Assembly: GCA_040220875.1 (NCBI GenBank)
Contig: JAVJVX010000005.1
Coordinates: forward strand, 709,665-773,664
From: Alphaproteobacteria bacterium
GTDB lineage: Bacteria; Pseudomonadota; Alphaproteobacteria; JAVJVX01
Direction of reading: 5' to 3'
DNA: 64,000 bases
How positions within the stretch are numbered: the first letter of the stretch is position 1; each line of letters begins with the position of its first letter. This document shows, piece after piece, positions 1 through 64,000 of this stretch. The notes under the pieces are model-generated. The model was not told the origin of the DNA and searched no databases. It worked only from the letters and a program-made list of their open reading frames with translations. Both the position numbers and the translations under genes were made by a program.

Positions 1-543
1 CCCGTAGCCCAGAAGCGCAAGCGCGCCCCCCAGGAAATTCAGCCAGATATCGCGCAGATCCCAGAAGCGCTGAGGCAGCACCCATTGCACCAGCTCATCG
101 CCAAACCCCACGAGCCCGGCCAGGAGAGCGGCCAGCGGATAGGCGCTGAGATTGCGAAGGCGATGACTGAGCGCCCGCAGGATCAGGAGCGCCAGGACGC
201 CGTATTGCGCGAGATGGAGGGATTCGACAGGACTCGCATCGAGCGAGAAGGCGAGCGCCGCGAAGGCCAGGACGATCAGCGGCAGAAACAACAGGTGGCG
301 CGCCATGAGGCGGCGCTGCCGCGCAAGTCCGATGGCCAGCGCCGTGACCAGGACGACAGCCAGTAGCGTAACCAGCCAGGCGAAGAGATCTTCGGCCCGG
401 GCGCCTCGCCAGCCGGCCGCAGCGGCGAGGACGGTGTCCTGCAACTGACGGGCCACCGGAATTGTCAGATAGATGACAACGCCCCATCCCCCGGCCAGCA
501 GCCAGGAGGTTCGGGGCGAAGAGGCGGGAGGCAGATGCAGCAT
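1..543 (-). CDS. VanZ-like family membrane protein (C-terminus cut by window edge)
   Basis: This reading frame runs open from an ATG at 543 to the window edge, giving 181 codons without a stop. The translation has several hydrophobic segments (about residues 13-30, 54-72, 83-100 and 131-146). Near the end it carries DELVQWVLP followed by RFWDLRDIWLN and a GG pair, the D-E-x-x-Q ... R-x-x-D ... D-x-x-x-N-x-x-G pattern of VanZ-like proteins. The family is named after a teicoplanin-resistance protein, but most bacterial members have no known function and resistance should not be assumed. The gene is divergent from the molybdenum hydroxylase genes that follow. The family call is fairly secure; the role is unknown. 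Confidence 0.72.
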   Translation of the reverse strand, partial: MLHLPPASSPRTSWLLAGGWGVVIYLTIPVARQLQDTVLAAAAGWRGARAEDLFAWLVTLLAVVLVTALAIGLARQRRLMARHLLFLPLIVLAFAALAFSLDASPVESLHLAQYGVLALLILRALSHRLRNLSAYPLAALLAGLVGFGDELVQWVLPQRFWDLRDIWLNFLGGALALLGYG

Positions 544-697
544 GGATGGCAGGCCGGATCGGACAGGCGGGGCGGGCGGGGCGCGCGCCAGCCTATCCCA
601 CCCGGCCCGGTGGGGAAAGCGACCCCGGACCGGGCGGGGGGCCGAAATTTGACGGTGACGTTGGATCGCCCGCCCGTGACCTGATATTATCCGGACC
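544..697. other. Divergent intergenic region between VanZ-like gene and iorA-like gene
   Basis: This gap separates two divergently read genes and must hold both promoters. It is G/C-rich with runs of G in its middle. I see no convincing -35/-10 pair, operator palindrome or small gene. The downstream gene has only a weak ribosome binding site (CCGGA just before its ATG). Confidence 0.5.
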
Positions 698-1168
698 ATG
701 GCGAAAATCGCATTTGTCCTGAATGGCGAGGAGGTCGCGCCCGAGGTCGCGCCGGATACGCCATTGCTCTGGGTGCTGCGCGACGCGCTCGGGCTGACAG
801 GCACCAAATACGGTTGTGGCATCGCGGATTGCGGGGCCTGCACCATACATGTCGACGGGGAAGCGAGGCGATCCTGCGTGCTGCCGATCTCGGCCGTCGA
901 GAACGCCACTGTCACCACCATCGAGGGCATCGGGAAGGGAGGCGCGGGCGACGGCGCGCATCCGCTTCAAGCCGCCTGGGTCTCGGCCCAGGTCCCGCAA
1001 TGCGGCTATTGCCAATCGGGCATGATCATGGCCGCGGCCGCGCTTTTGCAGGAGAACCCCCAGCCGAGCGATGCGGAGATCGACGACGCGATAACGAATA
1101 TCTGCCGCTGCGGCACCTATGGACGGATCCGGAAGGCCATCCATCTCGCCGCGGAAGGTGCCGAATGA
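698..1168 (+). CDS. iorA: (2Fe-2S)-binding small subunit of an IorAB-type molybdenum hydroxylase
   Basis: A 156-residue electron-transfer subunit of a two-subunit molybdenum hydroxylase. The plant-type [2Fe-2S] cluster ligands are C40, C45, C48 and C60. The second, C-terminal cluster uses C102, C105, C136 and C138 (QCGYCQSG and [10 protein letters not shown]). This two-cluster arrangement and length are standard for isoquinoline 1-oxidoreductase alpha subunits and related aldehyde or N-heterocycle dehydrogenases. The gene ends in an ATGA overlap with the molybdopterin subunit, so the two are translated together. There is no FAD subunit, as expected for Ior-type enzymes, which usually pass electrons to a cytochrome or other membrane acceptor. 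The substrate cannot be read from sequence. Confidence 0.88.
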
Positions 1169-3474
1169 GGGACCGCGAAGCGTCCACCGGCAAACTCGCC
1201 ACAGGCAAATTCGCGGCCGAAGGAATCACCCGTCGGCGCGTCCTCGTCTCGGCCGCGGTCGCGGGCGGCGGCCTTCTCGTGGGCCTGCCGATGATCGCGC
1301 GCGCCGCCGGCGCCGATCATCCCTTTGCGGCAAGCGCCAGACAGGGCGAGCATGTCTTCAACCCCTGGATCAAGATTTCGGCGGCCGGTGACGTCACGAT
1401 CGCGGTGCCCCGTGTCGAGATGGGCCAGGGGGTCTATACGTCCCTGCCGCTGCTCGCGGCCGAGGAGTTGGACGCGGACTGGGCGCGCGTGCATTTCGTC
1501 CAGGCGCCGGTGGACAACGTCTATGCCAATGTGACGCTGTTCATGGAAGCGATCCGCTTCCGCCCGGAAGGCGAGGGTATCCTGGCCGACGCCGTGCGCT
1601 GGGCGACGCAAAAAGTCGCCCGGGCGCTGGGAATTCAGGGAACCGGCGGCAGCACCAGCATTCGCGAGGCTTACGATCCGATGCGCCGTGTGGGGGCGGC
1701 CACGCGCGAGATGCTGATCGCCGCGGCGGCGCGACGCTGGGAAGTCCCGCGGGCCGAGTGCCGGGCGGAGAAGGGCACGGTCACCCATGGCGCGACGGGC
1801 CGGCGACTTGGCTTCGGCGAGCTGGCAGCGGATGCGGCGCTGACCGATCCGCCGGAACATGTGCGACTCAAGGAGCCGGCCGAGTGGCAATTGATCGGCA
1901 GTGATGTGCCCCGTCTGGACCTGCGAGAGAAAACCGACGGACAGGCGATTTTCGCACCCGATATACAGGGAGACGGCATGGTCTATGGCGCGGTCCGTAC
2001 CGCGCCGCGCTTCGGCGCCAAACTCAAATCCTTCGACAAGAGCGCCATCGCGGGCAAGCCCGGGTTTATCGATGTGGTGGAAATCCCGCGCGGCATCGCG
2101 GTCGTCGCCGACAACACCTGGCGCGCCAGCCAGCTCCTCGCGGCACTGCCGGTGATCTGGGATGACACGGGCGCACTCGAGATGTCGAGCGACGAAATTT
2201 TCGAGAGCCACGACCGCGCTATCGCCAGCGGTGACGCGCATGTCTTTACCGACAGGGGCGACGCGCCCGACCAACTGGCCGGCGCGGGGACGGCAAATGT
2301 GTTCAGCGCCACCTATCGGCTGCCCTATCTTGCCCATGCCTGCATGGAGCCGATGAATGCGACGGCGCTCTATGCCGACGGGGCACTGACACTCTGGACC
2401 GGCAATCAGAACCCGAACCTGATGCGCAACGCGGCCGCCGACGAGATCGACATCGATGCCGACCGGGTGACCGTCGAAACCCCGTTTCTCGGCGGCGGGT
2501 TCGGCCGGCGGTCCGAGCCCGACGCGGCGCGCCAGGCCGCGCGGGTGGCGAAGGCGCTGGCCGGGCGGCCGGTCAAGCTGTTCTGGGACCGGGAAGAGGA
2601 TATGCGTCACGATACCTATCGCCCGGCCGGAACCTGCCGCATGACGGCCCGTCTCGACGGGGACGGGCGGCCCGTCGCCTGGCATCATCGCAGCGCCGGC
2701 CAATCGGTGCTGGCCGATTACATGAGCCGGATCCGTCCGGGCGCCCCGCTGCCCACCGCCGATGCGACCCAGGTCGAGGGGGCCGAAGACATCGCTTACG
2801 CCATCCCCCATATCCGGGTGGAACATGTGACGACCGAACCGCTCGTGCCGGTGGGCTGGTGGCGGAGCGTGGGGAACTCGCTGAACGCGTTTTTTGTCGA
2901 GAGTTTCATCGACGAGCTGGCCCATAACGCGGGGGCCGACCCCTATGAATATCGCCGCGCCCTTCTCGCGGACCGGCCCCGTGATCGCGCGGTTCTCGAT
3001 CTGGTGGCGAAAAAATCCGGCTGGGGCGATAAACCGCCCCCCGGACGCGGGCGCGGGCTGGCCGTGCACAAATCCTACGAGAGCTACGTGGCCCAGGTCG
3101 TGGAGATCTCGGTGACGGATGGCGAGATACGGTTGCACAAGGTGACCTGTGCCGTCGATTGCGGCACCGTCGTCCATCCCGACACGGTGGTGGCCCAGAT
3201 GGAGAGCGCCGTCACCTTTGGCGCGACGGCAGCGCTTTTTGGTCGCATCACGATCGATCAGGGAAGGGTTGTCGAAGGCAATTTTCCCGATTATGACATG
3301 ATCCGCATGGAGACAATGCCGGAAATCGACGTCCATCTCGCGCCGACCGGGGGCGATCCGGGCGGCATCGGCGAGGCCGGGACCCCGGCGATCGCGCCCG
3401 CGATCGCCAACGCGGTCTTCGCGCTTACCGGCAAACGCGTGCGGGAGCTGCCGTTCGCCATCGCGGACATCTAG
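1165..3474 (+). CDS. iorB: Molybdopterin-binding large subunit, IorB / xanthine dehydrogenase family, Tat-exported
   Basis: A 769-residue catalytic subunit paired with the preceding iron-sulfur protein. The ATG at 1165 overlaps the upstream stop (ATGA). A longer upstream reading of the frame is only a shadow of iorA. Residues 21-48 form a twin-arginine signal ([15 protein letters not shown] and a hydrophobic core ending in A-x-A), so the folded holoenzyme is probably exported to the periplasm. The molybdopterin loop GGGFGRR and the C-terminal [10 protein letters not shown] with the catalytic base E737 are both present. Known relatives oxidise isoquinoline, aldehydes or other small carbonyl and N-heterocyclic compounds; the exact substrate is open. 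Confidence 0.88.
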
Positions 3475-3518
3475 CGCCGACAACCCTTTCACCACCAACC
3501 GTCGAGGAGTGCCGTTTC

Positions 3519-4628
3519 ATGCGGATCGGTCTGCCTAAGGAAATCAAGACTCACGAATACCGGGTAGCCATTCTGCCCGATGGCGTGCGCGCGCTGATCG
3601 CGGACGGCCACGAGGTCTTCGTCGAAACCGGCGCCGGCGCGGGCGCCGGCTACGAGGACGGGACCTATACCGAGGCCGGCGCGACCATCTGCGCCGATGC
3701 GGGGGCGGTCTTCGAGGCGGCTGAAATGATCGTCAAGGTCAAGGAACCCCAGGAGGGCGAGATCGCCCGCCTCGGCCCGCGACATGTGCTTTTCACCTAT
3801 CTTCACCTGGCGGCCGATCGCAGCCTGACGGAAAATCTGATGCGTTCGGGCTGCACCGCCGTCGCCTACGAGACGATCACAAGCCCGGCCGGCAACCTGC
3901 CGCTTCTGGCACCGATGAGCGCGATCGCCGGGCGCCTTTCGGTGCAGGCCGGGATCCGGTTCCTCGAAAAGCCGGAAGGCGGCCCCGGCATCCTCCTGGG
4001 TGGCATCGCGGGTGTCCGGCCGGCCAAGGTGGTCGTGATCGGCAGCGGCGTCGTCGGCAAGAACGCCATAGATGTGGCCGTTGGGCTTGGCGCGTCGGTC
4101 GTCGTGATCGACATGTCCTTCGACCGGCTGGCCGAGTTGCAACAGCGCTACGGCGGCCGCGTGGTGACCCGCCACTCATCGCCTTCGGTGGTGAAGGAGG
4201 AATGCGCGGACGCCAACCTTATCGTGGGCGCGGCCCTCGTGCCGGGCGCGGCGGCCCCGCGGATCGTCACGCGCGAAATGCTGCGCGGCATCAATCCGGA
4301 CGCGTTGCTGGTCGATGTGTCCATCGATCAGGGTGGCTGCTTCGAAACGAGCCGGCCCACCACCCACGCCGCCCCCATCATGGAGGCCGAAGGGCGTCGA
4401 CATTACGCGGTCGCCAACATGCCGGGCGCGGTGCCCCGCACTGCCTCACACGCGCTGTGCGAGGCCAGTCTGCCTTACGTCCTGCGTCTGGCGAAGGACG
4501 GGGTAGAGGGCGCGATGACGCGAGACCGGCATTTTCAGAACGGGCTTAACGTGCAGAAGGGCGCGCTGACGCTCAAGCCGGTGGCTGATCTTTTCGGCCT
4601 GGACTATACGCCCGCTTTCGCCGCCTAG
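3519..4628 (+). CDS. ald: Alanine dehydrogenase
   Basis: A 369-residue enzyme for reversible NAD-dependent deamination of L-alanine to pyruvate and ammonia. The N-terminus MRIGLPKEIK, the EYRVAILPDGV segment, KVKEPQ, TYLHLA with the catalytic histidine, and the NAD fold VVIGSGVVGKNA are all characteristic. The length is normal for the family. A clear GAGGAG ribosome binding site lies at 3504-3509. The gene stands 44 bases after iorB in the same direction and could be cotranscribed. Its stop codon shares the palindrome CTAG (4625-4628) with the stop of the convergent Rieske oxygenase gene. Confidence 0.95.
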   Translation: MRIGLPKEIKTHEYRVAILPDGVRALIADGHEVFVETGAGAGAGYEDGTYTEAGATICADAGAVFEAAEMIVKVKEPQEGEIARLGPRHVLFTYLHLAADRSLTENLMRSGCTAVAYETITSPAGNLPLLAPMSAIAGRLSVQAGIRFLEKPEGGPGILLGGIAGVRPAKVVVIGSGVVGKNAIDVAVGLGASVVVIDMSFDRLAELQQRYGGRVVTRHSSPSVVKEECADANLIVGAALVPGAAAPRIVTREMLRGINPDALLVDVSIDQGGCFETSRPTTHAAPIMEAEGRRHYAVANMPGAVPRTASHALCEASLPYVLRLAKDGVEGAMTRDRHFQNGLNVQKGALTLKPVADLFGLDYTPAFAA

Positions 4629-5830
4629 GCCTCGACGGCGGCCCGCACCTGGTTGTGGAAATGACGGACGATGTGCTCCTCGTCCGAAAGGTGGAAATGC
4701 GTCTTGGCACCCGATGAGATCACTGACTGGATCTTTTCGTGCGTGAACGCGTCTTCCATCAGCGTGTCCCTGATGCCGCATTTGCCGAATTCCTGGGCGA
4801 AGACCTGCCCGGCGTTCTGCGGCTCCGGATAATACAGGCGGATTTCCCAGACTGACCGGTCCACTGCCTCCGGCCATATGTTGTAGGTGAAATACGTCCC
4901 TTCCAGCAGGCCGATGAAAAAATTCGGGAAGATGAAATAAAGGTCGAATGCGCCGTGCCATTTCGGCCCGCGCCGTTCGCCGTCCTCCCCGCGCTTGACC
5001 GAGAAGGCGTCGAAACTGTTGGAGCCGAAGCGGCCGGCGATCTGTGTCGTCTTCGACGGTTTGTATCCCTCGGGCGGACTCGAGGAGACGACGCCGTGGG
5101 GGCCGTAGGCGATCAGCGCCGCGTGGCGGAAATCCTGCTGAGCCGTCGCCGCCGATTTGGCCAGCGTCTTGTCGTGCAGATAGGGCAGGTGCCAGCCTTC
5201 CTGCTGCGCCTCGCAGAGCGTCTTCCAGTTGACGTTTTCCCGGGGGCGGTAGGTATAGCGCCCGCGCATGGCGTCGAACGGGTAACCGTCGATGGTGGGC
5301 GTGACCGGTGCCATAAATTCGGCGAGGCCCTGTTTCGGGGTATCGGCGAGGTTGACGAAGATGAAGCCCTGCCAGACGTCGGTGTGAACCGGAGTCAGGC
5401 CATTCGCGGATTTGTCGATATCGAAGAAGCTTCCCTCATCCGATATGTGGACCAGCCGACCCCTGTCGTCATAGACCCAGCCGTGGAATTTGCAGGTAAA
5501 TCCGCCCCGGCACCTGCCCTTTTCGTGCCAGGCCACGGGATTGCCGCGATGGGCGCACATATTGTGAAATCCGCGGATTTGGCCGTCCTTGCCACGGACG
5601 ATCAGGATGGAAGTATGCGCCACACGCAGGTCGCGGACGAGATAATCGCCCGGCTCCGGCATTTCCTCGACGCGGCCCATGTTGATCCAGCCCGCGCGGA
5701 AAATCTTTTCCCGCTCGGCCTCGAAAAAATCGGGCGAGACATAGGCGTCCAGACCGACCGGGGCCGTTCCCTGGCCCGGGTCCTTGCGATGCCAGGTGCG
5801 CGGCGCCCCGCTGGAAAGCTGTCCGTCCAT
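4625..5830 (-). CDS. Rieske non-haem iron oxygenase, alpha subunit (copy 2 of operon)
   Basis: A 401-residue ring-hydroxylating-type oxygenase. The Rieske [2Fe-2S] ligands are C92-A-H94 and C113-K-F-H116. The mononuclear iron site contains H214 and H219 in EGWHLPYLHD. A GGGAGGA ribosome binding site lies inside the end of the small upstream gene, whose stop is only 3 bases from this ATG. The enzyme needs a reductase, and none is encoded nearby. It could act on an aromatic ring, a methyl or ammonium group, or a ring N- or O-alkyl group; Rieske alpha subunits do not reveal substrate reliably. It belongs to the operon that follows the MarR regulator. Confidence 0.88.
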   Translation of the reverse strand: MDGQLSSGAPRTWHRKDPGQGTAPVGLDAYVSPDFFEAEREKIFRAGWINMGRVEEMPEPGDYLVRDLRVAHTSILIVRGKDGQIRGFHNMCAHRGNPVAWHEKGRCRGGFTCKFHGWVYDDRGRLVHISDEGSFFDIDKSANGLTPVHTDVWQGFIFVNLADTPKQGLAEFMAPVTPTIDGYPFDAMRGRYTYRPRENVNWKTLCEAQQEGWHLPYLHDKTLAKSAATAQQDFRHAALIAYGPHGVVSSSPPEGYKPSKTTQIAGRFGSNSFDAFSVKRGEDGERRGPKWHGAFDLYFIFPNFFIGLLEGTYFTYNIWPEAVDRSVWEIRLYYPEPQNAGQVFAQEFGKCGIRDTLMEDAFTHEKIQSVISSGAKTHFHLSDEEHIVRHFHNQVRAAVEA

Positions 5831-5833
5831 ATC

Positions 5834-6196
5834 CTATTCCTCCCTTACCCTCTCGCCCGACAGATCGTGCACGGGCACGAACCGCTCGATCGGCATGCCG
5901 TACGGGTGCTCCGGTGACTCGAACAACTCGACCGCGTTCGCCGCTTCGGGCAGGGCGAGGGCGAGATCGAGCAGCACCTTGTCGGCACCCGCGATCTTGT
6001 CGAGTGGCTTTTCATTGAGATAGTCGAGCACAGCGTCGATGCGCGCGTGCATCGCATCGTAGAAGGCGCGGATTTCCGCCAGGGAGCTGGAGAGCCTTTG
6101 GCGATGACGCCCGCGTTCGGTCGGCTCGGCCCAGTCGAGAAAGGGGCTCAGATCCTCGAAGGCGGTGGGCAGGACTCTTTCGGTCGGTGCCGCCAT
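5834..6196 (-). CDS. Uncharacterised 120-residue protein between two Rieske oxygenases
   Basis: The gene is real: a perfect AGGAGG ribosome binding site precedes its ATG, and it fits between its neighbours with 3-base and 11-base gaps. The product is small, acidic and probably mostly helical, with long stretches lacking proline and glycine (about residues 30-90). It has no signal peptide, membrane segment, cysteine cluster or metal motif, so it is neither a ferredoxin nor the usual NTF2-fold beta subunit, as far as I can tell by eye. Its place between two alpha subunits suggests an accessory, assembly or regulatory subunit. I do not recognise the family. Confidence 0.8.
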   Translation of the reverse strand: MAAPTERVLPTAFEDLSPFLDWAEPTERGRHRQRLSSSLAEIRAFYDAMHARIDAVLDYLNEKPLDKIAGADKVLLDLALALPEAANAVELFESPEHPYGMPIERFVPVHDLSGERVREE

Positions 6197-6207
6197 GTCC
6201 GCGCCTC

Positions 6208-7443
6208 CTATTCGGCCGCCCGTTTCATGCCGGAAAGGTCGTCGCCATAGGATTTGTACCGCTTGACCAGCCAGCGATTGAACTGGGAGAGGGTTTCCTC
6301 CTTGGGCGCATACCGGGTCCGCCCGGCGAAGCGCGAGCGCAGCCCCTTATGGGTCAGTGTATTGGCGACCGTATCCTGGTCGTTGAAGACCGAGACACCT
6401 TCGACCGTGGCCCCGAAACGCATGTCGAAATCGGGCAGCCGCATGGTTTCCTTCGGCACCAGGGCACCCACCTGCAGCGTGAGGCTGTTGGCGCCTTGCG
6501 GGCAGATCACATAGAAAAATACGCAATCCGGCTGCGCGCCGAAGAACAGATTGGGCGCAACGGTGGCGAACATCACGCGCTTGCGCTCTTTTTCCGTCAG
6601 CGTCTTGATCACCGGCATCAGACATTTATTGGCGATATTGAAGCCGCCATCGAGCTCGACGAATCCGGTCGGGTGATAGATCGCGCCATCGTCGTCCTCG
6701 AGCCATTCATCAAAACTGGCGAGCCGCGACGGCGCGAAGTCGTGCGGACCCTTGTGCAGGTACCAGGTGTGATAGGGCTCGATCGCGTTTTCCTGCATGA
6801 ACTTCCAGTTCCACGGATTGTCGGCCCACTCGACAAGGGGCGGCGTCACGAGATCGGCCAGATGGTGGTTTTCCACCTCCTTCGAGAGCCTCTTCAGCCG
6901 GGAAGCGAGCGGCCTGGCCTGGCCGTCCATGTTCATGAAAATGAAGCCGTTCCAGACTTCTGTCCTGATCTGCGGCAAACAGGCCTTCTTCTGCAATTCC
7001 TCGAAAGGCAGCGTCGCATCCATTTCCGGCGCGCTGACCAGTTCGCCGTCGACATTGTAGCTCCAGCCATGGAACGGACAGGTAAAGACATCCGTATTGC
7101 CGCGCGCCTCGCCCAGCACATGGCCGCGATGGGCGCAAACGGCAGACATGACACGCACCTCGCCGTCCTTGCCGCGCAGGACCAGCAGCGGGTCGTCATT
7201 CATGGTGATCGAATAATAGTCGCCCGGCTTGGGGATGAGACTGTGATGGCCGAGACACACCCAATCGCGATCGAAGATCGCACGCTTCTCGAACTCGAAC
7301 CATTCTTCCGAAGTATAGCAGTCGGGTGGAAGCGAAATGGCCTTGTCCACGCCCTGCGCCGAGGGGTCGAGCGCGGCGAGGATTTCCCGCAGGTGCGGCG
7401 TCAGCGGCAAATCGGGCAAGGGTGTTGCCTTGGTCTCGGTCAT
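6208..7443 (-). CDS. Rieske non-haem iron oxygenase, alpha subunit (first gene of operon)
   Basis: A 411-residue Rieske oxygenase. The start at 7443 is chosen because a GAGGAGG ribosome binding site sits just before this ATG; a longer start at 7476 lacks one. Rieske ligands are C103-A-H105 and C122-P-F-H125, and the iron site shows H225 and H230 in EPYHTWYLHK. It differs strongly from the second Rieske protein outside the motifs, so the two are not a recent duplication. The pair may be two oxygenases of one pathway or a heteromeric enzyme. A palindromic operator-like site lies about 60 bases upstream, and the MarR regulator gene is directly upstream in the same direction. Confidence 0.88.
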   Translation of the reverse strand: MTETKATPLPDLPLTPHLREILAALDPSAQGVDKAISLPPDCYTSEEWFEFEKRAIFDRDWVCLGHHSLIPKPGDYYSITMNDDPLLVLRGKDGEVRVMSAVCAHRGHVLGEARGNTDVFTCPFHGWSYNVDGELVSAPEMDATLPFEELQKKACLPQIRTEVWNGFIFMNMDGQARPLASRLKRLSKEVENHHLADLVTPPLVEWADNPWNWKFMQENAIEPYHTWYLHKGPHDFAPSRLASFDEWLEDDDGAIYHPTGFVELDGGFNIANKCLMPVIKTLTEKERKRVMFATVAPNLFFGAQPDCVFFYVICPQGANSLTLQVGALVPKETMRLPDFDMRFGATVEGVSVFNDQDTVANTLTHKGLRSRFAGRTRYAPKEETLSQFNRWLVKRYKSYGDDLSGMKRAAE

Positions 7444-7503
7444 GGGATCCCTCCTCGTCGAGTGCGCGAAATTCAATGATGGACGCTCGAAACTGGACTT
7501 GTA

Positions 7504-7537
7504 AAGTTATCCTGTAACTTATCTGATAATTTTTCAA
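7504..7537 (-). promoter_or_regulatory. Promoter with overlapping palindromic operator for the Rieske operon
   Basis: On the minus strand a -35-like TTGAAA (7532-7537) is followed, at normal promoter spacing, by a perfect inverted repeat with arms AAGTTA and TAACTT and a 5-base spacer (7504-7520). A second small palindrome, TTATC-T-GATAA, abuts it at 7519-7529. A dyad overlapping the expected -10 region is the classic place for a MarR-type repressor. The MarR gene lies immediately upstream. The inverted repeats are seen directly; binding by that regulator is inferred. Confidence 0.55.
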
Positions 7538-7557
7538 CCCATGGCGGCCGGGGGGTC

Positions 7558-8151
7558 TCAGCCGGCCTTTTTCTGCGCCCGGCCCACCAGATCGACGCTT
7601 GCCACGTGGGAGCGGTTCAGGGCGATCCGCCGGGCCCCCTGATCATAGAGGCCCGTCATCACCATGAGCCGGCTCATGGTATCGCCCAATACCGCCTCGG
7701 GCACGCCCAGCCCGTCGAGCAGGTCCACCAGCACCTCGCGACGAAGCTGGGCGTAGTGGTCCGTCGCATCGCGCCCGCGTTCGGTCACTTCATAGGCCGT
7801 CTGGCGCTGCGCCACGCCCGGGACCTTTCGGACCAGCCCGGCCCGTTCCAGCTTTCGCAGCCCGTACTGGACATTGGCCTGATCCTCGCGATGGAGGAAT
7901 TTTGCGATTTGCGAGACGCTTTTTGGCATATCGCGGAACCGCACCACCTGCAGGACCGAGATATCGGACCAGGTAAGCTCCTCCCCGCTGATATAGGCGT
8001 TCAGCTCGCTGACCCAGCGGCGGAACGATTCCGCCACGTGGTGCAGGGCAAACTCGAAGTCGGTGAGCGCTGCCTCCGCATCGCTGCCCGAAAGATGGGA
8101 ATCCCGGTGCAGCGACAGCAGGGAGGCCTCTTCGCTCGGCGCATCCGCCAT
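7558..8151 (-). CDS. MarR-family winged-helix transcriptional regulator
   Basis: A 197-residue regulator. The ATG at 8151 is preferred over one 11 codons upstream because an AAAGGA ribosome binding site precedes it, and because the longer start would read through tandem repeats. The middle of the protein (about residues 60-125) has the MarR winged-helix layout: helices around TWSDISVLQVVRFRDMP, a recognition helix near REDQANVQYGLRKLERAGLV, and a wing followed by AYEVTERGRDATD. It is longer than typical MarR proteins, with extra N- and C-terminal segments. It probably represses the Rieske operon just downstream through the palindrome at 7504-7520, with a pathway compound as inducer. Confidence 0.82.
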   Translation of the reverse strand: MADAPSEEASLLSLHRDSHLSGSDAEAALTDFEFALHHVAESFRRWVSELNAYISGEELTWSDISVLQVVRFRDMPKSVSQIAKFLHREDQANVQYGLRKLERAGLVRKVPGVAQRQTAYEVTERGRDATDHYAQLRREVLVDLLDGLGVPEAVLGDTMSRLMVMTGLYDQGARRIALNRSHVASVDLVGRAQKKAG

Positions 8152-8162
8152 GGGTGGTCCTT

Positions 8163-8196
8163 TCAAACAAATCCGGTCAAACAAATCCGGTCAAAC
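8163..8196 (-). repeat. Tandem 14-bp direct repeat in the MarR gene leader
   Basis: Two exact copies of the 14-mer TTTGACCGGATTTG stand head to tail (8068-type spacing of exactly 14 bases; copies at 8082-8095 shifted to window positions 8168-8181 and 8182-8195), followed by a partial third copy TTTGA beside the ribosome binding site of the MarR gene. They contain TTGAC -35-like cores. They may be an operator array, alternative promoter elements, or the result of replication slippage. Confidence 0.6.
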
Positions 8197-8246
8197 GGCA
8201 CAGGGCAAGAAACGGGGCATCGCCGCGCCCTGCCCGATCATGCCAT

Positions 8247-8272
8247 AAAACCCGCCACGGGGCGCAAGCGGG
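8247..8272 (-). terminator. Possible intrinsic terminator after mocA
   Basis: On the minus strand, CCCGC and GCGGG arms about 12 bases apart are followed directly by TTTTA. The site lies 12 bases past the stop of the last gene in the Cox-type operon and before the MarR gene. The stem is short, so the call is tentative. Confidence 0.35.
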
Positions 8273-8283
8273 CGGCGCTTTTG

Positions 8284-8910
8284 TCATCCAAAATCGGATG
8301 GCCGGTCCAGGTCACGCAAAATACCGGCGCCGCGGCCCGGAATTTCCACTATTTCCGCCCCGTGAGCCTCGAGAATGGGCCGGGCACCCCGGTCCCCCGC
8401 AAGCCCGGCGAATTCGGCCGACAGGCGGCAGGGGAACAAAACCGGATGTCCCCGCCGGCCGGCATACACCGGTATGACGATGGGCGCGGGCGAGGTCTGG
8501 CGGAAAACCGCCATCATCTCCGCCAGAACCCCGCTGTCGATGAAGGGCATGTCGCCGAGACAAAGGAAGAACGCCTCGAGGCCCCTGTCGCGCCGGCAGA
8601 GCGCCGCCACGCCCGCCTTCAGCGAATGGGCCATGCCCTTGCCGTGGTCGGGAGCGTGAACGAAGGCGACGTCCAGCCCGGCCAGGGCCTCCTCGATCCG
8701 CGCCGCCTGATATCCCGTCACCACCATGACCGGGCCCGGCACCGCCGCCTGGACACCCTCGACGACCTGCCGGATCAGGGGCCTGCCACCGAGCCGGGCG
8801 AGCAGCTTGTTCTCCCCGCCCGTCTCTGCCGCAAAACGGCGCGAAGATCCGGCCGCGAGGATCAGGGCGCCGAACTGCCCGGTCGGCCCGGCGCTGTCCG
8901 GCGGACTCAC
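8284..8910 (-). CDS. mocA: Molybdenum cofactor cytidylyltransferase-like NTP transferase
   Basis: A 208-residue nucleotidyltransferase of the MobA/MocA family. The N-terminal nucleotide-binding loop LILAAGSSRRF is followed by a lysine (ENKLL) typical of this fold, and later LCLGDMPFID matches the metal-binding aspartate region. In molybdenum hydroxylases of the xanthine dehydrogenase family the cofactor is usually the cytosine dinucleotide form, made by MocA. Its place as the last gene of the operon supports a role in loading the CoxL-like subunit. It starts at GTG in a GTGA overlap with the preceding gene. IspD- or GlmU-like roles are unlikely in this context. Confidence 0.82.
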   Translation of the reverse strand: MSPPDSAGPTGQFGALILAAGSSRRFAAETGGENKLLARLGGRPLIRQVVEGVQAAVPGPVMVVTGYQAARIEEALAGLDVAFVHAPDHGKGMAHSLKAGVAALCRRDRGLEAFFLCLGDMPFIDSGVLAEMMAVFRQTSPAPIVIPVYAGRRGHPVLFPCRLSAEFAGLAGDRGARPILEAHGAEIVEIPGRGAGILRDLDRPSDFG

Positions 8911-9608
8911 GCGATCCCCGTGCGCAGCACCTTGACCGCCTCGGCCAGAATGGCGACGGCGATTTCGGCCGGCGTCACGGCGCCGAGCGGAAGCCCGACG
9001 GGGCCATGAATGCGGCCGATTTCAGCATCGCTGAAGCCAAGCCGCGCGAGGCGTTTGTTGCGCGAGACGGCCGAACGCCGGCTGCCCAGCGCGCCGATAT
9101 AGAAGGCCGGGCTGCGGAGCGCCGCCGCGAGCGCCGGCTCGTCCAGCTTGGGATCATGGGTCAGGGTGATGACCGCGGTGCGGCTGTCGGGGGCCAGCCC
9201 GGGCAGGACCGTCTCCGCCCATTCGGTAAGGATGCGGGTCTCGGGGAACCGCTCGGGCGTGGCGAAGGCCGTGCGGGGATCGATCAGCGTCACATCGAAA
9301 CCGGCCAGCCGGGCCATCGGGACCAGCGCCTGGGCGATATGTACCGCGCCGACGACGATCATGCGCAGGGCCGGGCCGTAGACCTGCAGAAAAAACGCGC
9401 CCTCGCCGGTTTCGACATGCCGGTTCTCGCGCGTTGCCTGGGCCGTCTCGGCCGAGCTCACGACGTCATCCGACAACACGAGATCCCCGGCGACCCGCGC
9501 GCCGCCCTCGATCACCGCCTGCGCGCCCGAGGCGAGATCCGTGACAAGCACCACCTCTCGGCCTTCGCGCGCCGCCCGGTCGAGAAGCTCGAGGATCGCC
9601 AGCTTCAT
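8907..9608 (-). CDS. XdhC-family maturation protein (Rossmann-domain member)
   Basis: A 233-residue protein of the XdhC/CoxF family, which helps insert the sulfurated molybdenum cofactor into xanthine dehydrogenase-type enzymes. The second half carries a Rossmann-like segment (MIVVGAVHIAQALVPMARLA followed by DVTLIDPR), then TLTHDPKLDEPAL and YIGALGSRRS, all typical of the family C-terminal domain. It ends in a GTGA overlap with mocA and begins six bases after the small CoxI-domain gene. In some bacteria these two domains are one polypeptide; here they are two adjacent genes. Confidence 0.85.
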   Translation of the reverse strand: MKLAILELLDRAAREGREVVLVTDLASGAQAVIEGGARVAGDLVLSDDVVSSAETAQATRENRHVETGEGAFFLQVYGPALRMIVVGAVHIAQALVPMARLAGFDVTLIDPRTAFATPERFPETRILTEWAETVLPGLAPDSRTAVITLTHDPKLDEPALAAALRSPAFYIGALGSRRSAVSRNKRLARLGFSDAEIGRIHGPVGLPLGAVTPAEIAVAILAEAVKVLRTGIA

Positions 9609-9614
9609 CGCCGT

Positions 9615-9953
9615 CTAATCCACCGGCTCGACGAAAACACGGATGCGCCCGCCGCAGGGCAGGCCCACCTCGAAGGCCTCGTTGGCCGCGACGCCGAAGC
9701 TGAGGAGCCTGGCTTGACCGGTGCGGATGACCTCGCGCGCTTCGGTAATGACGGCGGCCTCGACGCAGCCGCCCGAGACCGAGCCGTGGAACCGCCCGTC
9801 ATCCGCCACGGCAAGCTGGCTGCCCAGCGGCCGGGGCGAAGACCCCCAGGTCTGGATCACCGTGGCCAGGGCGACGCCACGGCCGGCGCGGCGCCAGGCA
9901 CCTGCCACCGCCAGCGCGTCCTCGTCAAAAAAGTCTCTCTCCCTTGCGCTCAT
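9615..9953 (-). CDS. XdhC/CoxI-domain protein (N-terminal type)
   Basis: A 112-residue protein made only of the XdhC_CoxI domain. ATVIQTWGSSPRPLGSQLAV, GSVSGGCVEAAVI and LPCGGRIRVFVEP are the hallmark segments. Together with the following gene it rebuilds the two-domain XdhC maturation factor for molybdenum hydroxylases. It sits 28 bases downstream of the coxE-like gene in the same operon. Length is normal for the single-domain form. Confidence 0.85.
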   Translation of the reverse strand: MSARERDFFDEDALAVAGAWRRAGRGVALATVIQTWGSSPRPLGSQLAVADDGRFHGSVSGGCVEAAVITEAREVIRTGQARLLSFGVAANEAFEVGLPCGGRIRVFVEPVD

Positions 9954-9981
9954 CCTCGACTCCGCCCTGTGCCGGTCACCG

Positions 9982-11193
9982 TCAGGCCGCCTGGCGACGG
10001 GATCCCCGGGGTCCCGACCGGCTAAGGGCCGTCACCAACGCCGCCAGGCTGGTCATATTATGCACCGGCCGGAAGTCGGTGACATAGGGCCGGATCGCCC
10101 GCGCCCCCCGGGCCATCAGCGCGTAGTCCGTATTACGCAGATGGGGATTGAGCCAGACGAGCCGCCGGCTGGCGCGGCGCAGGCGCGCCATCTCGGCCGC
10201 GAGCTCGCCCCCCGGATCGCGTTCGAGCCCGTCCGTCACAAGCAGCACCGTGGCCCCGCCGGTGAGCACGCGGCGCGACCAGTCGAAGTTGAAATCATGC
10301 AGCGATGGGCCGATTCGCGTGCCGCCCGACCAGTCGCGTACCTTTTCGGCCACGTCAGCCAGCGCCGTGTCACCGTCCCGCTGGCGGAGCATGCGGGTCA
10401 CATTGGTCAGGCGCGTCCCGAACAGAAAACAGTGCACGTTCCCGCGTGCCTGGCCGAGACGATGCATGAAGCGCAGCATCACACGGGAATAGTTGCTCAT
10501 TGAGCCGGATATATCGATGAGCGCGACGAGTGGTGGCGGCGCAGCGATGGGCGCGCGCCGGACGAGCCGGATGACATCGCCGCCCGTCCGGTGGCTGGCC
10601 GCCAGGCTGGCGCGAAGATCGACGCGCGGGCCTTCGGCCTGCACGCGAAAACGCCGGCGCCGGACGAGATCGTCCGGCAGGGCGAGACGTCGGATCGCGG
10701 CCTCCGCCTCGGCCAGTTCGGCCGCCGACATCTGGCCGAAATCCATGTCACCCGCCACGTCGCGCGCCGAATAGGTGGGGCGGGCCTGAAGCCGCGGCGT
10801 ATCGCCATCCCCCTCGTCACCGGACCCCGGGCGCGGTTCGATCGTCTCGCTACCGGGTTTTCCCGCCGGCCGTTCCCCCGCCGCCTCCAGCGCCTCGGCG
10901 AGCCGACGGGACAGGCGGGCCCCGCCGCCGTCCGCCAGGGGCGCTTCGCCGCCACGATCGAGCGAACGCCAGAACAGGCGGAACGCCTCGTCGAAGATCG
11001 CGTGCCGGTCCTGGCGGTCCACGAAGACAGCGTGCAGCGCCCAGTAGGCATCGTCGCGGCGCCGCAGACCGACCGCCGACAGCGCCTCCATCCCCCGCGC
11101 CACCTCACCGGTGCCGAGCGGGAAGCCGGCCGCGCGCAGAAGACGCGCGAAATGCATCAGATTGAGCCAGAGCCGCCCACCGGCGCCCGACAT
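9982..11193 (-). CDS. coxE: CoxE-like von Willebrand factor A domain protein
   Basis: A 403-residue vWA protein. The metal-ion-dependent adhesion site appears in VALIDISGSMSNYS (the D-x-S-x-S pattern), with supporting residues in the C-terminal half (TDGLERDPG). In carboxydotrophs CoxE works with the CoxD ATPase in post-translational assembly of the Mo active site. The start codon overlaps the coxD stop by one base (TGATG), showing coupled translation. The N-terminal 170 residues are charged and less conserved. Function here is inferred from operon context and family. Confidence 0.85.
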   Translation of the reverse strand: MSGAGGRLWLNLMHFARLLRAAGFPLGTGEVARGMEALSAVGLRRRDDAYWALHAVFVDRQDRHAIFDEAFRLFWRSLDRGGEAPLADGGGARLSRRLAEALEAAGERPAGKPGSETIEPRPGSGDEGDGDTPRLQARPTYSARDVAGDMDFGQMSAAELAEAEAAIRRLALPDDLVRRRRFRVQAEGPRVDLRASLAASHRTGGDVIRLVRRAPIAAPPPLVALIDISGSMSNYSRVMLRFMHRLGQARGNVHCFLFGTRLTNVTRMLRQRDGDTALADVAEKVRDWSGGTRIGPSLHDFNFDWSRRVLTGGATVLLVTDGLERDPGGELAAEMARLRRASRRLVWLNPHLRNTDYALMARGARAIRPYVTDFRPVHNMTSLAALVTALSRSGPRGSRRQAA

Positions 11194-12095
11194 CAGGCCC
11201 CTCCGCGTATCTCGGCCAGGATTTCCGCGCCCTCGCCGGCGCCGATCCGGGCCACATCCTCTTCGTATTTGAGGACGACGCCGAGCGTGTCGCGCATGTT
11301 TTCCAGCGTAAGCTCGGTCGCATCGAGCGCCATCAGCGCCTCGAGCCAGTCGATGGTTTCCGCGACGCCGGGCAGCTTGAACAGGTCACGCCGGCGCAGG
11401 GCCTGGACGAAATCCACGACCTGACCGCTCAGCTCTTCGCCCACGCCGGGGGCGCGAACCCTGAGAATTTCACGCTCGCGCTCGGCATCGGGATAGGGCA
11501 GCCAGAAATAGAGGCAGCGGCGCTTGAGGGCATCGTGAATTTCACGCGTGCGGTTCGAGGTCAGCACGACGATGGGCGGCGCTGCCGCGCGCATCGTGCC
11601 AAGCTCGGGAATGGTGATCTGGAAATCGGACAGCACCTCGAGGAGATAGGCCTCGAACGCCTCATCGGCCCGGTCCAGCTCGTCGATCAGCAGGACCGGC
11701 GGTCCCGCGAGATCGGGCTCGATCGCCTGAAGCAGGGGGCGCTTGATGAGGAACCGCTCGGTATAGAGATGCTCGGCCAGATCGGCCGCTTCCCCGGTCA
11801 CTTCGGCCCGCCGGATTTCCAGCATCTGCCGGGGGTAGTTCCATTCGTAGGCCGCGGCCGCGATGTCCAGCCCCTCGTAGCATTGCAGGCGGATCAGGCG
11901 ACGATTGAGCCCGGCCGCCAGGACCTTGGCGATCTCGGTCTTGCCGACGCCCGCCTCGCCCTCGACGAAAAGGGGCCGGCCCAGGCGCAGCGCCAGGAAG
12001 ACCGTCACCGCGAGGCTGCGATCGGCGATGTAATTCTGCCCGGCCATCAGTCGGGCGGCGGCGGTGACGTCCTCGGGAACGGGTGTGCCGGTCAC
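11193..12095 (-). CDS. coxD: CoxD-like MoxR-type AAA+ ATPase
   Basis: A 300-residue AAA+ ATPase. The GTG at 12095 is chosen because it forms a GTGA overlap with the large-subunit stop; the longer ATG frame would run deep into that gene. Walker A is GEAGVGKTE (residues 46-54) and Walker B is LLIDELDRAD (from 135), followed by sensor-like VLTSNRTREIHDALKRR. MoxR ATPases act as chaperones. CoxD in particular is needed to build the mature metal centre in Mo hydroxylases. The next gene encodes its usual vWA partner. Confidence 0.88.
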   Translation of the reverse strand: MTGTPVPEDVTAAARLMAGQNYIADRSLAVTVFLALRLGRPLFVEGEAGVGKTEIAKVLAAGLNRRLIRLQCYEGLDIAAAAYEWNYPRQMLEIRRAEVTGEAADLAEHLYTERFLIKRPLLQAIEPDLAGPPVLLIDELDRADEAFEAYLLEVLSDFQITIPELGTMRAAAPPIVVLTSNRTREIHDALKRRCLYFWLPYPDAEREREILRVRAPGVGEELSGQVVDFVQALRRRDLFKLPGVAETIDWLEALMALDATELTLENMRDTLGVVLKYEEDVARIGAGEGAEILAEIRGGA

Positions 12096-14443
12096 GAGCC
12101 GCCTTCGGCCGCCAGAATGGCGCGGAGCACACGTTCGGGCGTCGCCGGGATCCGGTTGATGGCAGCGCCCGTGGCAGCCGTGATCGCATTGCAAATGGCC
12201 GGCGCCGTCCCCACCAGGGCGATCTCACCAATGCCCTTGGCGCCGAAGGGGCCGTCCGACGGGTTCTCGATCAGGATCGGATGGATTTTGTACGGGAGGT
12301 CGAGTGGGCCCGGCACCTTGTAATCCATCATCGTGGGGTTGACGAGGCGGCCGTCGTCCCAGACCAGTTCCTCATAGAGCCCGTAGCCCAGCCCCTGGGC
12401 GAAGGCGCCGTGGATCTGGCCATCGACGGCGCCCGGGTTGAGCGCGCGGCCGACATCATGCGCGCACCAGGCTTCGAGCACCTCGGTCTTCCCCGTCGCC
12501 ATGTCGACATCGACCTCGACGACATGGGCGCCAAAGGTGAAGACACCTATTCCGTCGAGTGCGAAGCCGCGCACCAGCGCGCGCTTGGGATCGAAACGCT
12601 CGCCCTCGAACAGCCAGTTATGGGTCCCCATGATGGGGCCGCCCGAAGCGTAGAGCGAGCGCCCGGCGATCGCCGCGAAAGGCACGGCCGCGTCCCCGAC
12701 GCCGCGGATGCCGATCACGCCGCCCGGGCGCAACTCGAGATCGTCCTCGGCGCATTCGAGCATTTCGCCCGCGTGGCGGAACATCTGCTCGCGCACGCGC
12801 TCCGATGCCTGTTCGACCGCCTTGCCCACCATGTAGGTAACGCGGCTGGCCGAGGTCTGAAAGTTGTAGGGCGAGGAGTCCGTATCCGGATTGCCGTAAT
12901 TCACCTGATCGAGCGACAGGCCCAGGGCGCCCGCGCAAATCTGCGCCATGACGGTATCGGCTCCCTCGCCGATATCCACCGCACCGGTGTTGACGGTTAC
13001 GGTGCCGTCCTCGTGCAGGCGCACCGCCGCACCGGCCGACAGCATGCCGCTGATATGGGACATGCCGCTGACGCAGATGCCACGCCGCTTGCCGGGACGC
13101 ACTTCCTTGCCGTTGTTCTGCCGGCGCTTGTCCCAGTCCGAGGCCGCGCGCGCCTTTTCCAGGCATTCGGCGAGGCTGCCGCCTTCCACGGTCTGCCCAC
13201 CAAGCCACTTGTCACCCGATTGCAGGGCGTTCTTGATGCGCAGGTCGATCGGATCCATGCCCAGCTTTTCCGCAACCTCGTCGATCTGGCGTTCCGAGGC
13301 GAAGGTCGCCTGCGGATTGCCGAAGCCGCGGAATGCGCTGGCCCGCAACTTGTTGGTATAGACCGACCAGGATTCGACGTTGACATGGGGTATCCGATAC
13401 GGCCCCCGGCCGAAGAACGCCGCCACGGTCGACACTTCGGGGCTTTCGTCGGCGTAGGCCCCGCCGTCGAGAAAGAGGCGCATTTCGCGGGCGACCAGCG
13501 TGCCGTCCTTCCGGGCGCCTGTGCGGCAGTAGATCTTGCCGGCATGGCGGCTTTTCATCATCATCATGTCGTCTTCGCGCGACAGCGTCATCTTGACCGG
13601 CCGGCCGGACTTCAATGCCAGCGCCACCGTCGCGGGCTGGTTCGTCAGATCGCACTTGCCGCCGAACCCGCCGCCGATGCGCGGGGCGATCACGCGAACT
13701 TTCGACATCGGCATATCGAACGCCTCGGCAATCATGGTCTGGACGCGAAAAACGCTTTGCATGGACGACCAGATGGTGATCTTGCCGTTCGCGTCGACCG
13801 CCACCAGCGTCGAGCAGGGCTCCATATACATGTGTTCCTGCGCCGGCGTTTCGTAGACCCCCTCGACGATCACATCGCATTCGGCCCAGGCATTGTCGAT
13901 ATCGCCTTCCTTGAACTGGGTATAGGCGACGGCGTTGGGATGTTCGGGGCGCTCATAGGGGCAGGGGTATTCGTCGCGGTTCTCGTGCAGGATGGGCGCA
14001 TCCGCCTCGAGCGCTTCTTCCGGGTCGAAAACGGCGGGCAGCTCCTCGTATTCGACCTCGATCAACTGAAGGGCCTTGCGGGCGATTTCCAGTGTATCGG
14101 CGGCAACAGCAGCGATCGGCTCGCTGATATAGCGCACCTTGTCGCCGGCGAAGGTCATCTGGTCCTTCAGGAAGACGCCGACATATTTCTTTTTCGGCAG
14201 ATCCTCGGCCGTGACGACCGCGCGCACGCCTTCGAGCGCCTCGGCTTCGGAAGTGTCGATCGAGCGGATACGTGCATGGGCGTACGGGGCGCCCAGCATC
14301 GCGGCGTGCAGCATGCCCGGCAGGGTCATGTCATCGGTGTATACCGCCTGGCCGGTGAGTTTCTCACGAGCCTCGAGACGCGGCACCGATTTCCCGATCG
14401 CGTCCCCGACCGGGTTGGGAGAGGTGACACCTTCGGGGCTCAT
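12092..14443 (-). CDS. CoxL-like molybdopterin large subunit with xanthine dehydrogenase-type active-site loop
   Basis: A 783-residue catalytic subunit of a three-subunit molybdenum hydroxylase. The cofactor loop GGGFGGK is at residues 257-263, and the catalytic base E740 lies in GAKGIGEIAL. The active-site loop reads AFRGFGNPQ (370-378). True form I CO dehydrogenase has AYRCSFR with a copper-binding cysteine, and form II enzymes have AYRGAGR. This loop matches neither and resembles xanthine dehydrogenase and aldehyde oxidase (FRGFGGPQ). A purine, N-heterocycle or aldehyde substrate is therefore more likely than CO. It overlaps coxS (ATGA) upstream and coxD (GTGA) downstream. No signal peptide is seen. 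Confidence 0.88.
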   Translation of the reverse strand: MSPEGVTSPNPVGDAIGKSVPRLEAREKLTGQAVYTDDMTLPGMLHAAMLGAPYAHARIRSIDTSEAEALEGVRAVVTAEDLPKKKYVGVFLKDQMTFAGDKVRYISEPIAAVAADTLEIARKALQLIEVEYEELPAVFDPEEALEADAPILHENRDEYPCPYERPEHPNAVAYTQFKEGDIDNAWAECDVIVEGVYETPAQEHMYMEPCSTLVAVDANGKITIWSSMQSVFRVQTMIAEAFDMPMSKVRVIAPRIGGGFGGKCDLTNQPATVALALKSGRPVKMTLSREDDMMMMKSRHAGKIYCRTGARKDGTLVAREMRLFLDGGAYADESPEVSTVAAFFGRGPYRIPHVNVESWSVYTNKLRASAFRGFGNPQATFASERQIDEVAEKLGMDPIDLRIKNALQSGDKWLGGQTVEGGSLAECLEKARAASDWDKRRQNNGKEVRPGKRRGICVSGMSHISGMLSAGAAVRLHEDGTVTVNTGAVDIGEGADTVMAQICAGALGLSLDQVNYGNPDTDSSPYNFQTSASRVTYMVGKAVEQASERVREQMFRHAGEMLECAEDDLELRPGGVIGIRGVGDAAVPFAAIAGRSLYASGGPIMGTHNWLFEGERFDPKRALVRGFALDGIGVFTFGAHVVEVDVDMATGKTEVLEAWCAHDVGRALNPGAVDGQIHGAFAQGLGYGLYEELVWDDGRLVNPTMMDYKVPGPLDLPYKIHPILIENPSDGPFGAKGIGEIALVGTAPAICNAITAATGAAINRIPATPERVLRAILAAEGGS

Positions 14444-14931
14444 GACTTGCTTCCTTCCGTCAGCGAGAGGATTGCATCCACCACCTTCACATAGCCGGAG
14501 CAGCGGCAGATATTGCCGCCCAGCCCGTGGCGGATTTCCTCGACACCGGGGTTCGGGTTTTCATTCAGAAGCGCAGTTGCGGCGATCACCATTGCCGGCA
14601 TGCAAAAGCCGCACTGAACGGCGCCCGCATCGACGAAGGCCTGCTGCACGCGGGAAAGCCGATTGCCGTCGGCCAGCCCCTCGATTGTCGTGATCTCACT
14701 ATCCTCCGCCGCAAACGCCAGTGAAATACAGGCGCGAACGGGCTTGCCATCACGCAGCACGCTACAGGCGCCGCATACGCCCTGGTTGCAACTGCGCTTG
14801 GCGCCGGTAAGGCGTAATTCCGAGCGCAAGACATCCAGAAGCGTGCGCGCGGGCGCGATTTCAAGTTCATGGACATTTCCGTTTACGCGAAGCGTGACGG
14901 GCTGTTTTTCAATCACGTCCATTTCAGACAC
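14440..14931 (-). CDS. CoxS-like (2Fe-2S) small subunit
   Basis: A 163-residue iron-sulfur subunit counted from a GTG at 14931, which has a GGGGAG ribosome binding site; an ATG three codons on is also possible. Numbered from that GTG, cluster ligands are C48, C53, C56 and C68 for the N-terminal centre, and C107, C110, C142 and C144 for the C-terminal centre (QCGFCMPAM and ICRCSGYV). It passes electrons from the Mo subunit to the flavin subunit. It overlaps the flavin-subunit gene upstream and the large-subunit gene downstream. Confidence 0.9.
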   Translation of the reverse strand: MSEMDVIEKQPVTLRVNGNVHELEIAPARTLLDVLRSELRLTGAKRSCNQGVCGACSVLRDGKPVRACISLAFAAEDSEITTIEGLADGNRLSRVQQAFVDAGAVQCGFCMPAMVIAATALLNENPNPGVEEIRHGLGGNICRCSGYVKVVDAILSLTEGSKS

Positions 14932-15778
14932 TGGCGGTCTCCCCGTCTTTGAGCGTGTTGAGCGCCCGCGCCAACAGGCGCGGGATCAGCATGAGCCGGT
15001 ATTCCGTCGTCCCGCGCACATCGTCGACCGGGTCCGCCGCCTCGGCCAGGAGCCGGGCCGCCTCGGCAATCGCCGCCTGATCGAGGGGCGAGCCGACGAG
15101 CGCCTCTTCCGCCGCCGTCACCCGGATCGGCACGGGGCCGCTGGAGCCGAGCGCGATGCGCGCATAGCTGCATGTCGCACCCGCCATCACCAGCACGGCC
15201 GAGACGGAAACCGTGGCGTAATCGCCATCCACGCGCGAGAATTTCACGTGATGGCCCCGGGCGCCGGCGGGCCCTCGGGGCAGCCGGATGGCGGTGACGA
15301 TCTCGCCCTCGCGGAGCGCCGTTTCGAAATAATCCTCGAAAAATTCTCCGATCGGTATCTGCCGGGTCCCCTCGGCGCTCGCGGCCTCGATGGTGGCGTC
15401 GGCGGCAAGGAGTGCAGCCGGGAAATCGGCCGCCGGGTCGGCATGGCAGATGGAGCCCCCGATCGTCCCCATATTGCGCACGGCCGGATGCGCGATCTGT
15501 CCGGCCGCGCTCCGGACAACGCCGAGCGCCCCCGTAAGCACGGGACTTGCGGCGATCTCGGCGTGGCGCGTCGTGGCACCGATCCGGACCTCGTCATCCG
15601 TCTCGGTGATGCCGGAAAGTTCGGCGATACGGCCCAGACCCACCAGTACATCCACCGCGACCAGATCGGCATTCATCATGGCGACGAGCGTGGCGCCGCC
15701 CGCGATGCAGCGCGCGTCGTCCTCCCGCCGCAGTATGTCGAGCGCCTCCTTGAGCGAGCCGGGGGCGAGGTACCTCAT
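14924..15778 (-). CDS. CoxM-like FAD-binding medium subunit
   Basis: A 284-residue flavoprotein subunit of the molybdenum hydroxylase. It starts MRYLAPGSLKEALDIL. The FAD pyrophosphate loop AGGATLVAMMNADLV and the second FAD motif, around MGTIGGSICHADPAADF, are both as expected for the CO dehydrogenase / xanthine dehydrogenase flavin fold. Its C-terminal half contains the usual CO_deh_flav_C region. The subunit usually delivers electrons to NAD or quinone. It starts in an ATGA overlap with the CoxG-like gene. Confidence 0.9.
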   Translation of the reverse strand: MRYLAPGSLKEALDILRREDDARCIAGGATLVAMMNADLVAVDVLVGLGRIAELSGITETDDEVRIGATTRHAEIAASPVLTGALGVVRSAAGQIAHPAVRNMGTIGGSICHADPAADFPAALLAADATIEAASAEGTRQIPIGEFFEDYFETALREGEIVTAIRLPRGPAGARGHHVKFSRVDGDYATVSVSAVLVMAGATCSYARIALGSSGPVPIRVTAAEEALVGSPLDQAAIAEAARLLAEAADPVDDVRGTTEYRLMLIPRLLARALNTLKDGETASV

Positions 15779-16251
15779 GCGCTGGCCTCCGCCGCCCGGG
15801 CGCCATCGCCCTCGACCCGTTCGCGAAACTTCGCGGCGAATTCCTCGCCCATGCTCTTGGCTTTCTTTTTCATGATTCCCAGACCGAATTTGCCCAGCCG
15901 TCCGACCACCGACACATCGGAAGCATAAGTCACCTCCGTCTGGGACTCGTCGAGCGCCTTGAGCGCCAACGTGCTGTCGGCGCTGACGCGGCTGGCCTTG
16001 CCGCCTTCCTCGCCACGCGTGACCGAGGCGGCGAATTCCGGCGGGCGCTCTTCCGTGACCTCGACGTCCACCTTGAAAGTCGTCTTGATCGGGCCGAGCG
16101 CCACTTTGATCCGCGCCTTGTAAGTAGTGGGGCCCAGCACCTCGATCTCTTCACAGCCGGGCAGGCAGGGGCCGACCTGCTCGGGGTCGGTGATGAATTC
16201 CCACACCCTGTCGATCGGTGCCTGGACGGTGAAGCTTTCCTCGATTTTCAT
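15775..16251 (-). CDS. coxG: CoxG-like SRPBCC (START-type) protein, first gene of the Mo hydroxylase operon
   Basis: A 158-residue SRPBCC-fold protein beginning MKIEESFTVQAPIDRVWEF, with DPEQVGPCLPGCEEIEVLG, the signature of the CoxG family. CoxG is thought to anchor or recruit the CO dehydrogenase-type enzyme to the membrane. Here it heads the operon, and the C-terminal tail is rich in charged residues and alanine. The upstream gap 16252-16402 contains an A/T-rich patch (around 16300-16316) that is a plausible promoter region, though no clear consensus boxes are visible. Confidence 0.85.
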   Translation of the reverse strand: MKIEESFTVQAPIDRVWEFITDPEQVGPCLPGCEEIEVLGPTTYKARIKVALGPIKTTFKVDVEVTEERPPEFAASVTRGEEGGKASRVSADSTLALKALDESQTEVTYASDVSVVGRLGKFGLGIMKKKAKSMGEEFAAKFRERVEGDGARAAEASA

Positions 16252-16402
16252 GAGCGATCCCTTCCGGGCGCGGCCCGGTTATGCGTGACAAGGACGGAAC
16301 AGACTAATTATTTATGTGTGGCGGGTAAAGGCCCGAGAAGGTCCGGCCCATACGGAACCGCGGATCGTTCCCGAGCGTATCCGGGTGGGTACACTCCAAG
16401 CA

Positions 16403-17338
16403 TCAGATTTGACGCGCCGAGGGGCGCGGAAGGAAGATTTCCTTCAACCTGGAGCAGAAATCCAGCATCAGGCGGCGGAAAAACGCATGCCAGAAATTGG
16501 CATCCCGCGCCGGATAAAGGGCCATTACCGTGAGAAAATACCAGGTCGCCCGGAAATGCCGGCCCGCACGATAGGCGGCGACGGAAAGTTCAAGCTGCAG
16601 GCTGGAGACGAAAATCCGCGCGCGGGTGCGGGAATGAAAGCCGATGGCCCGCACGTAGCGCCGGCGCAGCACCCGAACGGAGTGACGCACGCTTTCAAAG
16701 GAGGGCCAGGCACCGGAATGAATGACGGCAAGGATCTCGGACAGGACCGCGATATCGTGAGTGTCGGCCGAACGCAGCACCCAGTCCCAATCCTCGAAGC
16801 GCCGGAGGGAGGTATCGAATGGGCCGAGCCTGTTGAACAGATCGCGCCGGCCCATGAAGGTCGAGCCGAGGCTGACATTGCAACCCCAGATGTAAGTATC
16901 GAGTGGCGAGCCGCGTAGCGGGACGCGGCGATCGTCGGCGTGGCCGGTCGCGCCATGCACCAGACGATAGCCCGTGAAGCTGACCTGGTTGGCCTCACTT
17001 TGCCCGGCCAGAAACCCGAGCTGCTTTTCAAGTTTTTGCGGATGCCATTCATCGTCGGCATCGAGAAAAGCGACGAATTCGCAGCCGGCTGCCGCCACCC
17101 CCGTATTGCGCGCACCGGCGGCACCCTGGTTTTCTTCGTGCCGGATGATGCGCGCCGGCAGGGTCGGGAAGAGGGCGAGAATGTCCTCGGTGACGGGCTC
17201 AGGCGACGCGTCGTCGACCACGATCACCTCGTCCGGCAGCCGGGTCTGCGCCGCCACGCTGGCCAGGGCGCGGCGCAGGGCCCCCAGCATCCTGTAGGCC
17301 GGAATGATGACGCAGACCGTTGCATCGCCGGACGGCAT
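16403..17338 (-). CDS. Family 2 glycosyltransferase
   Basis: A 311-residue GT-A fold glycosyltransferase. VCVIIPAYRMLGALRRAL at the N-terminus, EVIVVDDASPEP, NTGVAAAGCEFVAFLDADDE with the metal-binding acidic motif, and a later FEDWDWVLR segment are typical of family 2 enzymes transferring sugars to surface polysaccharide, lipid or protein. No membrane segment is obvious until a weakly hydrophobic C-terminus. It stands alone among unrelated genes, and its acceptor is unknown. An AGGAGA motif lies upstream of the start. Confidence 0.85.
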   Translation of the reverse strand: MPSGDATVCVIIPAYRMLGALRRALASVAAQTRLPDEVIVVDDASPEPVTEDILALFPTLPARIIRHEENQGAAGARNTGVAAAGCEFVAFLDADDEWHPQKLEKQLGFLAGQSEANQVSFTGYRLVHGATGHADDRRVPLRGSPLDTYIWGCNVSLGSTFMGRRDLFNRLGPFDTSLRRFEDWDWVLRSADTHDIAVLSEILAVIHSGAWPSFESVRHSVRVLRRRYVRAIGFHSRTRARIFVSSLQLELSVAAYRAGRHFRATWYFLTVMALYPARDANFWHAFFRRLMLDFCSRLKEIFLPRPSARQI

Positions 17339-17409
17339 ATCGGCTCATCTCCTGGGCTTCCCGTCGGGGGCGCCATGCCCGGACCGCCGGATTCCCGACA
17401 GCGATCCGT

Positions 17410-17952
17410 CTAGCCGGAAATCATCCGGCGCAGGACATTGTCCTTGTAGACGAGGTGATGCTTGAGGGCGCCCGCGATGTGGAGAGCCACAAGCGCCACA
17501 ATTGTCCAGCCCGTCCAGTAATGGATGCTGTGCGCCAGCCCGCCCAGCTCCTTGCTCTTCTCGACGAATGTCGGGAGTTCAAAGAGGCCGAAGACGGAGA
17601 CGGGAAACCCGGCCGCCTGCGACATGACGATCCCGCTGACCGGCATCAGGATGATGACAACGTACAGCACAAGATGGTTGGCCTTGGCCAGCGTCGCTTC
17701 CCAGCTTTTCATGTGGCCGGGCAGATCGGGACGCACATTCATCAGCCGCCATCCAAGGCGCAGCAATACGAGGGCCAGGAGCACGGCGCCGAAAGATTTG
17801 TGCAGGCCGTAAAGCTCGCCCTTGTCCGGGCCGTCCGGCATATCTGTCATGAGTACGCCGACTACGAGCAGCCCCGCGATCACGATAAAGATGGTCCAGT
17901 GAAAGATGCGCGCGACCGCGCCCCAGCTTTCCGATGAGTTTTTCGCCGCCAT
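17410..17952 (-). CDS. Cytochrome b561 family protein
   Basis: A 180-residue membrane cytochrome with four hydrophobic helices. FHWTIFIVIAGLLVVGVLM opens the first helix. Histidines at H18, in LYGLHKSFGAVLL, and in HSIHYWTGW and ALHIAGALKHH are positioned to bind two b-haems. Bacterial members move electrons from quinol, for example to superoxide in the case of CybB. An AAAGGGGGG ribosome binding site precedes the ATG. It appears to be a single-gene unit; its electron partner is unknown. Confidence 0.88.
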   Translation of the reverse strand: MAAKNSSESWGAVARIFHWTIFIVIAGLLVVGVLMTDMPDGPDKGELYGLHKSFGAVLLALVLLRLGWRLMNVRPDLPGHMKSWEATLAKANHLVLYVVIILMPVSGIVMSQAAGFPVSVFGLFELPTFVEKSKELGGLAHSIHYWTGWTIVALVALHIAGALKHHLVYKDNVLRRMISG

Positions 17953-18071
17953 TTGTGCCAGTACCCCCCTTTGAAAATAAGGAAACTTCCAGGATCCCGG
18001 CTGTCGCCCCGGGTGGCGTAAGGCTACCCGTGGCCCAACCTGGTTTTCAAGCTTGTTGGGGGGCTTGGCGA

Positions 18072-19130
18072 CTAGCGGCCGGGGCTGCCCTCGGCGCCGG
18101 ATTCAGCGATCAGCTCGTCCATGCGCGTGCGCAGGGGCGTAGCCTTGTAGCTGACCAGCCGATAGGCCCAGCCGGCTGTTTCGTCGTTGATATCGCTGGC
18201 CAATTTGACGGCGTTTTCGCTCGCGTTTTCACCGGCCGAGGCGTCGAAGACGGCCCAGTAATCCGTCCGGATATCGGCCATCCGGATATTGACCGTAAGC
18301 CCGTCATAGGATTCGTAGGTTGCCCGCCAGACTTCATTATTCTCGAAATCGACCTCTTCCGCCCTCTTCACATCTTCGAGATCGAGACCGGTCAGAACGG
18401 AGCCCACGACATTGACCGACCAGCCGCCCTCGGCCGACTTTCCCTCGGGCGGATTGGCGACCTTGTAGTCCGTCGAGTCCGGGTCCTCCTTCGTGAAAAC
18501 GATTTTCTCGCCGGCCGGGCTGAGGAGCGTGACCCTTTGCCAGGTGGTCGAGGGCAGGTCGATGATCGATTGGTCGATCCAGCGCATCGGGTCCTCGACC
18601 GGAACGAAACTGCCGCGCGTCAGCCAGGTCTGTTCCTTGCCCGGGAAGCGCAGGTAAATACCCTTGTTTTGGGCCCCAGGCAGATTGAAGCGGTTTTTGC
18701 CCGCGTAGACGTCGAGCATCTCCTGATCATCGGCGCCATAGAGAGTGATATGACGCACGCGCGAGCGGTCGTCCGTGACGTCGTTCAGTTCCAGACGCTC
18801 GTAGAGATCGGGCCGGCTCGTCTTGGGCTCGTAGTATTCGAGGTCGGCAAGGCCGATCAGCAATTCGCGCACCCGTGCCTGTCGTGCCGGATAATCGGCA
18901 AACTCTTTCAGTCTCCAGGTCCCCTCGTCGCGATGAATTGTCAGGGTGCGCACGTTATTCGTCAGCGTGATCCTTTGCACGTCATCCAGGCGCTCCTCGA
19001 GATCCGGGAACACGGGCTCACCCGCCCGTTCCACAACGGGATCGTCCGTGCCCGACCAGTTGACCAGCATCGTGGCCCCGGTAAAGACCGCCGTCGCCGC
19101 TGCCAGTCCGATAACCGTGGAAAGTTTCAT
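18072..19130 (-). CDS. DUF4340 domain-containing protein of a Gld-like ABC exporter locus
   Basis: A 352-residue protein with an N-terminal membrane anchor (about residues 5-24, VIGLAAATAVFTGATMLV) and a large extracytoplasmic part. The pattern of hydrophobic strands, with repeated VRTLTIHRDEGTWRL-type segments, fits DUF4340, which commonly accompanies GldG-like proteins. It is the last gene of a four-gene unit with the ABC ATPase, permease and GldG-like protein. Its role in that exporter is not known. Confidence 0.78.
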   Translation of the reverse strand: MKLSTVIGLAAATAVFTGATMLVNWSGTDDPVVERAGEPVFPDLEERLDDVQRITLTNNVRTLTIHRDEGTWRLKEFADYPARQARVRELLIGLADLEYYEPKTSRPDLYERLELNDVTDDRSRVRHITLYGADDQEMLDVYAGKNRFNLPGAQNKGIYLRFPGKEQTWLTRGSFVPVEDPMRWIDQSIIDLPSTTWQRVTLLSPAGEKIVFTKEDPDSTDYKVANPPEGKSAEGGWSVNVVGSVLTGLDLEDVKRAEEVDFENNEVWRATYESYDGLTVNIRMADIRTDYWAVFDASAGENASENAVKLASDINDETAGWAYRLVSYKATPLRTRMDELIAESGAEGSPGR

Positions 19131-19178
19131 AGTGCCGACCCTTGTTGCGTAATCCTGTTCATGGGCGTGTTCCGTGGC

Positions 19179-21104
19179 CTAATCGGCGATCGCGGCGCGA
19201 CGCGCGCGACGGGCCCGGCGCACGATTGCGAGCCCGATGGCGATAAGCGCCACCAAAAGCGGCATGGCGACGATGTTCACCACCTTGGCGACGGTGCCGA
19301 CGCGATTGACATCCTCGCGCAATTCACCCTGCACGCGACGCAGCTCCTTGCGCGTATTGACGATTTCGGCGCGAACCTGCTCGAGCGTTTCGCTCTGGTC
19401 CTGGGTCAGGATCGTGTCGCGATTCTCCGGATTGCCCTGGCCCTGAAGCTTTTCGAATTTCTCCTGCGATTCCTGGAGTTTCCGCGCAAGTGCCTGTTCT
19501 TCGGAACGGTAGCGCTGCTCCGCTTCACGTTCGAGCTTTTCAATCAGCATGAACGGACGGATCGACGTGCCCCGGCTGCGCAAACCGATGAGGTCCTGCC
19601 GGCCCGTCAGGCTCTCGGCGATATTGGCGACGAACGTGCCGTTATCCGCGAGCGGCATGCCGCCCTGCGGCGACAGCCAGAAGGGATCCGAAAGGAGGTC
19701 GGTATCGGCCACCAGCACCACCGAGTTGGCCGCAGCCGCTTCCGCGATATGCGGAGGCAGCGGCTCCGTCTCTTCGGCCGGGGGCGGACCATCGGCCGGC
19801 TGGGGTACAGATGGCGGGCCGTCGGGGAAGGCGGATTTGAATGTCCCGGTGATCCGCGCGCCCAGCACCATGTTTTGCCCGGAAGGCTCGAATTCATTGA
19901 GCAGCTTGACCGGGTCGGGCCGGAACCGCACACGGTTGACATCGATCTTCTGGGAATATTCCGAGGTCACGAGCAGCGGCAGAAGTTCTGCCTGGCTGCC
20001 TTCGGTGAGCTCGATGATACCGGCCGTCCCGAGGGAGAGATTCTCGAGCTGGGCGGTCACCACGTCGTCAGCATTGAGGTTGCGCTTGGTCAGGTTGAGC
20101 CAGGCGACATACTCGGTAAAGGCGGCCCGTTTGCCGCCGCCGAGATCGACCCGCGCGGCCGCCTCGAGATCGCCCGCCACCTGGCCGCCAAGCACCTCGG
20201 CGCCCCAGGCCTCGTACAGGGGCTCCAGATAGATTTCGGAATTGCCGAGCGCCGCGCCCTGCGCCGGACCCCGCTGCTGGCCGCCCTGCACCTCCGAATA
20301 GGGGTCGACGAAGACCATGAGCTTGCCACCACGCAGCACGAACTGGTCGATCGCATACAACGTCTTGTCGAGAAGTTGCTGGGGATGGACCACCATCAGC
20401 ACGTCGACATCGGGATCGATCCGGTCCGTCGTCACCGGCACTTCCCGGATCTCGAACAATTCGCTGAGCTGACTGTAAACCGCCCAGGGCGGCATCTGCT
20501 GGCTTTGGGGCAGGTTGGGAATCCCCTCCGTGCCCCTCAGCGGCAGCTTGCTCAGCAGGCCCAGCACCCTCCGTTCGGGATTCGACAGCGCGTAAACAAT
20601 CTGCGTCAGGTCATATTCCAGAAAATTCTCGCGCTCGGGCGAGAAAAACTCCACGAGCTTCTGGTCATCCGTCGAGTTGGTCGCTTCGAGCCCGAAGAAG
20701 CCCAGATCGCCCTGCGCGTTGTAGGGAACGCTGCGCAGCCCGGCGGCCACCGCCTGGTCCTCCTCATTGGAGAAGGGCTGGGGGTAATATTTTTCGACCC
20801 GGAGCTTGCCGTCGGACAGCAGGGCGTACTGATCCAGCAGTTCCTCAATGCGGTCCGCGTAGGAGGCAATGGCCGGGCTGCGGTCGCCGAGCTGTTTCGT
20901 ATAGAAGAACCGGAAGGTGACCGGCTCGTCGATTTCCCCGAGCACCTGCTTGGTCGCGTCCGAGAGTGTGTAAAGCTTGTCCTCCGTCAGATCGACGCGC
21001 GCGGTCCGGAGTGCCTCCCCCGCGAACATGTTGACTGCCAGCAGCAGCAACAGAAGAAGTGCAAGACCGAGAATGGTGAGAACGGTGGGGTTGTGTTTGC
21101 TCAT
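19179..21104 (-). CDS. GldG-like ABC transporter auxiliary protein
   Basis: A 641-residue protein. It has an N-terminal membrane helix (about residues 8-27), a large extracytoplasmic region with the GldG/IFT52-like fold (VDLTEDKLYTLSDATKQVL, then ISTD-type segments such as VDVLMVVHPQQLLDKTLYA), a coiled-coil-rich stretch (about residues 525-595), and a C-terminal helix ending in arginine-rich residues. GldG partners GldA and GldF in Bacteroidetes gliding, but similar sets occur in many non-gliding proteobacteria with unknown substrates. A GGAGG ribosome binding site precedes the ATG. Confidence 0.85.
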   Translation of the reverse strand: MSKHNPTVLTILGLALLLLLLLAVNMFAGEALRTARVDLTEDKLYTLSDATKQVLGEIDEPVTFRFFYTKQLGDRSPAIASYADRIEELLDQYALLSDGKLRVEKYYPQPFSNEEDQAVAAGLRSVPYNAQGDLGFFGLEATNSTDDQKLVEFFSPERENFLEYDLTQIVYALSNPERRVLGLLSKLPLRGTEGIPNLPQSQQMPPWAVYSQLSELFEIREVPVTTDRIDPDVDVLMVVHPQQLLDKTLYAIDQFVLRGGKLMVFVDPYSEVQGGQQRGPAQGAALGNSEIYLEPLYEAWGAEVLGGQVAGDLEAAARVDLGGGKRAAFTEYVAWLNLTKRNLNADDVVTAQLENLSLGTAGIIELTEGSQAELLPLLVTSEYSQKIDVNRVRFRPDPVKLLNEFEPSGQNMVLGARITGTFKSAFPDGPPSVPQPADGPPPAEETEPLPPHIAEAAAANSVVLVADTDLLSDPFWLSPQGGMPLADNGTFVANIAESLTGRQDLIGLRSRGTSIRPFMLIEKLEREAEQRYRSEEQALARKLQESQEKFEKLQGQGNPENRDTILTQDQSETLEQVRAEIVNTRKELRRVQGELREDVNRVGTVAKVVNIVAMPLLVALIAIGLAIVRRARRARRAAIAD

Positions 21105-21114
21105 ATCCGTCCTC

Positions 21115-21849
21115 CTACGACGCTTTCTTCAATTCGACGATCTCAACATTGGCGTAGAGCCATGCGGCGATCACCGCGAAGAAAAAGATGACATCGCGAA
21201 GATCGAGAAGACCCGTCGTCACCGATGTGAAATGGGTGAGAAAGCTCAGCGAGCCGATCGCCTCCACAACCAGCTCCGGCGCCCAGGCGCGGAAGAAGTT
21301 GAGCACCAGGTCGAGGCCGCTCATGGTGAACAGGAAGCAGACCGTGGCCCCGACGATAAAGGCGATGACCTGGTTGCGCGTGAATGCCGACACGCAAGAC
21401 CCGATGGCGAGGAACGCGCCGGCCATGAGGAAGCTGCCGATATAGCTTGCGAAGACCACGCCATTATCGGGGTTGCCGAGCACGTTGACCGTAATCCAGA
21501 TGGGAAAGGTCAGCGCCAGGGCGATCCCCGCGAAGATCCAAGCCGCCAGATATTTGCCAACCACGATCTGGGTCGTGGAGACTGGCAGCGTCGTCAGCAT
21601 TTCGATGGTGCCCGACTTGCGCTCCTCCGCCCAGAGACGCATCGCGATCGCGGGGATCAGCAACAGGTACAGCCAGGGATGGAAGAAGAAAAATCCGCGG
21701 AGGTCGGCCTGTCCGGATTCGAAGAAATTGCCGACATAGAAGGTCAGGGCACCGATCAGGCTGAGAAAAATCACGATAAAGACATAGGCGACCGGCGTCG
21801 AAAAATACGCGGCCAGTTCGCGCTTGAAGATGAACCAGGTGTTACGCAT
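21115..21849 (-). CDS. ABC-2 type permease, GldF-like
   Basis: A 244-residue integral membrane protein with about six hydrophobic helices, starting MRNTWFIFKRELAAYFSTP, a typical ABC-2 permease opening. ERKSGTIEMLTTLPVS is the conserved cytoplasmic coupling region found in GldF-like permeases. It overlaps the end of the ATPase gene by 8 bases and is followed 10 bases later by the GldG-like gene, so the three form one exporter unit. Confidence 0.88.
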   Translation of the reverse strand: MRNTWFIFKRELAAYFSTPVAYVFIVIFLSLIGALTFYVGNFFESGQADLRGFFFFHPWLYLLLIPAIAMRLWAEERKSGTIEMLTTLPVSTTQIVVGKYLAAWIFAGIALALTFPIWITVNVLGNPDNGVVFASYIGSFLMAGAFLAIGSCVSAFTRNQVIAFIVGATVCFLFTMSGLDLVLNFFRAWAPELVVEAIGSLSFLTHFTSVTTGLLDLRDVIFFFAVIAAWLYANVEIVELKKAS

Positions 21850-22822
21850 GGGCCGCCTCCGCCGCCCCGATATTTTTCGTGGCGCCGGTCGTCAGGTCGC
21901 GGAACACGTCTTCGAGACTGCCCGGATCGACAAGGATCTCTTCGGTCGAGATATTCTTGTCGCGCAGCAACTGGGTCACCTCGCTGATGATGGAGGCGCG
22001 TCCCTTTGGCACGACACGCAAGAGCGCGAGGTCTCCGCCGCTCTCCAGCCGCTCGACACTGTCCACGCGCGGGAGCTGGCGCAAGGCTGCCGCCGCCGCG
22101 CCGGCCGTGTCTGCGCCGAGGCTGATTTGCACGGCGTTGTGAAACGGGGCGCGGCTCAGCAGCTCGCGCGGCGTCCCGTCGGCCACCAGCCGGCCGCGGG
22201 AGATGACCACGGCGCGGGTACAGACGGGCTCGACCTCCTCAAGCAGATGGGTGGAGATGATGATCGCTTTCTCCGCCGCCATCTCGCGAATGAGACCGCG
22301 GACCTCGAATTTCTGGTTTGGATCGAGCCCCTCGGTCGGCTCGTCGAGGATGAGGATGTCGGGATCGTGGAGGATGGCCTGGGCCAGCGCGACGCGGCGC
22401 TTGTAGCCCTTGGACAGGGTTTCAATCGGCCGGCCCATGACCTCGCGGATATGGGCGCGTTCGACGGCGACGTCGATGTGGCGCTTTTTCTCCGCCCCGG
22501 TGAGGCCGCGAATATTGGCGATGAAGCCGAGATAGGAATCGGCCGTCATATCGAAATAGGAAGGCGCGCCTTCCGGCAGGTAGCCGATGCGCGCCTTGGT
22601 CTCAATCGGCGACCGGGTCACGTCGATGCCGCAGACGCGCGCGGTTCCGGCGGTGGGCGGGAGGAAGCCTGTGATCATGCGCATGGTGGTCGTCTTGCCC
22701 GCGCCGTTGGGACCCAGGAAGCCGAGCACCTCGCCCTTCTCGACCCGGAACGTGACGCCGGCGACCGCGGTGATCGGTCCAAATTTCTTCACGAGACCAT
22801 CGATCGCGATCATCTCTGTCAT
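21842..22822 (-). CDS. ABC transporter ATP-binding protein, GldA-like
   Basis: A 326-residue ATPase. The ATG at 22822 is preferred to a frame opening 33 codons earlier because GGGAG stands before it and the family begins with this segment. Walker A GPNGAGKTT is at residues 37-45, the signature is LSKGYKRRVALAQA, and Walker B is ILILDEPTEGLDP. The C-terminal domain (from about residue 225) is of the type found in GldA/ABC-2 exporters. It energises the permease encoded next in the operon. A dyad TCACA-N4-TGTGA lies about 115 bases upstream. Confidence 0.9.
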   Translation of the reverse strand: MTEMIAIDGLVKKFGPITAVAGVTFRVEKGEVLGFLGPNGAGKTTTMRMITGFLPPTAGTARVCGIDVTRSPIETKARIGYLPEGAPSYFDMTADSYLGFIANIRGLTGAEKKRHIDVAVERAHIREVMGRPIETLSKGYKRRVALAQAILHDPDILILDEPTEGLDPNQKFEVRGLIREMAAEKAIIISTHLLEEVEPVCTRAVVISRGRLVADGTPRELLSRAPFHNAVQISLGADTAGAAAAALRQLPRVDSVERLESGGDLALLRVVPKGRASIISEVTQLLRDKNISTEEILVDPGSLEDVFRDLTTGATKNIGAAEAAHA

Positions 22823-23292
22823 TTCTGCACTCCCGAAACAAACCGGGCCTCCTCCGGCCCTTCGTGTCGTCCTCGCCCGAATGGACGGTCCCGCCCGGCG
22901 GAACATGAATACCAGCAGCACCCGTCATCGTGTCGTCACACGTATGTGAGCCGGGTACGCGCGAGAAACCGTGACGTGACTCGGTGGCGCATGTTCGTGA
23001 GATCTGAGTAGTTCCGACGCTGATCGTGGCCGAAACCGATGCCATCCCCAGCCGTCGGTCCTTGTCACCCGTGCCTCGCGCCCGGCCTCGAGGCGCCGAC
23101 GGCCCCGCGCTTGTGTAGGAAGCAGGGGCGGGCGAGTCAAGCCGCCTCGGTCGGAAACCTTTGAAATTCAACCAGAACACCGTGGATCTCGGGCACCGTC
23201 CGCGGCTGGCGGGAACATATGGCGGCTGGCGGTTTTTCACTATAGTGGCCTGGTGATAGCGGCATGGTGCGTTCCCTGACTTGCGAGCCCTG
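22823..23292. other. 470-base divergent intergenic region between the ABC operon and dsbD-like gene
   Basis: No gene with a plausible ribosome binding site and protein-like composition is seen. Two small dyads stand out: TCACA-CGTA-TGTGA at 22936-22949, and the perfect palindrome CACTATAGTG at 23238-23247, which includes a TATAGT that could be a -10 box for the dsbD-like gene. The rest is unremarkable high-GC sequence. Confidence 0.45.
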
Positions 23293-25491
23293 ATGGCAAT
23301 ACGCGCGCTCTTACCAGCACTCTGGCTGACGCTCTGTCTCGGCCTCCTGCCGGCCGGCGTGGCGGGCGCCGACGCGGCTCCCACGGCCACCGATCGCGTG
23401 GTGACCGATCATGTCACCGCACGGCTGGTATCCGAGAAAACCGCGCTTCGGCCGGGGGAAGTGGCCTGGCTCGGCCTGTCGCTCGCCATGCGCGAGGGCT
23501 GGCACACCTATTGGGAGAACCCGGGCGATTCGGGCGAGGCGACGCGGATCGCGTGGACCTTGCCCGAGGGGCTGACGGCGGGCGAGATCCGCTGGCCTCA
23601 TCCCCGGCTTATCCCCGTGGGGCCGCTCGCCAATTACGGCTACGAGGGACAGGTTACGCTGCTGGTCCCGATGCGCCTCGCGCCGGGGCACGCGGCTTCG
23701 GCGCTCGAAGTGGAAGCCGCGGCGACCTGGCTCGTCTGTGCCGAAATCTGCATCCCCGAGAACGGAAATTTCCGCCTGACGCTGCCCGTTGCCGGCGCCG
23801 GCGCGACGCCGCCCGACAGTCCCGACGCCCCGCTTTTCGCCCGCGCGCGGGCGCATCTGCCGCGCCAGACACCTTCGGGCACACCCTATTCGGCGGAATT
23901 CGAGGCGCGGGACGAGACAGTCACCCTGCGGGTTTCCGGCCTCGAGCTTCCCGACCGGATCGAATCCGCCTGGTTCTTCCCGCGCGGCTCGGGCGGCTTT
24001 GGCGTTATCGATTATGCGGGCGCCCAGAATTTTTCGCGAGATGACGGCGCGCTGACTTTGGCGCTGCCGCGCAACGCGGCCCTGGCGGAGGCGCCGGACC
24101 GGCTCCAGGGCGTCCTCGTCACCAATGGGGCCGAGGGGACAGACGAGGCGGCGCGGGCGGCTTTCGATATCCGGGCGCACGAGGCGGGCGGGCTCGCCCC
24201 GCTGGCGGGTTCGCCCGCCTTGCCGGGCCTCTCGCTCTGGCAGGCCCTGCTCTTCGCCCTGATCGGCGGGCTCATCCTGAATGTGATGCCCTGCGTGTTT
24301 CCGATCCTGTTCATGAAGGCGGCGGGGTTCGCCGCCCATGCCCATGACGGGCGCCGGTCGCTGGCCCTTCAGGGCACGGTCTTCACCCTTGGTGTGGTCG
24401 CCAGCTTCGCCCTGCTCGCCGGCATCCTTCTGGCGCTGCGCGCCGGCGGTGCCGGCATCGGCTGGGGGTTTCAGTTGCAATCCCCCCTCGTGCTCACCTG
24501 GCTCGCCTATCTCTTCCTCGTGCTCGGCTTCAGCCTGTCGGGCGTGTTCCAGCCGGGCGAACGCCTGATGGGGCTGGGCCAGGGCCTGGCGGCGCGCCGG
24601 GACGGGCTGTCGGGCGCCTTCGTGACCGGCGTCCTGGCGGCCGTCGTCGCCAGCCCCTGCACCGCCCCCTTCATGGGCGCGGCGCTGGGCTTCGCCGTCC
24701 TCCAGCCGGGCGCGATCGGGCTCACCGTCTTTGTCGCGCTTGGCCTTGGCATGGCGCTTCCATATCTGGCGCTGAGCCTGTCCCCCGGACTGCTGCGCCT
24801 CTTGCCGCGGCCGGGGCGGTGGATGGACTTCGCCAAGGGGCTCCTCGCCTTTCCGCTTTACGCGACCGCACTCTGGCTGTTGTGGGTGCTGTCGCGGCAG
24901 GTCGATTCGACGGGGCTCGCACTGGCGTTGAGCGGGTTTCTGCTGGTCGGCTTCGCGATCTGGCTGACTGGCTGGGCACGCCGGGCAGAGGACGGGACGG
25001 GACGGCGGCCCGTGATCCTCAAGGCGGTGGCCGCGTCCGCGCTGGCTTTCGCCCTTGCGCTCGGCTGGATGCTCGAGACCGGCGCCGCGCCCGGTGTCGC
25101 CAGCGCCGAAAAGGCCGCGCGCGGACCCGACTGGACACCCTGGGCGCCGGGCCGGCCGGCGGAAATCCTCGCCACGGGCCGACCGGTGCTGGTGAATTTC
25201 ACGGCCGACTGGTGCATCACCTGCCTCGTCAATGAGGAGGTGGCGATCGCGCGCGCGGGGGTGGTGGCGGCCTTTCGCGACAAGAATCTCGCCTATCTCA
25301 AGGCGGACTGGACGCGGCGCGATCCCGAGATCGCGGCGGCGCTGGCCCGGTTCGGGCGCAACGGGGTGCCACTCTACGTCCTCTATCGCGCGCCGGGCGC
25401 ACCGCCCGAGATCCTGCCCCAGATCCTGACCGAAAACGCGCTTCTCTCGATCCTCGGCACGTTACCCGACCGCGCGCCCGAAGCGGGCTGA
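23293..25491 (+). CDS. DsbD/ScsB-type thiol:disulfide interchange reductase
   Basis: A 732-residue membrane protein that brings reducing power from the cytoplasm to the periplasm. It has a signal peptide (about residues 1-26), a periplasmic DsbD-alpha-like domain with a cysteine pair in WLVCAEICIPENG, an eight-helix DsbD core with one cysteine in each half (NVMPCVFPILF and ASPCTAPFMGA), and a C-terminal thioredoxin domain with C641-I-T-C644. A TTG four codons upstream could be an alternative start. The thioredoxin-like gene 149 bases downstream may be its periplasmic client. The last 20 or so bases of the gene are duplicated just after its stop. Confidence 0.88.
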   Translation: MAIRALLPALWLTLCLGLLPAGVAGADAAPTATDRVVTDHVTARLVSEKTALRPGEVAWLGLSLAMREGWHTYWENPGDSGEATRIAWTLPEGLTAGEIRWPHPRLIPVGPLANYGYEGQVTLLVPMRLAPGHAASALEVEAAATWLVCAEICIPENGNFRLTLPVAGAGATPPDSPDAPLFARARAHLPRQTPSGTPYSAEFEARDETVTLRVSGLELPDRIESAWFFPRGSGGFGVIDYAGAQNFSRDDGALTLALPRNAALAEAPDRLQGVLVTNGAEGTDEAARAAFDIRAHEAGGLAPLAGSPALPGLSLWQALLFALIGGLILNVMPCVFPILFMKAAGFAAHAHDGRRSLALQGTVFTLGVVASFALLAGILLALRAGGAGIGWGFQLQSPLVLTWLAYLFLVLGFSLSGVFQPGERLMGLGQGLAARRDGLSGAFVTGVLAAVVASPCTAPFMGAALGFAVLQPGAIGLTVFVALGLGMALPYLALSLSPGLLRLLPRPGRWMDFAKGLLAFPLYATALWLLWVLSRQVDSTGLALALSGFLLVGFAIWLTGWARRAEDGTGRRPVILKAVAASALAFALALGWMLETGAAPGVASAEKAARGPDWTPWAPGRPAEILATGRPVLVNFTADWCITCLVNEEVAIARAGVVAAFRDKNLAYLKADWTRRDPEIAAALARFGRNGVPLYVLYRAPGAPPEILPQILTENALLSILGTLPDRAPEAG

Positions 25492-25531
25492 CGCTCACCA
25501 TGCCCGACCGCGCGCCCGAAGCGGGCTGACG
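25465..25531. repeat. Direct duplication of the 3' end of the dsbD-like gene
   Basis: A 29-base segment covering the last codons, stop and following bases (25465-25493) is repeated exactly at 25503-25531, offset by 38 bases. Each copy holds a GCCCG-AAG-CGGGC hairpin. The second copy also reproduces the stop codon. This looks like a slippage or strand-switch duplication. Confidence 0.85.
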
Positions 25532-25639
25532 CCCTCCATTGCCCCTTGCGCGACCTCGAAGGGCATGGGGTAGACTGTGGCGCGGCGCCGGCGGCGGTAC
25601 CAGCGCCGTTCCCCTCACCCGCCGCGAAGGAGGCGTTTC

Positions 25640-26317
25640 ATGTCCCCCCATCGACACCGGAGACTCCGCTCGGCCGCGCGCACGGCCGGCGCGCCCGTCA
25701 GATTTCTCTCGCTGATCATTCTCGCCCTGATGACGCTGGCGATCGCGGTCGCCATAGTCTCGCGCCCGGCAGCCGCGTCCCCGCGCGTGGACGCGCCGGC
25801 GCCCGGGTTCACGGCGACCGATTCGAACGGCAAGACGGTTTCGCTCGACTCGTTTCAGGGCAGGACGGTCGTGCTGGAATGGTCGAACCATGACTGCCCC
25901 TATGTCCGCAAACATTACGAGACAGGCAACATGCAGCGCCTGCAGCGAAGCGCCACGGACGAGGACGTGGTCTGGCTGACGGTGATCTCGAGCGCGCCGG
26001 GCAAGCAGGGCCATGTCTCGTCCGACATGGCGAACGAGCTGACGGCGGAACGCGGCGCCTATCCGAGCGCCGTGCTGCTCGATCCCGAAGGCGAAATCGG
26101 GCGCGCCTATGACGCCCGGACGACGCCCCATATGTTCGTCATCCGCCCCGACGGCAAGCTCGCCTACATGGGAGCGATCGACGACCGGCCGACGGCCGAC
26201 AAGGGTGATGTCCCGGGCGCCACGAATTATGTGACGGCCGCGCTCGAGGCGGTTGACGCGGGCGCGGCGCCGGACCCGGCCGCGACCAAGCCCTACGGCT
26301 GCTCGGTCAAGTACTGA
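25640..26317 (+). CDS. Exported thioredoxin-like / redoxin family protein
   Basis: A 225-residue thioredoxin-fold protein. The ATG at 25640 is chosen for the AAGGAGG at 25627-25633. It has an arginine-rich N-terminus, a membrane anchor or signal (LSLIILALMTLAIAVAIV) and a redoxin domain: APAPGFTATDSNGKTVSL, then VVLEWSNHDCPYVRKHY with a single active-site cysteine rather than CxxC, and TPHMFVIRPDGKLAYMG. This single-Cys type is common in alphaproteobacteria and may be a peroxiredoxin-like thiol enzyme reduced by the DsbD-type protein encoded upstream. That partnership is inferred from proximity only. Confidence 0.82.
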   Translation: MSPHRHRRLRSAARTAGAPVRFLSLIILALMTLAIAVAIVSRPAAASPRVDAPAPGFTATDSNGKTVSLDSFQGRTVVLEWSNHDCPYVRKHYETGNMQRLQRSATDEDVVWLTVISSAPGKQGHVSSDMANELTAERGAYPSAVLLDPEGEIGRAYDARTTPHMFVIRPDGKLAYMGAIDDRPTADKGDVPGATNYVTAALEAVDAGAAPDPAATKPYGCSVKY

Positions 26318-26343
26318 CGGGCCAGTCCGGGACAGGGACCGCG

Positions 26344-26373
26344 GACCCCGTCCGGCCAAGGCCGGTCGGGGTC
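26344..26373. terminator. Long hairpin between convergent genes
   Basis: Two 14-base arms (26344-26357 and 26360-26373) pair with a single T-T mismatch around a 2-base AA turn. The arms begin GACCCCG and end CGGGGTC. It lies between the stops of two convergent genes, so it can serve both. There is no T-tract, so Rho-independent termination is uncertain. Confidence 0.55.
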
Positions 26374-26399
26374 GCGCGGGGCCACCCGCCCGCCGCCGC

Positions 26400-26792
26400 C
26401 TAGCTGACGACTTCCCAGCCGATGACGAGAATCGCCAGCACCGAGAGCACGAAGAGAAGCGTGCGCAGATACGGCACGCCAAGCCAGAAGACGATGGTGT
26501 AGGCGACGCGCAGCCAGAAATAGCTGGCCGCGGCGAGCGCCGTCGTCTCGCCCGTCGAGCCCGTCAGATGGGCGACGAGGACGAGGGCAGCGAACGGCGC
26601 GAATTGTTCCACCGCATTCTGATGCGCGCGCATGCAGCGCTGGCCCCAGCTGGGCAGGTCGAGCACCTTGGCCTCGGTATATTCCTTGGGCCCGTAAAAG
26701 CCATAGGTGCGCACGATGGCGATGACGTGGGCGACCCATAGAAGAGCGGTCAGAAGCGCCGTCAGCGCGAGATAATAGAGATCGGGTGTCAT
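26400..26792 (-). CDS. MAPEG family membrane protein
   Basis: A 130-residue protein with four hydrophobic helices, the layout of membrane-associated proteins in eicosanoid and glutathione metabolism. The family marker is RCMRAHQNAVEQFAPFAALV in the loop before helix 3. Bacterial MAPEG members are often of unknown function; some have glutathione transferase or peroxidase activity. A GGGGGA ribosome binding site precedes the start. It is the last ordinary chromosomal gene before the island at about 26.9-29.6 kb. Confidence 0.85.
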   Translation of the reverse strand: MTPDLYYLALTALLTALLWVAHVIAIVRTYGFYGPKEYTEAKVLDLPSWGQRCMRAHQNAVEQFAPFAALVLVAHLTGSTGETTALAAASYFWLRVAYTIVFWLGVPYLRTLLFVLSVLAILVIGWEVVS

Positions 26793-27016
26793 GGGATTCC
26801 CCCTGGGTTCGGGTAGCGGGTTTCTGCTTCACCCGACGCCCGGCGCGAAAGCCGGTTGCCGGCAGGCAAAGCCTATCAGCAAAAATCCGCCCGCCGCGAG
26901 AATTCCGGCGCCGTTCGCGGACGGCCGTTAATCCGTGGCGATCGGGGTGGTATCGGTGGACCGGGACGGGCGGGGATGGGCGAGGATGGGCCGGGACGGG
27001 CCCGGCGCCCGTTCGG
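26793..27016. other. Left border of the island, with G-quadruplex-like tract
   Basis: This gap holds the promoter of the MAPEG gene on the minus strand. No intact gene is seen. At 26961-27000 a 40-base tract is made of four 10-base units, CCGGGACGGG at both ends and CGGGGATGGG and CGAGGATGGG between. It has enough closely spaced GGG runs to match the usual G-quadruplex pattern. Recognisable MT-A70 coding sequence begins about 17 bases later, so this may mark a recombination border. Confidence 0.5.
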
Positions 27017-27238
27017 CTTCAGCTGAACCTAATCCCCACGCAGAAACGGGAACATAGCCGCAAGCTGGATGAACTCTATGAAGTGATCGAGGCGTGCGGC
27101 CGCGGGCCTTTCATCGAGCTATTCGCTCGCGACACCCGAAAGGGGTGGGTAGGCTGGGGCAACCAGTCAGACGATTACAAGATCACGTGGGATACATATG
27201 CCCACCACAGCCGCGTTCAGCCGACCGCTGCTGAGTGA
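27017..27238 (+). pseudogene. C-terminal remnant of an MT-A70 family adenine methyltransferase
   Basis: About 73 residues match the C-terminal end of MT-A70-type DNA N6-adenine methyltransferases, which phages and mobile elements often carry. The segments are KREHSRKLDELYEVIEAC, FIELFARDTRKGWVGWGN and DDYKITWDTYAHHS. The catalytic DPPW motif and all of the SAM-binding part are missing; upstream the frame runs into unrelated low-complexity sequence. It is therefore a dead fragment. It suggests that a prophage or island once occupied the site. Confidence 0.75.
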
Positions 27239-27383
27239 TTTCATTCCGACACCCGTAAGTCCGACTGCCGCTCGAACCTGTAGCCGACACCGAAGCCTTC
27301 GAACGATCATTATCGCTTGGGGGTTTCAGTGCTATCCTCGTCCCTCGCACAGCACGCGGCTCGGGATATGCGGATGATTTGCG

Positions 27384-28709
27384 ATGAAGGTAATTGAACA
27401 GTTGGGGGTAGGAGGCTTCGGAAACGTCGACCTCGTCGAGGACGATGATGGAACCCGATACGCTCGCAAGACGTTTTCAGAGAACCAGCCGCTCACCCCT
27501 GAACTCCGGGAAAACGTAATTAAGAGATTTAAGAGAGAAGCACGGATTCAGAAAAGCGTTTCACACCAGAATATTGTTCCTGTCATTGATGACGACCCAG
27601 ATGCCGCCCCCCCATATTACTTAATGCCTGTGGCGGAAAGTACGTTAGACAAAGATATCGCCGCAGATAGAACACTGGGCGGTAATTTTATCGCTGCAAT
27701 TAGCGATATTGTTGCTGCCTTGGAAGAATTGCACTCGGTTCAAATTTACCATCGTGACCTTAAACCCCAAAATGTACTCCGATTTACTGATAACTCCGGT
27801 GACGATCCGGTTACTTATTATGCAGTTAGTGACTTTGGCCTGATTTCTCTAAACGAATCACAACTTTCTGCTTTGACAACAACTGGGATGGCGAAAGGTT
27901 CAGATCACTACACTGCGCCGGAAATAACAAAAGATTTGAGACGAGCGTCACCTCAATCCGATATCTATTCTCTTGGCTGCATCCTCCACGACATGGTTGG
28001 CACAGCTGATCGAGTCCCGTGTGCTGAAATTAAAGAAGAAGGCCCGCATGGGGGAATCTTGCGCGGATGCACATACTTTGATCCTGCGCGGCGATTTCGG
28101 ACGGCCAGAAGCGTCTTGGACGCGCTGGTAAGCGTCGGTAGCGTCAATGTCGAAACCGAAAGCCGGCAGGCTGCTGACTATATAAGCGAACTAGATTCGG
28201 ATAATTCGATACACGAAGATGTATGGGCTGCGCTCGCAGATTTCCTTGATTCACAGGCGAGCAAACAGGACAGGCGCGCCATATGCATGAATCTTAGCGG
28301 GCAGCGCATAACCGAACTTTGTGAGGCAGCTCCAGGGTGTGCAAACCAAATCGGTATAGTTTACGCAGATTGGGTATTTAACACGGCCTTTAACTTTGAT
28401 CACTGTGATGGCATTGCAAACCGATTAGAAATTTTTGTCGAACAAGGCAATTTCGAGACCAAAGTCGACTGCCTAGTTGCAATGTTGGAGATGGGAACCA
28501 GCCACAATCGTTGGTATGTAGAACGAAAATTTATGCGCCTTTGTGGGCCCGATATGGATGACGCGTTAGCTAAGAGGGTCGCAATTGAGTTTCGGGTCCG
28601 TGACAATTGGGTTTGCTCCGCGGTAGCCCATCTAGAAAGATCCATCAGCGTGGACCGCAGTCAACTCCATCCCGAAATCGTCCAAGCGCTATCAGAGCTC
28701 TGTCAATGA
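27384..28709 (+). CDS. Hanks-type Ser/Thr protein kinase with unknown helical C-terminal domain
   Basis: A 441-residue soluble kinase with every catalytic element present: G-loop GVGGFGNV (8-15), K29, E52, HRDLKPQN (123-130), D150-F-G, APE (178-180), D193 and R237. The kinase domain ends near residue 250. Residues 255-441 form a largely helical region with repeated aromatic and acidic helices (for example WAALADFLDSQ and CLVAMLEMGT) that I do not recognise; a HEAT-like fold is possible. No membrane segment or sensor domain follows, unlike PknB-type housekeeping kinases. Base composition is much lower in GC than the flanks. The stop overlaps the PP2C start (ATGA), so kinase and opposing phosphatase are made together. 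The ribosome binding site is weak. Confidence 0.9.
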   Translation: MKVIEQLGVGGFGNVDLVEDDDGTRYARKTFSENQPLTPELRENVIKRFKREARIQKSVSHQNIVPVIDDDPDAAPPYYLMPVAESTLDKDIAADRTLGGNFIAAISDIVAALEELHSVQIYHRDLKPQNVLRFTDNSGDDPVTYYAVSDFGLISLNESQLSALTTTGMAKGSDHYTAPEITKDLRRASPQSDIYSLGCILHDMVGTADRVPCAEIKEEGPHGGILRGCTYFDPARRFRTARSVLDALVSVGSVNVETESRQAADYISELDSDNSIHEDVWAALADFLDSQASKQDRRAICMNLSGQRITELCEAAPGCANQIGIVYADWVFNTAFNFDHCDGIANRLEIFVEQGNFETKVDCLVAMLEMGTSHNRWYVERKFMRLCGPDMDDALAKRVAIEFRVRDNWVCSAVAHLERSISVDRSQLHPEIVQALSELCQ

Positions 28710-29425
28710 GGTTTGCAACAGCAAGCATTACCGAAGCGGGCCCAAGAACGGTAAACGAGGACAGCATAGGCATTTGGAATTTGCCGGGTGGAGCTGTGGC
28801 TGTTGCCGTTGCTGACGGGTTGGGAGGTATGGGCGGTGGTGATACGGCCTCGGGGATTGCCATACAGTTATTCGGGAACGCGGTTACCAAGGAAAAATCA
28901 ACCCAACCTAATCTTTCTGATCTAGCAAAGCTCATCCACAGCCAAATTAGGTCCACGCAGGCGCCGGGCTCGAGCGAAAGCACAATGGCGACGACACTAA
29001 CGGCGGCAATCTTTCGAAACTCGACCGTAGCCGGAGTTCATTGCGGAGATAGTAGAGCAGCGATTGCCCGTGAGAATGGTATTCTTCGATTAACAAAGGA
29101 TCATACAGAGGCACAGCGTTTATTCGACCAAGGAAAATTAAGCAAATCAGAATTAATAAATTACCCAAGACAAAATATTCTTGACAGCGCTCTTGGAGCC
29201 CGCAAGGAACCAAAAATAGACGTTTTTGACTTTGACGTGCATGTGGGAGACAAATTCTTCTTCACTTCTGACGGCATGCACGAAAAAGTTTTTTTGCGGG
29301 AGATGCGTGCCATAGCAGCCGACTTTAGTGAACCCAGTCCGTTTGTTGAGAAAATGCGGGCCATCGTCGAAAATCGTGGTGCCGAAGATAACTTCAGTTT
29401 GATCGCCGTATTTGTTCAAGATTGA
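28706..29425 (+). CDS. PP2C-family protein phosphatase paired with the kinase
   Basis: A 239-residue soluble PP2C (PPM) phosphatase. The start at 28706 gives an ATGA overlap with the kinase gene; an earlier ATG would read backward into the kinase. The metal-binding and structural motifs are intact: R14 and NED (17-19), VADGLGGMGGG with D37, TMATTLTAA, HCGDSRAA, TSDGM and AEDNFS. It should reverse phosphorylation by the upstream kinase, or reset it. It shows the same lower-GC composition as the kinase. TerY-type phosphorylation triads also contain a kinase and a PP2C protein, but a vWA partner is not present here. Confidence 0.9.
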   Translation: MRFATASITEAGPRTVNEDSIGIWNLPGGAVAVAVADGLGGMGGGDTASGIAIQLFGNAVTKEKSTQPNLSDLAKLIHSQIRSTQAPGSSESTMATTLTAAIFRNSTVAGVHCGDSRAAIARENGILRLTKDHTEAQRLFDQGKLSKSELINYPRQNILDSALGARKEPKIDVFDFDVHVGDKFFFTSDGMHEKVFLREMRAIAADFSEPSPFVEKMRAIVENRGAEDNFSLIAVFVQD

Positions 29426-29559
29426 GAATTGGGTCGGCGGTACCGCTATCAGTCTCACCCCGCAACATGGGCAAAAAATTCACTGCAAATCTGATGCAAG
29501 CCACCCACCGCCCCAAATAGCAAAACTCCCCGAACTCATTGAGCTACCGACGTTATTTT
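29426..29559. other. Non-coding end of the island
   Basis: The 134 bases after the PP2C gene hold no gene I can support. A short palindrome GCGGTACCGC lies near 29436-29450 and could be part of a weak terminator. The sequence remains of lower GC than the chromosome up to the tRNA-like fragment. Confidence 0.4.
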
Positions 29560-29603
29560 TGGTTGCGGGCGCAGGGTTTACGCCTGCGACCTTCAGGTTC
29601 TGA
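29557..29603 (-). repeat. Degenerate 3' half of initiator tRNA-fMet (attachment-site remnant)
   Basis: On the minus strand, 29599 down to 29561 reads AACCTGAAGGTCGCAGG, then a T-loop-like CGTAAAC, then CCTGC, then GCCCGCAACC and CCA. Compared from memory with initiator tRNA this matches about 34 of 39 positions from the anticodon loop to the 3' end, and the T-stem pairs remain. The 5' half is absent. Read on the plus strand it encodes VAGAGFTPATFRF and a stop, close to VAGAGFEPATFRL, a tail produced when coding sequences run through a tRNA-fMet att core. This is strong evidence of an old integrase target. Confidence 0.68.
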
Positions 29604-29635
29604 AGCTGAGCCCAGATTGGGCGTCATGAAGAGGA

Positions 29636-29711
29636 TGGTGCCGCCTGCGTGACTTGAACACGCGACCCCCGCATTACGAATGCGATGCTCTACCAACTGA
29701 GCTAAGGCGGC
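29636..29711 (-). tRNA. tRNA-Thr (anticodon CGT)
   Basis: A 76-base cloverleaf with encoded CCA. Acceptor arms GCCGCCT and AGGCGGC pair perfectly, with A as the discriminator base. The D arm reads GCTCAGTTGGTAGAGC, the anticodon stem is TCGCA/TGCGG with loop TTCGTAA, and the T arm is GCGTG-TTCAAGT-CACGC. The anticodon CGT reads ACG threonine codons. Its 3' end faces the island. Transcription is toward the island, perhaps as the tail of the hem operon since no clear promoter is seen in front of it. Confidence 0.95.
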
Positions 29712-29844
29712 CCATGTGCGTCCCCGCCGGGGCGGGGAGCGGGGCGAGTGCCGGGCCCGGCGCCCGGCGGTCTTGCCCGCGAACTGTCGTTAACGCCCCC
29801 TGATTACCGCCGATCGGGCGCGGCGCGCAAGCCGTTTGGCCCGG

Positions 29845-29897
29845 GGTCGGGATCGGCGGCCCGATCAGGGTCCCGACCGGGGATGGCGATCGGGACC
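29845..29897. other. Overlapping inverted repeats with mutually exclusive pairing between hemY and tRNA-Thr
   Basis: GGTCGGGA (29845-29852) can pair with TCCCGACC (29871-29878). Overlapping GGTCCCGA (29869-29876) can instead pair with TCGGGACC (29890-29897). The two 8-bp stems share bases and cannot form together. The region lies just past the hemY stop in its direction of transcription and before tRNA-Thr. It could be a Rho-independent-like terminator or processing structure; no T-tract follows the stems on the hemY strand. Confidence 0.5.
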
Positions 29898-29947
29898 GGG
29901 GCCGCCCTTTTTCGGCGATTTTGCTTAAAGGCGGCTTAATCGGGCGG

Positions 29948-31333
29948 TCAGGCCGCGCCCGTGGCCCCCGCTGCCGGGGCGGAACCGGCCGCCGGCAGGG
30001 CCGGCGCGTCGAGCACCTGGCTGCCCGCCAGGCGCGGCGCGTGATGCGGCGCGGGCGGGCCGAAGCGGATCGTATCGAAGGCGCCGCAATCGGGGCAGAC
30101 GGCCGTGACCTCGCGAACCTCCTTGCCGCAATTCGTGCACGACCAGACCGGATCGGCCGGCGCGTCGGCGGCGCGGGCGAGATACTGGCGCACCGCCGCG
30201 CCATCGTTGTCACCCATCTCGGCCAGCTCGGCCAGCGCACGAAACACACGGCGCGACGGCGCCCCCTCGGCCGCAGCCTTGAGATGGGTCCGGGCTTCGC
30301 CCCAGAGTCCGGCCTTGAGCGCCGCCTCGCCCAGAATGAGATGGGTCTCGGCATGGTCGGGCTGGAGCTGGCGCAGTTTCTCGATCTTGATCACCCTGTT
30401 GAGCGGCGTGTCATCGGCATAAAGCCCGGCATAGGCTTCCCCGATCAGGCGATGGGGGGCGCGCTCCCAGGCGCGTTCCAGCACGCGGGCGGCGCGTTGC
30501 GTGCGGCCGCGCCGGGCGAGAAGATCGGCCGTGCGCAGGACAGCGGCCAGCAGCGTTTCGTCAAGCCGCTCGGCCGCGCGCGCATGGTCGAGCGCCGCGT
30601 CCTCGAGCCCGTTGGTCTCGGCCGCGCGGCTTTGCTCGAGGCGCAGGAGCGCGCGCCGGCGCTTGCCGATCTCGGGGGTCACCAGCCGGGCGCGCAGGAG
30701 GCGGTCGAGTGTCTCTTCCGCCTCGGCCCAGCGGGCGGTGCGAAGCTGGACATCAAACAGCAATTCGAGCGCCCAGGACGCGCGGGGCTGGGCCCGGGCC
30801 GCCTGGCTCACATGGTCGAGCGCGGCGTTCAGATCGCCGGCGCGATAGGCTTCGAGCGCGAGACCGCGATAGCCCAGAAGCCGCGTCTCGGGCGTCTCCA
30901 GCATCTCGCCATAAAGCCGGCGGGCGGTTGCGTGGTCACCGCTGACCCGCGCCGCCTCGCCTTCGAGCAGAAGTGTCAGCACGCGGTGGCCGAGATTTTC
31001 GGAGACGATCCGCGCCTCTTTCGCCGCCGCCGCGCCATCGCCCGTCGCCACCGCGAGGAGGCCCCGGGCCAGGGCGTTCTGGCCGCGCTCGCGCCGGCGC
31101 GCATCGCGCGCCCTGCGCCAGCGCATCGGCGTCGCCGCGATGAAGGACCAGAGCCGGAAGATTATGAGAAACGTCAGGGTGAGAAGGGCCACCCCCAGCA
31201 CGACGACGCCGATCGAGGTCTCGATGCGCCAGCCCTGCCAGTCAAGCACGACGCGTCCCGGGTGATCGGCCAGCCAGGCCGCCCCGAGCGCGAGGACCGC
31301 AAGACCCGCCAGAATGACGACGCCACGGAGCAT
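29948..31333 (-). CDS. hemY: HemY-like tetratricopeptide membrane protein of haem biosynthesis
   Basis: A 461-residue protein with two N-terminal membrane helices (about residues 4-21 and 40-66) followed by TPR-like helical repeats. The C-terminus has a CTNCGK ... CPDC zinc-ribbon-like pair and a disordered alanine-rich tail. HemY of proteobacteria is placed in the hem operon and supports porphyrin synthesis in an unclear way; it is not the Bacillus protoporphyrinogen oxidase of the same name. The C-terminal zinc ribbon is usual in alphaproteobacterial members. Its ATG lies directly at the stop of the mic60-like gene. Confidence 0.88.
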   Translation of the reverse strand: MLRGVVILAGLAVLALGAAWLADHPGRVVLDWQGWRIETSIGVVVLGVALLTLTFLIIFRLWSFIAATPMRWRRARDARRRERGQNALARGLLAVATGDGAAAAKEARIVSENLGHRVLTLLLEGEAARVSGDHATARRLYGEMLETPETRLLGYRGLALEAYRAGDLNAALDHVSQAARAQPRASWALELLFDVQLRTARWAEAEETLDRLLRARLVTPEIGKRRRALLRLEQSRAAETNGLEDAALDHARAAERLDETLLAAVLRTADLLARRGRTQRAARVLERAWERAPHRLIGEAYAGLYADDTPLNRVIKIEKLRQLQPDHAETHLILGEAALKAGLWGEARTHLKAAAEGAPSRRVFRALAELAEMGDNDGAAVRQYLARAADAPADPVWSCTNCGKEVREVTAVCPDCGAFDTIRFGPPAPHHAPRLAGSQVLDAPALPAAGSAPAAGATGAA

Positions 31334-32560
31334 CTAGCCGGCCTCGTCCGGCGGCGGGTCGGGGGCGGGGATTTCATCGGTCAGCCGTTCCAGCGCCAGC
31401 CGGTCGAGCCGGTCGAGCAACTCCAAGGCCTGGAGCCGGGCCTCGGCCCGGACGAGCCAGGCCGAGACGGCCGCGCCCGCTTCCCCCGCGAGATCGCTCG
31501 AGAGATTTTTCATCTCCGCGACGGCGCCGGCGAGATCGTCACGCGCGAGTGCTGTTTCCGCCCGCGCGATCCGCGCGCCCGCATCCTCGCCCGCGACGTC
31601 GCCGGTTCGGCGAATGGTGACGAGGCCGCGCAGCCGGGCCACGACACGATCGAGCCATCCCGGTTGCGCCGCTGCCCCCGCATTCTCGCGGGCGCCGGCC
31701 AGCACGGCGGGGGTGAGGCGCTGAAACTCTCGCTCCAGCTCGGCAAGGCCGGCGAGACCGGTCTCGGCCTGGGGGCGCAGCCGGTCAAGGGCGGCGCGCG
31801 CCTCTTCGCCCGCGAGGCGCGTCGCCGTGCGCAGCTCGGCCAGATAATCCCGCCCCGCCAGCAATTGCTGGCGCAACTGACCAAGCGCCAGCGCCAGTCC
31901 CTCATCGCCGAGAGGGGCGCGGGCGCCCATATTCTGCGGCGCGGCCGCGACCCGGGCGGTGAGCGCGGCCACACGCTCGCGGAGGCGGGCCAGCTCGCCT
32001 TCAAGCTGACGCTTCTGTGCCGCCAGCGCCGCCGATTGCTCGGCCAGAAGCGCGCCGAGTCTGGCCTCCATGGCCTCGAGCCTTTCCCCACCGGCAGCGT
32101 CGCCAAGCGTCTCCTCGATCCGGGCGAGCCGGTCTTCCACCCCGATGAAACGGTCCTCGATATCCATGAGCGCGCGTTGCACCGCGCTGCGAAACGGCTC
32201 GGCATCGCCAGACGGTTCGGCATCGCCAGACGGTTCGACGGGGCTGGGCACCTCGTCGGCCGGGACGTCATCTTCCAGCGCCAGCGCCTCGGGCGCAGAG
32301 GCCGGGGCCTCGGCCGGGGCGCCGTCATCTTCCGCCGCCGGCGTCATCGCCTCGATCCATCCATCCACGACGGGGCGCCAGTGTTCCAGCGTCACGGCAC
32401 CCAGCGCAATGACGACGCCGAGCGACAGAAGCCACGCCAGGCGCCTCATCATGCGGCGAAAGGGGCGCGTCGGCTTGTTCGCGGACTCGCGCGCCGCCGG
32501 GCTCGCATCGTCGCCGTCCGTCCCGCCTGCATCGCGATCGATTTCGGGATCGTCTGTCAT
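31334..32560 (-). CDS. Mic60/mitofilin-like protein (COG4223 type)
   Basis: A 408-residue protein. The ATG at 32560 is chosen because the longer frame would begin at TTG. An acidic N-terminus is followed by one membrane helix (about residues 42-62), an alanine/proline/acidic linker, a long coiled coil (about residues 140-220) and a C-terminal mitofilin-like helical domain. Alphaproteobacterial Mic60 homologues bend membranes, are ancestral to mitochondrial cristae proteins and lie in the haem operon, exactly as here. The linker contains a recent exact 18-bp tandem duplication (SGDAEP repeats). Confidence 0.82.
   Translation of the reverse strand: MTDDPEIDRDAGGTDGDDASPAARESANKPTRPFRRMMRRLAWLLSLGVVIALGAVTLEHWRPVVDGWIEAMTPAAEDDGAPAEAPASAPEALALEDDVPADEVPSPVEPSGDAEPSGDAEPFRSAVQRALMDIEDRFIGVEDRLARIEETLGDAAGGERLEAMEARLGALLAEQSAALAAQKRQLEGELARLRERVAALTARVAAAPQNMGARAPLGDEGLALALGQLRQQLLAGRDYLAELRTATRLAGEEARAALDRLRPQAETGLAGLAELEREFQRLTPAVLAGARENAGAAAQPGWLDRVVARLRGLVTIRRTGDVAGEDAGARIARAETALARDDLAGAVAEMKNLSSDLAGEAGAAVSAWLVRAEARLQALELLDRLDRLALERLTDEIPAPDPPPDEAG
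32201..32236 (-). repeat. Exact 18-bp tandem repeat inside mic60-like gene
   Basis: Two exact 18-base copies lie at 32201-32218 and 32219-32236. They encode a repeated six-residue unit (SGDAEP) in the acidic, proline-containing linker between the membrane helix and the coiled coil. The repeat is in frame, so copy-number changes would only lengthen or shorten the linker. Confidence 0.85.
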
Positions 32561-32620
32561 GCCGCTCAATATATCCTTCCCGACGCTGTCTGTCCCGATG
32601 GCCGTAGGGCCGCCTGGCGT

Positions 32621-33361
32621 TCAGGCGTGGAACCTGTTGGCGAGCCGGGCCGCCTCGGTGAGGAGGCTATCCTGATCGGGCTTGTCGGCGATCACAACCG
32701 CCCGCCACGGCAGGATGCTGATTTTTTTCGCCACCGCCGGGCTCAGGCAGAGCGCGACCGTCTCGGCGCAATCGGGGCCGATCTCGTCCCGGTTGGCGAG
32801 GCGGACGAAAGTCTCCCCGGTTCGCGGCGAAAAGAACAGCGCCAGCGCCACGGCGCGAGCGCGAAAGAGGGCGCGAGCCGCTTCCGAGAGACGGCGCGCC
32901 GGTTCGGCCCGGTAGAGCGCGACACGTTTTGCGTCGAAGCCCTCGCCCGCCAGGCGGCCCGCGAGATCCCCGGCAGCATTCGCGCCCGAAACATGCAGGA
33001 CCGGGCCCGCCGCGGGGTCGAGATTTTGGACCAGGCACCGGGCGAGCGCGGCCACGTCGCCCGCGGCCGAGGTGACATGGCGAAACCCGGCCGCGCGCGC
33101 GGCGCGGGCGCTTGCGTCGCCGACGGTGAACACCGGCACGTGCCAAAGATCGAGATGGGCGCGGCGGGCGAGCGCGCGCACCCCGTTCGTGCTGGTGACG
33201 GCGATGGCCTGCAGATCATCGGGCGGGCGCAGCGGCGTGTGCAGGTCCTCGATCCCGAGCAGCGGTTCGACGACCGGGCGGTACCCCTGGCTCTGGAGCG
33301 CATGGGCGAGCGGTTCGGCGTCCTCCCAGGGGCGGGTGACAAGGGCAATGGGGCGCGCCAT
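32621..33361 (-). CDS. hemD: Uroporphyrinogen-III synthase
   Basis: A 246-residue enzyme that closes and inverts ring D of hydroxymethylbilane to make uroporphyrinogen III. The ATG at 33361 (MARPIALVTRPWEDAEPL) lies 4 bases after the hemC stop; a longer frame overlapping hemC is not supported. HemD proteins are poorly conserved, but the RP-x-x-D-A start, AVTSTNGVRALARRA, and the C-terminal FFSPRTGETFVRL fit the two-domain family. Position between hemC and mic60-hemY is the standard alphaproteobacterial order. Confidence 0.9.
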   Translation of the reverse strand: MARPIALVTRPWEDAEPLAHALQSQGYRPVVEPLLGIEDLHTPLRPPDDLQAIAVTSTNGVRALARRAHLDLWHVPVFTVGDASARAARAAGFRHVTSAAGDVAALARCLVQNLDPAAGPVLHVSGANAAGDLAGRLAGEGFDAKRVALYRAEPARRLSEAARALFRARAVALALFFSPRTGETFVRLANRDEIGPDCAETVALCLSPAVAKKISILPWRAVVIADKPDQDSLLTEAARLANRFHA

Positions 33362-33365
33362 GGGC

Positions 33366-34382
33366 TTATGTCCCGGACCCGCCCGATTCGCCCGGACCGT
33401 CGACCGACTCTGCGGCCAGAAGCCGGGCCATGAAGCCGGGCCCGGCGCGGTCGCGCAACAGCTCGCCGAGGCGGCGGCCAAGGCTCTGCGCCTCATGGCG
33501 CGGGCCCGTGGCCTCGGCGCGATGAACCTCCGAGCCGTCCGGCAGGGCGACGAGGCCTTCGAGATGAATGTCCGCCCCGCGCAGGCGGGCCAGCCCCGCG
33601 ATAGGTGTCCGGCACGAGCCGTCGAGCACCGCCAGCATCGCGCGCTCGGCCGTGACCGGATCGGCGCTGTCGGGATCGTCGAGGGCCGCGAGAATTCGGA
33701 TGACCACCGGATCGTCGGCCCGGCAGGTGAGGGCTATCGCGCCCTGGGCCACGGCGGGCAGCATCTCGTCGGTCTCGAGCACCGCATCCGCCTCGCCCGC
33801 CAGTTCGAGCCGGTTGAGCCCGGCAAGGGCGAGCAGGGTGGCATCGATCTCGCGCGCGGCGAGCTTGCGCAGCCGGGTCTGGACGTTGCCGCGCAGGCTC
33901 ACGACCCGGAGATCAGGGCGCAAGGCCCGTACCTGCGCGGCCCGGCGCAGCGAGGCCGTGCCCAGGACCGCGCCCGGGGGCAGATCGGCGAGGCGCGTGA
34001 TGCCGCGCGCGAACAGCGCGTCGCGCGGATCCTCGCGCGGCAGGACGGCGGCGATGACGAGGCCATCGGGCAAACGGGTGGCGAGGTCCTTCATGGAATG
34101 GACGCCCACCTCGACCTCACCCGCGAGCTGGGCCGCGTCGATCTCCTTGGTAAAGAGACCCTTGCCGCCGATATCGCGAAGCGGACCCGAGACTTCCCGG
34201 TCACCCGTCGTCTGGAGCGTGCGAATTCGGGTCCGGATCGGCGTGCCGGATTCCCGGCCGAGGGCGGCCAGGCGCCGGGCCACCTGATGGGCCTGGGCCA
34301 GGGCGAGCGGACTGCCGCGCGTGCCGAGCGTCAGGCTGAAACCTGCGGGGCCGGGCGGGGCGGGTATTTTTTTGCCGGACAT
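33366..34382 (-). CDS. hemC: Hydroxymethylbilane synthase (porphobilinogen deaminase)
   Basis: A 338-residue enzyme that joins four porphobilinogens. The start at 34382 (MSGKKIPAPPGPAGFSLTLG) is chosen from the family start TLGTRGSPLALAQA; the frame extends further upstream without support. Key segments are HSMKDLATRLPDGL, LGTASLRRAAQ, and C257 in AVLDGSCRTPIAG, which binds the dipyrromethane cofactor. The gene is first in hemC-hemD-mic60-hemY and divergent from tsaD, with 103 bases between the starts for both promoters. Confidence 0.95.
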   Translation of the reverse strand: MSGKKIPAPPGPAGFSLTLGTRGSPLALAQAHQVARRLAALGRESGTPIRTRIRTLQTTGDREVSGPLRDIGGKGLFTKEIDAAQLAGEVEVGVHSMKDLATRLPDGLVIAAVLPREDPRDALFARGITRLADLPPGAVLGTASLRRAAQVRALRPDLRVVSLRGNVQTRLRKLAAREIDATLLALAGLNRLELAGEADAVLETDEMLPAVAQGAIALTCRADDPVVIRILAALDDPDSADPVTAERAMLAVLDGSCRTPIAGLARLRGADIHLEGLVALPDGSEVHRAEATGPRHEAQSLGRRLGELLRDRAGPGFMARLLAAESVDGPGESGGSGT

Positions 34383-34485
34383 GGTAGGTAAATGTCTAGC
34401 GCGTTGCGCGCGGCGGCGAAAGCCGGGACCGCGGTGGCGGGCCAGAGGAAGGCGGGGCCGGCACGGCACATCACGGCGCGCGCGC

Positions 34486-35592
34486 ATGACAGAGGCGGGA
34501 TTTCAGAACGTGATTTTTCTCGGCATCGAGACGAGTTGCGACGAAACGGCGGCGGCGGTGGTCCGGGCGGAGATCGGTGGCGACCACACCATCGCCGAGC
34601 GGGCCGTATTGGGCGAACTGACCCTGAGCCAGTTGGCCGACCACCGCCCTTATGGCGGCGTGGTGCCCGAGATCGCCGCCCGCGCCCATCTGGTTCATCT
34701 TCAGAACCTGGTGCGCCGAACGATGGACGAGGCCAGGCTCGGCTTCGCCGATCTCGATGGCGTCGCCGCCACCTCGGGGCCGGGACTGGTGGGCGGGCTC
34801 ATGGTCGGGCTTACCCTGGCCAAGGGCGTGGCGCTCGCGGCCGGCCGTCCCTGTCTCGCCATCAACCATCTCGAGGCGCACGCCCTGTCGGCCCGGCTGA
34901 CGGAACGCGAGCTCGATTTTCCCTATCTGCTCCTGCTGGTCTCGGGCGGGCATTGCCAGATCCTGCTGGTCTCGGGCGTGGGGTCGTATCGTGTACTCGG
35001 CACCACGATCGACGATGCGGTGGGCGAGGCCTTCGACAAGGTGGCCAAGATGATGGGTCTCTCGTATCCGGGCGGTCCCGAAATCGAGCTCCGCGCGCTC
35101 AAGGGGCGGCGCCAGGCTTTCGATCTGCCGCGGCCGATGCTGGGCCGGGACGGCGCGGATTTTTCCTTCGCCGGGCTCAAGACCGCCGTGCGTCTGGCCC
35201 TGGTGCGGCGCAAGGCGGCGGGCGGCGTCACCGACGATGACATCGCGGATATGGCGGCCTCGTTCCAATCGGCCGTCGGAGACGTGCTGGGCGACCGTGT
35301 CGCGAACGCCATCCGGGCCGTGCGCGACGGCGAGCCCGCGGCCGTAGGGCTCCGCCATCTCGTCGTCGCGGGCGGCGTGGCGGCCAACGGCTTCCTGCGC
35401 AGCCGGCTTGCCGACTGCGCCGCCGCCGCCGGTCTCACCCTTCTGGCGCCGCCCCTGCGCTACTGCACCGATAATGGGGCGATGATCGCCTGGGCGGGGA
35501 TCGAACGCTTCATGCTCGGCGCCAGGGGCGACCCCGCGGCGCCGGTCCGCCCGCGCTGGCCCCTGGCCGAGATGACGGCGCCGGCCGCATGA
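34486..35592 (+). CDS. tsaD: tRNA N6-threonylcarbamoyladenosine transferase subunit
   Basis: A 368-residue member of the TsaD/Kae1 family needed for t6A37 modification of ANN-decoding tRNAs. The ATG at 34486 precedes FLGIETSCDETAAAVV. The metal-binding HLEAH motif, SGGHCQIL, GEAFDKVAKMMGL and the C-terminal GGVAANGFLR and CTDNGAMIAW are all present. A frame running 55 codons further upstream overlaps the hemC start and is not supported. It overlaps gpsA by ATGA. Confidence 0.96.
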   Translation: MTEAGFQNVIFLGIETSCDETAAAVVRAEIGGDHTIAERAVLGELTLSQLADHRPYGGVVPEIAARAHLVHLQNLVRRTMDEARLGFADLDGVAATSGPGLVGGLMVGLTLAKGVALAAGRPCLAINHLEAHALSARLTERELDFPYLLLLVSGGHCQILLVSGVGSYRVLGTTIDDAVGEAFDKVAKMMGLSYPGGPEIELRALKGRRQAFDLPRPMLGRDGADFSFAGLKTAVRLALVRRKAAGGVTDDDIADMAASFQSAVGDVLGDRVANAIRAVRDGEPAAVGLRHLVVAGGVAANGFLRSRLADCAAAAGLTLLAPPLRYCTDNGAMIAWAGIERFMLGARGDPAAPVRPRWPLAEMTAPAA

Positions 35593-36608
35593 GCGCCGTC
35601 ACGTCGCCGCTCGCCGTCATCGGCGCCGGTGCCTGGGGCACGGCGCTCGCCCAGACATTCGCGCGAACCGGCCATGAGGTCCGGCTCTGGGCGCGCGAGA
35701 CTGAAGTGGTGGCGAGCATCGCGCGCGACCGCGAAAATCCGCTCTACCTGCCCGGGCAGACGCTCGCTGAAACCATCCGGGCGAGCACCGATCTCGACGC
35801 GTCGCTGACCGGGGCCGATCTCGTCTTTCTCGTTATCCCGGCGCAATTCCTGCGCGAGACACTCGCCAAGGCGATCCCTTTCCTGAAGGACGGCGCAACG
35901 CTCATCATCTGCGCGAAGGGAATAGAAAAATCCTCGGGCGCACTGATGAGTGAAGTGGTCGGCGAGGTTGCGCCCGGTCGCGCCTTCGCCGTCATGTCGG
36001 GACCCACCTTCGCCGACGAGGTGGCGTGCGGGCTGCCCACGGCCGTGACGCTGGCGGCCGATGACCCGACGCTGGGTCACGGGTTGATCGAGCGTTTCGG
36101 CAGCCGGGCGCTGCGCCCCTATTACTGGCCCGACGTGATCGGCGCCGAGATCGGCGGCGCGATCAAGAATGTGTTCGCCATCGCCTCGGGCATTGTCATG
36201 GGCAAGGCACTTGGCGAGAATGCGCGCGCCGCGCTTCTGACGCGCGGGCTGGCTGAAATGCGCCGCCTCACGCTTGCGAAAGGCGGGCGGGCGGAAACCG
36301 TGATGGGGCTGTCGGGGCTGGGCGATCTTTCGCTCACCTGCAACAGCTCCCGTTCACGCAACACGTCCCTCGGCATCGAGATCGGCCGGGGCCGGCAGGT
36401 GGCCGATGTGCTGGGCGAACGGCGCGCCGTGACAGAAGGTGTCGACACCTCGGCCGCGGTGGTCGATCTGGCGGCGCGGCTGGGCGTCGAGATGCCCATC
36501 GCGACAAGCGTGGATGCGGTCGTCAACCGTGGGGCCGATGTCGATGATGCGATCGAGGCGCTGCTGGCCCGGCCGTTTCGCGAGGAATTCGACCGCGACA
36601 GCTTCTAA
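35589..36608 (+). CDS. gpsA: Glycerol-3-phosphate dehydrogenase [NAD(P)+]
   Basis: A 339-residue enzyme that reduces dihydroxyacetone phosphate to glycerol-3-phosphate for phospholipid synthesis. The NAD(P) loop VIGAGAWGTALAQTFA, LVIPAQFLRE, ICAKGIEK, SGPTFADEVACG and the catalytic-lysine region IGGAIKNVFAIASGI are canonical. It starts inside the tsaD stop (ATGA) and is followed four bases later by the EVE-domain gene; tsaD-gpsA-EVE is a common alphaproteobacterial order. Confidence 0.96.
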   Translation: MSAVTSPLAVIGAGAWGTALAQTFARTGHEVRLWARETEVVASIARDRENPLYLPGQTLAETIRASTDLDASLTGADLVFLVIPAQFLRETLAKAIPFLKDGATLIICAKGIEKSSGALMSEVVGEVAPGRAFAVMSGPTFADEVACGLPTAVTLAADDPTLGHGLIERFGSRALRPYYWPDVIGAEIGGAIKNVFAIASGIVMGKALGENARAALLTRGLAEMRRLTLAKGGRAETVMGLSGLGDLSLTCNSSRSRNTSLGIEIGRGRQVADVLGERRAVTEGVDTSAAVVDLAARLGVEMPIATSVDAVVNRGADVDDAIEALLARPFREEFDRDSF

Positions 36609-36612
36609 GGAC

Positions 36613-37050
36613 ATGGCCGTTTCAGGGAGACTTTCCATCGCTTACTGGATCATGAAATCAGAGCCCGAGACCTACGCCTGGGCGGAGATGGTCAGGGACA
36701 AGCGCACCCATTGGGACGGGGTGCGCAATTACCAGGCCTCGAACAACATGAAGGCGATGAAGAAGGGCGACCGCGCCTTCTTTTATCATTCGGGCAAGGA
36801 GCGGCGCATCGTGGGCGTCGTCGAGGTGGTCAGGGAATACTACCCGGATCACACGGACGAGTCGGGCCGTTTCGGCATGGTCGATGTGAAGGCGCTCATG
36901 GCGCTCGATACACCCGTGGCGCTCTCCGACATCAAGGCGGATGAGAAGCTTGGCGGTATTGCGCTGGTGCGCCAGTCACGCCTCTCGGTCTCGCCCCTCG
37001 ACGCGCGAAGCTGGAAGCGGATCTGCAGGATGGGCGGTATCGACGCCTGA
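36613..37050 (+). CDS. EVE domain protein
   Basis: A 145-residue protein made of one EVE domain, a PUA-like fold thought to bind modified bases in RNA or DNA. The family start is YWIMKSEPETYAWAEM, followed by WDGVRNYQASNNMKAMKKGD and FFYHSGKERRIVGVVEVV. The ATG at 36613 leaves a 4-base gap to gpsA; an internal ATG (MKSEPE) would remove the first conserved strand. The cellular role of stand-alone housekeeping EVE proteins is not known. Confidence 0.9.
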   Translation: MAVSGRLSIAYWIMKSEPETYAWAEMVRDKRTHWDGVRNYQASNNMKAMKKGDRAFFYHSGKERRIVGVVEVVREYYPDHTDESGRFGMVDVKALMALDTPVALSDIKADEKLGGIALVRQSRLSVSPLDARSWKRICRMGGIDA

Positions 37051-37065
37051 TCCCCGGTTGACGAA

Positions 37066-37428
37066 ATGACCCAATCGATCCGCCTTGCCAGTCTCGACGA
37101 ACTGCCGGCCGCAGGTGCGAAGGGGTTTCGCATCGATCGGGGTGACCCGGGTGACGGAGACACGCACCGCCTCATCGTCTATCGCAACGGCCCGGAGATT
37201 TATGTCTACCAAAACAGCTGCCCCCACACGGGCGGCCCGCTGGACTGGGTGCCGGACCGGTTTCTCGATATCGACAAGCGGCACTTTCTGTGTGCCACCC
37301 ATGGTGCGCTGTTTCGGCTTGCGGACGGGCACTGCGTTCATGGTCCCTGCCGCGGCGACAGTCTCACGCCGGTCGCCCATGAAATCCGTGACGGCGCGAT
37401 CTGGGTCGCGCCGCCGGAACCGGATTGA
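37066..37428 (+). CDS. Small Rieske (2Fe-2S) protein
   Basis: A 120-residue stand-alone Rieske ferredoxin-like protein. Ligands are C52-P-H54 and C76-A-T-H79 in QNSCPHTGGPLDW and FLCATHGALFR. It lacks a membrane anchor. It could transfer electrons to an oxygenase, but it is far from the Rieske oxygenases at 4.6-7.4 kb and sits with gpsA and the EVE gene, an arrangement that is common in alphaproteobacteria. Its partner is unknown. A strong bidirectional terminator follows. Confidence 0.88.
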   Translation: MTQSIRLASLDELPAAGAKGFRIDRGDPGDGDTHRLIVYRNGPEIYVYQNSCPHTGGPLDWVPDRFLDIDKRHFLCATHGALFRLADGHCVHGPCRGDSLTPVAHEIRDGAIWVAPPEPD

Positions 37429-37442
37429 CACGGGAGAAGAAA

Positions 37443-37481
37443 CGGCGGCCGGCAGGATTTGGGGGATCCCGCCGGCCGCCG
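37443..37481. terminator. Bidirectional terminator-like hairpin
   Basis: Two 16-base arms (37443-37458 and 37466-37481), beginning CGGCGGCCGGC and ending GCCGGCCGCCG, pair with one mismatch around a 7-base loop TTGGGGG. The hairpin fills the gap between the convergent Rieske-protein and chemoreceptor genes. No T-tract is present. Confidence 0.6.
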
Positions 37482-37497
37482 GCGTCGGGACGCCCGC

Positions 37498-39153
37498 CTA
37501 GAGCGCCCGGACTTCCTGAAGGAAGGACTGGACGGCCTGCTTCAGAGTTTCGGAATCCCGTGACAGCCCGGAAGCGGCCTCGAGGACCTGTCCGGCTGCG
37601 TTGCCGGTTTCGCTGGCGGCCTGATTGACGCCGCCGATATTGCTGGAGACTTCCTGCGTCCCACTCGAGGCCTGCTGGACATTCTGCGCGATCTCGTTCG
37701 TGGCCGCGCCCTGTTGTTCGACGGCCGACGCGATCGACGTGGTGACTTCACTGATCTTGGAGATGATCTCGTCGATCCCCTTGATCGCCGTGACGGCGGT
37801 CGTGGTCGCACTTTGGATATTGCCGATCTGCTGGCTGATCTCCTCGGTTGCCTGAGCCGTCTGGTTGGCGAGGCTCTTGACTTCGCTCGCGACGACGGCG
37901 AACCCCTTGCCGGCTTCGCCGGCGCGAGCCGCTTCGATGGTCGCGTTGAGGGCCAGGAGATTTGTCTGGCTGGCAATGTCATTGATGAGATCGACGACCT
38001 CGCCGATTTTCTGGGCGGCCTCGGCAAGCCCCTCGACCTCGGTATTGGTGCGCCGCGCCTCCTCGACGGCGGTGGCGGAAATTTTCGTCGATTCCGCGAC
38101 CTGGCGGCTGATTTCATTGATTGAATTTGAAAGTTGCTCCGCAGCGGCCGCGACGGTCTGGACATTGGCGGCCGCCTCCTCGGAAGCGGCGGCGACCGCG
38201 CTTGCCTGACGGGTCGTCTCTTCTGCCGTGGTCGACATACTCTCGGCCGTGGCCTGCATTTCGGTCGATGCGGACGAAACAGCTTCCACGACGGCCGAGA
38301 CGTTCGTCTCGAAATTATTGGCCAGTTCCATCTGTTTGGTGACCCTGGACCAGGTCAGCATTGGCCCCTCGTAGTTTCCTTGCTTGTCGTACATGGCCGA
38401 GACCTTGAGATCGAGCCATTCATTGCCAAGCTGGATCTTCGCCTGATGGGGCAGGTTCGCCGGATCGGCCAGGAGCTTGCGCTGATGTTCCGGGTGTTTA
38501 TGGAAAATGTCGATCGACTGGCCCATCAGCTCGGTCGCCTTGCACGGCAGGAGATGCTCGAGCTCGGCCAGCGTGTCCAGGCTGGTCTTGTTCGCGTAGT
38601 TGATTTTGAAATTGGTTTTTTCGCAGGTCAGCACGTTGATGGGCATTTGATCGACCATGTTGGCCAATCGCGCGGCCGCCTCGTCGAGTTTTACTTTTTC
38701 AGTGATGATGCTCCAGGTCAGCATCGGGCCGATGTAATTCCCGCCCCGATCAGTCATCGCCGTAACGAGCAGATCGAGAAATTCGTCGCCCAACTGAATG
38801 ATCGCCTGGTGGGGCAGGTTGGCCGGGTCGCGCAGGAGCTTGCGCTGGTGCTCCGGGTGTTTGTGGAAAATGTCGATCGACTGGCCGACGATCTCGCTGC
38901 CCTTGCAGGGCAGCAGGTCCTCGAGTGATTCGAGGGTTCGAAGGCTGGTCTGGTTGGCGAAGGTGATGGTGAAATCCTTGAGATCGCAGGTCAGGACGTT
39001 CACCGGCATGCTGTCGATCACCTGGCGCAGCCGTTCGAGCTCACCCGCCACAGAATCGGTCGCTGGCGCCTCCCCGGCCCCCTCGGAAATCAGGGCAACG
39101 TCACTCTGGTCAGTCTCCCGGCCCAGGCTGGCCCGGCTCTTAAACTTCAGCAT
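37498..39153 (-). CDS. Soluble methyl-accepting chemotaxis protein with two PAS domains
   Basis: A 551-residue cytoplasmic chemoreceptor with no signal or membrane segment and no HAMP domain. Two PAS domains lie at about residues 40-150 and 160-270. They are very similar to each other; both contain IDIFHKHPEHQRKLL and ANLPHQA, so this is a fairly recent internal duplication. The signalling domain follows (ALNATIEAARAGEAGKGFAV at the tip side and long coiled coils). PAS domains of this sort usually sense redox state, oxygen or a small ligand. The upstream -35 resembles the flagellar sigma-28 consensus, but the -10 does not. Confidence 0.92.
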   Translation of the reverse strand: MLKFKSRASLGRETDQSDVALISEGAGEAPATDSVAGELERLRQVIDSMPVNVLTCDLKDFTITFANQTSLRTLESLEDLLPCKGSEIVGQSIDIFHKHPEHQRKLLRDPANLPHQAIIQLGDEFLDLLVTAMTDRGGNYIGPMLTWSIITEKVKLDEAAARLANMVDQMPINVLTCEKTNFKINYANKTSLDTLAELEHLLPCKATELMGQSIDIFHKHPEHQRKLLADPANLPHQAKIQLGNEWLDLKVSAMYDKQGNYEGPMLTWSRVTKQMELANNFETNVSAVVEAVSSASTEMQATAESMSTTAEETTRQASAVAAASEEAAANVQTVAAAAEQLSNSINEISRQVAESTKISATAVEEARRTNTEVEGLAEAAQKIGEVVDLINDIASQTNLLALNATIEAARAGEAGKGFAVVASEVKSLANQTAQATEEISQQIGNIQSATTTAVTAIKGIDEIISKISEVTTSIASAVEQQGAATNEIAQNVQQASSGTQEVSSNIGGVNQAASETGNAAGQVLEAASGLSRDSETLKQAVQSFLQEVRAL

Positions 39154-39469
39154 CTTGAACTTCCTCTCTCAGACAGATGCCCCGGAGGGGCCTTCGACAG
39201 CACAGGGCCCCTCAGGGGCCGGTCGAGGGGATTACAACTTATACGGGTAAAACTTTAGTTAATTTATACTTCTACGAGCTGTCCCCAGGGGCGCCGGGGC
39301 GGACGGACCGGCGGCGCTAGCGGGAACCCCGCAATTTTGCTAATGACGCGGGAGCCCCCCGCCAGCGGGGGCGGCTACAACCAAGCGGGGGGCAGGGAAA
39401 TGCCGGCCAATGGCGCCGGCAGCGATCACCCCGTCATTCTGGAACAGGCCCATCAGAGGGAGGTCTCAT
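39154..39469. other. 316-base divergent intergenic region between chemoreceptor and acs genes
   Basis: No gene is seen. The region contains a 6-bp hairpin GGCCCC-TCA-GGGGCC near 39207, and an A/T-rich patch (39235-39275) that carries, on the minus strand, TAAAGTTT at 39250-39257, identical to the sigma-28 -35 consensus. It also holds a GC-rich inverted tract (about 39350-39375). Promoters for both genes must lie here. Confidence 0.45.
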
Positions 39470-41416
39470 ATGTCTGAAGCTCCGGTCTTTCCCGTGCCGG
39501 CGGCGTTCGCTGCCGATGCCCATATCAACGAAGACCGGTATTTCAGGGATTACGAAGCGTCCGTCGCCGACCCTGAGGCCTTCTGGGCGAAGGAAGGGCG
39601 GCGGATCGACTGGATCAAGCCCTACTCGAAGATCAGGGATGTCGATTTTACGGGCGACGTGCGGATCCGCTGGTTTTACGACGGGACACTCAACGTGTCC
39701 GCCAACTGCCTGGATCGGCACCTGGCAACCAGGGGTGATGACATCGCCATCATCTGGGAGGGCGACGAGCCGGACCAGGACGCGCGTATCACCTATCGCG
39801 AGCTTTACGAAAAAGTCTGCCGCCTCGCCAACGGGCTGAAGCAGCTGGGCGTCAAGAAGGGCGAGGTGGTAACCATCTACATGCCGATGATTCCGGAAGC
39901 GGCGGTGGCCATGCTCGCCTGCGCGCGGATCGGCGCGATACATTCGGTCGTGTTTGGCGGATTCTCGCCCGACTCCCTCGCAGGGCGCATTCAGGACGGC
40001 AATTCGGTTCTGGTCATCACGGCGGACGAGGGGGTGCGCGGCAGCAAGAAGGTGCCGCTCAAGAAAAATGTGGATGACGCGGTCAGGAACTGCCCCACGA
40101 TCCGCAATGTCGTGATGGTTGAACGCACGGGCGCGGACGTCAATTTCGAAGCGGACCGTGACGTCTGGTATCACGAGCTGGTAGCGGATGTGCCGGCCGA
40201 ATGCCCGCCCGAGGAAATGAACGCCGAGGACCCTCTGTTCATCCTTTACACATCGGGCTCTACCGGCAAGCCGAAGGGCGTGCTGCACACATCGGGCGGG
40301 TATATCGTCTATGCCTCGATGACCCACGAGTACGTCTTCGACTACAAGCGGGGCGAGGTGTTCTGGTGCACCGCCGATGTCGGCTGGGTGACGGGACACA
40401 GCTACATCGTCTACGGGCCGCTGGCCAACGGCGCGACCACTCTCATGTTCGAGGGGGTACCGAACTATCCCGATGTCTCGCGCTTCTGGCAGGTGGTCGA
40501 CAAGCATCAGGTGAACATCTTTTACACCGCACCCACCGCCATCCGTGCACTCGAACGCCACGGCGATGCGCCGGTGCAAAAGACCAGTCGCAAATCACTG
40601 CGCCTGCTGGGCTCGGTCGGCGAGCCGATCAACGATCAGGCCTGGCTCTGGTATTACCGGGTCGTCGGGGACGAGCGCTGCCCCGTTGTCGATACCTGGT
40701 GGCAGACGGAAACCGGCGGCATCCTGATCAGCCCGCTGCCGGGCGCCACCCGGCTCAAGCCGGGCAGCGCGACGCGTCCGCTTTTCGGGGTTCGCCCGGC
40801 GATCGTCGATAGTGACGGTCAGGAGCTCTCGGGGGCGTGCTCGGGCAATCTGTGCCTGCTGGATTCCTGGCCCGGCCAGATGCGCACCGTTTACGGTGAT
40901 CACGACCGTTTCGTGCAGACCTATTTTTCGACCTACAAGGGCAAGTATTTCACGGGCGATGGCTGCCGGCGGGACGACGACGGGTATTACTGGATCACCG
41001 GCCGGGTCGATGACGTGATCAACGTCTCGGGCCACCGGATGGGAACGGCCGAGGTGGAGAGCGCGCTGGACGCCCATCCCAAGGTGGTCGAAACCGCCGT
41101 TGTCGGCGTGCCCCACGACATCAAGGGACAGGGCATCTACGCCTATGTCACGCTGAACCTGAACGAGGAGCCGAGCGAGGAGTTGCGCGACGAATTGAAG
41201 AAATGGGTGCGCAAGGAGATCGGCCCCATCGCGGTGCCGGATGCGATCCAGTTCGCGCCGGGTCTGCCCAAGACCCGATCGGGCAAGATCATGCGGCGCA
41301 TCCTGCGCAAGATTGCCGAGAACGAGCTCGACAAGCTGGGCGATATCTCGACCCTGGCGGACCCGGGCGTGGTGGACGATCTCAAGGTCAACCGCCAGGA
41401 AGTAAACCGGGCCTGA
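39470..41416 (+). CDS. acs: Acetyl-CoA synthetase
   Basis: A 648-residue AMP-forming acetate:CoA ligase. The ATG at 39470 follows a GAGGGAGG ribosome binding site, and upstream in-frame codons are not needed. Motifs include [16 protein letters not shown] (P-loop), [10 protein letters not shown] and [20 protein letters not shown], and the C-terminal lysine in [15 protein letters not shown] that is regulated by acetylation in this family. It converts acetate to acetyl-CoA and is generally induced on acetate. Transcribed alone. Confidence 0.97.
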
Positions 41417-41435
41417 CGTCAGACGCGCAGGGGTG

Positions 41436-41966
41436 TTACGGCGCGCTTGCGAGGGCGTCGCACCACGGGCCGCGCCCGCCGCCGTCATAGGGGCGGGCGA
41501 GTCCCTCCTCGATGAGCCGTTGGGCGATGTCGTCCCCGGCCAGGGTAAAGACCCGGGCCACGACGCGCCCGCCATACTTGCCGGGGCCGATCCGGTCCAT
41601 CACGAGACCGCCGTCGCTGAGAAGCTCACCCAGTCGCGCCCGCGCTTCCCGCGCGAGGCGGCGTTCGAATTCGCAGCGCCCATTCAGCTCCGCCGCGTCC
41701 GCACCCTCGAGGCGCACCGTGACCTCCACCTGCTGGTCGATCCAGATATGGGCGCGGACCCGCACCGTGTCACCATCGATGACACGCACGAGGTGGGCCG
41801 CGACGGGACCAAGCCCGCCTTGCTCCGCGGCCGCCATACCGGCGGTCGTTCCGGCCCCGGCGGTGACAAGGACTGTTGTCGAAAGAACGGTTGCCAGGAG
41901 ACGCCCGCAGCGCTTGCGGGCGATCCGGCCGCCGGTCGGAAAAGGGTCTGTCGGCCGTGACGCCAT
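41436..41966 (-). CDS. Exported thermonuclease (SNase)-like protein
   Basis: A 176-residue protein with a signal peptide or anchor (about residues 22-48) and a staphylococcal nuclease-like fold. RVIDGDTVRVRAHIWID, TVRLEGADAAEL and EARARLGELL fit the OB-fold nuclease core. The catalytic R-E-R set is not all easily matched: EVTVRLEGAD supplies an arginine, but the expected R-G-Y near the C-terminal half is replaced by KYGGRVVARVF. Catalysis is therefore uncertain. It is convergent with acs. Confidence 0.8.
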   Translation of the reverse strand: MASRPTDPFPTGGRIARKRCGRLLATVLSTTVLVTAGAGTTAGMAAAEQGGLGPVAAHLVRVIDGDTVRVRAHIWIDQQVEVTVRLEGADAAELNGRCEFERRLAREARARLGELLSDGGLVMDRIGPGKYGGRVVARVFTLAGDDIAQRLIEEGLARPYDGGGRGPWCDALASAP

Positions 41967-42115
41967 GCGCCGGATCCCTTGATTCGGGGCTGTCCCTTGT
42001 ACCCGCTTTGCGGGCGGGGGCAGAGTGGCCTACACAACTTAAGATTGTAAAGATAAAAGCGGCGCCGGCAGCCCGCGAGAGCCGGCTGCACAACAAATAT
42101 GGCCAGGGATTCCCG

Positions 42116-42286
42116 CTAGAAATCGATGCAGCGGCCGTCCTTCTCCCAATCACCATACCGCGTCGGATCGGGCCGAAGCTCGGCCGGCTTGTCTGCCCCG
42201 GCAAGGTCGGCCGCGCCTGACGCTGGTAGCGCCGGGGTCGCCGGCGCCGGGCGGGACGGCTTCTTCTCTTTTTCCGCTTTTGTCAT
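42116..42286 (-). CDS. DUF1674 / SDHAF4-like succinate dehydrogenase assembly factor
   Basis: A 56-residue protein. The ATG at 42286 is preferred to a start 21 codons upstream, because it begins MTKAEKEKKPSRP, as small members do. The C-terminal signature RPDPTRYGDWEKDGRCIDF is the hallmark of DUF1674, whose eukaryotic member SDHAF4/Sdh8 binds and protects flavinated SdhA. It is a single gene, opposite in orientation to rsmB. The function in bacteria is inferred from the eukaryotic homologue. Confidence 0.88.
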   Translation of the reverse strand: MTKAEKEKKPSRPAPATPALPASGAADLAGADKPAELRPDPTRYGDWEKDGRCIDF

Positions 42287-42396
42287 GGTGAGCCGAGTAT
42301 GCCACCGGTGCCTGCCGAAGGCGACCGGAGCACTCGCTCCCGGGTACACTCAAATGAACGGGTGGTTTCCCCCTGCGCCCGGACTAAAGTGCCGGC

Positions 42397-43791
42397 ATGT
42401 CCGATCCGCACCCTCCTCATTCCGCCGCCCGGACCGACGCGCCCGACAAGGCGCAGGTGACGCCCGGCGCGCGGACCGTGGCGCTCGACCTTCTCCAGGC
42501 GGTGCTGCGCAAGGGGCGCCCGCTCGACGACACTCTCGAACGCTCCAGCGCCAATACCCGTCTCGAGGCGCGCGACCGCGCATTCGCCCGGCTTCTCGCC
42601 GTCACCACGCTGCGCCGGCTGGGTCAGATCGATGCTCTCATCGCCACTTTCCTGGACCGGCCGCTAAAGGCCAATGCGCGCGATGTCGAGGATATTCTGC
42701 GGCTTGGCCTTTGCCAGTTGCTGTTTCTGGACACCCCGGCGCATGCCGCCGTGGACACATCCGTCCGTCTGGTGGCGGGGCGCGGGCATTCTTTTGCGCG
42801 GGGACTCGTCAATGCAGTACTGCGCCGGGCCGACCGTGAGGCGCGCGAACGGGTCGCGGACCAGGACGCGCCCCGGTTGAACACGCCCGACTGGCTCTGG
42901 CAAAGCTGGTGCCGATCATATGGCGAGGTGCCGAGCCGGGCCATCGCCGAGATGCACATGCGGACCCCGCCGCTCGACATCACGCTGCGCGAGCCCGAAT
43001 CCGCCGGCATCTGGGCCGAGAGGTTGGGCGGTGCGGTCTTGCCGACCGGCTCCGTCCGCCTCGCCGGTGGCGGCGCCATTTCCGACATGCCGGGCTATGA
43101 CGAAGGCGCGTGGTGGGTCCAGGATGCGGCCGCCTCCCTGCCGGCGCAACTCCTGATGAATGCGGTTCCGGCCAATCACGGCGGGTTCAGGATCGCCGAT
43201 CTCTGCGCCGCGCCGGGCGGCAAGACCGCACAGCTCGCCGCCATGACCGGCAGCCGGAACGGCGCCGAGGGCGGGGCGGAAATTCACGCCGTCGACACCT
43301 CGCCGGCCCGGCTGCGCAAGCATGACGCCAATCTCCACCGGCTTGGCCTGAAGAGCCGGACCACGGTCGCCGACGTGCTGTCCTGGCGCCCGGCCCAGGC
43401 GTTCGATGCGATCCTCCTGGATGCGCCCTGCACTGCCACCGGCACGCTGCGCCGCCATCCCGATATCGCACAGCTCAAGACACCCGATGACGTGGCGCGA
43501 CTGGCCCGGCTGCAGGAGGCCCTGCTGGCGGCGTCGGCGCACCTGGTCAAGCCGGGCGGCGTCCTCGTCTATTGCACCTGTTCGCTCGAGGCCGAGGAAG
43601 GCGTCGAACAGACCGCACGGTTCCTCGAGAAGCATCCTGCCTTCATCCGCCTGCCGGTGCGCGCGGCCGAAATAGGCGGGATCGAGGCCGCGGTTTCGGC
43701 CGAGGGCGATTTGCGCACCCTGCCCCATCACCTCGGAGAGCTGGGTGGGATGGACGGGTTTTACGCGGCCCGCTTGCGGCGCTCCGAATGA
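42397..43791 (+). CDS. rsmB: 16S rRNA (cytosine-C5) methyltransferase RsmB
   Basis: A 464-residue enzyme for m5C967 of 16S rRNA. It has an N-terminal NusB-like RNA-binding domain (about residues 25-150) and a C-terminal SAM domain. ADLCAAPGGKTAQLAAM binds SAM; DAPCTATGTLRRHPD and VYCTCSLEAEEG hold the two catalytic cysteines. It starts 18 bases upstream of rpe and the polysaccharide operon, all in one direction. Confidence 0.94.
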   Translation: MSDPHPPHSAARTDAPDKAQVTPGARTVALDLLQAVLRKGRPLDDTLERSSANTRLEARDRAFARLLAVTTLRRLGQIDALIATFLDRPLKANARDVEDILRLGLCQLLFLDTPAHAAVDTSVRLVAGRGHSFARGLVNAVLRRADREARERVADQDAPRLNTPDWLWQSWCRSYGEVPSRAIAEMHMRTPPLDITLREPESAGIWAERLGGAVLPTGSVRLAGGGAISDMPGYDEGAWWVQDAAASLPAQLLMNAVPANHGGFRIADLCAAPGGKTAQLAAMTGSRNGAEGGAEIHAVDTSPARLRKHDANLHRLGLKSRTTVADVLSWRPAQAFDAILLDAPCTATGTLRRHPDIAQLKTPDDVARLARLQEALLAASAHLVKPGGVLVYCTCSLEAEEGVEQTARFLEKHPAFIRLPVRAAEIGGIEAAVSAEGDLRTLPHHLGELGGMDGFYAARLRRSE

Positions 43792-43809
43792 CCTGATAGG
43801 AAACCCGAC

Positions 43810-44475
43810 ATGCAACAAAAACTGCGGATCGCTCCCAGTATCCTGTCGGCTGATTTTGCGCGGCTGGGCGAGGAGATCCGCGCCGTCACCGACGCCGGCG
43901 CCGACTATATCCACGTCGATGTCATGGATGGCCACTTCGTCCCCAACCTGACGATCGGACCGAGCGTCGTGCGGGCCCTGCGTTCGGCCAGCGATCTCCC
44001 CTTCGACGTGCATCTCATGATCTCGCCGGTCGATCCATATGTCGCCGCCTTTGCAGAGGCGGGGGCCGATATCATCACCGTGCACCCGGAGGCCGGGCCC
44101 CACCTGCACCGCACGCTTCAGCTTATTCGCGAACATGGCAGGAAGGCCGGCGTCGCGCTCAACCCCGCGACCCCGATTGAGATGGTGCTGCCGGTCCTCG
44201 GCGAGGTCGACCTCGTCCTCGTCATGAGCGTCAATCCGGGTTTTGGCGGACAGGCCTTCATCCCGTCCCAGATCGACAAGATCCGGGCGCTGCGCCTTGC
44301 TATCGACGCCACCGGCCGCGAGATCGACCTCGAAGTCGATGGCGGCATCAATAATGAGACGGCGCGGAGCGCTGTCGAGGCCGGCGCCGATGTGCTGGTC
44401 GCGGGCACCGCGACCTTCTCTGGTGGCCGCGAGGCCTATGCTGGCAATATCCGGCGCTTGCGTGATGTCGCGTAG
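43810..44475 (+). CDS. rpe: Ribulose-phosphate 3-epimerase
   Basis: A 221-residue TIM-barrel enzyme interconverting ribulose-5-phosphate and xylulose-5-phosphate. The motifs [40 protein letters not shown] and [12 protein letters not shown] contain the metal-binding and catalytic histidines and aspartates. AGGAAA precedes the start. It ends directly at the ATG of the heparinase-like gene. Confidence 0.96.
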
Positions 44476-46209
44476 ATGACTGCCCCTGCCGAACCTTTTA
44501 CCGGCAACAACGACACGGACCATCGAAGTCCACGCCTTTCCCTGAGCGACTGGCTGAAACTGGCCCAGGCCGCGCCGGCCCGGCTGACAGTTTCGCGGCT
44601 CTGGCGCAAGATGATGGAGCCGGCCTACGCCTCGCCCGTCTACGGCCTCCTGCTGATGGCCCGGCCGCGCAGCATCGAGACCGCGCCGCCCGACCCCTGG
44701 CCCGGCGACAGCGAGCGCGGCGCCGCCATCCTGCGGGGCGAATTCACCTTTGGCGGCCGGCGTTTCCGGAACGCGAGCGGTGCCTGGCCTCTCGCCGGCG
44801 TGGCGGCCATCGATGACGAAGCCGCCGCCCGGCTGCACAGCTTCGACTGGCTGCGCGACCTGCACGCCGTGGGCAACGATGTTGCGCGCAAACGCGCCCG
44901 CGCCCTGGTGGATGACTGGATGGAGCGATGCGGGAGCTGGAGCGCGCTCGCCTGGCGTCCGGACGTCACCGGGCTCCGGCTGGCGAACTGGCTGGCGCAG
45001 CATGACTTCTTCTGTGCCAGCGCGCCGGACGATTTTCGCCGTCGCTTTTTTCACAGCATCAGCCGCCAGACGCGGCACCTCACACGGGTGTTGCCGCGCG
45101 GGGCCGAAGGCAGCCAGCTCATCGCCGCCCTCAAGGGGCTGATCTATGTGGAGGCCTGCCTGCCGCTTGACACGCCCCGGCTCGACCGCGTGCGGCGCCT
45201 TCTGACCGATGCCCTGGAAGCGCAGGTATTTCCCGACGGCGGCCATGTCGAGCGCAGCCCGTCACAGCATCTCAACGTGCTGCGGCATCTCATCGACATG
45301 CGCGCCACGCTTGTCGCCGCCCGCGAAACTGTGCCGGAAGAGTTGCAATCGGCGATCGACCGCATGTCGCCCATGCTGCGGTTCTACTGCCATGGTGACG
45401 GGGGGCTCGCGCTGTTCAATGACAGCGTCGAGGAGGCGGCCTGGATCATCGATCTCGTGTTGCAGCGGGCCGAGGCGCGAGGCAAGCCCTTTGCCAGCGC
45501 GCCTCATACCGGATTTCAGCGTCTCGCCTTCAACCGCACACGCGTGCTGGCCGATACGGGCGCCCCGCCACCGGCGGGGGCCGATCATTACGCCCATGCC
45601 GGCACACTGTCCTTCGAATTCAGCGTCGGGCGTGAACGGATCGTTGTGAACTGCGGCGCCGGCCCCCGGACACCCGGCTGGCGTCAGGCGGCGCGGCGCA
45701 CCGCTGCCCATTCGACCCTTTCGGTGTGCGACGCGGACTCGAGTGACATCCTGCCCACGGGCGCTTTCAGCCGACGCAGCCGGATCACCCATCTGACACG
45801 CAACGACAGCGAGGATGGCGCCTGGCTCGAGGCCCAGCAGGACGGCTTCCGGCGCAATTTCGACCTCATGCATACGCGGCGGTTGTGGCTGGACGCGACC
45901 GGCTGGGATTTCCGGGGCGAAGACCGCCTCGAAGGCCCCGACGGCGCGCCCTTCGTCGTTCGCTTTCATCTCCATCCTCGCGTGCGGGTCTCCCTTTCCG
46001 AGGGCGGCCACGTCGTGCTGTTGCGCCCGCCCTCGGGCGCGGGCTGGCGGTTTCGGGCGAAGGGAGCGGATATCCGGATCGAGGAAAGCGTGTATCTTGG
46101 CCAGGCGGACCGCCAGCAGCGTGCCGAGCAGATCGTGCTGGCCGGAACCACGCGGCCGGGCGGCGCCGTGATAAAGTGGGCACTTCAGCGCGTGACGGAC
46201 AAGAACTGA
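44476..46209 (+). CDS. Heparinase II/III family protein
   Basis: A 577-residue protein. It has an N-terminal (alpha/alpha) toroid-type region and a C-terminal beta-rich Hepar_II_III domain (from about residue 340). Segments GGHVERSPSQHLNVLRHLID, FQRLAFNRTRVLADTGAPPP and AHAGTLSFEFSVGRERIVVN match the family. No signal peptide is obvious. In alphaproteobacteria such proteins are common in polysaccharide clusters and next to rpe-rsmB-purH; they may cleave acidic polysaccharide, but no substrate is known. Start and stop touch both neighbours. Confidence 0.88.
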   Translation: MTAPAEPFTGNNDTDHRSPRLSLSDWLKLAQAAPARLTVSRLWRKMMEPAYASPVYGLLLMARPRSIETAPPDPWPGDSERGAAILRGEFTFGGRRFRNASGAWPLAGVAAIDDEAAARLHSFDWLRDLHAVGNDVARKRARALVDDWMERCGSWSALAWRPDVTGLRLANWLAQHDFFCASAPDDFRRRFFHSISRQTRHLTRVLPRGAEGSQLIAALKGLIYVEACLPLDTPRLDRVRRLLTDALEAQVFPDGGHVERSPSQHLNVLRHLIDMRATLVAARETVPEELQSAIDRMSPMLRFYCHGDGGLALFNDSVEEAAWIIDLVLQRAEARGKPFASAPHTGFQRLAFNRTRVLADTGAPPPAGADHYAHAGTLSFEFSVGRERIVVNCGAGPRTPGWRQAARRTAAHSTLSVCDADSSDILPTGAFSRRSRITHLTRNDSEDGAWLEAQQDGFRRNFDLMHTRRLWLDATGWDFRGEDRLEGPDGAPFVVRFHLHPRVRVSLSEGGHVVLLRPPSGAGWRFRAKGADIRIEESVYLGQADRQQRAEQIVLAGTTRPGGAVIKWALQRVTDKN

Positions 46210-47450
46210 TGGTCCCGACGATCGACGCGGCCCGAGGCCGGGCACTGACGGTCATCTGTTTCGTGACGCCGGTCCTGGGCGTGGTCGCGCCGAAGGGGCT
46301 GGCGCCGTTTTTCGCACTCATGGCTCTGGTGGCGCTGCTTCTGCTCTGGCGCGCGCCGGGACCCCTGTTTCCCCGTGGCGTCATGGCTTTTCCGGCGCTC
46401 GTCTTCGCCCTCCTGCTCGCGAGCTGGGCCGGCTTCTCGCCCGTCTGGGCGCTCCAGCCCGTGGACGCCACCAGTGGCGCCGCGCGGCTTCTCGCCATGG
46501 CGATCGGCGGCGCCCTCCTCGTCCGCCTCGCCCTGCCGGCCGGCTTTGCGCCCGTCACCCTCCTCGGCCCCTTCGCGATCGCCGGATACTGCCTCGCTCT
46601 GGCCTTCACCATTTTCGAATACCAGACGGGCGGCGCATTCTACGAGCTCACGCACAGCGCCCTCATGCCGGTTTGGGAAATGGACTCTTTCCTCGACCGT
46701 GCCTTCTGCATTCTGACGCTCGGTATCTGGCCGATCCTGGTGGCTCTCGGCCGCCGGCGCACGGCGCAGCTCGGGCTGCTCGGGCTGACGGCGGGCGTGG
46801 TGTTTTTCGCCGCCAATATGGCGACGAAGCTCGCCTTCGCTCTCGGCCTCCTCGTCATGCTCGCTGCGTTCTGGCGTCCCGGGATGTCAGGCCGCGTGCT
46901 GGCCGGGATCGTGGCGGCGACCGTGCTTCTGGCACCGGTCGCGGTTGAGCTTCTGCCCTCACCCGGCACCGTGACCGGCGCGCCGGGCACGCCCGAATCC
47001 TCCCTCACCCATCGTCTTATGGTCTGGCACTTCGCCAGCGACAGAATTTCCGAACGCCCGGTGCTGGGCTGGGGCATGGATGCGAGCCGCCACGTGCCCG
47101 GCGCCTTCGCGGAGATCCGGCCGGGCGCGAATTACCTGCCCAACCATCCCCATAACGGGGCGCTTCAGGTCTGGCTGGAGCTCGGCGCGGTGGGCGCCGT
47201 TCTGCTCGCAGCCTTCCTCTGGTGCGCGGTGCGGGGCCTTGCCCGCGCCACGCCCGACGGCCGCGTCCCCGGCATGCTCGGGTTTCTCGCCAGCGCGTTC
47301 ACCATCGCGGGGCTTTCCTTCGGGCTCTGGCAGGGCTGGTGGCTTGCCACTCTGGTGCTGATGGCGGTGCTTGCGCTTCTGGTGCTGGGCCGGCGCACGC
47401 CTGGGCGCGAGGACGGCGCCGCGGATGATCCGGCGGCGGCATGGCGGTAG
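46209..47450 (+). CDS. O-antigen ligase / polymerase family membrane protein
   Basis: A 413-residue integral membrane protein with about ten hydrophobic helices. The ATG at 46209 overlaps the previous stop by one base (TGATG). A larger periplasmic loop around residues 265-320 contains LMVWHFASDRISERPVLGWG and LPNHPHNGALQVWLELG, the conserved Wzy_C/WaaL motif with the N-H-P-H-N signature. It ligates or polymerises sugars on the periplasmic side. Whether it acts as ligase or polymerase cannot be decided. Confidence 0.88.
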   Translation: MVPTIDAARGRALTVICFVTPVLGVVAPKGLAPFFALMALVALLLLWRAPGPLFPRGVMAFPALVFALLLASWAGFSPVWALQPVDATSGAARLLAMAIGGALLVRLALPAGFAPVTLLGPFAIAGYCLALAFTIFEYQTGGAFYELTHSALMPVWEMDSFLDRAFCILTLGIWPILVALGRRRTAQLGLLGLTAGVVFFAANMATKLAFALGLLVMLAAFWRPGMSGRVLAGIVAATVLLAPVAVELLPSPGTVTGAPGTPESSLTHRLMVWHFASDRISERPVLGWGMDASRHVPGAFAEIRPGANYLPNHPHNGALQVWLELGAVGAVLLAAFLWCAVRGLARATPDGRVPGMLGFLASAFTIAGLSFGLWQGWWLATLVLMAVLALLVLGRRTPGREDGAADDPAAAWR

Positions 47451-47457
47451 GTCAGCG

Positions 47458-48525
47458 ATGGCCTTGGACGTGACCGGAACCGACCCTGGCGGCCTTGGAA
47501 CGTCCGCATGGTTCGCCCTGCTGACCGTGTCGGCTTTGCTGGCGGCCTGGGCGCTGACCTGGCTGACCCAGTGGATCGCGGAACGGCGCGCCATTCTGGA
47601 TGCGCCCAATCATCGCTCGAGCCATATGCGCCCCACACCCAAGGGCGGGGGCCTCGCCATCACAGCGGTGCTGCTCACGAGCTGGGCGGGGCTGACCTTG
47701 TGGCCGGCGGCGGCGCTTGAGGTCGCGGCCTTCGATCCGCGCCCGGTGATCGCGCTCGCCGCCCTGCTCGCCGCCATGTCCTGGCTCGACGATCTGCGCG
47801 GCCTCAGCCCGCTTTTCCGCTTTCCCGTGCAGATCGCGATTGCCGCGCTCGGCCTCTCCTCCTTCCCCGAATCGGCGCTCGTCTTTCAGGGCTGGCTGCC
47901 GCCGTTGGCCGATCGCGTGCTGACGGTGATCGTCTGGGTCTGGTTTCTGAACCTCTACAACTTCATGGACGGGATCGACGGCATCACCGGCATCGAGAGC
48001 CTCGTCATCACGGGCGGGCTCTGTCTGCTGGCGCTGCTGGGCGCCGCCCCGGCAGCGCTGGGCTGGCTGGCGCTGTTCGCCGCCGCGGCAGTCGCCGGAT
48101 TCCTGCCCTGGAACTGGGCACCCGCGCGCATCTTCGCGGGTGACGTGGGCAGCGTCACCCTTGGTTTCGTCCTGGGCTGGCTGCTCCTGTGGCTCGCGGC
48201 CAGTGGCCAGTGGGCGGCGGCGCTGATCCTGCCGCTGTATTATCTGGTCGATTCGGGCACCACATTGCTCGCCCGCCTCGCCCGACGCGAAAAGATCTGG
48301 GAAGCCCATCGCGAGCACGCGTATCAGAAGGCCGTGCGCCGGGGCCTTGGCCATGACGGGGTGAGCCTCCGGGTGCTGCTGGCCGGCTTCGCGCTCGTGT
48401 GTTTCGCGGTCGTCGCGGCCGCGGGCGCACCCTGGGTTTCCGTTTTCTGCGCCCTGCTCGTCGTGGGAGCCCTCATGGCCAATCTTCTCAAGGGCCGCGA
48501 CATGCCCCCCGCGCGGGCGGCCTAG
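47458..48525 (+). CDS. WecA-like polyprenyl-phosphate sugar-1-phosphate transferase
   Basis: A 355-residue membrane enzyme with about ten helices that starts lipid-linked glycan synthesis by transferring a sugar-1-phosphate to undecaprenyl phosphate. NHRSSHMRPTPKGGGLA, SWLDDLRGLSP, NLYNFMDGIDGIT (catalytic aspartates) and GDVGSVTLGFVLG are the family motifs. The ATG at 47458 follows 7 bases after the O-antigen ligase gene. Probable sugar is GlcNAc or a related HexNAc. Confidence 0.9.
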   Translation: MALDVTGTDPGGLGTSAWFALLTVSALLAAWALTWLTQWIAERRAILDAPNHRSSHMRPTPKGGGLAITAVLLTSWAGLTLWPAAALEVAAFDPRPVIALAALLAAMSWLDDLRGLSPLFRFPVQIAIAALGLSSFPESALVFQGWLPPLADRVLTVIVWVWFLNLYNFMDGIDGITGIESLVITGGLCLLALLGAAPAALGWLALFAAAAVAGFLPWNWAPARIFAGDVGSVTLGFVLGWLLLWLAASGQWAAALILPLYYLVDSGTTLLARLARREKIWEAHREHAYQKAVRRGLGHDGVSLRVLLAGFALVCFAVVAAAGAPWVSVFCALLVVGALMANLLKGRDMPPARAA

Positions 48526-48531
48526 GCGATC

Positions 48532-49536
48532 GTGGCCCGCGTCTTCGTCACCGGCGCCACCGGTTTCATCGGCCGCCACCTCGTGCCGGCGCTGCGTGGT
48601 GCCGGCCATCACGTGACGGCGGGACTGCGCCGGCCGGAACCGGACACTCCTCCGCTCGCGGCCGATGCGACAGTCCTCGCGCCCTTCGATAGCGGCAGCG
48701 ACTGGTCCCGGATCCTGAGCGGCATGGAGGCGGTGGTGCATCTCGCGGGCCGGGCCCATGACATTCACGACATTCATGACATCCATGACGTTCGGGGCGA
48801 ACCGGCCGAGGCGGCGCTTCGCGCCGCCAATGTCGGCGCCGTTGCCGAGCTCGCCGGCGCGGCCGGCGAGGCGGGCGTGCGGCGGTTTATCCATATGAGT
48901 ACGGCCAAGGTCATGGGCGAGGTCTCCGCCACCCCCTTTCGCGAAACCGACACGCCGCGGCCCCGGGGCGCCTATGCCCAATCCAAATACGATGGCGAGA
49001 CGGTGCTCGCCCGGGCGTGCCGGCCGTTCCCCGGGATGGTGGTGACGGTGCTGCGCCCGCCGCTTGTTTACGGGCCGGGCGTCGCGGCCAATTTCGCAAG
49101 CCTCCTGCGCCTTGCGGGCTCGCCCTGGCCGCTCCCCCTCGCGGGCCTCACGAACAGGCGCAGCCTGATTTACGTGGCGAACCTGGCGGATGCCGTGCGC
49201 CGGGTAATCGAGCGCGCGCCGCCGCTTGGCGGCACGTTCGCCGTCACCGACGGGCCGGCGATGACGTTGGCCGAAATCATGGCCGGCCTGCGCCGGGCCG
49301 CCGGCCGGCCGGCCCGGCTTTTCACCTGTCCCCGGCCAGTGCTGGGACTGGCCCTCGATCTGGCCGGTCGGGCGATGGGCCGGCCCGGGCTCAGGACCCG
49401 GCTTCTCGGGCAGTTCGAGGTGGATGACAGTGCGTTTCGCCAGGCGTTCGACTGGCAGCCGCCCGTCGATCCGGCCACCGCCTTCGCGCACACGCTCTGC
49501 CGCCGGGGCGCCGCGATCGGCGCGGGGCCAGATTGA
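48532..49536 (+). CDS. NAD-dependent epimerase/dehydratase with in-frame HDI repeats
   Basis: A 334-residue SDR-type enzyme of nucleotide-sugar metabolism. It starts at GTG (VARVFVTGATGFIGRHLV). It has the Rossmann loop GATGFIGRH, an STAKVMGE segment and AYAQSKYDGE with the Y-x-x-x-K catalytic pair. Residues 76-87 are HDIHDIHDIHDV, encoded by four 9-base repeats after VVHLAGRA, a loop near the nucleotide site. The rest resembles UDP-glucose/GlcNAc 4-epimerases, though specificity is unknown. It lies between the WecA-like and WbpM-like genes. Confidence 0.88.
   Translation: MARVFVTGATGFIGRHLVPALRGAGHHVTAGLRRPEPDTPPLAADATVLAPFDSGSDWSRILSGMEAVVHLAGRAHDIHDIHDIHDVRGEPAEAALRAANVGAVAELAGAAGEAGVRRFIHMSTAKVMGEVSATPFRETDTPRPRGAYAQSKYDGETVLARACRPFPGMVVTVLRPPLVYGPGVAANFASLLRLAGSPWPLPLAGLTNRRSLIYVANLADAVRRVIERAPPLGGTFAVTDGPAMTLAEIMAGLRRAAGRPARLFTCPRPVLGLALDLAGRAMGRPGLRTRLLGQFEVDDSAFRQAFDWQPPVDPATAFAHTLCRRGAAIGAGPD
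48757..48792 (+). repeat. Four 9-bp in-frame tandem repeats in the epimerase gene
   Basis: Four near-identical 9-base units (CATGACATT, CACGACATT, CATGACATC, CATGACGTT) encode His-Asp-Ile/Val repeats. Because the unit is a multiple of three, slippage would change loop length without a frameshift. Confidence 0.85.
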
Positions 49537-49605
49537 CGACGACCCGCGCGAATCCCCTGTGGTAGGTTTGCGCCTGTCTCCCGTTAACGGCCAGAATCCC
49601 GAATC

Positions 49606-51522
49606 GTGAACAAGCTTCTGACCCGCGCCAACCTTGCCTTCCTGCATGACATTGTCATGGCGGCGCTTTCCTTTTTGGCCGCGCTCTACCTGCGGCTGGG
49701 CGACCAGATCTGGAGCTATGCGCCCGAGGTCATCTGGCAGGATGGACTGATTTTCGTGGTGGTCACGGCGATCGTCCTGCGTGCCAGCGGGGTCTATCGC
49801 GGTATCTGGCGCTATGCCTCGCTCAACGATCTGATGGCGATCGGGCGCGGTGTGACGCTGTCCATCCTGATTTTCGTCCCGATCCTGTTTCTGCTGAACC
49901 GGGGACAGGATTTCCCGCGCTCGGTCGTCGTCATCAACTGGTTTGTCCTGATCATCATGCTGGGCGCCTCGCGCTTTCTTTACCGCGCCTACAAGGACCG
50001 GCGCCTTGATCTCAAACTGGCGCTCACCGATATGCGTCGCGTACCGGTGCTGCTGATCGGCGCAGGTGACACGGCCGAACTCTTCATCCGCGATCTCGGC
50101 CGCGATCCCGAAGCCAGCTACCGGATCGTCGGCATCCTCGATGACAAGGGCGCGCGGGTGGGGCGCGATATCCACGGGATCAAGGTGCTCGGCACGGCCG
50201 ACGAACTCGAGCCGGCCCTGGCCAGGCTGGCGGCGCAGGGCGAAGCGCCCGAGCGGATCGTCATCGCCAACCGCGCCATGGACGGTCAGCGCATCCGGGC
50301 CATTCTCGACGTTGCCGAGCGCCGCAACATCCCGCTATCGCGCCTGCCGAGCCTGACCGATTTTCGCCCGGGCGGCGAAGAAAAGCCGGAGATTCGCCCC
50401 GTGGCCATCCAGGATCTGCTGGGCCGCCCGCAGGCCGTCCTGCATCGCGAGGACATGCGTGCGCTGATCGAGGGCAAGCGCGTGCTGGTCACGGGCGCGG
50501 GCGGGACGATCGGGGGCGAACTGGTGCGCCAGATCGGCGGCTTCAATCCGGCGGCCCTCCACATGCTCGATCATGGGGAATATCTGCTTTACGCGATCGA
50601 TCTGGAGATCGGCGAACGGCTGCCCGGTCTGCCGCGCCATAAAATACTGGCCGATGTGCGCGACGCCAATCGCGTGCGCGAGGTGTTTCAGCAGATTGAT
50701 CCCCAGATCGTGTTCCATGCTGCCGCCCTCAAGCACGTCCCCATCGTCGAGGAAAATCCCTCGGAAGGTGTTCTGACCAACGTTATCGGCACCCGCAACG
50801 TCGCCGATGCGGCGTTCGATCACGGCGTCGAGGTGATGGTGATGATCTCGACCGACAAGGCGGTCAATCCCGTCAACGTGATGGGGGCCAGCAAGCGACT
50901 GGCCGAAGCCTATTGCCAGGCACTCGACCGGGAGAACTCACCAACCCGTTTCGTCACCGTGCGCTTTGGCAACGTGCTTGGATCGACCGGCTCCGTCGTG
51001 CCGCTGTTCGAGCGCCAGCTTCACGCCGGCGGGCCGCTGACGGTGACCCATCCTGAAGTGAAGCGTTACTTCATGACAGTGAGGGAAGCGGTGGAATTGG
51101 TGCTCGAGGCCTCGACCCTGCGCTATCGCGAGAACATCAACAGTGGCAAGCTGTTCGTTCTGGATATGGGGGAACCGGTGCTGATCGCCGATCTGGCGCG
51201 GCAGATGATCCGCCTCGCCGGCCTGAGGGAAGGCAGCGACATAAGGATCGAGTATGTGGGTCTCCGTCCGGGCGAAAAGCTTTCGGAAGAGCTTTTCCAT
51301 TCGGACGAATCCCTCATGCCCACACCCCATGGCGCCATCCGTCTGGCCGCCCCGCGTGCGGGTGAATTGGCGCAACTGCGCGCGGGCATAGCCCGGCTGG
51401 AAGAAATGGCGCTCGCCTGGGACGACGCGGCGTGCCGCGCCACACTCGCCGAGCTCGTGCCCGAATACGGCGCGTCCGCGCAGGAACGCGAACAGAGCCT
51501 CGCCAGCGGACAAGGCGGTTGA
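49606..51522 (+). CDS. WbpM/CapD-type nucleoside-diphosphate-sugar dehydratase/epimerase
   Basis: A 638-residue membrane-anchored enzyme. It starts at GTG with four N-terminal helices, followed by a CoA-binding-like Rossmann domain (VLLIGAGDTAELFIRDLG) and a catalytic SDR domain (VTGAGGTIGGELVRQI, MISTDKAVNPVNVMGASKRL). The architecture and length match WbpM/PglF-type UDP-GlcNAc 4,6-dehydratases, which begin synthesis of deoxy-amino sugars for O-antigen, capsule or glycoprotein. It completes the surface-polysaccharide unit of this region. Confidence 0.92.
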   Translation: MNKLLTRANLAFLHDIVMAALSFLAALYLRLGDQIWSYAPEVIWQDGLIFVVVTAIVLRASGVYRGIWRYASLNDLMAIGRGVTLSILIFVPILFLLNRGQDFPRSVVVINWFVLIIMLGASRFLYRAYKDRRLDLKLALTDMRRVPVLLIGAGDTAELFIRDLGRDPEASYRIVGILDDKGARVGRDIHGIKVLGTADELEPALARLAAQGEAPERIVIANRAMDGQRIRAILDVAERRNIPLSRLPSLTDFRPGGEEKPEIRPVAIQDLLGRPQAVLHREDMRALIEGKRVLVTGAGGTIGGELVRQIGGFNPAALHMLDHGEYLLYAIDLEIGERLPGLPRHKILADVRDANRVREVFQQIDPQIVFHAAALKHVPIVEENPSEGVLTNVIGTRNVADAAFDHGVEVMVMISTDKAVNPVNVMGASKRLAEAYCQALDRENSPTRFVTVRFGNVLGSTGSVVPLFERQLHAGGPLTVTHPEVKRYFMTVREAVELVLEASTLRYRENINSGKLFVLDMGEPVLIADLARQMIRLAGLREGSDIRIEYVGLRPGEKLSEELFHSDESLMPTPHGAIRLAAPRAGELAQLRAGIARLEEMALAWDDAACRATLAELVPEYGASAQEREQSLASGQGG

Positions 51523-51578
51523 TCGCACGTCCCGCCCTCTCCATAAAAAGACATCGCACAATTTGAGGACGCCCGCCC

Positions 51579-53174
51579 GTGACCGACAAAACCACCACCA
51601 TCAACCGCGCCCTGATCTCCGTTTCCGACAAGACCGGTCTTGTCGAGCTCAGCCGGTTTCTGATCGCGCATCAGGTCGAGCTTCTTTCCACCGGCGGCTC
51701 GGCGCGGGCGCTGCGCGCGGCGGGCCTGCCGGTGACCGAAGTTTCCGCCCATACGGGTTTCCCCGAAATCATGGACGGGCGCGTGAAGACGCTGCATCCG
51801 CTGATCCACGGCGGGATTCTCGGGCGGCGCGATGTGCCGGGCCATGTCGATGCCATGGCCGCACACGGCATCACGCCGATCGATCTCGTGGTGGTCAATC
51901 TTTACCCGTTCGAAGCGACGGTGGATTCAGGCGCGGATTTCGATGCGTGCGTCGAGAATATCGATATCGGCGGCCCCGCCCTGATCCGGGCGGCGGCGAA
52001 GAATCACGGCGATGTCACCATCGTCGTGGACCCCGCGGATTACGAGGCTGTCAGATCGGAGATGACGGCCAATCAGGGGGCGACGACCGCCGGGCTGCGT
52101 CGCCGGCTGGCGCGCAAGGCCTATGCCCGCACCGCCGCCTATGACGCGGCGATTTCGGGCTGGCTGGCGGGCGAGCTGGGCGAGGCCTGGCCCGAACGCC
52201 TGACGGTCACCGGCGAGCGGGCCGAAATATTGCGCTATGGCGAAAACCCCCACCAGTCGGCAGCGTTTTACCGCGCGATCGAACCTGGGCACGCGCCGCG
52301 CCCCGGCGTTGCCACCGCGCGCCAGCTTCAGGGCAAGGCGCTCAGCTACAACAATCTGAACGACACCGATGCCGCCTTCGAACTGGTGGCGGAATTCGAA
52401 GCCCCTACCGTTGCCATCATCAAGCATGCCAACCCGTCCGGCGTCGCCAGCGCCGACACGCTCGCCGCCGCCTATGCGCGCGCGCTTGCCTGCGATCCGG
52501 TCAGCGCGTTTGGCGGGATCATCGCGGTTAACCGCGCCCTCGATGGCGAGACAGCCGAGAAAATATCCACGCTCTTCGCCGAGGTGGTGATCGCCCCCGA
52601 GATCAGTGCCGAGGCGGCCGAAATTCTGGCCGCGAAAAAAAACCTGCGCGTGCTGGAAACCGGCGCCCTTCCGGATCCCGCCGCCGGCGGGATGACGGTG
52701 CGCACGCTGGCCGGCGGCTTTCTGGTTCAGGGGCGGGACAATGGCCGGGTGACGGCAGGGGATCTCAAGGTCGTCACCCGACGCGCCCCCGATGCCCACG
52801 AGATGGCCGATCTGCTGATGGCGTTCCGGATTGCCAAACACGTCAAGTCGAACGCCATCGTTTATGTCAGGGACGGCGCCAGTGTCGGCATCGGTGCCGG
52901 GCAGATGAGCCGCGTGGACTCGTCACGCATCGCGGCCCGCAAGGCTGAGGACGCCGCCCGCGAGGCCGGGCTCGCGACGCCCCTCACCCGGGGTTCCGTG
53001 GTGGCTTCGGACGCGTTTTTTCCGTTTCCGGACGGGCTTCTGGCCGCGGCCGAGGCGGGCGCGACGGCGGTCATCCAGCCAGGCGGCTCGGTGCGCGACA
53101 ATGAGGTGATTGCGGCCGCCGACGAGGCCGGCCTCGCCATGGTCTTTACCGGGATGCGTCACTTCCGCCACTAG
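51579..53174 (+). CDS. purH: Bifunctional AICAR transformylase / IMP cyclohydrolase
   Basis: A 531-residue enzyme for the last two steps of IMP synthesis. It starts at GTG with GAGGA at 51564-51568. The N-terminal IMP cyclohydrolase domain shows [32 protein letters not shown] and [15 protein letters not shown]; the transformylase domain has [26 protein letters not shown] and [17 protein letters not shown]. Its last 29 bases overlap the convergent transporter gene. Confidence 0.97.
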
Positions 53175-54456
53175 CGGCGCCGGCTTGAGGCGCGCGGACC
53201 GTCGTCAGGATGATGGCACCGGCCGCGATCAGCAGCACCACCATCGCCATTCCTGCGCGCTGGCTGTCGAACAGCCCCGTAGCCCAGGCGAGAAGGGCGG
53301 GCCCCAGGAACGCCGTGACCTTGCCCGAGAGAGCGTAGAGGCCGAACATCTCGGTGCGCAGGTCAGGCGGCGCGAGATGACCCATGAAGGACCGGCTGCC
53401 GGCCTGAACCGGGCCGAAGAACACCGAAAGTGCCAGGCCGAACACCCAGAACAGCGTGGTCGAGGTGACGAAGAGAAGCGGCGTGCCGAAGGCGATCATC
53501 GCGCCGAGACCCAGCAGCACGGTGCGCTTCGAGCCAAGCCAGTCATCGACCCAGGCGAAGGCCGCGGCGCCGAGCCCGGCGGCCACGTTGAGGGCGATGC
53601 CGAACAGAATGACCTGATCGATGGACATGCCGAACGTGCCCGCCGCATACACGCCACCGAAAGAGAAGAGCGTATTCAGCCCGTCGATATAGAACATCCG
53701 CGAGATCAGGTAACGGGCGATGTTGGCGTTGGCCTTTTCGCGCACATTGCGCACTGTCCGCCAGAGTTGCGCGAGGCCGGTGCGCACCGCGACCGGAAGG
53801 GAGGGCACATCGCCGTTCGCCGGCCGGTCGGGCACCAGCACGAAAATCGGCAGCGAGAACAGCGCAAACCAGAGCGCCACCAGTATCGTCGTCGCCCTGA
53901 TATGTTCGGCGCTTTCCCGGGCCAGGCCGAAAGGCGGCGGGTCGGCCTGGATGAGGCCGAAAAGGGCGATCACCAGACAGCAGAGGCCGCCCAGATAGCC
54001 GAGCCCCCAGCCCCAGCCGGACCAGCGGCCGAGCCGCCCCGGCGGGGCGAGTTCGGGCAGCATGGCGTTATAGAAAACGAGCGAAAGTTCGAATCCGAGC
54101 GTGCCGAGGCCGACCAGGATCAGGGCCGGCCAGATCGCCGAGGGATCGGGTGTCACGAACCACAAGAGGGCAGCGCAGGCGACGGCAAGCGCCGTGAAGA
54201 GGGCGAGGGAGGATTTGCGCGGCCCTCTTGCGTCGCTGATCGCGCCCATGATGGGCGCCAGCACCGCGATCGCCACGCCGCTGACGGCCAGCGTGTTCCC
54301 CCACATCACCGTGCCTGTGGTCTTGTCCGGCGCGACGGCGGTGGTGAAATATGTCGCGAAAATGAAGGTCGAGATGATGGTGGGGAAGGCCGAGTTGGCC
54401 CAATCGTAAAGACACCAGGCAATGAGCGCTTTTCGGGGTTCCCGGGGATGGGCCAA
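53146..54456 (-). CDS. UMF1-type MFS transporter
   Basis: A 436-residue membrane protein of about twelve helices. It is counted from a TTG that yields [35 protein letters not shown] at the N-terminus is the mark of the UMF1/Atg22-like major facilitator subfamily. [16 protein letters not shown] is the MFS loop between helices 2 and 3. Substrate is unknown; eukaryotic Atg22 exports amino acids from the vacuole. The gene follows the NAD-glutamate dehydrogenase gene by 10 bases in the same direction and could be cotranscribed with it. Confidence 0.85.
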
Positions 54457-54466
54457 GGGGGGCGGC

Positions 54467-57400
54467 CTAGGCGTTCACCAGGGCGCGGACCTGGCGATTG
54501 GCAACAGCCAGCATGGCGATATCGACGGCCGGCGCGGTTTCGAGCTCGTGCAGAATGGCTTCGAGCCGCTTGATTGCATGCGTGCGCGCCGCACCCCAGG
54601 CCTCGATCATCACATCCACGTTCTCGATTCCGCCCGCCGTTTCCAGGATCCGCATCGTCAGCGCCGACTGGTTGGCATAAAGATCATCCAGCATGGCATC
54701 AACCGCCTGTTTGTCCCAGCGCGATTCGGTCGCCACACCCCGCGCGAAACCGCGCAGCCGATCAAAACCGAACCGCGTACCGGCGCCGAAATATGTCCGC
54801 GCCACACCGCTGACCTCGAGACCCTCCGTGCTGGCGATCTTGACGACATCGCAGCCCGAAGCGAGCAGATCGAAACTGGCAACTGTCCAGGCCAGGTCGT
54901 CCGGCACGCCGGCCGCCGTAAGCGGCGCCGCCGCCTCGCTCAGCGAGGTGCGATCGCGCTCCGCCACGAGATTGCCGATCTCATCGGCAAGGATGCGTAT
55001 GCCGGCCCCGTATTCCGCCGTCACCGCCGCCGTATCGATGGGGTGGGGCAGATTGAGCAGGAACCAGAGACTGCAGCGCTGGATCAGATCAGCGATCGCG
55101 ATCAGCATATCTGTCTGCATGCCCGCCGCTACCCTGTTGTCGAGTGCCTCGATCTCCTCCCAAAGCCGGCGCAGATCGAACACATCGCGCGTGACCGCAT
55201 AGGCCCGGACGATTTCAGGCAGGTCGAGGCCCGTGCGCTCGGCCATGCGGGTGACGAAGCCGGGCCCGGCCCGGTTGACGAGACTGTTGGTCGCGCGGGT
55301 CGCGATGATCTCGCGGCGCAGGCGATGGTCGAGCAGCGCCTGCGTGTGACCTTCGGCCATCTGGGTCGGGAAATATTTGATCAGATCCCCTTCCAGCAAT
55401 TCGTCATCGGGCAGATCCGAAGGCAGCAGGCCGTCATAAAGGGCGATCTTGGCGTAGCCCAGCAACACCGCCAGTTCGGGCCGGGTCAGGCCCTGGCCCT
55501 GGACCTGGCGTTCCGTGAGCTTCTCATCATCGGGCAGGAATTCGATCTGCCGGTTGAGCCGCCCGGAGCGTTCCAGCCAGCGGATCAGCGCGACATGCTC
55601 GTCAAGCGCATCCGTCCCGCGCGCCTGCTCCACTGACAGGGCCTGGGTCTGCAGGTAGTTGTCGCGCAGCACAAGCGCGGCCACCTCATCCGTCATCTCC
55701 TCGAGAAGCCGGTCGCGTTGCTTCATGGTCATGTCGCCGGCTTCCAGCACACCGCGCAACGCGATCTTGATGTTGACCTCGTGATCCGAGCAATCGACGC
55801 CGGCCGAATTGTCGATGGCGTCCGTATTCAGCCGCCCGCCCCCAAGCGCGTATTCGATGCGCCCGCGCTGGGTCACGCCCAGATTGGCGCCTTCGCCGAT
55901 TACCTGGGCACGGACATCGGCCGCGTCGACACGCAGCGCGTCATTCGCCCGGTCATCGGCCTCGGCCTGGGATTCGGTCATCGCCTTGACGTAAGTGCCG
56001 ATGCCACCAAACCATAAGAGCTCGGTTTCGGCCGTCAGCATGGTGCGGATCAACTCGGCCGGGGTCATCTTGTCCGACTTGGCGCCAAACAGCGCCTTTA
56101 TTTCCGGCGTCAGGGTGACGCTCTTGGCCGAGCGTTCGAAAATCCCGCCGCCGTTCGAAATGAGGGATCGGTCATAGTCGGCCCAACTCGAGCGCGGCTC
56201 TTTGAACAGCCGCTCGCGCTCGCGGAACCCGGCTTCCGGATCCGGATCGGGATCGATGAAGATATGCTGGTGATTGAAGGCGCCGATCAGCTTGATGTGG
56301 CGCGAGAGCAGCATTCCGTTGCCGAAGACATCGCCAGACATGTCGCCGACACCGATGACGGTGAAATCCTCGGACTGGATGTCCTTGCCCATTTCGCGGA
56401 AATGGCGTTTGACGGATTCCCAGGCGCCGCGCGCCGTGATCCCCATCTTTTTATGGTCGTAGCCGGCGGAGCCGCCCGATGCGAAAGCATCGTCGAGCCA
56501 GAAGCCGTAATCACGCGACACACCATTGGCGATATCCGAGAAGGTCGCCGTGCCCTTGTCGGCCGCGACGACGAGATACGGATCATCATCGTCGTGGCGC
56601 AGCACCCCGGCCGGCGCCACTACCGAGCCCTCCTTCAAATTGTCGGTGAGATCGAGGAGGCCGGATATGAAAGTCTTGTAGCAGGCGATGACCTCTTCCA
56701 TCAGCGCCTCACGTCCGCCCTCCGCCGGCGGCCTCTTGACCACGAACCCGCCCTTGGAGCCAACCGGCACGATGACGGCGTTCTTGACCATCTGAGCCTT
56801 CATCAGGCCGAGGATTTCGGTCCGGAAATCCTCGCGCCGGTCGGACCAGCGCAGCCCGCCGCGCGCCACCTTGCCGCCGCGCAGGTGAATGCCCTCGACC
56901 CGCGGCGAGTAGACGAAGATTTCGTAGCGCGGCCGCGGCAAGGGCAGGTCATCCACCTCCTCACTGTCGATCTTGAACGACACATATTCCTTGAAGCGCA
57001 ATTCCGGATCGGGCGTGATTTCGTCGTCCGCCGGCCGGCCTTCGCTTTCCTGGAAAATATTCGTCCGCAGCACCGAACGGAAGAAATTGTGAAACCGGCG
57101 CAGGATGCGGTCTTCGTCGAGATTGGCGACCTGCTCCAGCGCCTCTTCGATCCGCACATTGAGCTCTACCGCGCGGACGTGGCGGTGGCCATCGTCCTCG
57201 AGATTGAACAGGGTGCGGATGAGCTCGCTGAGAAGCACCACCACATTCGGGTTCCGATCCAGCGTGTCCTGCATATAGGGTTCGGAAAACGTGATGCCCG
57301 TCTGACGCAGATACTTGCAACAGGTGCGGAAGTACACAACCTCACGCCAGGTCAGCCCGGCGCGGAGAACCAGTCGGTTGAACCCGTCATCCTCCACCTG

Positions 57401-59329
57401 GCGGTTCCAGATGCGCTTGAGCAAGTGGTCGAACTTGTCGCGCACGTCATGCACGTCAAGCTCGGCTTCCGAGGTCCAGGAAACGACGAAGTCATGTATC
57501 CAGACCTTCGTCGCGCCCTCATTCAGTGAAATCTCGTAGGGAATTTCACTCAGCACCTTCAGCCCGGCATTCTCCAGCATCGGAATGACATCGGAGAGCG
57601 TCATCGGCACGCCGGGGAAGAACAGCTTGAGCCCCCAGTTGGTCCCCTTGGCCCCCAGCTTCTGATAGAGCGACGTGCGCAGGTTCATCGTCCTGAGCGT
57701 CGCTTCCACCTGGTCGATATCGAGGGTGGCAAATTCTGCCGGCACATTCTCGCTGTAGCTGGTGGGCACGGCGTAGCGATAGCGGCGCCAAAGGGCAAGC
57801 CCCTCCTCCTCGCCATTACGGGCGACCAGTGCTTCCTTCAGCTTGTCGGTCCAGCGCGTGGCGGCTTCGGCCAGCTTCGCCTCGATCGCATCGGGGTCGA
57901 TGTCGGGAATCCTGCCCGGCTCGGTGCTGAGCGCGAAATGAATCCGGGCCAGCGGCCCGTCGCCCACCTCTGTCTGGAACGCGGAGCAGGTCGCATTCAG
58001 TTCGCTCTCCAGTATCTCCTGGAACCGGTGACGGATCGCGGTGGCGTAATGGTCTCGCGGCACATAGATCAGGCAGGACAGAAACCGCTGGAACGGATCG
58101 GGCCGGAGGAAGAACGCGACGCGCGGGCGTTCCTCGAGGCGCAACAGCCGAATGGCGGCCTCGTAAAGCGTCTCCTCATCCGCCTGCATCAACTCGTCGC
58201 GCGGATAGCTTTCCAGCACATGTTCGAGCGCCTTGCCGTCATGGGAGTTGGGCGAGAACCCGGCGCGCGCCATGATCCGGCCCATCTTCTGGCGGATCAT
58301 CGGGATGACGGAAGGGCGTTCGCGATAGGCGGACGATGTGAAAAGCCCAAGGAACCGGCGTTCGCCCGTTACGTTGCCCGCCCCGTCAAAGAGGCGGATG
58401 CCGATATAGTCCATATGCACCGGGCGATGCACTGTCGCCCGGTCATATGCCTTGCGGATGATCAGCACTTCCTTTCGATTGGCGAACTCGCGCTCGGCCT
58501 CCGCAAGCGGCGTGCTATGGCGCGCGCGCGATTCCTCGCTCACCTCGCGCAGGATACCAAGACCCGAGTCTTCCCTGAGGCGCACGTATTGTGCACCGTT
58601 CTCGGTGACAAGGTCGTAATCGCGACATCCCAGGAAAGTGAAATGGTTGTCCACCATCCATTCCAGAAATGATTTTGCCTCGGCGACATGGCCGGGATCG
58701 AGAGGCGGCGGATCGGATTCGAGATCGCGGATCGACTCGCGCATGCGATCGACCACGTTGCGCCAGTCATCCACCGCCAGACGAACGTCATGGAGAATGC
58801 CGGCAATACAGGCCTCGATCTCGGGAATGGCGGAGTCCGCCTGCTCCTCGATCTCGATGTGAAGGAAAGATTCCTGAACGGCGCCTTGCTCGCCCGCCTC
58901 GCCCAGGCCCAGCCATTCGCCCTCGGCACCGCGGAGCACACTGACGATCGGGTGAATGGTCAGATGGACGAGAAGGTCGCGCCGGTTGAGCTCGTTGACG
59001 ACGGAATCGACGATAAACGGCATGTCGTCATTGACAACCTGGATGACCGTATGCGGACAGGCCCAGCCATGCTCATCGATATGAGGATTGAGAACGCGGA
59101 TGCGGGGCTTGCCGGCCGGGCGGCGGGCGCCGAGTTGCCAGAGCGAGAGGGCGGCGCCGTAGAGATTGCTCGCCGTGCGGCCGGCCAGGTCTTCGAAGGA
59201 GACATGGTGGTAGAACCGTTCGGTAAAGCGCGCCACCGCGTCAGCGTCGTTGGCCGGAACGCGCTCGCGCACCTCGCTCAGAATTTCGGCGAGGACATCC
59301 GCCTTGCGCTGCTGCTGCGACTGACTCAT
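54467..59329 (-). CDS. gdhB: Large NAD-specific glutamate dehydrogenase (about 180 kDa class)
   Basis: A 1620-residue enzyme that deaminates glutamate to 2-oxoglutarate with NAD. Three ACT-like regulatory regions occupy roughly the first 700 residues. The catalytic GDH core (about 700-1250) contains GGLRWSDRREDFRTEILGL and MVKNAVIVPVGSKGGFV with the substrate-binding lysines, then VGDMSGDVFGNGMLLSR. A long helical C-terminal domain follows. Length and order are as in Streptomyces, Pseudomonas and Caulobacter enzymes, some of which are allosterically controlled by amino acids. Its function is mostly catabolic, and it may work with alanine dehydrogenase and the nearby ammonium transporter. Confidence 0.95.
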   Translation of the reverse strand: MSQSQQQRKADVLAEILSEVRERVPANDADAVARFTERFYHHVSFEDLAGRTASNLYGAALSLWQLGARRPAGKPRIRVLNPHIDEHGWACPHTVIQVVNDDMPFIVDSVVNELNRRDLLVHLTIHPIVSVLRGAEGEWLGLGEAGEQGAVQESFLHIEIEEQADSAIPEIEACIAGILHDVRLAVDDWRNVVDRMRESIRDLESDPPPLDPGHVAEAKSFLEWMVDNHFTFLGCRDYDLVTENGAQYVRLREDSGLGILREVSEESRARHSTPLAEAEREFANRKEVLIIRKAYDRATVHRPVHMDYIGIRLFDGAGNVTGERRFLGLFTSSAYRERPSVIPMIRQKMGRIMARAGFSPNSHDGKALEHVLESYPRDELMQADEETLYEAAIRLLRLEERPRVAFFLRPDPFQRFLSCLIYVPRDHYATAIRHRFQEILESELNATCSAFQTEVGDGPLARIHFALSTEPGRIPDIDPDAIEAKLAEAATRWTDKLKEALVARNGEEEGLALWRRYRYAVPTSYSENVPAEFATLDIDQVEATLRTMNLRTSLYQKLGAKGTNWGLKLFFPGVPMTLSDVIPMLENAGLKVLSEIPYEISLNEGATKVWIHDFVVSWTSEAELDVHDVRDKFDHLLKRIWNRQVEDDGFNRLVLRAGLTWREVVYFRTCCKYLRQTGITFSEPYMQDTLDRNPNVVVLLSELIRTLFNLEDDGHRHVRAVELNVRIEEALEQVANLDEDRILRRFHNFFRSVLRTNIFQESEGRPADDEITPDPELRFKEYVSFKIDSEEVDDLPLPRPRYEIFVYSPRVEGIHLRGGKVARGGLRWSDRREDFRTEILGLMKAQMVKNAVIVPVGSKGGFVVKRPPAEGGREALMEEVIACYKTFISGLLDLTDNLKEGSVVAPAGVLRHDDDDPYLVVAADKGTATFSDIANGVSRDYGFWLDDAFASGGSAGYDHKKMGITARGAWESVKRHFREMGKDIQSEDFTVIGVGDMSGDVFGNGMLLSRHIKLIGAFNHQHIFIDPDPDPEAGFRERERLFKEPRSSWADYDRSLISNGGGIFERSAKSVTLTPEIKALFGAKSDKMTPAELIRTMLTAETELLWFGGIGTYVKAMTESQAEADDRANDALRVDAADVRAQVIGEGANLGVTQRGRIEYALGGGRLNTDAIDNSAGVDCSDHEVNIKIALRGVLEAGDMTMKQRDRLLEEMTDEVAALVLRDNYLQTQALSVEQARGTDALDEHVALIRWLERSGRLNRQIEFLPDDEKLTERQVQGQGLTRPELAVLLGYAKIALYDGLLPSDLPDDELLEGDLIKYFPTQMAEGHTQALLDHRLRREIIATRATNSLVNRAGPGFVTRMAERTGLDLPEIVRAYAVTRDVFDLRRLWEEIEALDNRVAAGMQTDMLIAIADLIQRCSLWFLLNLPHPIDTAAVTAEYGAGIRILADEIGNLVAERDRTSLSEAAAPLTAAGVPDDLAWTVASFDLLASGCDVVKIASTEGLEVSGVARTYFGAGTRFGFDRLRGFARGVATESRWDKQAVDAMLDDLYANQSALTMRILETAGGIENVDVMIEAWGAARTHAIKRLEAILHELETAPAVDIAMLAVANRQVRALVNA

Positions 59330-59481
59330 GGACCCTGATGCCTCCGGTTCGCGCGACTCTGCCCCGCGGGGGCGATCGGACTATCCCCCGGAATCGCGGC
59401 AACGCTGTGAATTTGGCGCAACTATGTGAAATTATGGGAAAAAAATAGTTAACGCCAGCGTGGCCCCGGGGCGCGGCGGGG
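59330..59481. other. Upstream region of the glutamate dehydrogenase gene
   Basis: This gap contains the promoter region for the glutamate dehydrogenase gene on the minus strand, with an A/T-rich patch at about 59408-59452. A run of seven T residues on the minus strand lies inside that patch. No gene or clear consensus promoter was identified. Confidence 0.45.
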
Positions 59482-59500
59482 AAACCCGCCCGCGGGCGGG
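59482..59500 (-). terminator. Intrinsic terminator after tRNA-Gly
   Basis: On the minus strand the 16-base perfect palindrome CCCGCCCGCGGGCGGG (arms CCCGCC and GGCGGG) is followed by TTT. It lies 52 bases past the 3' end of tRNA-Gly and before the promoter region of the glutamate dehydrogenase gene. A longer run of T follows some 40 bases later. Confidence 0.5.
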
Positions 59501-59552
59501 GTCGACTTGGCCGAAATGGCCGGGATTTCTGACGGAGCAGGCGGGGGCCGGC

Positions 59553-59627
<75 letters not shown>

Positions 59628-59671
59628 GTTCTGGCTCGGCCCGGCCCCAAATCGGGGGCCGAGGACGGGCG

Positions 59672-59699
59672 ATCATACGCTTCACGCGCCGCTTTGCAA
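59672..59699 (-). promoter_or_regulatory. Sigma-70-type promoter of tRNA-Gly
   Basis: On the minus strand TTGCAA (59694-59699) and TATGAT (59672-59677) stand 16 bases apart, giving a predicted start of transcription near 59665, about 38 bases before the mature tRNA 5' end. Confidence 0.55.
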
Positions 59700-59810
59700 G
59701 AGGGCGCGACGGGCCCGTTCGGCGCGCCGGACAGGCCCGCGAGGGCTTGTCAGCGCCCGGTTGAGGCCCCATGTTTGGCACGGACACGAGACATTTTTCC
59801 GGACCCGACC

Positions 59811-60731
59811 ATGACAGAACCCATTATTGGCGAGGGGACCACGCCCGCGGGCGGGCCGCTCATCAAGGACACCGATACCGCCAGTTTTGAGGCGGATGTC
59901 ATCCACGCCTCCCGCGAGACCCCGGTGATCGTGGATTTCTGGGCGCCCTGGTGCGAGCCCTGCAAGCAACTTACCCCCGTCCTCGAGCGCGAGGTCCGGG
60001 CCGCGGCGGGTGAGGTGCAGCTGGTCAAGGTCAATATCGACGAGAACCAGGAATTGGCCCAGCAGCTGCGCATCCAGTCCATCCCCACCGTCTACGGCTT
60101 TCAGGACGGGCAACTGGTGGACGGCTTCAATGGCGTGGTGCCGGAAAGCCAGATTCGCCAGTTCATCGACCGGCTATGCCAGGGCGGCGTGCCCGGGCGC
60201 GAGGGCTCGGTCACCCAGGCCCTGAACGCGGCCAAGGACGCCTTCGCCGAGGGCGATTACCAGCGCGCCGGTGGGCTCTATCAGCAGGTGGCCCAGCAAC
60301 AGCCGGATAACCTCGAAGCGGCGGGCGGCATTATTCGCTGCCTCGTGCAGCTCGGGCATGTGGCCGAAGCGCGCCAGCTCATGGACCAGATCCCGGCGGA
60401 TCAGCGGACCCATCCCGATCTCGCGACGGCCGTGGCGGCGCTTGAGATCATGGGCGAGGGGGCATCCGATTCGGAGGTGCAGGCCCATGCCGACAAAGTC
60501 GCCGCCGATCCCGCCAATCATCAGGCGCGCTTCGAGTACGCCGAGGCGCTGTTCAGCGCCGGGCGTCAGAAAGAGGCGGTGGATGAGCTGCTTCATATAT
60601 TCCGCGCGGACCGCGCCTGGAACAATGGCGCGGCGAAGGAGCAGTTGCTCAAATTCTTCGAGGCGCTCGGGCACGAACATCCCGTGACCATGGAAGGGCG
60701 GCGCACCCTGTCCTCGATGCTGTTCTCATGA
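59811..60731 (+). CDS. cnoX: Thioredoxin-TPR co-chaperone (CnoX/YbbN-like)
   Basis: A 306-residue protein with an N-terminal thioredoxin domain and a C-terminal TPR-like domain. The ATG at 59811 starts MTEPIIGEGTTPAGGPLIKD. The active site is WCEPCK, with both cysteines retained but Glu in place of the usual Gly. E. coli CnoX lacks redox activity, while some alphaproteobacterial versions keep it. The protein protects unfolded proteins under oxidative stress and passes them to GroEL or DnaK. It is followed by the LON-domain, Trm112 and DUF971 genes. Confidence 0.9.
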   Translation: MTEPIIGEGTTPAGGPLIKDTDTASFEADVIHASRETPVIVDFWAPWCEPCKQLTPVLEREVRAAAGEVQLVKVNIDENQELAQQLRIQSIPTVYGFQDGQLVDGFNGVVPESQIRQFIDRLCQGGVPGREGSVTQALNAAKDAFAEGDYQRAGGLYQQVAQQQPDNLEAAGGIIRCLVQLGHVAEARQLMDQIPADQRTHPDLATAVAALEIMGEGASDSEVQAHADKVAADPANHQARFEYAEALFSAGRQKEAVDELLHIFRADRAWNNGAAKEQLLKFFEALGHEHPVTMEGRRTLSSMLFS

Positions 60732-60755
60732 CCCCCGGCAGCGTGTGACGCCGAT

Positions 60756-61448
60756 ATGAGCGGTCGCAACAGGTTCGAACCCCGCTTCGAGGAACTGCCG
60801 GATATTCTGCCGGTCTTTCCGCTGGCGGGGGTGCTGTTGCTGCCGGGCGGCAAGCTGCCGCTCAACATCTTCGAGCCGCGCTATCTGAATATGGTGAGCG
60901 ACGCACTCGCCGGCCCGCGCCTCATTGGCATGATCCAGCCCAAACTGTCCCGCGGCGAGGCGGGCCTGGGCGACTTCAACCCGCCGCTCTACGCGATGGG
61001 CTGCGCCGGCCGGATCACCAGCTTCGCCGAGACCGAGGACGGGCGCTACATGATCACCCTGACCGGGCTGTGCCGGTTTCGCACCATCGGCGAATTGTCG
61101 CCCAGGGATGGCTATCGCCGGGTGACGCCGGACTGGGGTCCTTATCGGGCCGACATGATCGAACCGCGCGAGAGGGTGGCGGAAGAGATCGACCGCGCGC
61201 GCCTGCTGAAGGCGATCCGCGCCTATTTCAGAGTGAAGGAAATCAAGACGGACTGGGAGGCGGTCGAGGGCAGCGAAACGGTGCATCTTGTCAACACGCT
61301 GGCCATGTCCTGCCCCTTCGATCCGCCCGAAAAACAGGCCCTTCTGGAGGCCGAGGACTTCCGCCATCGGGCCGAGATCGCCATCGCGCTTCTGGAAATG
61401 GGGGCGGCCGAGACCGAGGATGACGAGACCCCGTTCCGCCGCCAGTAG
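60756..61448 (+). CDS. LON peptidase substrate-binding domain protein
   Basis: A 230-residue protein with only the N-terminal, substrate-binding domain of Lon protease and no ATPase or protease part. Diagnostic segments are DILPVFPLAGVLLLPGGKLPLNIFEPRY and the later GRITSFAETEDGRYMITLTG. The family is common in proteobacteria next to cnoX; its role is unknown but probably linked to protein quality control. Confidence 0.9.
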   Translation: MSGRNRFEPRFEELPDILPVFPLAGVLLLPGGKLPLNIFEPRYLNMVSDALAGPRLIGMIQPKLSRGEAGLGDFNPPLYAMGCAGRITSFAETEDGRYMITLTGLCRFRTIGELSPRDGYRRVTPDWGPYRADMIEPRERVAEEIDRARLLKAIRAYFRVKEIKTDWEAVEGSETVHLVNTLAMSCPFDPPEKQALLEAEDFRHRAEIAIALLEMGAAETEDDETPFRRQ

Positions 61449-61511
61449 ACGGCCGGCAATCCGACTGCCACAGACAGCCGCTTTGGACAGACCTGAAGGA
61501 CATACACGACC

Positions 61512-61721
61512 ATGACCCACGAGAGCGCCGATCCCGATCCCCGCGATGTGGACCCGAAATTGCTAGAAATACTTGTCTGCCCGCTCACCAAGGCGCCGCT
61601 CAGGTATGATCGCGACCGCCAGGAGCTGATCAGCGAAAAGGCGGGATTGGCCTATCCGATCCGCGACGGGATTCCCATCATGCTGGTGGATGAGGCGCGC
61701 GACCTGGAGGGCGGCGCGTGA
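61512..61721 (+). CDS. Trm112/YcaR-like small protein
   Basis: A 69-residue protein with the conserved [18 protein letters not shown] and [17 protein letters not shown] segments of the Trm112 family. Eukaryotic Trm112 activates methyltransferases; the bacterial proteins have fewer zinc ligands, and only one cysteine is present here. It overlaps the following DUF971 gene by GTGA. Confidence 0.92.
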
Positions 61722-62110
61722 CCGGCGCGCCGGCGCGCGATAATCCGCTCGGCGCGGCGCACTGGCCGGTCGAAATCCGGCTTCGCTCGGCCGAAAAGAT
61801 TCTTTCCGTGACATTCGATAATGGCGAAGTGTTCGACCTTCCGGCCGAGTATCTTCGCGTCGAAAGCCCGTCGGCCGAGGTGCAGGGCCATGGCGGCGAG
61901 GAGAAGAAGATCGTGGCGGGCCGGCGCCATGTGGGCATTCTCGAGCTCGAGCCCGTCGGCAATTATGCCGTCCGGATCAAGTTCGATGATCTTCACGATA
62001 GCGGGCTCTATTCCTGGAAATATCTTTACGAGTTGGGGCGGAATTTTGACTCGCGCTGGGCCGCCTACCTGGCCGCGCTGCGGCGCGAGGGGCTCAGCCG
62101 CGAGCCATAA
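61718..62110 (+). CDS. DUF971 (gamma-butyrobetaine hydroxylase N-terminal-like) protein
   Basis: A 130-residue protein starting at GTG in a GTGA overlap with the Trm112-like gene. Segments [39 protein letters not shown] and [20 protein letters not shown] match DUF971, a small domain also found at the N-terminus of gamma-butyrobetaine hydroxylase and in Fe-S assembly-related proteins. Stand-alone function is unknown. The gap to the convergent ubiH-like gene carries short GGCGCCCACA repeats. Confidence 0.88.
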
Positions 62111-62161
62111 GGCGCGCCGGCGCCTACACCTGGCGCCCACACCCGGCGCCCACAGCCGGTG

Positions 62162-63469
62162 CTAGAGCGGCAAGCCGCGCGCGAGGCGCGGCATCGAATC
62201 CGCCGAGCCGGTTTCGATCCCCATCGCATGGCGCATGAAAAAACGTTTCAGCGCCGGCATGTTGTTGACGGCAGCGAGCCCCAGCCCGCGCAGCACGCGC
62301 ACCGGCGCAATATCATTGGAGAAGAGCCGGTTAAGCCCGTCGGTCGCGGCCAGAAGGGCCAGCGTGTCGGCCCGGCGCGCCCGGTCATAGGCCTCGAGCA
62401 GCGGGCCCGCGAGATCGAGCCCGAGGCGATGATGATCGACGATGAGCTCGGCCAGGGTCGCGACATCGCGAAGGGCGAGGTTGAACCCCTGCCCCGCGAT
62501 CGGATGGATGGCATGGGCCGCGTCCCCCACGAGCACGAGACGGTCTTGGTATAGCCGGTGGGCAAAGGTGACGCCTAGCGGGTAGAGGGCGCGCGGCCCC
62601 ACGAGGGACAGATCGCCATACCACTCACCGAACCGGCGACGGAATTCTTCGAGAAACTCATCCTCCGGCAGACGCACGAGGGCGGCAGCCAGATCCTTGT
62701 CTTCGGTCCAGACGATGGACGAGCGGTTGTGCTGCATCGGCAGGACCGCGAACGGGCCGGCCGGCAGGAAATGCTCGATCGCCACGCCCTGATGCGGGCG
62801 CGAATGGGCGATGGTGCAAACGATGCTGGCCTGGTGGTAGCGCCAGTCGCTGACGGGGATGCCCGCCTCCCGGGCCAGCCGTGACGGACGCCCGTCCGCC
62901 GCCACGACAAGCCGGGCGCGGACCCGCTTTTCCCGCCCGTCGGGTCCCGCCAGAACGGCGAGCGCGGCCGGCGCGCCGGGGACGGCCGACTGGTCAAGGC
63001 GCTTCAGGAGATGGCCGCGCCACAACCCGATGCTTGGCCGCGCTCGCACCTTTTCCATCAACGCGCGCCGGATAAAGCGGTTCTCGACGATAAAGCCGAG
63101 CGGCTCGTCGCCGACATCGCGATGGTCGTAATGCAGGAAGAGCGTGCTTTCAGCCTCGGACACCCGGATGTCCAGGATCGGCGACGCCTCGCGGGCGAGC
63201 CCATCCCACAACCCAAGCGCATCCAGGATATGCTTGCCGCCAAGCGCGATCGCCGTGGTGCGCCCGTCGAATCCGGCCTCTTCCGCCCGCGCCGGGTCCT
63301 CGCGATCGACGACCGCGATCCGGAGGGTACCGGCCCCGCCGGTGACGGCGCCGGCGAGGGCCTCGGCCAGGGTGAGGCCCACCATGCCCCCCCCGATGAT
63401 GAGAACATCGCAGCTCGCATGCGCCTCGGGGTCGGACATATCGGACGGAACGACGGAAACCTCTGTCAT
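62162..63469 (-). CDS. UbiH/UbiF/COQ6-type ubiquinone biosynthesis flavin hydroxylase
   Basis: A 435-residue FAD-dependent monooxygenase that hydroxylates the ubiquinone ring precursor. The FAD loop VLIIGGGMVGLTLAEAL, the DG motif (LVVAADGRPSRLARE) and the GD motif (LVLVGDAAHAIHPIAGQGFN) are all present. The hydroxylation position (UbiH, UbiF, UbiI or UbiL type) cannot be told from this. A start 10 codons downstream (MSDPEAHASC) is also possible. It is divergent from the ammonium transporter gene. Confidence 0.92.
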   Translation of the reverse strand: MTEVSVVPSDMSDPEAHASCDVLIIGGGMVGLTLAEALAGAVTGGAGTLRIAVVDREDPARAEEAGFDGRTTAIALGGKHILDALGLWDGLAREASPILDIRVSEAESTLFLHYDHRDVGDEPLGFIVENRFIRRALMEKVRARPSIGLWRGHLLKRLDQSAVPGAPAALAVLAGPDGREKRVRARLVVAADGRPSRLAREAGIPVSDWRYHQASIVCTIAHSRPHQGVAIEHFLPAGPFAVLPMQHNRSSIVWTEDKDLAAALVRLPEDEFLEEFRRRFGEWYGDLSLVGPRALYPLGVTFAHRLYQDRLVLVGDAAHAIHPIAGQGFNLALRDVATLAELIVDHHRLGLDLAGPLLEAYDRARRADTLALLAATDGLNRLFSNDIAPVRVLRGLGLAAVNNMPALKRFFMRHAMGIETGSADSMPRLARGLPL

Positions 63470-63547
63470 GCCTGCGCCAGCTCATTCAAATCCGGTTTGG
63501 CCCATCATAGCGATAATCGCCGGCGGGCCGGCCGCGACAATTCAGCC

Positions 63548-63563
63548 GGGCGCCCGAATTGCA
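63548..63563 (+). promoter_or_regulatory. Sigma-54-like promoter element 1 upstream of amt
   Basis: GGGCGCCCGAATTGCA contains GG-N10-GC spacing and a perfect TTGCA -12 half, with a weaker -24 half. Predicted transcription start is near 63574, which would give a leader of about 260 bases. Confidence 0.35.
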
Positions 63564-63701
63564 TAATAATTGGTCATACAAACCGCGTCTCCCCCTGTTT
63601 GCTTATAATTCGGGCATTTTTATTCGGGCCGATGCCCAGCCAGCCCGGCCCCGTTGGGGCAAATATCTGATCTGTAAAGGATTATTCGTCGAGCCGCGGG
63701 C

Positions 63702-63717
63702 CGGCACGGGAATTGAA
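63702..63717 (+). promoter_or_regulatory. Sigma-54-like promoter element 2 upstream of amt
   Basis: CGGCACGGGAATTGAA matches 10 of 12 defined consensus positions: GGCACG is perfect and TTG is correct, but A replaces C in the -12 GC. The leader would be near 108 bases. Ammonium transporter genes are commonly NtrC/sigma-54 controlled. Confidence 0.38.
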
Positions 63718-63835
63718 TAGTCCCCGACCGGGCAGCGGGGCGACCGGCCGGGTCGCGCCCGCCCGCCACAGACGACTGCCGCCACCGGGGCGACGGCCCA
63801 ACAGGGACAACGAGACAGAGTAGGGGATAACTGGC

Positions 63836-64000
63836 GTGACCTTCAAAAACACCGCTCGCCGCGCACGGCTCACAAGAACCGCCTTCGGGCCGCTTGCCTT
63901 GGCTGTTCCGGGATTTCTGGCCATGACCACAGGGGCCGGCGCGGCCGATCCCGTCCTCGATACGGGTGACACCGCCTGGATGCTGACCTCGACGGCGATC
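63836..64000 (+). CDS. amtB: Ammonium transporter, N-terminal part (cut by window edge)
   Basis: The first 55 codons from a GTG at 63836 are open to the window edge. They encode a signal peptide (about residues 12-37) followed by DPVLDTGDTAWMLTSTAI, the conserved start of the first transmembrane helix of Amt/AmtB proteins. The start is set by the signal sequence and an AGGGG motif 11-15 bases upstream; an internal ATG at codon 30 is less likely. It imports ammonium and is normally under nitrogen control. Confidence 0.85.
   Translation, partial: MTFKNTARRARLTRTAFGPLALAVPGFLAMTTGAGAADPVLDTGDTAWMLTSTAI

Follow-up and report, generated by a model that had tools for sequence, protein, structure and literature searches.

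The 120-residue protein encoded at positions 5834–6196 on the minus strand of the window (the whole stretch of 64,000 nucleotides analyzed here) is, judging from sequence and gene order, probably a non-catalytic partner dedicated to a single clade of Rieske ring-hydroxylating oxygenase (RHO) alpha subunits; it would bind the alpha as an extra subunit needed for assembly, solubility or activity. Rieske oxygenases play a central part in degrading pollutants and natural products. If a whole clade of alphas has a conserved third protein, the way these enzymes are cloned and annotated would change. The small gene is labeled 'hypothetical protein' in all annotated plasmid pairs (n = 14) and would be omitted from expression constructs. 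Its product is probably an undescribed working part of degradative Rieske oxygenases; no description was found in the literature as covered by open-licence PMC papers, a scope in which a subscription paper could be missed.

Gene context in the window

The small gene is an open reading frame with an ATG start and, as the initial annotation had pointed out, a ribosome binding site. The latter (AGGAGG, 6204–6209, minus strand) lies 7 nt ahead of the ATG and overlaps the stop codon of the upstream gene. This upstream gene is an RHO alpha gene at 6208–7443, and the small gene starts 11 nt past its stop. On the other side, 3 nt separate the end of the small gene from the ATG of an RHO alpha gene at 4625–5830 (401 residues), also on the minus strand like all genes of the run; the 3-base spacing in the initial annotation is right if it refers to this gap. 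Both flanking genes match Rieske (PF00355) and Ring_hydroxyl_A (PF00848) over cut-off, which agrees with the earlier description of a 120-residue protein between two Rieske alphas. For the alpha at 4625–5830, these matches reach 53.8 bits (cut-off 20.3) and 92.5 bits (cut-off 24.9), respectively. Following the usual RHO motifs, its Rieske ligands are assigned as C92, H94, C113 and H116, the bridging residue as E211 and the iron ligands as H214, H219 and D360. Third-position GC is 0.81 in the small gene and 0.80 and 0.79 in its two neighbors. A winged-helix regulator gene at 7558–8154 on the minus strand (HTH_27 over cut-off, MarR models just below) is a possible regulator of the gene run. The oxygenase genes are flanked at 698–3471 and 8284–11193 by molybdenum-hydroxylase-type (Fer2_2, MoCoBD), MobA-like and CoxE-type VWA genes.

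An unnamed and probably helical protein family

The protein had been described as unlike known beta subunits and ferredoxins, and the profile searches bear this out. The best matches of the 120-residue protein are not below E 0.1 in Pfam and E 0.14 in NCBIfam, all under cut-off. Among 38 members of the family, the best E-values are 0.015 in Pfam (MitMem_reg, in two of the 38) and 0.043 in NCBIfam, and no family of either collection matches more than two members. The RHO beta domain (PF00866) is absent from all 38 at E up to 1, and at the same limit no GST family appears among their Pfam matches. Profiles of 11 and of 38 members, compared with PDB sequences, gave nothing better than E 0.2. Assignment to the DinB superfamily, which has a conserved metal-binding His, was rejected: the small protein reaches 13.5 bits against a Pfam cut-off of 24.8 and has no conserved His.

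Conserved cluster ligands of a Rieske- or plant-type ferredoxin are absent from the family: in 44 sequences, no Cys or His reaches 75% conservation, nor does any Asp or Lys. The set conserved at this level comprises L, P and F residues, W22, R30, R34, F45, Y46, A48 and E90. Across 11 aligned members, L16, W22, R30, R34, L75 and E84 are invariant, while over the 44 paired members W22 and R30 are invariant and L9, P10, F13, L16, R34 and L75 are conserved at 93–98%. A poor single-sequence structure prediction (mean pLDDT 52.7) places helices at residues 17–20, 25–34, 39–62 and 71–93; the protein is probably helical.

The family is rare outside certain groups, since a single-protein search of 58 relatives gave, besides the window's genome, a match in one genome only (G027), and a phylum sample of 398 genomes gave a match in the window's genome only. 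Viral contig scans with a consensus-like family member and with the window alpha returned no relative. A contig scan with the window protein gave five loci, which in frame are four ABC-transporter ATPase-like proteins and one TetR-like regulator, as judged by eye with the aid of a weak OppD match; none was counted.

Linkage counted from the small gene

The window's genome (2.54 Mb, 99% complete) contains ten copies of the small gene, of which the nine others are 33–42% identical to the window copy. All ten lie 25–267 nt from an RHO alpha domain, and the share of the genome within 600 nt of an RHO alpha is about 2.6%. With 37 Rieske-domain and 23 Ring_hydroxyl_A matches, the oxygenase load is heavy for a genome of this size. 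In 385 alphaproteobacterial genomes, 36 small-gene matches occur in 17 genomes (the window's included), and every one of them adjoins an alpha, two of these alphas being cut by contig ends. The initial annotation had asked whether homologues adjoin Rieske genes and whether they fall into an unrelated known family; all 36 adjoin an alpha and no family is matched. The two orders with matches provide 16 further ones, 12 of them adjacent to an alpha. Of the rest, one is separated from its alpha by a single gene (L141/L161) and another lies where its contig stops (L154), while two are frame-broken remnants for which no alpha was found nearby (L155 and L156). At L161 (11222–14275), an alpha, a gene that looks amidohydrolase-like by eye and the small gene follow each other in the same direction; this is the one intact pair observed with an intervening gene.

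The plasmid search returned 19 records with a small-gene match, of which 13 were looked at and 12 have an adjacent alpha. The other six records (H4–H7, H9 and H10) match over the same part of the query and with the same identity as H8 (L060) and are presumed copies of it. The same alpha–small pair occurs on plasmids of Beta- and Gammaproteobacteria and of one Rhodococcus. On the hexachlorocyclohexane-degradation plasmid pSRL1 of Sphingobium indicum B90A (L060, 3977–4400), the small gene lies near linC with no alpha within 4 kb. The ORF that follows starts behind AGGAG and runs for about 10 codons into a sequence that we take to be an IS6100 end, and an IS6100 gene is annotated. The small gene lacks an alpha here perhaps because the insertion sequence cut the next gene; that this truncated gene was an alpha is our guess.

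Two further loci are of note. A stretch of the window's genome (L018, C9:350001–366000) holds an alpha–small pair at a GC of 0.53, compared with 0.61–0.66 in the other eight stretches, and is possibly an acquired island. In Sphingomonas sp. NBWT7 (L065, 2726–3971), a clade-type alpha beside an intact small gene is annotated as two ORFs, one Rieske and one catalytic.

Linkage counted from the alpha

To avoid picking loci by the small gene, the same 385 genomes were also searched with the alpha at 4625–5830, taking the best four candidates per genome among the matches listed, so that further alpha paralogues may be missed. Among the matches listed, at least 180 bits are reached by exactly the 16 other genomes that have the small gene, and the top genome without it scores 136 bits. 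Loci were fetched for 30 of the 82 matching genomes among those listed (one per genome, the window's included). The small gene is present in 17 of the 17 fetched loci with an alpha-model E of 1e-97 or lower and in none of the 13 with more distant alphas (model E 2e-54 to 6e-78). All told, 54 of 57 clade alphas have an adjacent small gene, the class genomes being counted among the matches listed: the class genomes apart from the window's contribute 25 of 26, the window's genome 10 of 12, and the plasmids 19 of 19 places in 16 records. The single exception among the first of these (G223:C210) stops 228 nt short of the end of its contig, with no small gene visible. The two exceptions in the window's genome, C9:77848 (L079/L136) and C5:489562 (L080/L137), lack a small gene to a distance of about 6 kb; these orphan alphas might use another small-gene copy in trans. 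The other 11 of the 23 alphas in this genome are the second alpha of the window and ten without a small gene (0/10).

The training set of the alpha model consisted of 12 alphas from these loci, among them the second alpha of the window, and the scores for alphas of the window's genome are therefore inflated. The score gap between carriers and others is not clean everywhere: G091:C46, a clade alpha truncated at the start of a contig, reaches 2.5e-81, and L078, which is not in the clade, reaches 5e-89. The latter score is probably due to the presence of the second alpha of the window, a near relative of L078, in the training set.

Phylogeny of the alphas and the likely cognate partner

A maximum-likelihood tree with 54 alphas places the carriers in one group of 47 rows (98/97 support), made up of 45 carriers and two non-carriers from the window's genome. 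Some branches are long, and the rooting serves for drawing only. The tree omits exact duplicates and alphas with an aligned length of at most 280 residues, so that four of the 23 from the window's genome are missing from it; with model scores of 3e-79 and weaker, these four are placed with the non-carriers. The alpha G223:C210 and the plasmid loci L125–L131 are not in the tree; their place in the clade is based on model scores of 4e-97 or better. The second alpha of the window (6208–7443) lies outside the carrier group, next to L078, a locus without a small gene, and groups with alphas of the window's genome that have none.

The alpha at 4625–5830 is the only one of the window in the carrier clade, and is therefore most likely the partner of the small protein; the second alpha probably is not. 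The initial annotation had suggested a new accessory subunit or a heteromeric oxygenase of two different alphas. An accessory protein tied to Rieske alphas remains well in line with these data, whereas the two-alpha heteromer is unsupported because the alpha at 6208–7443 is outside the clade. The window, G091 (L040/L135) and L020 have same-strand alphas on both sides of one small gene; at the other loci compared, there is one alpha per small gene. L020 is a tandem of alpha–small–alpha–small, in which either alpha has a copy of its own behind it.

Shared history and gene arrangement

Pairwise distances of the alphas and of the small proteins are correlated (r = 0.70, p = 0.0001; 44 pairs), also within the window's genome (r = 0.67, p = 0.0004; ten pairs). 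This comparison leaves out the second alpha of the window and one member of the G091 alpha pair with a common small gene. We read the correlation as duplication and transfer of the alpha–small pair as a unit rather than as proof of contact. Among the 14 annotated plasmid pairs, seven show an overlap of 1 or 4 nt between the genes. The small gene is downstream of the alpha in 30 of 44 pairs and upstream in 14: its side is not fixed, its company is.

The wider neighborhood varies. A PDR/VanB-type reductase gene is found near the pair in Cupriavidus (L059) and Rhodococcus (L125), while genes for an NTF2-like protein and a Rieske-type ferredoxin occur in Acinetobacter (L064/L130), Azospirillum (L126), Paroceanicella (L068) and Novosphingobium (L131). 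Other loci (e.g., L063, L067, L128) have neither a redox-partner nor an NTF2-like gene in the stretch seen. As the redox-partner genes vary while the small gene stays, the latter is tied to the alpha and not to the redox partner. The residues C92, H94, C113, H116, E211, H214, H219 and D360 are each kept in at least 98% of 44 alphas; with the catalytic residues retained, the small protein is no stand-in for a lost domain.

Proposed role and alternative explanations

The small protein is encoded together with its alpha subunit. It would attach to the alpha trimer in stoichiometric amounts, as an additional helical subunit ('gamma') on which assembly, solubility or full activity of the oxygenase would depend. 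We infer that the two genes are co-translated in the window, that the proteins bind each other in a fixed ratio and that activity requires the small protein. According to a 2025 review, the oxygenase component is most commonly alpha3, alpha3beta3, alpha3alpha'3 or alpha3alpha3 (PMC12445004). In a bolder version, which in our estimate is evenly balanced between holding and failing, the family would represent a third RHO subunit type, an obligate helical gamma in alpha3gamma3 or, with the NTF2-like gene, alpha3beta3gamma3 enzymes, spread from Alphaproteobacteria to Rhodococcus and present in ten copies in one small genome. If so, clade alphas should be insoluble, inactive or uncoupled when expressed alone.

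A stoichiometric alpha-binding subunit is the most economical reading; its main rivals are a chaperone that acts transiently and an effector. An assembly chaperone would bind the alpha only briefly, while the latter folds or receives its Rieske cluster or mononuclear iron, and would not be part of the working enzyme. Gene linkage and overlap would look identical, and the two neighborless clade alphas of the window's genome could be served in trans. Sharing would, however, be easier for a chaperone, yet 54 of 57 clade alphas (among the matches listed) have their own adjacent copy, ten of these in one genome, and the correlated divergence resembles that of an interface kept specific. Ten diverged, individually paired copies would be more readily expected of a specific and lasting interface than of a chaperone common to all alphas; taken with the absence of any Cys or His at the 75% conservation level, they make this explanation rather unlikely in our view. 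Somewhat less probable still is an effector or gating protein, by analogy with MmoB/DmpM, which have a comparable role in diiron monooxygenases, that would transiently regulate substrate entry, coupling or electron transfer. The gene linkage, the small size and the apparently non-catalytic nature of a protein dedicated to the oxygenase component suit such a role; the small gene nevertheless persists with differing redox partners, so that the docking of one redox partner is an unlikely function.

The varied catabolic genes at the loci could point to an independent enzyme or binding protein that acts on the oxygenase's substrate or product and is connected with the alpha by pathway only. However, these pathway neighbors differ among loci while the small gene stays by the alpha, and none of Cys, His, Asp and Lys reaches 75% conservation at any position, which leaves this explanation very improbable. 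Chance neighborhood has one argument on its side, namely the many Rieske and Ring_hydroxyl_A matches (37 and 23) in the window's genome. Against the small share of that genome near an RHO alpha, the adjacency of all 36 class matches and the recurrence of the pair on plasmids of other classes and another phylum, its probability is negligible.

Comparison with known systems

As a small non-catalytic partner encoded beside the alpha, the protein resembles the RHO beta subunit (PF00866), the fold of which is NTF2-like. Unlike the latter, the small family has no PF00866 match and is (weakly) predicted to be helical, and an NTF2-like gene is additionally present at some loci. For the alpha of the window, GbcA is the top-scoring named profile, but at a score of 115 against a cut-off of 670 this alpha is not a member. 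Among its nearest solved relatives are 3vca, 4qup and 6y9c (carnitine monooxygenase), aligned over residues 28–219. We know of no helical partner for GbcA-type, carnitine monooxygenase or other demethylase-type RHO alphas.

A different kind of partner is NdmE, which is GST-like and serves an oxygenase without a Rieske cluster of its own in the NdmCDE caffeine N7-demethylase complex (PMC4408171). In contrast, GST matches are absent from the small family, and the Rieske domain of its alphas is intact. A possible link to substrates comes from Acinetobacter piscicola p38, for which an RHO alpha (gene1684) is listed as up on indole and on skatole, together with a styrene monooxygenase (gene1687), a flavin reductase (gene1688) and a ferredoxin (gene1690) (PMC11434297). 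Genes 1685 and 1686 are absent from the text of that paper. As far as these numbers go, the spacing equals the order at L064/L130 (alpha, small gene, NTF2-like, monooxygenase, flavin reductase, SDR, ferredoxin), and gene 1685 would, from gene order, be the small gene. Breakdown of N-heterocycles would fit the amidase, monooxygenase and ferredoxin genes that lie beside the alpha in the Acinetobacter branch.

Follow-up and report, generated by a model that had tools for sequence, protein, structure and literature searches.

The window, the whole 64,000-nucleotide stretch of alphaproteobacterial DNA that was analysed, carries a self-contained pair of overlapping genes, a Ser/Thr protein kinase with a C-terminal helical domain followed by a PP2C-type phosphatase, in an island whose composition and relatives mark it as foreign. 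Anti-phage defence is the leading, unproven function of the pair, and in our estimate it has about an even chance of being the right one. From left to right, the island and its flanks hold the following.

27032 to 27238, plus strand: remnant of an MT-A70-type DNA methyltransferase (MTase_II), C-terminal end only (Pfam MT-A70, E = 3.5e-7, profile positions 123 to 172 of 172), left of the island.
27384 to 28709, plus strand: Ser/Thr protein kinase gene, 441 aa (Pkinase, E = 1.3e-27; motifs; full-length relatives at 50 to 52% identity; AlphaFold model), with the catalytic domain in residues 1 to about 236 and the helical HNRW domain in residues 237 to 441.
28092 to 28706, plus strand: the 205-residue C-terminal helical domain of the kinase, from an alignment of 11 members.
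28706 to 29425, plus strand: PP2C-type Ser/Thr phosphatase gene, 239 aa (PP2C_2, E = 7.6e-15).
29553 to 29609, minus strand: decayed 3' half of a tRNA-fMet, attachment-site-like, right of the island.
29636 to 29711, minus strand: host tRNA-Thr(CGT) (ARAGORN and Rfam), a neighbour of the island outside the module.

Both enzymes look intact, with every active-site motif present. The kinase has GVGGFG at residue 8, YARK ending in K29, HRDLKPQN at 123, DFG at 150 and APE at 178, and the phosphatase has RTVNED at 14, ADGLGG at 36, GDSR at 114, SDG at 188 and DN at 228, with D37 and D189 as presumed metal ligands. An in-frame TGA at 27375 to 27377 sets the kinase start at 27384, and the phosphatase start overlaps the kinase stop by 4 nt (ATGA). 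No transmembrane segment was found (highest 19-residue hydropathy mean, 1.3), so that the sequence-only reading of a complete soluble kinase and a complete PP2C, with the same coordinates and the same overlap, holds. Its claim of a base composition and codon use lower in GC than the surroundings was indeed confirmed: the GC content of the pair is 0.486, compared with 0.661 ± 0.032 in equal-sized windows outside (minimum, 60.4%; z = −5.5), and GC3 is 0.46, compared with 0.81 to 0.85 in six nearby genes. In a whole-genome search, the phosphatase was the sole PP2C of the 2.54-Mb genome (G000) and the kinase its sole full-strength Pkinase match. A second, weaker Pkinase match (C5:256017) was rejected as another pair; the only PP2C gene in the genome being the one in the island, this 257-aa frame has no phosphatase partner.

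The C-terminal domain of the kinase has a conserved motif (GTSHNRWYVERKF) in which HNRW is invariant, and the C-terminal signature HNRW[YF]V is common to all members of this kinase type. AlphaFold models the domain as all-helical, with 12 helices (pLDDT, 90.1; pTM, 0.85). No credible match was obtained in Pfam for any of the 11 members, nor in PADLOC, PHROGs, or PDB sequences, and a Foldseek comparison with PDB and BFVD structures returned nothing at E below 0.001. Assignment to a known fold was rejected, as there were only weak, partial armadillo-, HEAT-, Pumilio- or MIF4G-like matches with TM below 0.5, which do not amount to homology. The domain alone as query gave no match in the phage collection, where matches of the kinase cover mainly the catalytic domain. 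Because credible library matches are lacking and yet the AlphaFold model is confident, the HNRW domain would be, as far as the libraries searched go, an undescribed helical domain. It is presumably protein-binding, and this conserved domain offers a concrete place to seek a phage trigger or substrate.

Kinases of this type were found at 13 further loci, making 14 with the window. Full-length relatives about 50 to 52% identical came from the species-genome collection (L016, Sphingomonadaceae; L017, Nitrospirillum), kinases 40 to 41% identical from small Acinetobacter plasmids (L012, L013 and L014), and others from viral contigs (L019 to L024 and L064) and from one class-level genome (G483; L069/L070). 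A PP2C gene lies directly downstream in 13 of the 14 (12 of 13 apart from the window), the lone exception being L024, a kinase without a PP2C. Stop-to-start spacing was measured in the nine loci where both ends are set and was within 10 nt in all of them: the window, L016, L017 and L022 share a 4-nt overlap, L013, L014, L019 and L020 have overlaps of 1, 0, 7 and 10 nt, respectively, and L023 has a 5-nt gap between kinase stop and PP2C start. Kinase distances correlated with PP2C distances (Spearman 0.61; permutation P = 0.004). Because the pairing is conserved, stop and start lie close and the distances are correlated, the two genes move as one unit, and they most likely work as one.

In Nitrospirillum, a third gene (L017:12015-12542) overlaps the PP2C end within the low-GC insert; its product has no Pfam or PADLOC match and by eye shows a PD-(D/E)XK-nuclease-like pattern (RPDYIVIV...VDVK). 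A 441-aa kinase, 25% identical, is encoded on a conjugative plasmid of Acinetobacter nosocomialis (L059:3950-5275), adjoining BrnTA; no PP2C is listed for it, and its setting resembles that of the paired kinases. In G483, the kinase homologue is cut off at contig ends immediately ahead of HNRW; these ends match in inverted orientation, as those of an insertion sequence would, so this kinase is probably disrupted, next to an intact PP2C. Such a split homologue, the decayed flanks of the island and the ribosome site of the window kinase, which is weaker-looking than in its relatives, would all fit a decaying passenger that is functionless in this genome. We consider this very improbable, as both frames in the window and all their catalytic motifs are intact despite the decayed remnants flanking them.

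The distribution of the pair points to a foreign origin. Among the 57 nearest genomes examined, only unspecific kinase matches were found, which ruled out the pair as a housekeeping function of these relatives. Searches for the C-terminal domain gave no further genome among 399 sampled across the phylum, one among 384 others of the class, and none among 369 of a different class within that phylum, the last count showing rarity only. Judged by these sequence searches, the kinase-PP2C family is rare and widely scattered. This bears on whether the pair is a host signalling module recruited by transfer, serving an ordinary PknB/Stp1-like stress response unrelated to phages. Kinase-PP2C pairs are common in cell signalling, and PknB and Stp1 are the nearest curated families by name; such a role is nevertheless quite unlikely, since no clade conserves the family, which is rare, mobile and patchily distributed, the kinase has no transmembrane or PASTA part, and identity as a PknB/Stp1 pair was rejected on NCBIfam scores far under the curated cut-offs (101.3 bits against 450, and 152.1 against 230).

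The GC content of the pair was below that of its surroundings in all 8 of the 8 non-plasmid contexts measured (window, L016, L017, and L019 to L023). L020 is identical to the copy of Escherichia coli KV7 (NZ_LT795502.1, 1764791 to 1766823), which was found in 1 of 5,426 E. coli genomes. A P2-like prophage carries this copy, with the replication endonuclease gene on one side and the portal gene on the other; the L021 pair also adjoins a portal gene. The gpA-gpQ interval of P2-like phages is a hotspot of anti-phage systems, and P2 has old and tin there (PMC9122126). The L064 pair sits within a cluster of phage baseplate genes. These contexts carry a bias, since the collections searched for plasmid and viral loci themselves consist of plasmids and viruses. 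Of the four chromosomal copies, three (window, L016 and L017) are solitary, with no integrase or recognised defence gene beside them, and the fourth (G483) has an integrase downstream. Recurrence beside integrases or defence genes, which the sequence-only reading had named as support, was seen in part: once in the gpA-gpQ interval, once at an integrase, and, for shorter-kinase/PP2C pairs, next to Septu PtuAB on two plasmids, but not in three of the four chromosomal copies. Lateral transfer, which had likewise been proposed, is strongly supported because the pair is absent from the closest genomes, patchy across classes, low in GC, and borne on plasmids and prophages; copies occur on small plasmids, in P2-like prophages and as lone inserts in chromosomes. 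On the Acinetobacter plasmids, the pair lies next to a BrnTA toxin-antitoxin pair with few other genes, as would suit a plasmid or element addiction module in which the kinase is the poison and the phosphatase the antidote, favouring retention of the carrier DNA. That role is decidedly unlikely: addiction needs a labile antidote and PP2C proteins are usually stable enzymes, and a location within the P2 gpA-gpQ hotspot speaks for defence instead.

We then considered the flanks, in which signs of mobile DNA had been claimed. The MT-A70 remnant is real, and the tRNA-fMet-like fragment at 29553 to 29609 shares 82% identity over 57 bp with the genome's own, genuine tRNA-Met on contig C3. The tRNA-Thr is present and marks the insertion neighbourhood, but it is itself a host gene and not foreign, since it is conserved beside hemY in 11 of the 29 class-level relatives with flanks examined. 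To the right of the pair, the order is tRNA-fMet 3' half, tRNA-Thr(CGT), hemY. Because a tyrosine integrase (L038) and an integrase-like C-terminal fragment (L028, motif only) occur at the same spot, after tRNA-Thr(CGT) next to hemY, the 3' side of this tRNA looks like a recurrent insertion neighbourhood. An att site at tRNA-Thr was rejected, since the tRNA-Thr 3' end is single-copy in the window and there is no clean att pair; flanking direct repeats marking the insertion were also rejected, with only weak, chance-like pairs seen.

Contig C3 of the same genome holds an element of about 32 kb (G000:C3:1507-33943; L072, L073) bounded on one side by tRNA-fMet and on the other by 42 bp that repeat the 3' half of this tRNA; the cargo of the element includes tyrosine integrases, SspABCD (phosphorothioation), a DrmD-like helicase and a type III methyltransferase/restriction pair. 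Because a decayed copy of the C3 tRNA-fMet attachment core adjoins the pair, it is suggestive, not proven, that an integrative element similar in habit to that of C3 brought the pair. On the leading reading, a prophage-like or integrative element would have carried the pair in and then been lost, leaving behind a self-contained mobile module.

The pair had been compared with TerY triads (kinase, PP2C, vWA), in which kinase and PP2C also occur together. This comparison was the wrong one: a vWA partner, correctly noted as missing, was found neither among the neighbouring frames in the window nor among annotated neighbours of the plasmid and prophage relatives. KKP (PfkA-PfkB-PfpC; Guo et al. 2024, PMC11341870) is much closer. 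In KKP, growth stops when the kinases, left unopposed, phosphorylate a large number of essential host proteins, the phosphatase PfpC is the antitoxin that neutralises the joint kinase toxin, T4 Gp59 binds and inhibits PfpC, and neither kinase is toxic singly (PMC11341870). Like KKP, the pair combines a mobile, prophage-borne kinase with a PP2C_2 phosphatase of opposed activity and of the KKP type (PF13672; PP2C_2, 55.4 bits, cut-off 24); it is found with toxin-antitoxin and integrase genes, and its relatives have KKP-like sites (P2-like prophage, phage baseplate cluster, integrase neighbour and plasmids). Unlike KKP, it has one kinase instead of two and the order kinase-phosphatase instead of phosphatase-kinase-kinase, in the window and in 12 other loci, and a new helical domain takes the place of CSD (PF00313) or FHA (PF00498), neither of which had a Pfam match in the window kinase or in the C-terminal part of the 11 members. 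By these differences the pair is not KKP, even if it would work like it.

With KKP as precedent, chances stand evenly balanced that the pair is a mobile, phosphorylation-based toxin-antitoxin (type VII-like) or abortive-infection switch, with the kinase as effector and the phosphatase as brake. In the healthy cell, the PP2C would keep the kinase and its targets dephosphorylated. A phage component might inhibit or displace the phosphatase, or activate the kinase via the HNRW domain, and the unopposed kinase would then phosphorylate host proteins, stopping growth and phage production. Toxicity of the kinase alone, the brake role of the PP2C, the phage trigger and defence itself are what we infer, mainly from the KKP precedent; the defence reading is also supported because short kinase/PP2C pairs adjoin Septu genes and occur in phages. 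In its favour, too, stand the features established from sequence: intact opposing enzymes, overlapping genes, a conserved partnership, carriage on mobile DNA, and the KV7 copy in the antiviral hotspot. Somewhat short of even, we would put it that this is an undescribed minimal two-gene anti-phage system, in which one HNRW-sensor kinase replaces the two of KKP and the PP2C is an antitoxin tripped by phages. Against a switch count the three of four chromosomal copies that stand alone, the absence of a PP2C from L024, and the collection bias of the plasmid and viral matches; moreover, since neither KKP kinase is toxic singly, a single kinase may behave differently. By phosphorylating MvaU, KKP has a second role in the control of Pf prophage production, and members of the present family lie inside prophages and on small plasmids, as would be expected of a prophage or plasmid regulator that tunes lysogeny, induction or copy number of carrying or co-resident elements by reversible phosphorylation, with resistance as a by-product. 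We regard this as unlikely, as the pairs of the window, L016 and L017 persist alone, with no element left to regulate. KKP shows that phage defence can be built on reversible phosphorylation, with two kinases that must act jointly; if the defence reading is true, a module of one kinase and one phosphatase would be the simplest form of the KKP idea and a tractable genetic system.

Other known systems share parts of the pair. The best PADLOC match of the catalytic domain is PD-T4-6 (121.6 bits, residues 4 to 206), whose PADLOC models reportedly cover single-kinase defence candidates from the work of Vassallo and colleagues in 2022. The match ends at residue 206, so that the C-terminal domain is not shared, and the window kinase, unlike PD-T4-6, has a dedicated phosphatase. 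The catalytic domain also matches Stk2, the staphylococcal anti-phage kinase (81.8 bits), which, by its description, is a lone gene encoded by the host and, unlike the window kinase, has no partner phosphatase. The phosphatase matches the PADLOC candidate PDC-M21C (E = 5.4e-12), and none of the 25 best matches listed for the kinase belongs to another PDC-M21 component. In the literature searched, from which subscription papers and preprints were largely absent, we found no description of a PDC-M21 system and no paper on a two-gene kinase-PP2C defence system.

Short kinases (about 256 to 262 aa) paired with PP2C form a second, related mobile group (L061, L062, L063, L056 and L057). On two plasmids (A. 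baumannii plas3_LRT and Vibrio p251) they lie directly beside Septu PtuAB; others come from a phage-like plasmid of Arsenophonus and from the phages Flotzy and phiES15. The window pair resembles them in its order of kinase then PP2C, its close spacing, and a phage or defence-gene setting; unlike the window kinase, the short kinases are without an HNRW domain, and identity over the catalytic domain is about 30 to 34%.
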